Shown here: in pieces, positions 1 to 33,790 of the stretch | Position numbering within the stretch: position 1 is the first letter of the stretch | Layout of the letters: each line of letters starts with the position of its first letter | Assembly (NCBI GenBank): GCA_019237945.1 | Contig: JAFAOG010000410.1 | Location: 1-33,790, forward strand | From: Deltaproteobacteria bacterium | GTDB taxonomy: Bacteria > Myxococcota_A > Polyangia > Haliangiales > Haliangiaceae | DNA: 33,790 bases | Direction of reading: 5' to 3' | Notes under the pieces: generated by a model | Seen by the model: the letters and a program-made list of their open reading frames with translations, nothing else | Databases searched by the model: none | Told to the model about the DNA's origin: nothing | Made by a program: the position numbers and the translations under genes

Positions 1-1
1 T

Positions 2-703
2 GACAACCTGTCGATCACCGCCGATGGCTACTTCATCCGTATCCGCGATCGGATCGCGCTGACGAGCCAGTTCGCGAGCACCGACCCGACCGTCGCGCAG
101 ATCCTCGCGCCGTTCCCCGGCGTGTCGCAGGCGCAGTTCTTCGCGAACGCGGTCGACACCGACACCAGCGGCGCCGACGTCGTCGCCGACTACGCGCAGG
201 AGCTGGCGTCGGGCACGCTGACATTCACGGCGAAGGCGAACTTCTCGAAGACGGTCGTCACGCACGTCAACGTACCGTCGACGCTCGCGGCGCGCTTCGG
301 CAACGACCAGATGCTGCAGACGTTCTTCTTCGGCCGCGGCGCGAAGAACCGCCTCGAGGATCTGATCCCGCACGAGAAGGGCTTTCTCGCCGTGCGCTAC
401 GCGGCGAACGGCGTGTCGGCGCTGGTGCGTGCGAATTACTACGGCAAGGCCTACTTCAAGCCCGACAACGCCGCGAACGACGAGACGTTCGGGGCGAAGG
501 TCCTGTTCGACGCCGACCTCGGTTACTCGCCCAACAAGAACGTGTACTTCGGGATCGGCGCCGACAACCTGTTCGACACGTTCCCCGACGCGCAGACCAA
601 GGACGCGAACAAGAACTTCGGCCGCTTCCTGTACAGCCGCAACGTGTCGCAGTTCGGCATGAATGGTGGCTTCTATTACGGGAAGTTGCAGCTGACGTTC
701 TAG
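2..703 (+). CDS. TonB-dependent receptor, C-terminal part (5' truncated by window edge)
   Basis: Frame open from base 2 (DNLSITADGYFIRIRDRIALTSQF...); beta-barrel style alternation, NVYFGIGADNLFDTFPD and terminal aromatic ...GGFYYGKLQLTF* typical of TBDR C-termini. Confidence 0.85.
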   Translation, partial: DNLSITADGYFIRIRDRIALTSQFASTDPTVAQILAPFPGVSQAQFFANAVDTDTSGADVVADYAQELASGTLTFTAKANFSKTVVTHVNVPSTLAARFGNDQMLQTFFFGRGAKNRLEDLIPHEKGFLAVRYAANGVSALVRANYYGKAYFKPDNAANDETFGAKVLFDADLGYSPNKNVYFGIGADNLFDTFPDAQTKDANKNFGRFLYSRNVSQFGMNGGFYYGKLQLTF

Positions 704-709
704 TACAAT
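704..709 (+). promoter_or_regulatory. -10 hexamer TACAAT, 6 nt before GTG 716
   Basis: TACAAT-gggaga-GTG, directly after TAG stop 701-703. Confidence 0.6.
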
Positions 710-715
710 GGGAGA

Positions 716-2782
716 GTGAAGCCGGCGACGGAGCCCGTGGCGCCCGACACGTTCGGGCCGTACGAGGTCTACGAACGCCTGGGCATGGGCGGCATGGCGC
801 AGGTCCATCGCGCGAAGAAGCGCGGGCCGGCCGGTTTCGAGCGCTCGGTCGCGCTCAAGCGAATGCTCTCGCACCTCGCCGAGGACAGCTCGTTCGTCGA
901 GTCGTTCATCCGCGAGGCGAAGGTCGTCTCGCTGCTCGTGCACCCGAACATCGCGCAGGTCTACGACTTCGGTCGCATCGGCGGCATCTATTACATCGCG
1001 ATGGAGCTCGTGCCGGGCTTCGACCTGCGCAAGCTGCTCCGCTACGCGAACCGCGCGAACGAGCCGATTCCGCTGCCCGTCGTGCTGTCGATCCTCGGCG
1101 AGCTGTGCGACGCGCTCGAGTACGCGCACACGTGCAAGGACGAGCAAGGCACGCGGCTCAACATCGTCCATCGCGACATCTCGCCGTCGAACATGATCAT
1201 CGCGGCGACCGGTCACCTCAAGGTGATCGACTTCGGCATCGCAAAGGCGTCGGCGCGCCAGCTCCACACCGAGAGCGGTCAGGTCAAAGGCAAGCTCGGC
1301 TACATGTCGCCGGAAGCCGCGCTCGGCATCGCGAGCGGTCCCGTCAGCGACGTGTTCTCGATGGGCGTCGTGGCGTGGGAGCTCGTCACGGCATCGCCGC
1401 TGTTCTCGGCGCGCACCGACTTCGAGACGATGCGGAAGATCCGCGAGCAGGACGTCGCGCCGCCATCGCGTCACAACCCGAGCTCGCCGCCGGAGCTCGA
1501 TCGCCTCGTGCTCGCCGCGCTCGAGCGCGATCCGAAGCACCGCCTGCCGAGCGCGTCCGCGTTCCGGCAGGGCCTCGACGAAATCGCCGCGAAGTACGGC
1601 ATCCACGTCTCGGCGCGCGCGGTCGCCGAGTGGATCCAGCAGTTCCTCCAGCCCGAGGACTTCGTCTCGCGGTCGAGCGGCCGCACGCCGCCGCCGGAGT
1701 CGTCGACCGCGATCCTGCGCCCGTCGGCGAAGCAGCGCCTGCAGCGCTCGGTCGACGAGATCGCGCTCGCGACGGAGATCTGGGGCGAGGACGCGCAGAC
1801 CGTCGGCTCCGCGCCGCCGGCCGGCCCCGACTTCTCCGTCGACATCTCAGCGGGCGCGCAAGTCCCGACGCTCTCCGGTCTCGCGCTGCCCGCCGCCGCC
1901 GATGTTCGGTTCTCGCCGTCGACCGCGCCGGGCCTCGCCGACCTCCAGCTCACCGCGCCGGGCCGTCCACGCAGCTCGCCGATGCCGCAGGGCACGCCCG
2001 CGCATCACACGCCGCCGGTCTCCGCGCCGAGCTACGCGCCGCCACCGGAGGCGGAGCCGAAGAAGAAGGGCTTTCTCGTCGTCGGCGTCCTCGCATTCGT
2101 CGCGGCCGCCGGTGGCGGCGTGCTGATCCTCAAGTCGATGAAGCATCCGCCGCCCGAGGCGCCGCCCCCGACCGGCTCCGCCGCGGTCGCGATGGCGACG
2201 GTGACCGTCGACGCCGCGATGCCCGCGGTCGAGCCGCAGCACGATCCGAACGACGAGCTCAAGCCCGACGATCACGAGACGCCGGAACCGACGCCGACCG
2301 AAACGCACAAGCCGACGACGCCGACGACGCGGCCGAAGCATCACGGCACGACGACGAAGCACGTCACCGCCGCCGTTCCGGCCGATGCCGCGGTCGCGGA
2401 GCCGCCACCGCCGCCTCCGCCACCCGAGGTCAAGCCCGATGCGGCGGTCGAGGTGAAGAAGCCCGACGTCACGCCGGTGGTCGAGACGCCGAAGGCGCCG
2501 GCGCGCACGCCGGTCGTCGCCGCATCGGCGGTGACCAAGCTCTCCGGTGATCTACCGACGATCCGCGGCGACTCCGATGGCGACGCGCTCGTGAAGATGT
2601 GCATCGACGACGGTGGTGCCGTGACGTCGGTCAAGGTCGTCCGCGCGACCGCGCAGATGCCATCGGATCTGACGCGCGCGCTTCAGGGCTGGCGCTACAA
2701 GCCCTACGCAAACAAGGACGGCAAGGCGCAGCCGGTGTGCTTCGCGCTGTCACTCCGCGTGGAAGTGAAGAGCGGCGACTGA
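716..2782 (+). CDS. Ser/Thr protein kinase with one TM helix, Pro-rich linker and TonB-like C-terminal domain
   Basis: Kinase motifs GMGGMAQV, VALKRM, HRDISPSN, DFGIAK, SPE; TM FLVVGVLAFVAAAGGGVLIL; Pro/Thr-rich linker; C-term GAVTSVKVVRAT..LTRALQGWRYKPYANKDGKAQPVCFALSLRVEV resembles TonB C-terminal fold. GTG start. Confidence 0.88.
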   Translation: MKPATEPVAPDTFGPYEVYERLGMGGMAQVHRAKKRGPAGFERSVALKRMLSHLAEDSSFVESFIREAKVVSLLVHPNIAQVYDFGRIGGIYYIAMELVPGFDLRKLLRYANRANEPIPLPVVLSILGELCDALEYAHTCKDEQGTRLNIVHRDISPSNMIIAATGHLKVIDFGIAKASARQLHTESGQVKGKLGYMSPEAALGIASGPVSDVFSMGVVAWELVTASPLFSARTDFETMRKIREQDVAPPSRHNPSSPPELDRLVLAALERDPKHRLPSASAFRQGLDEIAAKYGIHVSARAVAEWIQQFLQPEDFVSRSSGRTPPPESSTAILRPSAKQRLQRSVDEIALATEIWGEDAQTVGSAPPAGPDFSVDISAGAQVPTLSGLALPAAADVRFSPSTAPGLADLQLTAPGRPRSSPMPQGTPAHHTPPVSAPSYAPPPEAEPKKKGFLVVGVLAFVAAAGGGVLILKSMKHPPPEAPPPTGSAAVAMATVTVDAAMPAVEPQHDPNDELKPDDHETPEPTPTETHKPTTPTTRPKHHGTTTKHVTAAVPADAAVAEPPPPPPPPEVKPDAAVEVKKPDVTPVVETPKAPARTPVVAASAVTKLSGDLPTIRGDSDGDALVKMCIDDGGAVTSVKVVRATAQMPSDLTRALQGWRYKPYANKDGKAQPVCFALSLRVEVKSGD

Positions 2783-2800
2783 GCAGAACCAGAATCGAGA

Positions 2801-2885
2801 GCCCCAAAGAACCCAAAGCGCCCAAAGATCAGAATCAGAACCGGGCCAGTTCTCTTCCCTTTGGGTTCTTTGGGTTCTTTGGGGC
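2801..2885. terminator. Long imperfect inverted repeat between convergent genes; bidirectional terminator candidate
   Basis: Left arm 2801-2827 GCCCCAAAGAACCCAAAGCGCCCAAAG pairs with 2859-2885 CTTTGGGTTCTTTGGGTTCTTTGGGGC (25/27 bp). Confidence 0.65.
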
Positions 2886-2914
2886 CAGATCCTCTGGGCC
2901 AGCGACGCCCAGGG

Positions 2915-3346
2915 TTACTTCAGGCGGATCGGATACTCGAGCTCGCTCTTCGCATCGGCGGCCGGGAATGCCCAGCGCCGCGCGCAGTCCGACAGGCAGC
3001 TGACGGCAGCGTCGGGCGCGTCGCCCGCGATCGCGAGGTCGGCGACCTTGCCGGTCGGCTCGATCGAGAACTTGAGGACGGCAGTTCCGGCGACGCGCTG
3101 CGAAGGCGGCAGGCGATCCCAGCAGTACGCGACCTCTTCGCCGCGCGCCTTGACGACCGCGGCGACCTGCGCGAGCGACAGCATCTTCGGCTTCGCGGTC
3201 TCGCTGTCCTTCGGCAGCTGCTTCTTGTGCTCGCGCTGCGGCAGGTCGTACGCCTGGCCGAGCTTGAGGTTGACGGGGCCCTGGTCGGCCGCCGCGGGGG
3301 CGACCAGCGCCAGGAGGACGGCGGCAGCGAGGATGGGCTTGGACAT
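2915..3346 (-). CDS. Secreted protein with AgmX/PglI C-terminal (TonB-like) type domain
   Basis: MSKPILAAAVLLALVAPAAADQ signal peptide; VAYCWDRLPPSQRVAGTAVLKFSIEPTGKVADLAIAGDAPDAAVSCLSDCARRWAFPA pattern. Confidence 0.7.
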   Translation of the reverse strand: MSKPILAAAVLLALVAPAAADQGPVNLKLGQAYDLPQREHKKQLPKDSETAKPKMLSLAQVAAVVKARGEEVAYCWDRLPPSQRVAGTAVLKFSIEPTGKVADLAIAGDAPDAAVSCLSDCARRWAFPAADAKSELEYPIRLK

Positions 3347-3468
3347 GCCGGCCCTAAGAGCACCCGATGTGCCACGCGCGATCGCGAGGCGCTGCGCGGA
3401 CATGCGCGAACGCTGATGTCAGGCGTCCCTCGGGACAGTCGTTTCCGGGTGGCGGCCGGGGTTGCCGG

Positions 3469-3942
3469 TCAGGTGATCGCGATCGCCGTGACGAGCCGGC
3501 GCGCGACGCCTTCGCCGTCGGACCAGCGCGTGCCGCGCGGACCGGTGACGAGCACGCGGACCGAGCCCGAGGTCTCGGGTAGCTGGCGCGCCCACGCGGC
3601 GACTTCATCGGTATCGGAGGTCGGGTCGCAGACGAGCGATTGCGTACGCGCGCTGCGGACGGCCGTCATGACGGCGCGCATCGCGGTGAACTTGTCGACG
3701 TGGCGGCGATCCGGGACGACGACGAGAACGCCGGAAGCAAGCGCGACGTTCGCGCGAACCGCGGCGCGTGGACCGCGCTCGAAGCACGTCGTCAGGTGTT
3801 GCGCGACCTCTTCGGGCACTGCGCCGAGCTCGTCGCGCTTGTCGATCGGCATGAAGCCCGCGATCGAAATGCCGGCGGCAACGGCGCCGCGGTGCGCTCC
3901 TCGCTCGACGCCCGTCTGACCCGAATGCACGATCACCAGCAC
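3469..3942 (-). CDS. Putative molybdenum carrier / YpsA-like (SLOG/Rossmann) protein
   Basis: N-terminal VIVHSGQTGVERGAHRGAVAAGISIAGFMP resembles the cpYpsA 'SGGQTGVDRAAL' motif; GTG start. Confidence 0.7.
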   Translation of the reverse strand: MLVIVHSGQTGVERGAHRGAVAAGISIAGFMPIDKRDELGAVPEEVAQHLTTCFERGPRAAVRANVALASGVLVVVPDRRHVDKFTAMRAVMTAVRSARTQSLVCDPTSDTDEVAAWARQLPETSGSVRVLVTGPRGTRWSDGEGVARRLVTAIAIT

Positions 3943-4028
3943 GTCTCAGCTATTCCACGCGCACGGCACCACCGGCAAGTAGAGAATATTCCTCTCACTC
4001 TGTCCGGAGTGGGCGCCGGCGCACAGCG

Positions 4029-4349
4029 TCAGGCAGCGCGGGCTGGAACGTTCACGCGCGTGCACCCGAACGCGCCCGACATCTCTTCGACGACGCCGAC
4101 GATGCGCTCTTCGAGGCCGTGGCCCTCGTAGGCCTTCGCGACGGCGAGGACCCGGATATCTGCGCGCGGCGCCTCGAGGCGAACGACGGCGGCGGCGGCG
4201 AGCCCGCCGTAGGGCGCGTCGATGACGAGCAGGTAGTGCTTGCCGAGCACCGCGAGCGGCAAGCCGCCGATGTCGTCGACGTGCAGAAGACGCGCGACCT
4301 CCGGCGCGTCGTCTGGCGCGGCGAGTCTGATCGGAAAATCCAAGCTCAT
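4029..4349 (-). CDS. GNAT-family N-acetyltransferase-like protein
   Basis: FPIRLAAPDDAPEVARLLHVDD...VLAVAKAYEGHGLEERIVGVVEEMSGAFGCTRVNV; start chosen at MSLDFPI (4349) because the 4418 start would leave 3 bp to the divergent gene. Confidence 0.6.
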   Translation of the reverse strand: MSLDFPIRLAAPDDAPEVARLLHVDDIGGLPLAVLGKHYLLVIDAPYGGLAAAAVVRLEAPRADIRVLAVAKAYEGHGLEERIVGVVEEMSGAFGCTRVNVPARAA

Positions 4350-4421
4350 GAAGTGGCGGTACTGCACGGTCGGTGCCGCGCGCGTGAGAAGTTCTTCGAA
4401 CCTTGCCGTCGAACGCAATCA

Positions 4422-6092
4422 ATGGTCATGTGCCTCACGATGTCGATCCCCGAGCACATGCGCTGGTGCCTCACCGCGCCCGTGGCGACCACCGTCCTCG
4501 TCGGTGAATCGCTCGAAGTTCACGCGAATGATGCGTTTGCTCCGTTCATCGGGCCGGCGCGCCACGCAGCCGCGCTCGGGCGTCCTGCGCGTGAAGCGTT
4601 TGCCGACCTGTGGCCTGTGCTCGAGCCGCTCGTGGTGAGCGCCCCGTGCGTGGCGAATGCGGTGAGGCTCGTCTTCGACCGTGCGGTCGCGAGCGAGGAA
4701 ATCTACGCGACGCTGATCGTCATGAAGCTCGACGGCGGGATCGCGATCAACTGGCTCGAGACGACGCAGGACGTCGTCGAGCGCCGCCGACTCGAGACGC
4801 TGCGCGCGCTTGCCGCGACGTCGGTGGTCGGCCGTACGGTCGAGGAGACGCGCGACGCGGTGCTCCGTGTGGTGCGCGCGAACGCCGGCATTGGCTCGGC
4901 GTCGTTCGCACCCGACGGAACGCTCGTCGTCGAGCCGAGCCCCCATCGGCCCAGCGATGAGGCCTACCGCGCGTTTCTGCGCGACGTCGCCCGCATCGGT
5001 GAGGATCTCGTCGCCCGCGCCGCGCACGCGACGGCCCACGCGCGCGCCGAGGATGACTTCCTCAGCATGCTCGCCCACGAGCTGCGCAATCCTCTCGCTC
5101 CGGTCCTGACGACGCTCGACGTGATGCGCGTGCGCGGCCAGACCGACGAGCTCGCGGCGCTCGAACGCCCGATGCGCCACCTCAACCAGCTGCTCGACGA
5201 CCTGCTCGAGTACTCGCGAATCGCGCGCGGCGCGGTGACGCTCAGGCGCGAGCGCGTCGAGCTGGCGGATGTCGTGCAGCGTGCCCTCGAGATGTCGGGC
5301 GGCTTCGCGGATCGCGTGTACGTCGCGGGGCCGCGTGTCGGCGTGCAGGTGGTCGCGGATGTCGATCGGCTCGCGAACGCGATCTCGCACCTGATCGTCA
5401 ACGCCGCGCAGCACGGCACGCCCGACTCACGCGTCAGCATCGACGCGACGCGCACGGTCGGGCGCGTGCAGCTCTCCGTGCGCAACGAGGGCAAGATCCC
5501 CGACGAGGTCGCGGCGCGTCTGTTCGAAGCGTTCGTGCAGGAGCCGCAGGGACTCGACCGTCCGCGCGGCGGGCTGGGCCTCGGGCTCGCGATCACCCGC
5601 TCGCTCGTCGAGATGCACGGCGGCACGATCCGCGCGAGCACGAGCACGGCGGCAACCGAGATCGTGATCGACCTGCCGTCGGAGCAGACGGCTGTCCTGC
5701 CGCAGCCGAAGGCGGCGCACACGCGCACGCGCAAGCGCGTGCTGATCGTCGAGGACAACGACGACACCGCCCGTGCGCTCAAGACCGCGCTCGAGACGCT
5801 CGGCTACGAGGTCGCGATCGCGCACGATGGCCCGGTCGCGCTGACCGTCGCGCGCACGTTCCGGCCGGAGGTCGCGCTGCTCGACATCGGACTCCCCGTG
5901 ATGGACGGCTACGAGCTCGCGAACCGCCTGCGCGCGATGAACATCTCGGCGAAGCAGCTCCACGTCGTCGCGGTCACCGCGTACGGCGCCGAGTCGTACC
6001 GGCAGAAATCGGCCGACGCGGGGTTCGCGGACCACCTCGTCAAGCCGGTCGATCTCGCGAAGCTCGAGCGCGTCGTCGAAGATCTGAGCTAG
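4422..6092 (+). CDS. Soluble hybrid histidine kinase (PAS-like sensor, HisKA, HATPase, C-terminal receiver)
   Basis: H-box FLSMLAHELRNPLAPVLT, N/G boxes HLIVNAAQHG, GGLGLGLAI, receiver VLIVEDNDDTARAL...LLDIGLPVMDGYELA...HLVKPV; no TM. Confidence 0.9.
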   Translation: MVMCLTMSIPEHMRWCLTAPVATTVLVGESLEVHANDAFAPFIGPARHAAALGRPAREAFADLWPVLEPLVVSAPCVANAVRLVFDRAVASEEIYATLIVMKLDGGIAINWLETTQDVVERRRLETLRALAATSVVGRTVEETRDAVLRVVRANAGIGSASFAPDGTLVVEPSPHRPSDEAYRAFLRDVARIGEDLVARAAHATAHARAEDDFLSMLAHELRNPLAPVLTTLDVMRVRGQTDELAALERPMRHLNQLLDDLLEYSRIARGAVTLRRERVELADVVQRALEMSGGFADRVYVAGPRVGVQVVADVDRLANAISHLIVNAAQHGTPDSRVSIDATRTVGRVQLSVRNEGKIPDEVAARLFEAFVQEPQGLDRPRGGLGLGLAITRSLVEMHGGTIRASTSTAATEIVIDLPSEQTAVLPQPKAAHTRTRKRVLIVEDNDDTARALKTALETLGYEVAIAHDGPVALTVARTFRPEVALLDIGLPVMDGYELANRLRAMNISAKQLHVVAVTAYGAESYRQKSADAGFADHLVKPVDLAKLERVVEDLS

Positions 6093-6095
6093 CGC

Positions 6096-6197
6096 TCAGC
6101 CCCAGGCGTGGCGCAGGAACAGCACCATCACGACGGCAAGGACGATCGCGATCACGACCGTGTGGAACAAGTAATTCTGGGGAAGTTGGCCACTCAC
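6096..6197 (-). CDS. Small single-TM protein (33 aa), candidate
   Basis: GTG start; VSGQLPQNYLFHTVVIAIVLAVVMVLFLRHAWG*; hydrophobic helix followed by R/H. Confidence 0.4.
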   Translation of the reverse strand: MSGQLPQNYLFHTVVIAIVLAVVMVLFLRHAWG

Positions 6198-6246
6198 GGG
6201 GCGGATTGTTACCACGCGGCACGGGTCTTGAACCACTGGGGATCCG

Positions 6247-6741
6247 ATGTTGCCTGAAGGTCTCGATCCGACGGCCGAAGCGGAAGCAGACGTGCGCGAA
6301 ACCGAACCGGATCGCGCGACGATGACCAGGGCGCTGCGGGACCTCGAGGCCGCCAAGGCGCGCGTCGAGCGCGATGCCCTGCGCGCCGCCGACGAGCTGC
6401 GCGGCAAGCTGGTCCTCGACCTGATCCCGGTGCTCGACAACCTCGATCGCACGATCGCGGCCGCGACCGCACACGGCGATGCGCCTGCGGTGGTCGACGG
6501 CGTGCGCCTGGTGCGCTCGCAGATGGAGCAGCTGCTCGTTCGCTACGGCGTCGAGCGCATCGATGCCAAGCACCAGCCGTTCGATCCGAACCTGCACGAG
6601 GCGCTCTCCGTCGTCCCGGTCTCGCATCCGTCGGCGCACGGCGTCGTCGTCGATCAGATCGAGCCGGGCTATCGCTTCGGCGATCGGCTGCTGCGGCCGG
6701 CGAAGGTCGTCGTCGGTCGACTCTCGCCTCGCCTCCATTGA
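6247..6741 (+). CDS. grpE: GrpE nucleotide exchange factor
   Basis: DLIPVLDNLDRTI, GVERIDAKHQPFDPNLHEALSVVPV, GYRFGDRLLRPAKVVVG. Confidence 0.88.
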   Translation: MLPEGLDPTAEAEADVRETEPDRATMTRALRDLEAAKARVERDALRAADELRGKLVLDLIPVLDNLDRTIAAATAHGDAPAVVDGVRLVRSQMEQLLVRYGVERIDAKHQPFDPNLHEALSVVPVSHPSAHGVVVDQIEPGYRFGDRLLRPAKVVVGRLSPRLH

Positions 6742-6767
6742 CGTCGTAAAACGCCCCGCGCTAGCGT
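6738..6767 (+). promoter_or_regulatory. sigma70-like promoter TTGACG-N18-TAGCGT, 6 nt before ATG 6774
   Basis: TTGACG 6738-6743, TAGCGT 6762-6767, spacer ggcgaa. Confidence 0.7.
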
Positions 6768-6773
6768 GGCGAA

Positions 6774-8339
6774 ATGCGCAAGACGAGGGTTCTGTTGGTC
6801 GCGGGCGTCGCGCTCGCATGGTCGTCGACGGTCTTTGCTGGCGTGCCGGCGTGGTGCAAGGGCTACGACAGCGGCGAAGGCGAGTACGGCGTGTTTCACT
6901 ATCCGTCCGGAGACGGCGACGATCGGTCGAGCATCGAGGATGTCGTCAAGTGGTCGTGCTCGACCAAGGTCAAGGATCCGAAGAATGCGACCGCGGCGAG
7001 CGCGGGGCTCGCGGACATGACCAAGCGTCTCTACATGAACGACGCCGACTGGAGCGATGCGGTCGACTATGTCAAGGAGCACGGCGCCCAGCACACGCTT
7101 TCGGACATCGAGCTGAGCGCGAACACGCTCGCCGCGCTGACGCCGATGGACCAGTACCGCGCGATCAAGGAGCCGCCCGATTCGGCGCACATGTCGAATC
7201 ACTACCTCGCGGACTCGATGGACGCGTTTCTCACCGAGACCGGACGCATGGCGTACGTCGAGACGTGCCTTGGCAGGGGCGGGGAGATCGACCCGATCCA
7301 GTGGGCGATCTGCGCCGGTGACGCGACGAAGCTCGATCCGAACAAGGTCGCCGCCGAGCTGCGCACGGACACCGCGCACAAGAACTGGTGGCGCACCGCG
7401 CTCCACATCAAGCTCGCCGAGGTGATGGATCACGTCAAGGACGCGACCGAGCAGGCGAAGAAGCTCGTCAAGAAGGACGACGCGTACGGCAAGCTGTTCG
7501 ATAACGCCGCGAAGGGCCGCGGCGAGTGGAGCAAGCTCGCGGCGAGCCAGAAGGACGCGCTCGATCTGCTCGCGCAGCTCGACTCCGCCGTCTACTTCCA
7601 CTCGAAGAAGCAGTTCGCGGGATGCGAGGACAAGGCGTTCAAGCTCGTGGCGGACGCGGCGTCGAAGATCCCGGCGAGCTCGTACAAGGGCTTCCGCGAC
7701 GAGCACGACGACCCGTACGGTGGCGTCGCGGCGAAGGCGGGCCCGATCTTCGCGAGCGATCCGGCCATGAACCTCGCGGGGACGGCGCTCGCGATGTGCC
7801 AGCCCGAGGTGACGACGGCCCAGTATCTCGCGTCGTTCGTCGACAACATGCCGGGCTTCCGCGGGCCGCGGAACATGGGCTTCCAGACGATCTTCACGCA
7901 GAAGTTCGAGCTCGACGACACGACGAAGGAGCTCCACATGGCGAGGCCGGGCGACAAGCCGTTCCACGTGCCGGGCAGCCCGACGGGGAGCCGCACGTTC
8001 ATCGTCGCGTCGCTCAAGCCCGACGGTGACAAGATCAAGGTGACTTCGCCGAAGTCGTCCTACGTGAGCGACGACTGCGTGAAGTGGCACGAGACGAACA
8101 AGATCGTCGACTTCGATACGGCGGGGCGACCCGTGTACCAGACGATCTGCGACAAGACCGGCTCGGTGAAGCACGACACGACGCCCGATGACTTCTCGGT
8201 CACCGCGCGCACCGGCAAGTGGCTCAAGCCCGGGTTGATGTTCTCCGCGGTGTGGGGCGAGAACCCCGACGTGCTGTTCGTGTGGGCGAGCAAGACGGCG
8301 AAGCAGCCGTCGATCGTGCTCGGCGGCAGCGTCAAGTAG
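6774..8339 (+). CDS. Large exported protein of unknown function
   Basis: Signal peptide MRKTRVLLVAGVALAWSSTVFAG; 521 aa, no domain recognised. Confidence 0.75.
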   Translation: MRKTRVLLVAGVALAWSSTVFAGVPAWCKGYDSGEGEYGVFHYPSGDGDDRSSIEDVVKWSCSTKVKDPKNATAASAGLADMTKRLYMNDADWSDAVDYVKEHGAQHTLSDIELSANTLAALTPMDQYRAIKEPPDSAHMSNHYLADSMDAFLTETGRMAYVETCLGRGGEIDPIQWAICAGDATKLDPNKVAAELRTDTAHKNWWRTALHIKLAEVMDHVKDATEQAKKLVKKDDAYGKLFDNAAKGRGEWSKLAASQKDALDLLAQLDSAVYFHSKKQFAGCEDKAFKLVADAASKIPASSYKGFRDEHDDPYGGVAAKAGPIFASDPAMNLAGTALAMCQPEVTTAQYLASFVDNMPGFRGPRNMGFQTIFTQKFELDDTTKELHMARPGDKPFHVPGSPTGSRTFIVASLKPDGDKIKVTSPKSSYVSDDCVKWHETNKIVDFDTAGRPVYQTICDKTGSVKHDTTPDDFSVTARTGKWLKPGLMFSAVWGENPDVLFVWASKTAKQPSIVLGGSVK

Positions 8340-11300
8340 TCACGGCGCGAGGCCGGGCGCGAGCGCATCGAACGCACGCGGCGGATTGACGATCCCGAGC
8401 TCGCGCGCGCCCCTGATCGCGGACGTGACGGCATCGCCGTCGCCCGCGAGCACACCGCGCTGATGGCGCGCCGCGAGCGAGTGCAGCTCCATGCCGCCGA
8501 CGTGCGCGGCGATCTCGGCGGTCGCCAGCGCGTCGAGCGTGCCCTGCGTGTCGCCGGCCTGCCGCGCGAGCGCCGCGTTGGCGAGGTGCGCGAGCCCCTT
8601 CGCGAACGGCACGACCGAGAGGCGCTTGCTCCACGCGCGGACCTCGTCCCATTCGCCGGCGCTGATCGCGGCGCGCATCCGGATGTCGCCGAGCGTGACG
8701 CGCACCGGCTCGAGGTCGAGCATCCGGCCGTGCGTCAGCGCGCGCCAGTGCGTGCGGAGCAGGGCGAGACACTCGCGGCCGCGCAGCTCGTACGCCTCGA
8801 TGGTGGCGAGCGCGACGATCTCGCGGAGGCGCAGCAAGTCGAAGCGATCGCGCGGCCAGTCGGCCATCACCTCGGCGATGCGGTCGCGCGCGCGCTGGGC
8901 GTCGTCGGAGGCAAGCACGCCATTGATCGCGCTGCCGATCGCGGAGTGCATGATCGCGTAGCGTTCGCCGGTCGCTTCGCCGGCGCGCGCGAGCGCTTCA
9001 CAGCGACGCGCAACCTCGCCCCAGTCGCCGGTCCAGGACAGCGACCAGATCGAGAAGATCTCGCCGGTGCGCTCCTCCCACGCGACGCCGGCGCAGTGCT
9101 CGCGGAAGATCGCGAGCGCGCGATCGCAGTGATCGATGCCCTTGCGGAACATGCCCCATTGCGTCGTACACACGCCGAGCGCGGTCTCGGCGAACGCGAC
9201 CATCAACGGGTCGCCGAGCTCTGCCGCGATCGCAGTCGCGGCCTCGATGATCGGCTCCGCGCGTCGCCGTGTACGCGAGCCCCACGCCGACACGAAGCAC
9301 GCCTCGAGCGACAGGGCGCGGCAGACGCGACGCGGGTCGCCGGAGTCGAGCGCGAACCGCGTGCTGCGCGACTGGAACAGCGCGCCGGAGATCGCGTCGA
9401 CCATCGCGAGACCGGTCGACAGCGAGTAGCAGGCATCGGAGCGGGCCGCGAGCTCGGCATCGAGGTCGCCGCGGCGAGGCACGAGACCGCGCATGCGGAG
9501 GCGCGCGCGCTCGACGAGCAGGGCGGCGATCGCCGTCACGGGCGAGTGGCCGGCGCGGTAGCCGATCGCGCTCGCGACCTTGTCGTACAGCTCCATGCCC
9601 TCGGCGACGTCGCCGCAGCGCAGGAAGTTCTCGGCGGCGCTGCGCTCGAGGTCGAGGCGCTCCTTGCCATCGGCCGTCGCGGCGGCATCGCGATAGGCGA
9701 TCGCGGCGCGCTTGGCGCGGCCGGATCCGGCGAGCGCGTCCGCATAGGCGTGCTGCAGCGTCGCGCGGGTCGGCTTCGCGAGGTCGAGGGCGAGCACGGC
9801 CTCGCAGACATCGGCGGCGCGCGAGAACGCGAGCGCGTGACGTGCGGAGGCGACGAGCCGGAGCGCCTCGTCGGCGGCGCGCTCGGCCTCGCCGGCCCAT
9901 GCCCAGTGCAGCGCGCGGCGCTCGGGCTGCGTGTCGGGAATCGTCTCGGCGAGGCGCGCATGCGTGCGGCGAAGCGACGCGGGGTCCGCGAGCGCGAGCA
10001 CGGCCTCGGCGACCTGCGCGTGGAACGGCTCGACGTGGTCGGTCGCGCGCAGGCCGGTGATCGTGATCATCCGCTGATCGAGGAGCTCGCGCAGATCGTC
10101 GACGAGCGCGAACCACTCGCGACCGAGCACGCTCGAGAGCACGTCGAGCCGGACCGGTGTCGCGGCCGCGCCGAGGACGCCGAGCAGGTCGCGCAGATCG
10201 CCGGGCAGCGCCTCGACGCGCTCGCGGAGCGTTCGCGGCAGCTCGTTCGCGCTCGACGACGCCATCAGCTCGAGCAGCAGGGGATGGCCGGCGGCCTCGG
10301 AGGCGATCTTGTCGGCGCGCTCGGCGTCGAGACCGAGCAGCTGACCGAGCGTGCGCGCGTCGGCCGCCGAGAGTGGCTCGAGCGGCATCATCGCGAGATC
10401 GAGCTGGTGCGCCGAGAGCTGCGCGAGCCAGCCGGCCGTGCTCTCGGTCGTCGCCTCGGTCGTGCGCAGGCCGAGCACGAGGGCGAGCGGCGGTGGGCGC
10501 GGTGGCTCGACGAGCTTTGCGAACAGCGCGAGGCTGTCGGGGGTCGCCCACTGCACGTCGTCGACGATCACGACGATGCTCGCGTGCTTCGCGATCCGGA
10601 TCAGCAGCTCGCGAAGCGCGATGATCGCGCGGCGCTCGAGCTCGCCCGCCGGTACGCTGGACGTCGTCGTCACCGGCAGCACGCGCGCGAACACCGGGAA
10701 CAGGCGCGCGATCGCCTCGGCGTCGTCGGGGAGCAGCCTCTCCGCCTCGCCGCGCGGCAGCGCCGAGAGGTGGCGCGTGATGCCGTCGAGCAGCGACTCC
10801 CAGGCATTGAGACGCAGGTGCTCGCGCACGCGGCAGCGCCCGAAGCTCACGAAGCTGCCGCCGTCGCGAGACGCCTGCGCGACGCGCGACAACAGACGCG
10901 TCTTTCCGATGCCACTCGGACCGAGCACGACGCGCACGTGCGGGGCCTCGCGCGCACCGTCCGCCGCACGCAGCAGCGCCTTCAATTCCTGCTCGCGCCC
11001 GACAAATGCGCGCGTCGCGCGCGGCAGCTTCGGCTCGCTCGTCCGCGTGGCGGCGCGCAGCCGCTCGGCGACCTCGAGCGCGCTCGGCCTCTCCTCGGGA
11101 TCGCGCGCGAGCAGCGCCATGCATAGCCGGTCGAGATCCTCGGGGACTTCCGGGAACAGCGCGGCCGGCGCGATCGGATCGCCGAGCAGCTTCTCCGCGA
11201 TCACCTTCGACACCGGCCCGACGAACGGCGGCCGCCCGACGAGCGCGTGATACAGCACCGCCCCGAGAGCGTAGAGGTCGGCGGCGGTCGTGACGATCGC

Positions 11301-11930
11301 GCTCTGCGTCTGCTCGGGCGCCATGTACTCGACCGTGCCGGCCATCAGACCCGAGTCCTCGAGGTCGTCGGTCGCCTCGGCGAGGCCGAGATCGAGCAAC
11401 ACGACGCGTCCGTCGCGCATGCGGATGTTCGACGGCTTGACGTCGCGGTGCACGATGCCCGCCGCGTGCAGCGCCGCGAGGCCCTCCGCGAGCTGCGCGA
11501 ACGCACTCTTGAGCTTGTCGACGTCGAACGCGGGCTCGCTCGGCGTCTCGCCGTCCCACCGGCGCTCGCTCGTCTCGTCCCGGAAGTCCTTGCCGAGCGG
11601 CGTGGTCGGTCGATCGCTGCGATGGACGCGCGGGCGCACCGTGACGTAGCCGACGAGGTCATCGCCCTCGACGAGCTCCATCGAGAAGAACCAGCGATGC
11701 GCGTGCTCGAACAGCTCGCCAAGCCGCACGAGGTTCGCGTGGCGCACGTCGGCCGCGACGCGGAACTCGTGCTTGAGCTTCTCGATCGCGCCGGCGTCGG
11801 CGTCGTGCAGCACCTTCAGCGCGACGCGCGTATCGAGCTCGCGGTCGAGCGCTTCATACACCTTTCCCATCCCGCCCGCGCCGAGCTCGCGGACCACCAC
11901 GAACCGCCCCGGTACGTCCGGCGACGCCAT
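8340..11930 (-). CDS. PknK-like Ser/Thr kinase fused to AAA/STAND-type ATPase and TPR-like helical region
   Basis: GAGGMGKVYEALD, VALKVL, HRDVKPSN, DLGLAEA, APEQ; AFVGREQELKALL, VLGPSGIGKTRLL (Walker A), IVVIVDDVQWA (Walker B); long alpha-helical Ala/Arg-rich C-term. Confidence 0.9.
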   Translation of the reverse strand: MASPDVPGRFVVVRELGAGGMGKVYEALDRELDTRVALKVLHDADAGAIEKLKHEFRVAADVRHANLVRLGELFEHAHRWFFSMELVEGDDLVGYVTVRPRVHRSDRPTTPLGKDFRDETSERRWDGETPSEPAFDVDKLKSAFAQLAEGLAALHAAGIVHRDVKPSNIRMRDGRVVLLDLGLAEATDDLEDSGLMAGTVEYMAPEQTQSAIVTTAADLYALGAVLYHALVGRPPFVGPVSKVIAEKLLGDPIAPAALFPEVPEDLDRLCMALLARDPEERPSALEVAERLRAATRTSEPKLPRATRAFVGREQELKALLRAADGAREAPHVRVVLGPSGIGKTRLLSRVAQASRDGGSFVSFGRCRVREHLRLNAWESLLDGITRHLSALPRGEAERLLPDDAEAIARLFPVFARVLPVTTTSSVPAGELERRAIIALRELLIRIAKHASIVVIVDDVQWATPDSLALFAKLVEPPRPPPLALVLGLRTTEATTESTAGWLAQLSAHQLDLAMMPLEPLSAADARTLGQLLGLDAERADKIASEAAGHPLLLELMASSSANELPRTLRERVEALPGDLRDLLGVLGAAATPVRLDVLSSVLGREWFALVDDLRELLDQRMITITGLRATDHVEPFHAQVAEAVLALADPASLRRTHARLAETIPDTQPERRALHWAWAGEAERAADEALRLVASARHALAFSRAADVCEAVLALDLAKPTRATLQHAYADALAGSGRAKRAAIAYRDAAATADGKERLDLERSAAENFLRCGDVAEGMELYDKVASAIGYRAGHSPVTAIAALLVERARLRMRGLVPRRGDLDAELAARSDACYSLSTGLAMVDAISGALFQSRSTRFALDSGDPRRVCRALSLEACFVSAWGSRTRRRAEPIIEAATAIAAELGDPLMVAFAETALGVCTTQWGMFRKGIDHCDRALAIFREHCAGVAWEERTGEIFSIWSLSWTGDWGEVARRCEALARAGEATGERYAIMHSAIGSAINGVLASDDAQRARDRIAEVMADWPRDRFDLLRLREIVALATIEAYELRGRECLALLRTHWRALTHGRMLDLEPVRVTLGDIRMRAAISAGEWDEVRAWSKRLSVVPFAKGLAHLANAALARQAGDTQGTLDALATAEIAAHVGGMELHSLAARHQRGVLAGDGDAVTSAIRGARELGIVNPPRAFDALAPGLAP

Positions 11931-11945
11931 CCGGGGCTCATCGTA

Positions 11946-12632
11946 TCACCGACGCGAGAGGTCCCACATCTCGTCGTACGCGCTGCGTTCCGCCTCGGGC
12001 ATCGCTTGAAACGCAGCGATTGCGGCGCGCGCCGCTTGCGCGTCCCCGCTGGCCCGCGCGAGCGCGACGTAGATCCGCAGCGCGCTGCGCGTCGGCTCCT
12101 CGCCGAGGTCCGGCACGGCCGCGCGCAAGAGGCCCGTCGCGCCGACGCGATTGCCGGTCGCGAGCATCTTCTCGGCGTGCGTCGCGATCGCGGCCGGCGT
12201 GTCGCCCTCCGTCGCCGTCACCGCATGCGGTGGGACATTGACCCATTTGGGGATCCAGCGCGCGAACGCGGCCGCATCGGCGGCATCCACATCGACATTC
12301 GCGCCGAGCGCATGCGCCCGTTCGAGATCGGCGAAGGCGTGCTGCAGCTCGCCGCCTTCGACCTCGGTGCGCGCGCGCTCGACGAGCGACGCCGCCGTCT
12401 CGCCGACCCCGAGCGCCTCGCGGTGGTACCGCATCGCATCGCGCAGCTTCCCGCGCGCACGCAGCCCGGCCGCGAGCGCATCGTCGTACACGGCGAGCCG
12501 CGCGTCCTTCGCGCCGACGTCGCGCAGCGCCATGTCGCGCGCGTGATGCAACAGGACGAGCGCGACGCGGCTATCGCCGTGCGTCAGCAGCGCGATGCCG
12601 AGCACGCGCAGCGCGATCGCCCAGGTCAGCAC
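11946..12632 (-). CDS. TPR-like helical protein, likely operonic with the downstream kinase
   Basis: VLTWAIALRVLGIALLTHGDSRVALVLLHHARDMALRD... repeated A/L helical pairs; 15 bp from kinase start. Confidence 0.6.
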   Translation of the reverse strand: MLTWAIALRVLGIALLTHGDSRVALVLLHHARDMALRDVGAKDARLAVYDDALAAGLRARGKLRDAMRYHREALGVGETAASLVERARTEVEGGELQHAFADLERAHALGANVDVDAADAAAFARWIPKWVNVPPHAVTATEGDTPAAIATHAEKMLATGNRVGATGLLRAAVPDLGEEPTRSALRIYVALARASGDAQAARAAIAAFQAMPEAERSAYDEMWDLSRR

Positions 12633-12638
12633 ACATGC

Positions 12639-12644
12639 ATCGTA
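12639..12644 (-). promoter_or_regulatory. -10 TACGAT, 6 nt before GTG 12632
   Basis: TACGAT-gcatgt-GTG on minus strand. Confidence 0.6.
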
Positions 12645-12708
12645 CCGTCGTGTCGACTTGTCCGCACTTTGCCGGGCGGGAGCAAACGCGATGCGACGAT
12701 GATCGGGC

Positions 12709-13824
12709 GTGCGCATCGCTGTCCTCTGCGCTGTCGCGGCCTGCGCGACACCCGCGCCGTCCCCGATCCACACCTTTGGCGCCGGCGCTCTCGATCGCGT
12801 CACCGCGACCGCGTTCGACCGCGCGGTCAACCTCTACATCGCAGGCTGGTTCGAAAACACCGTCGATGCCGGCTGCGGACCGGTCGCGGGCCACAGCTAC
12901 CTCGACTCGCTCGTCGCGAGCTACGCGCCCGACGGCACGTGCCGGTGGTCGTTCGGCTACGGCGGTCGCAGCGGAGACGACGCGAATGCGATCGCGGTCG
13001 ACGACGCCGGCCACGTCTGGGTCGCCGGCAGCTTCATGTTCGACGTCGACGTCGGCGCGTTTCACCTCCACGAGCAAGGCGTCGGCGACATCGTGCTCGT
13101 CGAGGCCGACGCAGCGACCGGCCATGTCGACAACGCGGTCGTGCTCGCCACGCCCGGCGCCGACGAAGCGACCGCGCTCGCGCTCGATGCCAAGGGCGAG
13201 CCGATCGTGTGCGGCGTGCTCGACTCGCAGCTGTTCCTCGCCGCGCTCGGCACGCACGGCGACGTTCGCTGGCAGCGCACGCTCGGCACCGACAACACGG
13301 TCTACGCGTGCAGTGGCCTCGCCGTCGACGAGACCGGCACGATCGCGATCGCGCACGAGGCGATCGACTTCGTCGCGCACACCTGCACGTCGCAGGTCGA
13401 CAGCTTCACCGCCGCGGGCGTGCACGGCTTCACGTTCCCGGCCTCCGGCTGCGCGAGCGCACTCGCGTACGGCCCCGGCGGCGCGATCTATCTCGCGACG
13501 GATCTCGGCATCACGGCGCTCGCGCACGACGGCACGATCGCGTGGGACCTCGCAACGCCGTCGCTCGCGTCGATCGCGGTCACCGGCGACACGGTGTGGG
13601 GCGGCGGCCACGTGCTCGAGCAGCTGACGCTCGACGGCCAGCTCCGCCAGCTCGACCCGCTCGCCGACACGACGACCGTCAGCGCGCTCGCGGCGGGCCC
13701 CGACGGTCAGATTGCCGCGGGCGGCCAGTTCCAGTACCAGATCGACCTCGCGGGAGAGCACGTCGACACGACTTCTCCGAGTGATGGCTTTGCCGCGATC
13801 CTGCCGCTACAGTCTGCTCGATGA
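12709..13824 (+). CDS. Putative lipoprotein, beta-propeller / delta-60-like repeat protein
   Basis: MRIAVLCAVAACATP lipobox-like; repeated ANAIAVDDAGHVWVAGSF, ATALALDAKGEPIVCG, SALAAGPDGQIAAGGQF motifs. Confidence 0.75.
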   Translation: MRIAVLCAVAACATPAPSPIHTFGAGALDRVTATAFDRAVNLYIAGWFENTVDAGCGPVAGHSYLDSLVASYAPDGTCRWSFGYGGRSGDDANAIAVDDAGHVWVAGSFMFDVDVGAFHLHEQGVGDIVLVEADAATGHVDNAVVLATPGADEATALALDAKGEPIVCGVLDSQLFLAALGTHGDVRWQRTLGTDNTVYACSGLAVDETGTIAIAHEAIDFVAHTCTSQVDSFTAAGVHGFTFPASGCASALAYGPGGAIYLATDLGITALAHDGTIAWDLATPSLASIAVTGDTVWGGGHVLEQLTLDGQLRQLDPLADTTTVSALAAGPDGQIAAGGQFQYQIDLAGEHVDTTSPSDGFAAILPLQSAR

Positions 13825-14321
13825 GGACCCTGGCGCTGCTCGTGCTTGCCGCGACAGCGCCCGCCTACGCCGACGAACCGCCGCGCCAGACTCCCTTCGA
13901 TCAGGGCAAGGTCTCGGTCAGCGCCGGTGGCGGTACGACCTCGACGCTCAACCATCACTACATCGTGATGGGCGGCGGCGTTGGTTACTACGTGCTCGAC
14001 GGTGTCGAGCTGTCGCTGCACGGCCTCTACGAGTTCGGCAACGGCCCGAGCATCAGCCTGCTGTCGCCCCAGCTGCGGTACGTCGCGCAGCCGCTCGTCG
14101 GCGTGTGGCCGGTGATCCCGTACGTCGGCGCGTTCTACGACCACTGGTTCGTCGGCGACAACCTCGGCGACGTGGACAGCATCGGCGCGCGCGCAGGTGG
14201 CCTCTTGATCAACGGCCGGATCGTGGTGGGGCTGGGCGTCGTGTACGAGCAGGTCGTGTCGAGCTGTGCCTCGGACTGCTCGTCCTGGTACCCAGACATC
14301 ACGATCGGGTTCTCGTTTTGA
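13821..14321 (+). CDS. Outer-membrane beta-barrel-like exported protein
   Basis: Signal peptide; alternating strands ending in ...DITIGFSF*; ATGA overlap with upstream gene. Confidence 0.65.
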   Translation: MRTLALLVLAATAPAYADEPPRQTPFDQGKVSVSAGGGTTSTLNHHYIVMGGGVGYYVLDGVELSLHGLYEFGNGPSISLLSPQLRYVAQPLVGVWPVIPYVGAFYDHWFVGDNLGDVDSIGARAGGLLINGRIVVGLGVVYEQVVSSCASDCSSWYPDITIGFSF

Positions 14322-15346
14322 AGCGCGACGATCCAGATCAGACGAAGGTCGCGCTGATCGATCCGATGATCGGCGTCGTGATCGCGGGCCGCTACCGGCT
14401 CGAGCTGAAGATCGCATCCGGCGGGTTCGGCGCGATCTATCGCGCGCTCGACGTGTTCGACGATCGCGATGTCGCGTTGAAGCTGCTGCATCCGCGGCTC
14501 GCGATGGATGGCGCCGTGATCGCGCGGTTCCGGCGCGAGGGCGCCGCGCTGTCCAAGCTGAACAATCCACACACCGTGCACGCGTTCGAGGTCGGCGAGA
14601 CGCCCGACGGCACGCTGTACATCGCGATGGAGTTGCTCGAGGGCGAGAGCCTCTACGATCACGTGCGCCAGCTCGGGCCGATCGCGTGGCGGCGGATGGC
14701 GCAGATCGCGCGCCAGGTGTGCGATGCGCTCGGCGAGGCGCACGCGCTCGGCATCATCCATCGCGATCTCAAGCCGGCGAACATCCACCTCGAGGCCGAT
14801 GACTTCGTGAAGGTGCTCGACTTCGGCATCGCGAAGATCGTCCACGGCGGCGAGCTCGAGAATGCCGACCTGACGCACGCCGGTCAGATGATCGGCACGT
14901 TCGACTACATGCCGCCCGAGCAGATGGTCGGCGGCGAGCTCTCCGAGCAGAGCGACATCTTCACGCTCGGCATCGTCATGTACGAGATGATCACCGGGCA
15001 GCTGCCGTTCGGTGCGGCCGCGACCGCATCGGCGATGCTCGCGGCGCTCGTCACGAAGACGCCGAAGGCGCCGGGCGCGCTCGCCGACTGCCCGCCCGAG
15101 CTCGACCGCATCATCCTCAGATGCCTGGCGCGCAAGCCCGAGGATCGCTACCGCGATAGCCACGCGCTCGCCGACGATCTCGATATGCTGCTCGGCAACG
15201 CCGACGCGGGCGAGGAGCAGACGCTCGTCAAGCGCATCACGACGAGCCGGATGCAGGCCCAGCTCAACGACGATCCGACGGTCGTGAAGAAGTTTGTTCA
15301 GGTCGGCACGACGCCTGGCGTGGGCCCGCCGAAGAAGAAGCGCTAG
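14318..15346 (+). CDS. Soluble Ser/Thr protein kinase
   Basis: GGFGAIYRALD, VALKLLHP, HRDLKPANI, DFGIAK, MPPEQ; probable TTG start at 14318 (TTGA overlap) or ATG further in. Confidence 0.88.
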   Translation: MKRDDPDQTKVALIDPMIGVVIAGRYRLELKIASGGFGAIYRALDVFDDRDVALKLLHPRLAMDGAVIARFRREGAALSKLNNPHTVHAFEVGETPDGTLYIAMELLEGESLYDHVRQLGPIAWRRMAQIARQVCDALGEAHALGIIHRDLKPANIHLEADDFVKVLDFGIAKIVHGGELENADLTHAGQMIGTFDYMPPEQMVGGELSEQSDIFTLGIVMYEMITGQLPFGAAATASAMLAALVTKTPKAPGALADCPPELDRIILRCLARKPEDRYRDSHALADDLDMLLGNADAGEEQTLVKRITTSRMQAQLNDDPTVVKKFVQVGTTPGVGPPKKKR

Positions 15347-15349
15347 TAT
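15344..15349 (+). promoter_or_regulatory. -10 TAGTAT overlapping kinase stop codon, 6 nt before GTG 15356
   Basis: TAGTAT-cggcgg-GTG. Confidence 0.6.
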
Positions 15350-15355
15350 CGGCGG

Positions 15356-16768
15356 GTGGAACAGCTCGATGTGATCGTCGTCGGTGCGGGCATCTCGGGC
15401 ATCGATGCCGGCTATCACATCCAGACGAGCTGTCCGTGGGCGTCGTACGCGATCCTCGAGGCGCGCGACGCGATCGGCGGCACGTGGGACCTGTTCCGCT
15501 ATCCGGGCATTCGCTCCGACTCCGACATGCTGACGCTCGGGTTTCCGTTCCGCCCGTGGCCCGGCAGCAAGCTGCTCGCCGATGGTCCTTCGATCCTCGC
15601 GTACGTGCGCGAGACGGCGAGCGTGTTCGGCATCGACAAGCACATCCGCTTCGGTCACGAGGTCGTGCGGGCGGCGTGGTCCTCGGAGACGGCGCGGTGG
15701 CGCGTCGAGGCGCGCATGAAGGACGGCACCACGCGCGAGCTCGAAGCCCGCTTCCTCTACATGTGCTCGGGCTACTACGACTACGCGGCCGGCTACACGC
15801 CGGAGCTGCCGGGGCGCGAGCGCTACCGCGGGCGCATCGTGCATCCGCAGCAATGGACGTCCGACATCGACTACGCGAACAAGCGCGTGATCGTGATCGG
15901 CAGCGGCGCGACGGCCGTGACGCTCGTCCCCGAGCTCGCGAAGCAGGCCGCGCACGTGACGATGCTGCAGCGCTCGCCGACGTACATCATGTCGATCCCC
16001 GCGATCGATCCGCTCGCGAAGTGGCTGCCACGCAGCGCCGCGCGCTGGAAGAACATCGGCCTCGCGATGGCGTTCTACCAGTGGTGTCGTCGCTATCCCG
16101 AGCGCGCGAAGCAGTGGATCGTCGAGCAGGTTCGCAAGCAGCTGCCCGACGGCTACGACCTCTCGCATTTCACGCCGCGCTACAAGCCGTGGGATCAGCG
16201 GCTGTGCTTCGTGCCGGACTCGGATCTGTTCGGCGCGATCAAGGAGGGCAGGGCCTCGGTCGTCACCGATACGATCGATACGTTCACCGAGCGCGGCATC
16301 CGGCTGTCGTCAGGCACCGAGCTCGAGGCCGATCTCGTCGTCACGGCGACCGGGCTGCGCCTCAAGTTCCTCGCCGGCATGGCGGTCACCGTCGACGACA
16401 AGCCGGTCGATGCGCCGTCGCTGCTCGTCTACAAGGGCATGATGCTGTCGGGCGTGCCAAACCTCGCGTTCGCGGTCGGCTACACGAACGCGTCGTGGAC
16501 GCTCAAGTGCGACCTGACGAGCCGCTACGTCTGCCGCCTGCTCGATCACATGCATCGCAAGGGCAAGCGCATGTGCGTGCCGCAGCGCGACCCCTCGGTC
16601 GAGGAGCTGCCGCTGATCGATTTCAACTCCGGCTACGTCACGCGCGCGCTACCGAACCTGCCGAAGCAGGGCGCGAAGGTGCCGTGGCGGCTCTACCAGA
16701 ACTACGCGCTCGATCTCGTGACGCTGCAGCACGGCCGCGTCGACGATCCCGCGATGCAGTTCGCTTAG
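15356..16768 (+). CDS. Flavin-containing monooxygenase / EthA-like Baeyer-Villiger monooxygenase family
   Basis: GAGISGIDAGYHI FAD motif, YRGRIVHPQQW (BVMO-like fingerprint), VIGSGATAVTLVPEL NADP motif. Confidence 0.88.
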   Translation: MEQLDVIVVGAGISGIDAGYHIQTSCPWASYAILEARDAIGGTWDLFRYPGIRSDSDMLTLGFPFRPWPGSKLLADGPSILAYVRETASVFGIDKHIRFGHEVVRAAWSSETARWRVEARMKDGTTRELEARFLYMCSGYYDYAAGYTPELPGRERYRGRIVHPQQWTSDIDYANKRVIVIGSGATAVTLVPELAKQAAHVTMLQRSPTYIMSIPAIDPLAKWLPRSAARWKNIGLAMAFYQWCRRYPERAKQWIVEQVRKQLPDGYDLSHFTPRYKPWDQRLCFVPDSDLFGAIKEGRASVVTDTIDTFTERGIRLSSGTELEADLVVTATGLRLKFLAGMAVTVDDKPVDAPSLLVYKGMMLSGVPNLAFAVGYTNASWTLKCDLTSRYVCRLLDHMHRKGKRMCVPQRDPSVEELPLIDFNSGYVTRALPNLPKQGAKVPWRLYQNYALDLVTLQHGRVDDPAMQFA

Positions 16769-16772
16769 CCGA

Positions 16773-16880
16773 ACCCTCGCGGAAGCGCCGAAGGCGCGTT
16801 CCCGCGATGGGTCTCTAGGGCCGGCGGCGCGAAGCGACGCGCGCGCCGAAGGCGCGAGAAGCCGAAGGCTTCCGGCCCTA
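16773..16880. repeat. Cluster of GAA-triloop palindromes with a predicted branched structure between convergent genes
   Basis: GCGCC-GAA-GGCGC (16785-16797) inside ACCC/CGCGG outer stem; CGCGCC-GAA-GGCGCG (16842-16856) and GAAGCC-GAA-GGCTTC (16858-16872) enclosed by TAGGGCCG (16816-16823)/CGGCCCTA (16873-16880). Confidence 0.75.
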
Positions 16881-17090
16881 CGAGAAGGCGGGCGGATTCG
16901 CCGGGTGACGACCGGCGGTGTTGATGTCGATGCGCGTCGCGCCCGGCATCTGGACCGGCGTGCACAGCGACTGGAAGCGCGCGTCGTTGCAGAGGTCGCG
17001 AAGCGGCGGCGCGGGACGCTCGCTGTGCATGGCAGGGCCCTGCTTCGCGCACGCCGTGAGCGCCAGGGCGGCAAGGAGAAGGCTCTTCAT
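16878..17090 (-). CDS. Small putative lipoprotein
   Basis: MKSLLLAALALTACAKQ lipobox; 70 aa. Confidence 0.6.
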   Translation of the reverse strand: MKSLLLAALALTACAKQGPAMHSERPAPPLRDLCNDARFQSLCTPVQMPGATRIDINTAGRHPANPPAFS

Positions 17091-17136
17091 GCGACCGCAT
17101 ATCGCACAGCTGCCTACCCCCGCGCAAGTCCCCCAC

Positions 17137-17403
17137 TCACATAGTCTTTTCGATAGCTTGCGCGAGCTCGACGTCCTTCTCGGTGATCGCATCGCCCGCA
17201 TCGTGCGTCGAGAGGTCGATCACGACCTTGTTGTAGACGTTGCGCCACTCGGGATGGTGGTCGCGCTTCTCGGCCAGTAACGCGACGCGCGTCATGAACG
17301 AGAACGCCGCGACGAAGTCGGCGAACTGCAGCTCGCGATGCAGCTTGCCGCCGACGACGCTCCACGCCGGCACGCGCTTCTTCAGCTCCGCTTCATTGAT
17401 CAT
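17137..17403 (-). CDS. 4a-hydroxytetrahydrobiopterin (pterin-4-alpha-carbinolamine) dehydratase
   Basis: [56 protein letters not shown]. Confidence 0.92.
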
Positions 17404-17409
17404 GTCGCG

Positions 17410-17415
17410 AGCTTA
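17410..17415 (-). promoter_or_regulatory. -10 TAAGCT, 6 nt before ATG 17403
   Basis: TAAGCT-cgcgac-ATG on minus strand. Confidence 0.6.
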
Positions 17416-17469
17416 GCCCCCCGACCGGCCGGGTTGCGGCACTGCGTCACCGTACGCATCTCGTTATTC

Positions 17470-19836
<2,367 letters not shown>

Positions 19837-19874
19837 TTCGTGCGACCGGCCCCCGCCCGCCGGCTCCACCCGAT

Positions 19875-20129
19875 GTGGAGAGCATGTTCGGCGAGTTCCT
19901 GGTCCAGCGGCGGGTGCTGGACCGCTTTCAGCTGTTTCGCACGCTCCAGCTGCAGGACCGGGCTCCCGGGACGCGGCTGGGCCATTGCGCGGTCGCCCTC
20001 GGATACGTGCCGGCAAATGCCATCGAGCGGCTGCACCTCGTGTACGCGCTCGCGGAGCCGGAACCGGATCTCGAGACGATGGCGACCGAAGCCTTCGACC
20101 GCGCGGACTTCGTGATCGAGCTGGAGTAG
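19875..20129 (+). CDS. Standalone MshEN/GspE N-terminal-like small protein
   Basis: FGEFLVQRRVLDRFQLFRTLQLQ...RLGHCAVALGYVPANAIERLHLVYAL fits tandem LGexLvxxGxlxxxqLxxAL pattern; start may be 19884. Confidence 0.5.
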   Translation: MESMFGEFLVQRRVLDRFQLFRTLQLQDRAPGTRLGHCAVALGYVPANAIERLHLVYALAEPEPDLETMATEAFDRADFVIELE

Positions 20130-20158
20130 CCGGCACGGATGCTGCTGTAGCGAAGGAC

Positions 20159-20551
20159 GTGCGTTGTCGCTCGCTGCTGTTTGGAATGGTACTCGCCGCG
20201 TCGACGGCGCACGCACAGCCGGTCCTGCATGTTACGGCCGCGCCCGCGCAGACGCGCACGTTGCTCGCGGCGCTCGGTGAATTGCCGAGCACGGTCGATG
20301 TCTCGTTGACGCGCGTCGACGTCACACCCGATGCACAAGGGCTCGCGGTGCGCGTCGAGCTGCGCGCGCTGGTGTCGGACGAGGCGGGAAGGATCCTGTG
20401 GTCGTCGGCGGTCCACGCGACGGCGAAAGGTGCGGCGCGCGATCGCAAGCTGATCGAACAGGATGCGCTTGATGCGGCGGCACGCGAGCTCGCGAAGCAG
20501 GTGCGCGCTCGTGCTAGCGTCGCGACCGCGTGGAATCGCTCGTCCACCTGA
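20159..20551 (+). CDS. Small exported protein, unknown
   Basis: VRCRSLLFGMVLAASTAHAQ signal peptide; 130 aa, overlaps next gene start by 22 nt. Confidence 0.5.
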   Translation: MRCRSLLFGMVLAASTAHAQPVLHVTAAPAQTRTLLAALGELPSTVDVSLTRVDVTPDAQGLAVRVELRALVSDEAGRILWSSAVHATAKGAARDRKLIEQDALDAAARELAKQVRARASVATAWNRSST

Positions 20552-21147
20552 TCCGCCACGGCAAGGTCTACAACCCCGACAACATTCGCTACGGGCGTGC
20601 GCCCGGGTTTCATCTGTCGGACCTCGGTCGCGCGCAGGCGAAGGCGGCCGGGCAGTTCATGAAGACGCAGGCGCCGCTCGTCGCCCTCATCAGCTCGCCG
20701 CTCGAACGTGCCGCCGAGACGGCGGCGATCATCGCGGGCGAGATCGGATTCGCGACGCCGGTGCCGACCGACGAGCGGCTGCTCGAGTCGCTCAACCGGT
20801 TCGACGGCCTGCACCGCTACGCGGTCCTGCAGCCGTGGCGATGGCCAAAGCTGTGGAACCCGTTCGCGCCGTCGTGGGGCGAGTCGTTCAAGCAGATCGC
20901 CGCGCGCATGCGATCGGTGATCGAGGAGCGGCGCGTGGCCGGGGCGGCGATCGCCCTCGTCTCGCATCAGGCGCCGATCTGGATCGCGCGCCAGTCGTAC
21001 GAGGCACCGGGCCGCGTGCCGTGGCTCGCGCGGCGCGGCGTGCGGTGCACGCAGGCATCGGTGACGACGCTGCGCTTCGAGGGCGATCGCTACCTCGGCC
21101 ACACGTACTGGGCGCCGCCCGACGACGTGCAGCCATCCGTGACCTAG
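20530..21147 (+). CDS. Histidine phosphatase (phosphoglycerate mutase-like) family protein
   Basis: HLIRHGKVYNP, ISSPLERAAETAAIIA, LVSHQAPI. Confidence 0.85.
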   Translation: MESLVHLIRHGKVYNPDNIRYGRAPGFHLSDLGRAQAKAAGQFMKTQAPLVALISSPLERAAETAAIIAGEIGFATPVPTDERLLESLNRFDGLHRYAVLQPWRWPKLWNPFAPSWGESFKQIAARMRSVIEERRVAGAAIALVSHQAPIWIARQSYEAPGRVPWLARRGVRCTQASVTTLRFEGDRYLGHTYWAPPDDVQPSVT

Positions 21148-21479
21148 CGGCCGCGGATCTGGTTCCACGCGTCGGCCGCCGCGCCACCGACCCAGCCGAG
21201 CCCCGCGCCGGCCGCCGCGCCGACGGTCGCGCCCGTCGCGCCGCCGAGCATCGCGCCCGCGTAGCCGCCGCCGACGGTGCCCGCACCGGGGATCACGGCC
21301 GTGCCCGCCGCGCCGAGGACGCCCGCGCCCGCGAGTGCACCCGCGGTTCCACCGGCGGCGCCGCCGAGCGCTCCGCCGGCCGCTGCGTAGCGGTTGCCGT
21401 TGTCGACCATGCGGTTGAGGTCGAAGCCGCCGTTGACGTCCTGGAGCTGCGTGATGTCGATCGTGGTGAAGTTGTGCAT
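21144..21479 (-). CDS. Double-glycine-leader, Gly/Ala-rich peptide; class II bacteriocin-like candidate
   Basis: MHNFTTIDITQLQDVNGG leader followed by GxxxG-rich 93-aa core; SD AGGAG about 9 nt upstream. Confidence 0.7.
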   Translation of the reverse strand: MHNFTTIDITQLQDVNGGFDLNRMVDNGNRYAAAGGALGGAAGGTAGALAGAGVLGAAGTAVIPGAGTVGGGYAGAMLGGATGATVGAAAGAGLGWVGGAAADAWNQIRGR

Positions 21480-21574
21480 GTGGTTGTCTCCTGTGTCCCG
21501 CTCCTTGTGCAGCGGATGTGCCGCGCGTAGCTGCGCGAAACCACGCAGCGCGGGTCGCATGCGACGTCGCAGCC

Positions 21575-21593
21575 GGTTTCCAGATTGGAAACC
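21575..21593. promoter_or_regulatory. Perfect 8+3+8 dyad upstream of the GG-leader gene (operator or argC terminator)
   Basis: GGTTTCCA-GAT-TGGAAACC; further palindromes GTCGCATGCGAC (21554-21565) and GCGACGTCGC (21561-21570). Confidence 0.45.
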
Positions 21594-21604
21594 ACGGTGC
21601 GCGA

Positions 21605-22513
21605 TCAGTGCTCGACGCCGCTCAGCTCGGGCAAGCCGAGCATCAGGTTCGCGTTCTGAACGGCGGCGCCGCTCGCGCCCTTGCCGAGGTTGTCGAGACG
21701 CGCGACGAGGAGCGCCTGCTGCGTGCGATCGTTCGCGAACACGAACAGCTCGACGCGATCGGTGTGGTTCGCCGCCTCGGGATCGAGGAAGGCGCCGGGC
21801 TCGTCGTTCAGCGGATGCACGGTGACGAGCGGCTCGCCGGCAAAGTGATCGACGAGCGCGGCGTGGAGCGTCGCGCCCGCGGCCGGCGATCGCGAGAGAG
21901 GCACGTGAACCAGCATGCCGCGCGCGAAGTTGCCGACGGCCGGCGTGAAGAGCGGCGGATGAGCGAGGAGCGCGTGCGCCTGCATCTCCGCGACGTGCTT
22001 GTGCGCGAGCGACAGCCCGTACGCGCGGAACGCGGCGAGGCCACCTCGCTCGTACTCCGCGGTCATCTTCGCCCCGCCGCCGGTGTAGCCGGAGATCGCA
22101 TGTGTGGTGACGGCGGCATCGGCGGGCAGGATGCCGCGCTCGCGCAGCGGGCGGACCAGCGCGAGGAAGCCGGTCGGATAGCAGCCGGGATTCGCGACGC
22201 GAGGCGCGGCCGCGATCTGCTCGCGCTGCCCGCGCGTCAGCTCGGCGAAGCCGTACGGCCACGCGGTGCGGTGGGCGGTCGATGCATCGAGCACGCGCGT
22301 GTTGTCGATCAGCGCGACCGTGTCGCGGGCCGCGTCATCCGGCAGACACAGGATCACGAGGTCGACCTCGTTGACGACGGCGCGCTTCGCCGCCGGGTCC
22401 TTCGCGCGCTCGCGCGGCAGCGAGACGAGGTCGACGTCACGCCGGCCGGCAAGGCGCTGGCGGATCTCGAGCCCGGTCGTGCCGTGCTCGCCGTCGATAA
22501 ACACCCGTTTCAC
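21605..22513 (-). CDS. argC: N-acetyl-gamma-glutamyl-phosphate reductase
   Basis: [54 protein letters not shown] start preferred over the 22537 start. Confidence 0.92.
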
Positions 22514-22520
22514 CAGCGCC

Positions 22521-22526
22521 AGCCTA
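22521..22526 (-). promoter_or_regulatory. -10 TAGGCT, 7 nt before argC GTG 22513
   Basis: TAGGCT-ggcgctg-GTG. Confidence 0.5.
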
Positions 22527-22617
22527 GCGCGGATCACGCCGTGTTCACGCGCTGCGCACGAGGAGGTGACGCGCCAGTCGAGGCGACCTCACGCGCAGCA
22601 GCCCCACGCTTGGAGGC

Positions 22618-23841
22618 ATGTCGCGTTCGCTGGTTGCCGCCATCCTCCTCGCCTCGACCGCTGCTCACGCCGATCCGCTGTCGCTTCACGACACCGCGCG
22701 TCCGCGCGAGCGTCACCACATGCGCATGGCACTCGAGCTCGGCGCGATCTTCGGCATCGGCCACGAGTGGTACTGGCGCGACAACGGCGCTCCCAACGCC
22801 GTCGACTGGCAGCTGCCGCACGGCCTGCGCGCCGCCGGCATCAAGCTGACGAGCACGAACGGCTGGCGCTTCGACGGCAATCCGTACGCGATCAACGCCG
22901 TGTGCCACCCGCTGTTCGGCACGCTGACGACGTACCTCGCCCGCGAGAACGGCTACTCGCTCGCCGAGTCGTTCTTGATCAGCACGCTCGCCTCCGGCAC
23001 GTGGGAGACGTTCCTCGAGCTGCGCGAGTACGGCAGCCTCAACGACGTGATGATGACGTCGCCGGCCGGCCTGCCGCTCGGCGAGACGGCGTACCAGCTC
23101 GTCCACCACTGGCGCGAGGCGAGCTACGACGTCGGCGCGGGCATCGGCGTCGAGAACGGCGCGGGCTTTGCGGAGACCTCGATGCATGTCGGCGTCAATC
23201 ACGTCGCGCTCGCGGCCGACGTGGCGACCGATGCGGCGGGCGTGCGCTCGGTCGACGTCGCGGCGAAGACGAAGCTCGGCGCGCACGTCGCGAGCGAGCT
23301 CGACTACCACGATGTCGCGGCGCGGCCGGAGCGCGAGTGGGACAAGAACACGATGATCGCGATCGGCCCGACGTGGGAGATGCGCACGCGCGCCGTCGGC
23401 CTCGACGTCTACGTGGGCGCCGATGCATACGTCGACTTCGCGATGCTCAAGAGCGAGGCGTTCGCGTCGTGGCGCGCCGATCATCCGATGGCGACGCTGC
23501 GCAACGTGCTGATGGATCGCCCGCAGCCCTACTATTACGGCGCCGGCGTCTCCGTCGATCCGCGCGTCGCGGTCTCGACGAACGGCTTCACGCTCGGCGC
23601 CAAGCTCACCGGCTCGCGCACCAGCTCGCTCGATGGCCACGACCGCGATCAGGAGATCGTCGACACGCACCTCCACATGACCGACACCGACATGCGCGGC
23701 GAGGCGTGGCTCGGCTACACGCGCGACGACTTGTCGGTCACGCTCGACGGCCGCGTCCACCGCCGCACCGGCACCGCGAACGAGGTCGACGCGGCGACGG
23801 GCGAGCGCACGGCGGTGCTCGCGGTCGGCTATCGGATCTAG
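22618..23841 (+). CDS. DUF3943-like outer-membrane protein
   Basis: Signal peptide; YAINAVCHPLFGTLTTYLARENGYSLAESFLISTLASGTWETFLE...NDVMMTSPAGLPLGE conserved-looking core; barrel-like C-term. Confidence 0.7.
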   Translation: MSRSLVAAILLASTAAHADPLSLHDTARPRERHHMRMALELGAIFGIGHEWYWRDNGAPNAVDWQLPHGLRAAGIKLTSTNGWRFDGNPYAINAVCHPLFGTLTTYLARENGYSLAESFLISTLASGTWETFLELREYGSLNDVMMTSPAGLPLGETAYQLVHHWREASYDVGAGIGVENGAGFAETSMHVGVNHVALAADVATDAAGVRSVDVAAKTKLGAHVASELDYHDVAARPEREWDKNTMIAIGPTWEMRTRAVGLDVYVGADAYVDFAMLKSEAFASWRADHPMATLRNVLMDRPQPYYYGAGVSVDPRVAVSTNGFTLGAKLTGSRTSSLDGHDRDQEIVDTHLHMTDTDMRGEAWLGYTRDDLSVTLDGRVHRRTGTANEVDAATGERTAVLAVGYRI

Positions 23842-23844
23842 ACT
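23839..23844 (+). promoter_or_regulatory. -10 TAGACT overlapping DUF3943 gene stop, 6 nt before ATG 23851
   Basis: TAGACT-cgccgc-ATG. Confidence 0.6.
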
Positions 23845-23850
23845 CGCCGC

Positions 23851-24228
23851 ATGGCGACGACGGACAACCCCTATCGCGTCGGTGCAGAACCGATCCAGCA
23901 GCTCATCGTGACGACCGGCAATGATGTCGCCGGTCATCGCATCACGAAGTACCTCGCGATCGTCCGCGGCATCGTCGTGCGCTCGCCGAGCTTCGGCAAG
24001 AGCTTCATCGGCGCGTTCCGCTCGCTCGGCGGCGGCAACATCAAGGAGTTCGTCGAGGTGTGCGAGCAGGGCCGCCACGAGGCGTACGAGATGATGATCG
24101 CGCATGCCCAGGAGCTCGGCGCCGACGCGATCGTCGGCATGCGCTACGACGCGACCGAGTTCTACCAGGGCACGACCGAGGTGCTCGCCTACGGCACCGC
24201 CGTTCGCATCGAGCCCGAGGTGCGCTAG
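23851..24228 (+). CDS. YbjQ/UPF0145-like heavy-metal-binding domain protein
   Basis: LIVTTGNDVAGHRITKYLAIVRGIVVRSPSF...RHEAYEMMIAHAQELGADAIVGMRYD. Confidence 0.88.
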   Translation: MATTDNPYRVGAEPIQQLIVTTGNDVAGHRITKYLAIVRGIVVRSPSFGKSFIGAFRSLGGGNIKEFVEVCEQGRHEAYEMMIAHAQELGADAIVGMRYDATEFYQGTTEVLAYGTAVRIEPEVR

Positions 24229-25400
24229 CGGAGGTCTTGCACCGGCTTGTACTCGGCGCTGCGGCCACGCATGTGGCGCTCGAACCACCGCTTGCGACGC
24301 GCGCGCGCGAACCGATCCAGCAGCGCATCGGCGCGCGGCGACACGCGTCTCGCGACCTCCGCCGCGGCGACGAGCGGCGCCTGCGCGAGCACGACGAGCG
24401 GCCACGCCCCCGCGCCGGGCAGCGCCGCCTTGCGATACGTCTGCGGCGACACGAACAGCCGCGCGTAACCGCGATGCAGCCCGTCCTCGAGCCAGCCCGC
24501 ATCCGCGAACGCGCGCACGTACGCCTGCCGGAGCAGCGTGCCGTCGTCGCCGCTCCTGTGCGCGGCCTTGACCATCGTGACAAACGACAGCTGCGCCGCC
24601 TCGCGCAGCGTCGTCGGGTACCAGCGCGGCCGCACGCCCATCAGCCACCCGACGTAGCGCCAGAAGTGCATCATCGCGAGGATGTCGCGGCGCGACGGGA
24701 TGAACCCGAGCAGCCCGAGCATCACGCCAGGAATGAAGCTGCCGCCCATCAGCGTCAGCAGCGCGTCGCCCTGGTTGATCGGCACGCCCCACGCCGCGCG
24801 ATCCCACGCCGCATTCGCCTCGATCTTGCGCCGCACGAACACGTGCATCACGCGCACGCGCAGCGCGCTGCCCAGCCCGGCGCCGCCGCGGCGCAGCCCG
24901 CCATCCTCGGACACCGCGATCCAGAACGCGCACGTCTCGAGAAACCGGTGTCGCGTGCTGCCGCCCGCATACGCGCCGGTCAGCGCGAGCGGCTTGGCGA
25001 CCGAGCTCTCGCTGTACCCCTCGAGCGTGATCGAGCCCGCGAACCGGAACATCGCCGTGCCATAGCGGCGGAACGCACGCGCGCCTCGCTCGACCAGCGC
25101 CCAGTCGAGCCACGCCGGCCCGCGCTCGAGATCCTCGAACAGCGCGCGCAACGACGGCGGCGCCCACGGACCGATGCCCTCGGCGAGCGCCCGCTCGAGC
25201 AGCGCGCGATAACCCTTGCCCGCCTCGTCGACGAACGCCTCGCACAGCGGATCGGCGTCGTAGTACATCGCGGCAAACTCGCGCACGACGTCATCGGGCG
25301 GCGCCGGATCGAAGCCGAGCAGCGTCTTCCATGCGCGCCGGATCTGCCGCACGCGCGGCCGTTCGAGATGGTCCCAGTAGCGGAACTCGCCGGGAATCAC
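24225..25400 (-). CDS. Oxygenase MpaB / latex-clearing-protein-like (DUF2236) family
   Basis: RYGTAMFRFAGSITLEGY, TRHRFLETCAFW, GLGSALRVRVMHVFVRR, GVPINQGDALLTLMGGSF; GTGA overlap with upstream gene sets start. Confidence 0.75.
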   Translation of the reverse strand: MIPGEFRYWDHLERPRVRQIRRAWKTLLGFDPAPPDDVVREFAAMYYDADPLCEAFVDEAGKGYRALLERALAEGIGPWAPPSLRALFEDLERGPAWLDWALVERGARAFRRYGTAMFRFAGSITLEGYSESSVAKPLALTGAYAGGSTRHRFLETCAFWIAVSEDGGLRRGGAGLGSALRVRVMHVFVRRKIEANAAWDRAAWGVPINQGDALLTLMGGSFIPGVMLGLLGFIPSRRDILAMMHFWRYVGWLMGVRPRWYPTTLREAAQLSFVTMVKAAHRSGDDGTLLRQAYVRAFADAGWLEDGLHRGYARLFVSPQTYRKAALPGAGAWPLVVLAQAPLVAAAEVARRVSPRADALLDRFARARRKRWFERHMRGRSAEYKPVQDLR

Positions 25401-25720
25401 TTCTCGCACGCCCGGTACTGATCGCAGGTCACGGCTTTCGCCGTGCACTCCGCCTGGATCTTGAGCCCCGCGCGCTCGCCGTCATCGAGCGACTGGTACA
25501 GCTGCAGCGCGTTCGGCATCAGCTGCTTCGTCTCGCCGGTGAACACCGCCCGACACAGCCCGCGCCAGCGATCGATCATCATGTCGTGCTCGAGCGGCGC
25601 CGCGCTGCCGAAGTCCTCGCACTTCTCGAACATCGCGCCCGCCTTCGCACAGACTTCCTGCGCGGACGACACGCCGCCCGGCTTGCAGGCGACGAGCACG
25701 AGGAGCAAGGCGATCCGCAC
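25397..25720 (-). CDS. Small Cys-rich putative lipoprotein
   Basis: MRIALLLVLVACKPGG lipobox; GTG start. Confidence 0.65.
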   Translation of the reverse strand: MRIALLLVLVACKPGGVSSAQEVCAKAGAMFEKCEDFGSAAPLEHDMMIDRWRGLCRAVFTGETKQLMPNALQLYQSLDDGERAGLKIQAECTAKAVTCDQYRACEK

Positions 25721-25726
25721 GGCCGA

Positions 25727-25732
25727 ACTCTA
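25727..25732 (-). promoter_or_regulatory. -10 TAGAGT, 6 nt before GTG 25720
   Basis: TAGAGT-tcggcc-GTG. Confidence 0.6.
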
Positions 25733-25765
25733 GCGCATCTGGTAGGCGAGGCCGAGCGGGTGCGC

Positions 25766-25771
25766 TAGAAC
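25766..25771 (+). promoter_or_regulatory. -10-like TAGAAC, 6 nt before ATG 25778
   Basis: TAGAAC-gcgagg-ATG. Confidence 0.5.
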
Positions 25772-25777
25772 GCGAGG

Positions 25778-26890
25778 ATGCGCCGGTTGTGGAGACGCCT
25801 GCTGATCATGCTCGGCGTCCTTGGCTCGGCGCACCTCTATATCTGGTGGCGTCTCGTGCGCGCGCCCGGGTGGCCGGCGCCGTGGTTCACGATCCTGACC
25901 GTGCTCGTGTTCGCGATGGCGCCGACGCTGCCGCTGACGATCTTCGTCGCGCGCCGGTTCTCGCGCGAGCAGGCGAAGCCGCTGCTGTGGATCGCGTACA
26001 CGTGGTTCGGGTGCGCGGTGTACCTGCTGCTCGCGGCGGCGGTGACGCACGTCGGGGCGCTATTTGTCTCGCCGCGCGTCGCGGCGGAGGCGGGGCTCGC
26101 AGGGGTGGCGGTCGCGATCGGCTACGGGCTCGTGCACGCGCGGACCGGGCCCGTCGTGCGGCGCGTGCGGGTGACGCTCGACAAGCTGCCTGCGGGCGCG
26201 AACGGCTACACGATCGTACAGCTGACCGACGTGCACATCGGGTGGACGCTCGGCTCGCGGTTCGCGGAGCGCGTCGTCGCGCAGGTCAATGCGCTGGCGC
26301 CGGATCTGATCGTGCTGACGGGCGACCTGGTCGACGGGCACGTCAAGGAGCTCGCGGAGCACGTGGCGCCGCTCGCCGGGTTGCGCGCGCGCGATGGCGT
26401 GTTCGCGGTCACCGGGAACCACGAGTACTACTGGAACGTCGATGCGTGGCTCGCGCACCTCGGCTCGCTCGGCGTGCGGTTCCTGCGCAACGAGCGGGTC
26501 GCGATCGGCGATGCGTTCGAGCTCGCCGGCACCGACGACATCACGAGCCGCGCGATGGCGGCGGGCCACGGCGAGGATGTGACGCGGGCGACCGCGGGGC
26601 GTCGCGCGGATCGGCCGCTCGTGCTGCTCGCGCATCATCCGAGCTCGCTGCCGCGCGCGGTCGAGGCGGGCGTCGATCTGCAGCTGTCGGGGCACACGCA
26701 CGGCGGGCAGCTGCTCCCGCTCGGGTGGCTCGCGCGCCTGTTCGAGCCGCACGTCGCAGGGCTTGCGCAGTTCGGGGCGACGCAGCTGTATGTCAGCGAG
26801 GGGACCGGGTTCTGGGGGCCGCCGATGCGCATCGGGACGTCGTGCGAGATCGCGCATGTGACGCTCGTTAGCGGCTCGCCAACACATTAG
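25778..26890 (+). CDS. Membrane-anchored metallophosphoesterase
   Basis: TM helices then VQLTDVHIG, LTGDLVDG, VTGNHEYY, LAHHPSS, LSGHTHGGQL. Confidence 0.92.
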   Translation: MRRLWRRLLIMLGVLGSAHLYIWWRLVRAPGWPAPWFTILTVLVFAMAPTLPLTIFVARRFSREQAKPLLWIAYTWFGCAVYLLLAAAVTHVGALFVSPRVAAEAGLAGVAVAIGYGLVHARTGPVVRRVRVTLDKLPAGANGYTIVQLTDVHIGWTLGSRFAERVVAQVNALAPDLIVLTGDLVDGHVKELAEHVAPLAGLRARDGVFAVTGNHEYYWNVDAWLAHLGSLGVRFLRNERVAIGDAFELAGTDDITSRAMAAGHGEDVTRATAGRRADRPLVLLAHHPSSLPRAVEAGVDLQLSGHTHGGQLLPLGWLARLFEPHVAGLAQFGATQLYVSEGTGFWGPPMRIGTSCEIAHVTLVSGSPTH

Positions 26891-26920
26891 CGGTGCTGTT
26901 CACTTCTTGGCGGGCCTGCG

Positions 26921-26926
26921 TATGCT
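26921..26926 (+). promoter_or_regulatory. -10 TATGCT, 6 nt before ATG 26933
   Basis: TATGCT-gatccc-ATG. Confidence 0.6.
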
Positions 26927-26932
26927 GATCCC

Positions 26933-28213
26933 ATGGTGATTCGCCGCAACCGCGCGTTCCGCCGCCTGTGGGCCGCCGGAGCCGTGTCGCTGGTCGGCGA
27001 CTGGCTGTCGTTCGTCGCGGTGGCGAGCCTGGCGCTGGCGTCGGGGGGCGGGGCGTTCGCGCTCGCGCTCGTGTTCGCGGCGCACGCGCTGCCGGGAGCC
27101 GTGCTCGCGCCGGTCGCGGGGGCGCTCGTCGATGGCCTCGATCGCCGGCGCGTGCTGGTCGCGGCGGATCTGCTCGCGTCGGCGGTGACGATCGCGATGA
27201 CGCTTGCGGCGGTCGCGCACGTGACGCTCGCGATCCCGGCGCTGCTGCTCGTGCGCAGTGGCATCGCGGCGCTCGTGCCGCCGGGCGAGTCGGCGGCGGT
27301 GCGGCGGCTGGTCGGCGAGGACGATCTGCTCGAGGCGAACAGCGTGCTCGCGGCGACGTGGAGCGTCGCGTTCGTTGCGGGCATGGCGCTCGGCGGCGTC
27401 GCGGCGCTGCTCGGGCCGGCGCTCGCGCTCGCGCTCGATGCGGCGTCGTTCGCGATCGCGGCCGCACTCCACGCGACGCTGCCTGCGATGCCGGCCCCCG
27501 CGGCCCGCCGGTCGATCGGCTCGATCGTGCGCGCGGTGCCCGCCGATACCGTCGCCGCGCTGCGCGTCGCGGATGCGCACCGGCCGCTGCTCGCCGCCGT
27601 GCTCGGCAAGGCGCCGCTCGGCCTCGCCGGTGGAGCAGGGTGGGTCGCGCTGAATCTCGTCGGCGATGCGGCGCGTCCATTCGGCGCGGCGGCGCTCTCG
27701 TTCGGGATCCTGCAGGCGATCCGCGGTGCGGGCACGGGCATCGGACCGGCGGTGGCCGCTCGGCTCGCGCGCGCGGGCATTCGCGAGTCGACGCTGCAGG
27801 CGGCGGTCGTCGCGATCGCGCTGGTCGCGATCACGGTGCTCGGCTCGGCGCGGTCGCCGCTCGCGCTCGCGATCGTGTGCTTCGCGTGGGGATGCGGCAC
27901 CGGTGCGAACTGGGTGCTCGCGCATGCCGCGCTCCAGCGCCACTCGTCGGATGCCGTGATCGGGCGGCTCGCCGCGTTCGACGAGCTGCTCGTCACGCTC
28001 GCGATGGTGCTCTCGGCGTTTGTCGGCGCGGCGGTGACGAACGCGTTCGGTCTGGGCGCGGCGCCGCTCGCGGGCGTGGTGCTCGCGATCGCGGGTCTCG
28101 CGATCGTCCGCGCGCTCGTCACGCGACCTGCCGTAACGCGCGAGCCGCAGCCCGCTTACACCCCCGCGGTCGATAGATCCTCGACGAAGGACATGCGTGA
28201 TGAAGCTGCATGA
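26933..28213 (+). CDS. MFS transporter
   Basis: NRAFRRLWAAGAVSLVGDWLSFVAVASLAL; about 10-12 hydrophobic helices. Confidence 0.88.
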   Translation: MVIRRNRAFRRLWAAGAVSLVGDWLSFVAVASLALASGGGAFALALVFAAHALPGAVLAPVAGALVDGLDRRRVLVAADLLASAVTIAMTLAAVAHVTLAIPALLLVRSGIAALVPPGESAAVRRLVGEDDLLEANSVLAATWSVAFVAGMALGGVAALLGPALALALDAASFAIAAALHATLPAMPAPAARRSIGSIVRAVPADTVAALRVADAHRPLLAAVLGKAPLGLAGGAGWVALNLVGDAARPFGAAALSFGILQAIRGAGTGIGPAVAARLARAGIRESTLQAAVVAIALVAITVLGSARSPLALAIVCFAWGCGTGANWVLAHAALQRHSSDAVIGRLAAFDELLVTLAMVLSAFVGAAVTNAFGLGAAPLAGVVLAIAGLAIVRALVTRPAVTREPQPAYTPAVDRSSTKDMRDEAA

Positions 28214-29640
28214 CACCTTCCACGCGCCCGCCTTGGGTCGCTCTTCTCTCCGGCGCGCTGCTCGCGGCGTGCGCCTCCCGCCCAGCGCCGCAGCTCGCCG
28301 CGCATCCCCAGCAGCCGATCGCGATCGCCAGCGACCCGAAGCTCGTCGACATGACCGTCGAGGCGACGACACCGCTCGTCCTCGCGAATGCATCGACCGA
28401 GCTCGGCATACGCGTCCGCATCACCGCGCACGATCTCCCCGACGCCAAGCGCCCGCCGCTCAACCTCGGCCTCGTGCTCGATACCAGCGGCTCGATGGAG
28501 GGCGCCTCGATCGATGCGGTGCGTGCGAGTGCGGCGGCGCTCGTCGGCAAGTTGCGTGACGGCGATCGCATCTCGATCGTCGCGTTCCACTCGCGCGTCG
28601 AGGTGCTCGTGCCGAGCATCGTCGTGTCGGCCGCGTCGCGCCCGCGCCTCGAGCACGCGATCGCCGGCATTCGCGCGCACGGCACCACCGATCTCGCCGG
28701 CGGCCTCGCGACGGCGCTCGCCGAGGTCCGTCAGCACGAGCTCGCGCAGGGCGTCAATCGCATCGTGCTGCTCTCCGACGGCGTTCCGAACACGAGCGCG
28801 CAGCTACCGACCCTGATCGCCCAGACGCACCAGGCGGGCATCACCGTGACGTCGCTCGGCCTCGGCGTCGACTACGACACGGCGCTCATGACCCAGATCG
28901 CCCGCGACACCGGCGGCGAGTTCCACTACCTCGAGAAGCCCGACGAGGTCGCCGCCGTCTTCGATCACGAGCTGATGAAGATGACGACGATCGTCGGCCG
29001 CGGGCTCCAGCTCCACCTCGCGCCCGGTCCCGGCGTCACGATCGAGACGATGCCCGGGCTCCAGCCCGCCGGCGACGGCTCGGTGTTCGCGACCGTCGGC
29101 GATCTGCCGGCCGGCGAGACGCGCGACCTGATGGTGCCGGTCAAGGTGCTGGCGCGCGGCGATGGCTCGACCGCCGAGCTCGTCGACGCGACGCTGACGT
29201 TCGACGATGTCATCGGCGCCTCCGGCCCGCAGCAGCGCACCGGCTACGTCGGCGCGAAGGCCTCCGACGACGCCGCCCAGGTCCGCGCCGCCGTGAAGAT
29301 CAGCCTCGAGGTCGCGCGCATCCGCGCGTTCGGCGCCGCCGCGATGCTCGACGCGATCAACCTCGCGCGCTCGGGCCAGCTCGGCCCGGCGCAGGAGCAC
29401 CTCGCGTCGGCCGTGAAGACCGTCGAGGATGCCGCGCAGCGCCTCCACGAGGACGACCTCGCCCAGCTCGCGAAGGAGCTGCAGGCGCTCGGCAAGCAGC
29501 TGGCGACGATGACGATCGTGCCGCCGCAGATCGTCGAGGACCGCGCCGTCCCGCAGCCGGCAACCGCCCCAGCCGCGATGGAGGTCCCGATCCGGCGCGC
29601 CGAGGAGAAGGCGAACGCGGTGCTCCGCGGCGAGCGCTGA
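28210..29640 (+). CDS. von Willebrand factor A domain lipoprotein
   Basis: LLSGALLAACASRP lipobox; VLDTSGSMEGASI MIDAS, LLSDGVPN; ATGA overlap with MFS gene. Confidence 0.88.
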   Translation: MTPSTRPPWVALLSGALLAACASRPAPQLAAHPQQPIAIASDPKLVDMTVEATTPLVLANASTELGIRVRITAHDLPDAKRPPLNLGLVLDTSGSMEGASIDAVRASAAALVGKLRDGDRISIVAFHSRVEVLVPSIVVSAASRPRLEHAIAGIRAHGTTDLAGGLATALAEVRQHELAQGVNRIVLLSDGVPNTSAQLPTLIAQTHQAGITVTSLGLGVDYDTALMTQIARDTGGEFHYLEKPDEVAAVFDHELMKMTTIVGRGLQLHLAPGPGVTIETMPGLQPAGDGSVFATVGDLPAGETRDLMVPVKVLARGDGSTAELVDATLTFDDVIGASGPQQRTGYVGAKASDDAAQVRAAVKISLEVARIRAFGAAAMLDAINLARSGQLGPAQEHLASAVKTVEDAAQRLHEDDLAQLAKELQALGKQLATMTIVPPQIVEDRAVPQPATAPAAMEVPIRRAEEKANAVLRGER

Positions 29641-29684
29641 TCGCAAAATTTGGCCCCGCCTCGCGCACGCGGGAGAATTACGGC

Positions 29685-29855
29685 ATGAAGTCAACTCCGG
29701 TCGACCCCGGTTGGATCTCCGCGATCCAGCTCGCCCACCTCGACGACGACCAGCTCGGCCAGCTCGCCCAGCAGATCGAGATGCAGACGCAGCGGCTCAA
29801 CCGCGCGATGCGTCTCGTCGCCGACGCGATGCAGACCCGCCGCCGCGCTGGCTAA
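29685..29855 (+). CDS. Small acidic/helical protein (56 aa), candidate
   Basis: MKSTPVDPGWISAIQLAHLDDDQLGQLAQQIEMQTQRLNRAMRLVADAMQTRRRAG*; not in ORF track (short). Confidence 0.5.
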   Translation: MKSTPVDPGWISAIQLAHLDDDQLGQLAQQIEMQTQRLNRAMRLVADAMQTRRRAG

Positions 29856-30133
29856 CGCGCGACCGACGGCGTCGCACCGTCACCACCGGGCCCCCCGGGC
29901 GGCGACTTCTCGACGGGCCGCTGCGCGACCTGATCGCGATCCGCGACGCAGTCACCGCGCTGCGAAGGCGCGTTCTGATCGCGGTCGACGTACACGCACA
30001 CCGCCTTGCCGTCACCCGGCTTGCGCTCGCTCGACGGGCGCTCGAGCTCCGGCTTCGGCGCGGCCTTGCCCTCGCCGCCGGCCATCGCCGGCACCGCGCC
30101 GAGCACGAGTAGCATCGCGAGGACGGTCCGCAT
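29852..30133 (-). CDS. Small exported protein
   Basis: MRTVLAMLLVLGAVPAMAGGEGKAAPKPELERPSSE signal peptide. Confidence 0.55.
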   Translation of the reverse strand: MRTVLAMLLVLGAVPAMAGGEGKAAPKPELERPSSERKPGDGKAVCVYVDRDQNAPSQRGDCVADRDQVAQRPVEKSPPGGPGGDGATPSVAR

Positions 30134-30145
30134 GCCCGTCATCTA

Positions 30146-30841
30146 CTACCGGGCCCCCGCCGCGCGCAAGCCCTCGCCTCGCGTCACCTCGAACACCCCG
30201 ATATTTCGCGGAGGTGGCGTGATGCCGACCGTCCACTTCGTCATCGAGACGCGCCAGCCGGTGCGCTCCATCCCCTCGAGCATCGCGACGCTCGCCGCGC
30301 GAAACGGATCGGCCACGAGCAGCCGCCCGCCGGGCGCGAGGTTCGACTCGAAGATGTGCCGCACCGCCGTGTGCAGCCCGGGCGCATACAGGATGTCCGA
30401 CCCGAGGATCAGATCGTAGCGGTCGTTGTCCCGCCACTCGGTCCAGTCCGCGATCCGGTGCAGGATCATCGGCGCGCCATTGCGCTGCGCGTTCATCCGG
30501 CACAGGTGCAGCACCAGCTCCTGCCGGTCGGTCTGCACGACCTGCGCGCCGCGAGCCGCCGCCACGATCCCCGGCAACCCGGTCCCCGCGCCGAGCTCGA
30601 GCACGCGCAGTCCCTTCACGTCGCGCGTCGCCAGCTCGTGCGCGAGCGCGATCGCCGCCGGCCACAGCACGATGCCGTACGGCAGCTTCAGCTCCTCGCC
30701 GCGCAGGAACCGCTCTTCGTCCGCGTGCGTGATGATCGCGCCGGTGTGCAGCACGTTCCACGTGCGGCCCGCCAGGTCGAGCTCGACTTCCTCGAGCGGC
30801 AGGTCGCCGACGGTTGTGCGGAGGACCTCCGGCTCGCTCAC
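30146..30841 (-). CDS. Class I SAM methyltransferase (METTL21/lysine-methyltransferase-like)
   Basis: LWPAAIALAHEL, VLELGAGTGLPGIVAA, YDLILGSDILYAPGL. Confidence 0.82.
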   Translation of the reverse strand: MSEPEVLRTTVGDLPLEEVELDLAGRTWNVLHTGAIITHADEERFLRGEELKLPYGIVLWPAAIALAHELATRDVKGLRVLELGAGTGLPGIVAAARGAQVVQTDRQELVLHLCRMNAQRNGAPMILHRIADWTEWRDNDRYDLILGSDILYAPGLHTAVRHIFESNLAPGGRLLVADPFRAASVAMLEGMERTGWRVSMTKWTVGITPPPRNIGVFEVTRGEGLRAAGAR

Positions 30842-30847
30842 GGGCCG

Positions 30848-30853
30848 ACCCTA
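30848..30853 (-). promoter_or_regulatory. -10 TAGGGT, 6 nt before GTG 30841
   Basis: TAGGGT-cggccc-GTG. Confidence 0.6.
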
Positions 30854-31639
30854 TCACCATGCGATCACGCACACCCAGTCGACCGCGACGGCGACGTTGT
30901 TGTCATCGAGCGCGAGGTGCGTGGCGCCCTGGTACGCCGTCGGCACGAGGTCGACGTGATACGGCTCGCCGGCCCACCCTGCATCCAGCGTCACCGACGT
31001 GCCGACGAGGTACATGCCCGTGATCGTGAGCGCACCGGCGTGCAGCCCGCTCGTCGTCGGAACGTTCATGTACGCCGCGTACGTCATGCCGTCGTAGTAG
31101 CCGATGACGGCATCGGGCACGTTCGCCGTCCCCGTCGCGTTGAAGCCGACCTCCGTGAACGCCCCGCTGTCGTCCGCGGGATAGAGCTCCAGCTGGTGCT
31201 GGGCGTCGGGACTGTTCGTCGGACCGGTGACGGTGAATCCCATCGCCACCGTCGCGTTCGCGAGCGACAGCGGCACGGCCAGGCCGCCGTAGCTGCCGCC
31301 GTCGTAGGCGATCGCATCCGCCTGCTGCGTCCACGTGCCTCCGCCGATCGTCATCGGGGTGAACGGCTGATCGCCGGGCCGCATCGTCGCGAACAGGGCA
31401 ATGCGCTGGCGCGGCATCGCAGGCTCCGGATCGCACGCGTCTCCGACGCCGTCGCCATCGCGATCGGCCTGCGCGGGATCGGGCAGGTGGGGACAGACGT
31501 CGCAGGCGTCGTCGATGCCGTCGGCATCCTCGTCGTGGCCGACCGCGGTCGCACAGTGCGCGGCCGCCACCGACGCATCGAGCTGCGCATCGAAGCCCAC
31601 GCGCCCGCATGCTGCGAGGAGGAGCACCAGGGCGCGCAC
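30854..31639 (-). CDS. Thrombospondin type 3-repeat putative lipoprotein
   Basis: MRALVLLLAACGRVGF lipobox; DEDADGIDDACDVCPHLPDPAQADRDGDGVGDACDPEP. Confidence 0.8.
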   Translation of the reverse strand: MRALVLLLAACGRVGFDAQLDASVAAAHCATAVGHDEDADGIDDACDVCPHLPDPAQADRDGDGVGDACDPEPAMPRQRIALFATMRPGDQPFTPMTIGGGTWTQQADAIAYDGGSYGGLAVPLSLANATVAMGFTVTGPTNSPDAQHQLELYPADDSGAFTEVGFNATGTANVPDAVIGYYDGMTYAAYMNVPTTSGLHAGALTITGMYLVGTSVTLDAGWAGEPYHVDLVPTAYQGATHLALDDNNVAVAVDWVCVIAW

Positions 31640-31645
31640 GTCGAG

Positions 31646-31651
31646 ATCATA
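31646..31651 (-). promoter_or_regulatory. -10 TATGAT, 6 nt before GTG 31639
   Basis: TATGAT-ctcgac-GTG. Confidence 0.65.
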
Positions 31652-31665
31652 TCAAGGCCTCGATC

Positions 31666-31671
31666 TACGAT
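31666..31671 (+). promoter_or_regulatory. -10 TACGAT, 6 nt before ATG 31678
   Basis: TACGAT-tgccgc-ATG. Confidence 0.65.
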
Positions 31672-31677
31672 TGCCGC

Positions 31678-32136
31678 ATGACGCACGAACAACGCCTCGC
31701 ATCTCTCGGCATCACGCTGCCGCCTCCGCCGAAGCCGGTCGCGACGTACGCGACGATCGTCCAGCACGGCGACCTGCTGTACACCGCGGGGCACGGGCCG
31801 CTTCGCGCCGATGGGACGTGGCTCGTCGGCAAGCTCGGCGCGACCCTCGATGTTGCGGCGGGACGCGAGGCCGCCCGGCTCAACGGGCTCGCGATGCTCG
31901 CGAGGCTGCGCGCGCACCTCGGCTCCCTCGATCGCGTGGCGCGGATCGTCAAGGTGCTCGGCTTCGTCAACGCGACGGCCGAGTTCACCGATCATCCGCA
32001 GGTGATCAACGGCTTCTCGGATCTGATGGCGCAGGTGTTCGGCGAGGTGGGGATCGCGGCGCGCAGCGCGGTCGGAGCGCCGAGCTTGCCGTCGGGGATC
32101 GCGGTCGAGATCGAGGCGATTGTGGCGGTGGCGTAG
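31678..32136 (+). CDS. RidA family protein
   Basis: LLYTAGHGPLRADG...GKLGATLDVAAGREAARLNGLAMLARLRAHLGSLDRVARIVKVLGFVNATAEFTDHPQVINGFSDLM. Confidence 0.9.
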   Translation: MTHEQRLASLGITLPPPPKPVATYATIVQHGDLLYTAGHGPLRADGTWLVGKLGATLDVAAGREAARLNGLAMLARLRAHLGSLDRVARIVKVLGFVNATAEFTDHPQVINGFSDLMAQVFGEVGIAARSAVGAPSLPSGIAVEIEAIVAVA

Positions 32137-32154
32137 CTGGGGCAAGATGGGACC

Positions 32155-32352
32155 ATGCGGAATGGACAGCGTGGCGCCAGCGTGCAGGTCGTCCTCGGCA
32201 TCATCCTCGTGATCCTCGGGATCGTCGCGATCGCGATCGCGCCCCAGATCATGAACGAGGCCGAGATCGGGACGCTGCGCAAGGTCGGCGGTGGCATCGC
32301 GGGTCTCGGCGTGCTCGTCGTGATCGCGGCCGTTGCGAAGAACAAGGCCTAG
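32155..32352 (+). CDS. Small two-TM membrane protein
   Basis: VVLGIILVILGIVAIAIAPQI...VGGGIAGLGVLVVIAAVA. Confidence 0.55.
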   Translation: MRNGQRGASVQVVLGIILVILGIVAIAIAPQIMNEAEIGTLRKVGGGIAGLGVLVVIAAVAKNKA

Positions 32353-33059
32353 ATCTCGACGTCGACGCGGCGAACGCCGGCGCCGCGCCGATCGACGCGC
32401 GCGATCACCTCGCCGCGCTGATCGATCACGCACGAGCCGCCCTGGCCCGGCACGACGACGTCGCCGGCCGCCCAGTTCGCGTTCGCGATGTGAATGTCGA
32501 AGCGGCGCGCTAGATCGCCGAGCAGCTGCGGGCGCGAGTCGACCTCCTCGACCCACGCGCTCGGGAACAGCAACAGGTCGGCGGCGGCGAGCTCGCGCGC
32601 GGCGTCGTCGGCGAGGAAATGGAGGTCGAAGCAGATCGCGGCCGTCACCGTGATGCCCGCGATCTCGACGAGCGGATGCGGCGCGGGCCCCGGCGTCGCC
32701 CAGGTCTCGGGGAACCACGGGTGGCGCTTGCGGTAGACGAAGCAAGGCGCGCCCGTCGGATCGAAGCACGCGATCGCGTTTGACACGGCGGCGCCCTCGC
32801 GCAGCACGAGCGGCGCGACAAGGTGCGTTCGATGCGCGCGGGCGAGCGAGGCGGCGCGCGCGGCGATCGGCCCGTCGATCGGCTCCGCGAATCGCGTCAG
32901 GTCGAAGTCGCCGTCGGGCGAGACATAGCCATGGAGCGCCGCTTCCGGCAGCAGCACGAGATCCGTGGGCGCGCCGGCGGCGAGCGTGCGGTCGATCTCG
33001 TCGAGCACGGCGGGCGCGCGTCCCCACTGCGCGGGGAGCTCGAGGACCGTCAGGCGCAC
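32349..33059 (-). CDS. Carbon-nitrogen hydrolase (nitrilase superfamily)
   Basis: Catalytic triad contexts LLPEAAL (E), YRKRHPW (K), AAICFDLHF (C). Confidence 0.88.
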   Translation of the reverse strand: MRLTVLELPAQWGRAPAVLDEIDRTLAAGAPTDLVLLPEAALHGYVSPDGDFDLTRFAEPIDGPIAARAASLARAHRTHLVAPLVLREGAAVSNAIACFDPTGAPCFVYRKRHPWFPETWATPGPAPHPLVEIAGITVTAAICFDLHFLADDAARELAAADLLLFPSAWVEEVDSRPQLLGDLARRFDIHIANANWAAGDVVVPGQGGSCVIDQRGEVIARVDRRGAGVRRVDVEI

Positions 33060-33065
33060 GCGATC

Positions 33066-33071
33066 AGTCTA
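33066..33071 (-). promoter_or_regulatory. -10 TAGACT overlapping EGF-protein stop, 6 nt before GTG 33059
   Basis: TAGACT-gatcgc-GTG. Confidence 0.6.
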
Positions 33072-33788
33072 GCGGCGCCGGCGGCGCAACACGAGCGCGA
33101 CCACGCCGAGCAGCGCGAACGAGCCGCGCGAACCGGCACCGTTCGAGTCGCAGCCGCAGCCGCCGGCCTGCGAGGTCGCCGTGCACGTCTTGCCATCGCC
33201 CTTGAAGCCGTCCGGGCACGTGCAGGTGAATCCGCCCGTCGTGTTCGTGCACGTCGCGTTCGGATCGCAGCCGGCGGCGCCGGTCGCGCACTCGTCGACA
33301 TCGGCGCACGCGTGGCCGTCACCGGCGAAGCCGTTGTTGCAGGTGCACGTGATCGCACCGCCGGCCGCCGAGCAGGTCGCGTTCGCGTCGCAGCCGCCGT
33401 TCGCGTTCGTGCAGTCGGCGGTGCACGTGACGCCATCGCCGGTGTAGCCGGCGTTGCAGGCGCAGCTGTGCGAGCCCGGCGTGTTCGTGCAGGTCGCGTT
33501 GGTGTCACAGCCGCCGTTGTTCGTGAGGCACTCGTTGATGTCGGTGCACGTGACGCCATCGCCGGTGAAGCCGGCGTTGCAGGCGCAGGTGTTCGAGCCC
33601 GGCGTGTTCGTGCACGTCGCGTTGGTGTCGCACCCGCCGTTGTTCGTGAGGCACTCGTTGACGTCGGTGCACGTCAGACCGTTGCCGGTGTAGCCGCTGT
33701 TGCAGGAGCACGTGTTCGAGCCCGGCGTGTTCGTGCAGGTCGCGTGGGTGTCGCAGCCGCCGTTGTTCGTCAGGCACTCGTTGACGTC
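33069..33788 (-). CDS. EGF-like repeat protein with MYXO-CTERM-like C-terminus (N-terminus outside window)
   Basis: Frame lacking ATG so absent from ORF track: DVNECLTNNGGCDTHATCTNTPGSNTCSCNSGYTGNGLTCT repeated; tail GGCGCDSNGAGSRGSFALLGVVALVLRRRRR*. Confidence 0.88.
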   Translation of the reverse strand, partial: DVNECLTNNGGCDTHATCTNTPGSNTCSCNSGYTGNGLTCTDVNECLTNNGGCDTNATCTNTPGSNTCACNAGFTGDGVTCTDINECLTNNGGCDTNATCTNTPGSHSCACNAGYTGDGVTCTADCTNANGGCDANATCSAAGGAITCTCNNGFAGDGHACADVDECATGAAGCDPNATCTNTTGGFTCTCPDGFKGDGKTCTATSQAGGCGCDSNGAGSRGSFALLGVVALVLRRRRR

Positions 33789-33790
33789 GG
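33420..33790 (-). repeat. Tandem 123-bp repeat encoding 41-aa calcium-binding EGF-like units
   Basis: Three near-identical copies at DNA level in DVNECLTNNGGCDTxATCTNTPGS... frame. Confidence 0.8.

Follow-up and report, generated by a model that had tools for sequence, protein, structure and literature searches.

A Hanks-type kinase with a TonB-like tail behind a TonB-dependent receptor gene: a candidate trans-envelope signaling pair

Can an outer-membrane receptor signal to the cytoplasm through a kinase that carries the contact domain of TonB? The question is raised by two adjacent genes at the start of the window, by which is meant the whole stretch of DNA analyzed (33,790 nt, the entire contig G000:C350 of an 8.1-Mb assembly in 632 contigs). 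Known signaling by TonB-dependent receptors relies on a special N-terminal domain and on the proteolysis of an anti-sigma factor, and FecA/FecIR and FoxA/FoxR are examples of such cell-surface signaling. The first-pass annotation of the window proposed that the receptor contacts a transmembrane kinase directly, with TonB-type contact used for phospho-signaling rather than, or as well as, energization. The features of the pair are the following:

2..703, forward strand: 3' portion of the gene for a TonB-dependent receptor, coding for the last 233 barrel residues (PF00593, E 1e-8)
716..2782, forward strand: Hanks-type Ser/Thr kinase, transmembrane, with a TonB-like C-terminal tail (688 aa, GTG start)
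761..1561, forward strand: kinase domain, residues 16-282 (PF00069, E 7e-38)
2075..2131, forward strand: single transmembrane (TM) helix, residues 454-472, mean hydropathy 2.58, with no His and no SxxxH motif
2132..2494, forward strand: periplasmic Pro/Thr-rich linker of about 125 residues (24% Pro, 14% Thr)
2495..2779, forward strand: TonB-CTD-like tail, β-β-α-β with a WRYKPY core, residues about 598-688
2600-2602 and 2738-2740: invariant tail cysteines Cys629 and Cys675

The kinase had been described as a Hanks kinase with one TM helix, a Pro/Thr-rich linker and a TonB-C-like tail, and this layout is borne out by Pfam, hydropathy and AlphaFold. In the AlphaFold model of the whole protein, the folded kinase (about residues 42-310) and the folded β-β-α-β tail are joined by disordered sequence that is interrupted by a short helix at 455-465; the second disordered part covers 466-595. 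The Hanks catalytic core (VAIK-type Lys, Glu, HRD, Asn and DFG) is present in the sequence, and K48, E67, HRD152-154, N159 and DFG172-174 are invariant across nine kinase orthologues. The periplasmic linker cannot be aligned among these nine, in which it spans 125-253 residues with 12-34% Pro; several orthologues have one or more PEGA domains inserted in it, and the window kinase has none. The cytoplasmic linker of most receptor-linked kinases contains a 'LATEIWGED'-like motif (residues 351-359 of the window kinase, positions 1766-1792), whose counterpart in a sister clade of kinases is 'VEMVWG'. The linker surrounding it is variable, and the motif is a possible docking or regulatory site.

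Pfam and NCBIfam give the tail about 19-20 bits (18.6-19.3 in Pfam), which is below the cut-offs (24.6 and 27.1), and these matches alone were dropped as proof of a TonB tail. A profile built from the aligned tails of 11 kinases matches TonB C-terminal domains (CTDs) in the PDB, including those of E. coli TonB and pectobacterial FusB, at E-values of 4e-5 to 6e-4. The AlphaFold (AF2) model made from the tail alignment is a β-β-α-β fold (pLDDT 86.9, pTM 0.75), and its 16 best PDB matches in Foldseek consist entirely of TonB CTDs, which include receptor-bound TonB in 6i97 (FoxA; TM 0.66-0.69) and 2gsk (BtuB). On profile and model together, homology of the kinase tail to the TonB CTD is established, and the TonB fold assigned to it at first sight holds. 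Cys629 lies in the first and Cys675 in the last strand of the tail sheet; they are not found in ordinary TonB and form a candidate disulfide. A protein with the usual TonB layout, encoded elsewhere in the genome as part of an unusual motor set, has a CTD of the same Cys-pair subtype (C-D ... WRYKPY ... VC):

C435 (L100), 4892-7946, reverse strand: Cys-pair TonB, then a MotA/TolQ/ExbB gene and three ExbD-like matches

The kinase tail may derive from a TonB of this kind. In addition, TonB-dependent receptors or receptor-sized proteins encoded on C401 (L103), C243 (L105) and C239 (L104) carry an N-terminal TonB_C domain behind a signal peptide, a layout that resembles the myxochelin receptor model MxcH (NF038079); this genome thus puts TonB CTDs to use in several ways.

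The contig start falls inside the receptor gene, so its 5' part is cut off and the plug and TonB box cannot be read in the window. The remaining reading frame, which ends with a stop at 703, codes for a fragment with 59-73% identity to the C-termini of complete receptors (914-979 aa) in eight relatives. All eight complete orthologues contain barrel and plug (PF00593, PF07715) and CarboxypepD_reg; the STN domain is absent from all eight, with CarboxypepD_reg instead. The orthologous receptors share the mostly invariant stretch LNETVVVVGSRTPRTN, which aligns with BtuB from BtuB residue 6. Receptor residue 134, within '(N)ETVVVVGSR', is aligned to this residue and lies on the BtuB TonB box, DTLVVTA; E134 and V137-T143 are invariant. 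By this alignment, the TonB box that a direct contact would use is present in the orthologous receptors, behind an N-terminal extension. In Myxococcus, the Oar protein likewise carries a TonB box, which matters for function, and an N-terminal extension; a two-hybrid test showed binding of the N-terminal portion of Oar to several TonB CTDs (PMC6434023).

A second contig of the same assembly, C247 (L192; 1-2095, reverse strand), ends in the receptor stretch found at the window start and codes for residues 4-700 of such a receptor, which is 72% like the receptor of G001. Joining C247 to the window start was rejected because the 47-base overlap has five differences, which points to the same gene in another strain or to a second copy. 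A contig search with the receptor alignment returned at least 80 relatives (35-51%) in Bacteroidota, Gemmatimonadota, Proteobacteria and others, and in none of the relatives listed does a kinase or tail of this kind lie within 6 kb; this search missed the known pairs and has no bearing on rarity.

The kinase gene does start 12 bp behind the receptor gene, as first noted. Kinases number about 150 in this genome and receptor candidates a few tens, and by our estimate chance alone would place about one receptor and kinase side by side; a lone adjacency therefore means little, and what counts is nine pairs in about eight settings. Eight other species of the same genus, an uncultured group that probably lives in soil, have a complete receptor followed by an orthologous tailed kinase, so that with the window there are nine pairs, all in the same order with gaps of 3-24 bp. 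Among the 56 genomes searched, receptor relatives at E<1e-80 are found in exactly the nine that have the receptor-linked kinase clade; the genus has seven further members without a receptor relative at this threshold, and some of these genomes are fairly complete. Flanking genes were compared at all loci within the stretches fetched and are common only to the close relatives G003 and G005, and no third gene is conserved alongside the pair at the nine loci. This is not due simply to poor synteny, since the sister kinases keep the same neighbors in 15-19 loci. The persistence of the pair amid changing surroundings, which agrees with the check on co-conservation set by the first-pass annotation, thus shows that the two genes are inherited, or moved, as a unit, and it is this conservation, not the adjacency itself, that exceeds chance. 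The distances of receptor and kinase are correlated over and above a species marker (partial r 0.57), a real signal but mostly one of shared ancestry. In G015 there is also a kinase of the receptor-linked clade that has a GMC oxidoreductase and no receptor beside it, and a more distantly related receptor (49%) that has no kinase with it.

The next gene downstream of the window kinase (2915-3403, reverse strand) codes for a small secreted-looking protein with an AgmX/PglI C-terminal domain (myxo_SS_tail; 39.9 bits against a cut-off of 40), a distant relative of TonB_C. This gene has relatives elsewhere in the genus, none shown at the equivalent locus, and an empty-site search gave no clear orthologue. 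The window also contains two more Ser/Thr kinases (8340-11930, reverse strand; 13712-15346, forward strand), one of them followed by an AAA/STAND-type ATPase domain.

We propose, with a probability of roughly 0.55, that the two genes form a trans-envelope module in which the tail contacts the TonB box of the receptor and couples the state of the receptor to Ser/Thr phosphorylation. Beyond the anatomy we infer every step, including the contact of tail and box, the direction of the signal, the control of the kinase and its targets. The receptor, with its CarboxypepD_reg extension, TonB box, plug and barrel, would bind a ligand in the outer membrane. The kinase would span the inner membrane and expose its catalytic domain to the cytoplasm, and its flexible Pro-rich arm (125-253 residues) would bring the tail to the outer membrane. 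Receptor occupancy would alter the exposure of the TonB box, and the tail would most likely pair with the exposed box by β-strand addition, as TonB does. Occupancy would thereby shift the clustering or activity of the kinase and lead to Ser/Thr phosphorylation of cytoplasmic targets, with import still driven by the ordinary ExbB/ExbD/TonB sets of the genome. The TonB box also serves ordinary TonB, which speaks against a dedicated contact.

The sister kinases bear on how specific such a contact could be. The kinase tree separates a receptor-linked clade (support 99/98) from a sister clade, clade B (98/99), which has the same tail and is found throughout the family. None of about 23 sister-clade loci examined has a receptor neighbor; the locus instead contains a conserved aminotransferase-family (PF00155) gene and a gene of the NAD-dependent epimerase family. 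The tail alone thus does not imply a partner next door, and from its distribution the tail predates the gene pairing, or at least is not bound to it. Within the class (241 genomes), strong tail matches on kinase-sized frames occur only in this family, with frames judged by length and kinase content checked for the fetched loci. The direct contact proposed at first is weakened by a sister family that has the same tail and no receptor neighbor. The tail could be a general periplasmic or outer-membrane anchor, which holds peptidoglycan, a lipoprotein or any receptor in trans, and the receptor could be merely co-expressed or co-selected with the kinase and not touched by it; for example, the kinase might regulate receptor expression or uptake genes. 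Such an anchor would suit the tailed clade B kinases in their aminotransferase/epimerase locus, and it would also suit a genome with 37 matches to TonB_C-like domains, many of them on unrelated proteins. It accounts less well for a receptor that occurs only with this clade and has a cognate TonB box, or for genes that stay paired at 3-24 bp while their surroundings change, and we regard it as the main rival, at well below even odds.

For motor binding, TonB and TolA use a motif of the SHLS type within the TM helix (PMC12204202). The TM-core His of this motif (SxxxH/SHLS) is absent in all nine kinases, and a His is present in the TM helix of five TonB-type proteins from the same genome (C239, C46, C54, C435 and C619). 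ExbD matches number 13 in the genome, several with TonB genes alongside, and none on the window contig. With neither a TM His nor an ExbD on the contig, the tail would most likely read the TonB box or compete for it rather than pull on it. Judged by the sequence of its motor end, then, the kinase is no TonB. The earlier description of a kinase that replaces the short N-terminus of TonB fits the layout and fails at the Ser/Thr-xxx-His motor motif, and because the TM helix has no such motif, a role in energization alongside signaling is unlikely. Alternatively, signaling could go inside-out or act as a brake, in which case the tail would occupy the TonB box and block or gate energization by canonical TonB, with its availability set by the phosphorylation state of the kinase. 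The anatomy would be the same, and a TonB fold without a motor motif is what a competitor would have, but a mere plug would not need a conserved catalytic kinase domain, which makes a brake improbable. Least credible is a TonB variant whose tail powers the receptor through ExbB/ExbD while the kinase domain regulates import, since the TonB-like layout and tail, and a Cys-pair CTD shared with the C435 TonB beside its MotA/TolQ/ExbB gene and three ExbD matches, are offset by the motor-binding His that is missing in nine of nine kinases and kept in other TonB-type proteins, by the lack of ExbD at the locus and by a 450-residue cytoplasmic part ahead of the TM helix.

The module of receptor and kinase is therefore preferred for this locus. 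For the class of receptor-linked kinases, we suggest tentatively, at slightly below even odds, that a motor-uncoupled TonB CTD could act as a sensor that reads the TonB box of the co-encoded receptor. The same tentative suggestion includes direct phospho-signaling from the outer membrane to the cytoplasm without sigma/anti-sigma proteolysis. Genes for FecR-like anti-sigma or ECF sigma factors are not conserved with the pair at the nine loci, and the genes next downstream of the kinase in the window include no sigma or anti-sigma factor. If the suggestion is true, a kinase bearing the TonB contact domain would read an outer-membrane receptor by a different and simpler route, and the TonB box would be a signaling site besides an energy-coupling site. 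It would also give a testable answer to what many transmembrane kinases of myxobacterium-like genomes sense, and the interest of the pair rests on the ease of testing it.

The design has a precedent in the Agl-Glt gliding machinery of Myxococcus xanthus, in which GltG (PglI) and GltJ (AgmX) have been proposed to contact the TonB-box β-barrels GltA/B (PMC3169522, PMC5349195). GltG and GltJ share with the kinase a cytoplasmic signaling domain (FHA in GltG), a single TM helix, a periplasmic arm and a C-terminal TonB_C domain, and a GltJ-like protein (Zn ribbon, GYF and TonB_C) is encoded in the same genome on C250. The present pair differs in having a catalytic Hanks kinase as its cytoplasmic domain, in place of FHA or Zn-ribbon/GYF, and a complete TonB-dependent receptor as the product of the partner gene. 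The locus has no motor of the AglRQS/ExbBD type, and the TM helix has no motor motif. The first-pass claim of an undescribed signaling system thus remains plausible for the system itself and does not extend to its design principle; a fusion of kinase and TonB CTD was not found described in the literature searched, which is weak evidence.

In FecA/FecR-type systems, a TonB-dependent receptor signals to an inner-membrane protein through its STN domain (PMC11637429). The resemblance lies in an outer-membrane TonB-dependent receptor with a single-pass inner-membrane partner encoded alongside. The receptor here lacks STN, a kinase that bears a TonB CTD takes the place of the anti-sigma factor as its partner, and the proposed contact would be made through the TonB box itself. 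Compared with TonB, the kinase has a homologous C-terminal domain of the same fold and a Pro-rich periplasmic linker that is about as long or longer, but a kinase stands in place of the short N-terminus, the motor-binding motif is missing and the tail has an invariant Cys pair. Finally, the order of kinase, TM helix and extracytoplasmic sensor is that of the PASTA/PEGA transmembrane Hanks kinases (PknB-like), and PEGA domains are found in several orthologues. Unlike in those kinases, the sensor here would be a TonB CTD, and the gene lies directly behind that of a receptor.

Follow-up and report, generated by a model that had tools for sequence, protein, structure and literature searches.

The described systems closest to the locus analysed here export small peptides behind a double-glycine (GG) leader. 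Published sequence criteria for Cdz-like peptides, drawn up with the Cdz system of Caulobacter (CdzC/CdzD, CdzI, CdzAB), comprise a length of 60–151 aa, a leader ending in G[GAS], glycine zippers (one or two) flanked by Pro or charged residues but free of them inside, and a short polar C-terminus (PMC5380434). A Cdz-like system would further have type I secretion genes within ~10 kb, a small immunity protein of the membrane close by, and contact-dependent killing. Class II microcins of the microcin V type combine a GG leader, a precursor of 75–120 aa and a Gly-rich hydrophobic core with a route through a C39-ABC exporter, an adaptor and a TolC-like channel (PMC9746304). In the pneumococcal ComAB/BlpAB pool, one exporter processes GG peptides of several loci; C39-ABC exporters of this kind (PCATs) recognise leader positions -15, -12, -7 and -4 (PMC7018657).

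We analysed a 33,790-nt stretch of DNA (the window) from a member of the Haliangiaceae, Myxococcota (contig JAFAOG010000410.1), in which an original prediction had pointed out an orphan GG-leader peptide. This peptide has all four Cdz-like features: 111 aa, a leader ending in LQDVNGG, two zippers and the C-terminus DAWNQIRGR. By the published criteria it resembles the Cdz peptides in size, leader, zippers, polar C-terminus and predicted type I export, and some loci of the zipper family likewise combine a peptide pair with a small membrane protein. It differs in that the window locus lacks an exporter and an immunity gene, in its sigma-54-type promoter, in belonging to the Myxococcota, and in that one exporter would here serve many dispersed genes. 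The class II microcin architecture recurs in leader, precursor length, core and export route, and two siblings weakly match Pfam MccV; however, the window gene has no adjacent cognate immunity gene, scores below the family cut-off, comes from another phylum and is unlinked to the export genes. Leader architecture is also shared with the Bacteriocin_IIc (PF10439) and ComC (PF03047) families, and the same four recognition positions with the pneumococcal pool, which is Gram-positive and not under sigma-54. The individual elements are all of known kinds. Our literature search found no report from Myxococcota in which scattered zipper peptides are linked, through leader and sigma-54-type promoter, to a C39 exporter encoded elsewhere; such an arrangement may still be known.

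The window gene and its relatives

The gene lies on the minus strand, with its ATG at 21479 and its stop codon ending at 21144, and encodes an 18-aa leader and a 93-aa core, just as the original prediction had described it. Its features are as follows.

21144–21479, minus strand: GG-leader glycine-zipper precursor peptide, 111 aa (from the ORF and homologues)
21426–21479, minus strand: leader MHNFTTIDITQLQDVNGG, 18 aa, F-15 I-12 L-7 V-4 GG (recognition positions from PMC7018657)
21147–21425, minus strand: 93-aa core with a glycine-zipper stretch on either side of P65, a polar/charged C-terminus (DAWNQIRGR) and neither Cys nor Ser
21487–21492, minus strand: Shine-Dalgarno sequence AGGAGA
21508–21523, minus strand: sigma-54-type promoter CGGCACATCCGCTGCA (GG-N10-GC), 29 nt upstream of the ATG (consensus from PMC7910581)
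21575–21593, minus strand: inverted repeat GGTTTCCA-ATC-TGGAAACC, a possible activator site

The longest mechanical ORF spans 372 aa from a GTG within argC; we assigned the start to 21479 because the Shine-Dalgarno sequence, which had been judged good, the homologues and the promoter all agree. argC precedes the peptide gene by 125 nt on the same strand, and a histidine-phosphatase gene meets it end to end on the opposite strand. As had been noted, neither a C39 exporter nor an immunity gene is adjacent, nor is any small membrane-protein gene. Elsewhere in the window, positions 33069–33788 (minus strand) encode a bacterial protein of five EGF / calcium-binding EGF repeats that runs off the window end.

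At the four PCAT-recognition positions the leader carries hydrophobic residues (F-15, I-12, L-7 and V-4, counted from the GG cut), and the core begins at FDLNR directly after MHNFTTIDITQLQDVNGG. Scored with a matrix built only from 21 leaders adjoining C39-ABC exporters, the ORF reaches 23.8 bits, a value attained by none of 200,000 random 40-mers; the next best of the 232 window ORFs scores 9.2. Codon-position GC (0.76/0.64/0.93) matches real genes of the same genome. Synonymous exceeds nonsynonymous change between the window gene and its nearest homologue (pS 0.35, pN 0.23), and the excess is far stronger in a tandem pair of a relative (0.37 versus 0.06). Leader score, homologues and this excess confirm that the ORF is a real gene and not a chance reading frame.

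The same leader is found on homologues in 9 of the family's 32 genomes, in two genera, with identities of 66% and 44% in relatives; among 245 genomes of the class, a profile search at E 1e-7 found none outside that family. A scan across genome contigs added one locus only, evidently the contig of G003. Around the nearest homologue no gene order is conserved apart from the peptide itself. Loss of the GG leader in homologues would have spoken against the original prediction; they keep it (consensus FxTIDxxxLDDVTGG), and between loci the core is far more variable than the leader.

The core contains 14 GxxxG pairs, compared with 7.8 expected from shuffles of its own composition (p=0.003), and nine consecutive Gly residues at spacing 4 (p=0.0004). 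The GxxxG excess is present in all 11 other family members tested, and homologues conserve the Gly phasing. The zipper stretches cover residues 32–64 and 66–102, the second ended by D103. An AlphaFold model of the peptide has low confidence (pLDDT 58). A comparison with GG-leader family models gave Bacteriocin_IIc as the best Pfam match (E 0.0025), at 18.2 bits below the 27.1 cut-off, so that the protein is not a PF10439 member by the curated rule; an NCBIfam scan returned nothing, and no family model was reached at its curated cut-off. Across 12 family members, nine match Bacteriocin_IIc (best E 7.7e-6), five ComC and two MccV.

Remote exporters, sibling peptides and immunity candidates

Three C39 domains are encoded in the genome. 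Two belong to complete C39-TMD-ABC exporters, one on contig C433 and one on C121, with HlyD adaptors and the catalytic Cys, His and Asp; no type I secretion genes were seen around the window gene itself. The C433 cluster (type A) comprises the exporter, HlyD, a TolC-like protein (OEP), an FHA-sigma54 activator and three GG peptides; its gene order is conserved in G001, G003, G014, G016, G020 and G024 and in part in others. The C121 cluster contains a C39-ABC exporter, HlyD, a LanB dehydratase and a single GG peptide whose leader is similar. Its locus (L004 6014–16418) holds a GG peptide, GAF-HlyD fusion, C39-ABC exporter, HlyD and full-length LanB (N and C domains), with a kinase-like gene after LanB; similar sets occur in several relatives.

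The genome thus holds the GG leader, C39-ABC exporter and adaptor expected of a class II microcin system. Its lack of a C39 transporter had been named as a result that would count against the peptide; the search found the opposite. Because both full exporters have intact Cys, His and Asp and adjoin GG peptides, and because the window peptide has the leader type of exporter-adjacent peptides, the processing in trans suggested earlier is well supported, and the leader would be cleaved by a remote C39-ABC exporter. The assembly is fragmented (632 contigs, 4.9% contamination), so placing peptide and exporter in one genome depends on binning.

Of nine genomes with a type-A exporter, seven encode leader-bearing zipper peptides, compared with 2 of 23 that lack this exporter (p=3e-4, in a test that ignores phylogeny); the two exceptions, G002 and G005, contain other parts of the same cluster. 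Within the window's genus alone the association is weaker (p=0.06). Only the type-A cluster correlates: the presence of any C39-ABC exporter shows no significant correlation (p=0.11). In none of the loci read does a zipper-type peptide lie directly beside a PCAT; PCAT-adjacent peptides are of a different, Met-rich type. These Met-rich GG peptides (L005 2728–3662, L110 16565–17589, L116 17082–18359, L119 2269–3191, L126 17060–17884) have Met runs up to MMMMMMMM, a 'SIKSLA'-like helix and often Gly-rich tails, with two or three per cluster. Next to a LanB/C39 cluster of G030 (L102 10277–11334) lie three small GG peptides whose cores are acidic or contain Cys.

A search for sibling GG peptides, proposed in the original prediction, identified two zipper siblings in the same genome, each at a contig end (C404 and C385). 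Following the first sibling, an ORF that starts MRAAAKTELLHYALIGAAAIPVA is cut off by the broken contig end; at the other broken end a hydrophobic tail, GGEPTVLVFCVIAAVLTGLSRKRF, precedes the second sibling. Both ends match the peptide – small membrane protein – peptide arrangement that is intact in G020, suggesting that the two contigs may adjoin. In the loci of five relatives, the zipper gene is immediately followed by an ORF of 63–74 aa with one TM segment or two; these ORFs are placed as immunity genes are, and are putative immunity genes on that basis. Beside the window gene there is no immunity candidate, and a search with the putative immunity protein of one relative found no convincing copy in the window's genome. 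Tandem zipper-peptide pairs occur in G009 and G020; in G009 (L129, 2403 onward) the two GG zipper peptides differ, and the second leader ends LSHVCGG.

A sigma-54-type element before the zipper genes

The region upstream of the gene had been described as structured, and it does hold the inverted repeat at 21575–21593. More telling is CGGCACATCCGCTGCA, which has the -24 GG and -12 GC at the 10-nt spacing of a predicted sigma-54 promoter (consensus TGGCACG-N4-TTGCW; PMC7910581) and from which transcription would begin a short way upstream of the Shine-Dalgarno sequence. Taken singly, the window element is equalled by 3 of 200 shuffles. Among 18 family members, 15 reach 18.5 of 21.5, compared with 26 of 3600 dinucleotide shuffles; a looser score of 18 is reached by 53 of 511 other control genes, several of the best in the exporter clusters themselves. 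rpoN is present in the genome. Positions 2915–3346 of the window (minus strand) encode a probably secreted 143-aa protein with no Pfam match and a strong sigma-54-type element 13 nt upstream.

The pattern was first spotted by eye in ~20 upstream regions and later scored with the published consensus. Independent support comes from exporter operons and leading peptide genes of other clusters, which had not been viewed beforehand: the element precedes both divergent halves of the type-A cluster, the HlyD-PCAT operon as well as the OEP operon, and also the leading peptide gene in the exporter clusters of G003, G014, G016 and G020. In the C433 cluster, the first peptide gene lacks it (score 15.5). 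The activator encoded in the exporter cluster is a natural candidate regulator of the zipper genes.

Proposed function and alternative readings

With moderate confidence, we favour the view that the gene encodes an unmodified Cdz-like or class II microcin-like bacteriocin precursor, exported in trans, co-regulated by sigma-54 and presumably used to kill neighbours. Sigma-54, probably together with the FHA-type activator of the exporter cluster, would drive synthesis of the precursor together with its dispersed sibling GG peptides. An exporter encoded elsewhere, most likely that of C433, would recognise the leader and cut after Gly18, and the 93-aa core would be released or displayed through the HlyD adaptor and the TolC-like channel. 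The glycine-zipper core may then pack as helices in the membranes of susceptible neighbours and damage them, like CdzC/D or microcin V. The sequence itself establishes the gene, its leader and zipper phasing, its relatives, an exporter with catalytic residues and the enrichment of the promoter; cleavage in trans, the exporter and activator involved, and antibacterial action are inferred from these. The original reading as a bacteriocin-like peptide is supported by leader, homologues and exporters, although the window protein itself stays below every curated cut-off.

Since no immunity gene adjoins the window copy, the main competing reading is a peptide exported by the same exporter under the same sigma-54 switch that does not kill and instead serves as a signal, surface-coat or adhesion/amyloid peptide in swarming, predation or development. 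GG peptides are numerous in each genome and their cores fall into several types, developmental and social genes of myxobacteria are commonly controlled by sigma-54 (PMC9765219, PMC7910581), and glycine-zipper proteins can form surface aggregates (PMC5380434), all of which would suit such a role. We nevertheless consider it rather unlikely, given the small membrane proteins after the zipper genes in five relatives' loci, the bacteriocin nature of the models matched and the far greater divergence of core than of leader among loci.

A Gly/Ala-rich, helical core would also suit a glycine-zipper membrane protein that stays uncleaved in the envelope of the producer itself and resembles a GG-leader peptide by coincidence. 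Some family members weakly match Rick_17kDa_Anti and Gly-zipper_Omp, and leaderless glycine-rich proteins that match exist in relatives (G008:C872). The window protein, however, matches no glycine-zipper envelope family, Bacteriocin_IIc being its only match, below cut-off, and its leader is common to exporter-adjacent peptides and conserved across homologues, which makes the envelope reading improbable. More improbable still is a RiPP precursor that the LanB dehydratase of C121 would modify: that cluster does combine a full LanB and a C39-ABC exporter with a GG peptide of similar leader, but the co-occurrence is with the type-A cluster, where no dehydratase was found. A lanthipeptide was rejected, since a core with no Ser, no Cys and few Thr allows no lanthionine.

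We tentatively propose, at somewhat less than even confidence, a hub-and-spoke arsenal in this myxobacterial lineage. One C39 exporter cluster controlled by a sigma-54/FHA activator would serve GG peptides that form a large set, dispersed and fast-changing, and include single and paired zipper toxins, its activator switching pump and cargo on together. Gram-negative GG-peptide bacteriocins are known from few groups and have usually been found by searching beside an exporter, whereas here the cargo genes are remote from the exporter, and leader and promoter connect them with it. A search that combines leader and sigma-54 promoter would expose a hidden GG-peptide set in Myxococcota, and such a set would make it possible to test how one exporter serves many cargos and how a producer is protected without an adjacent immunity gene.
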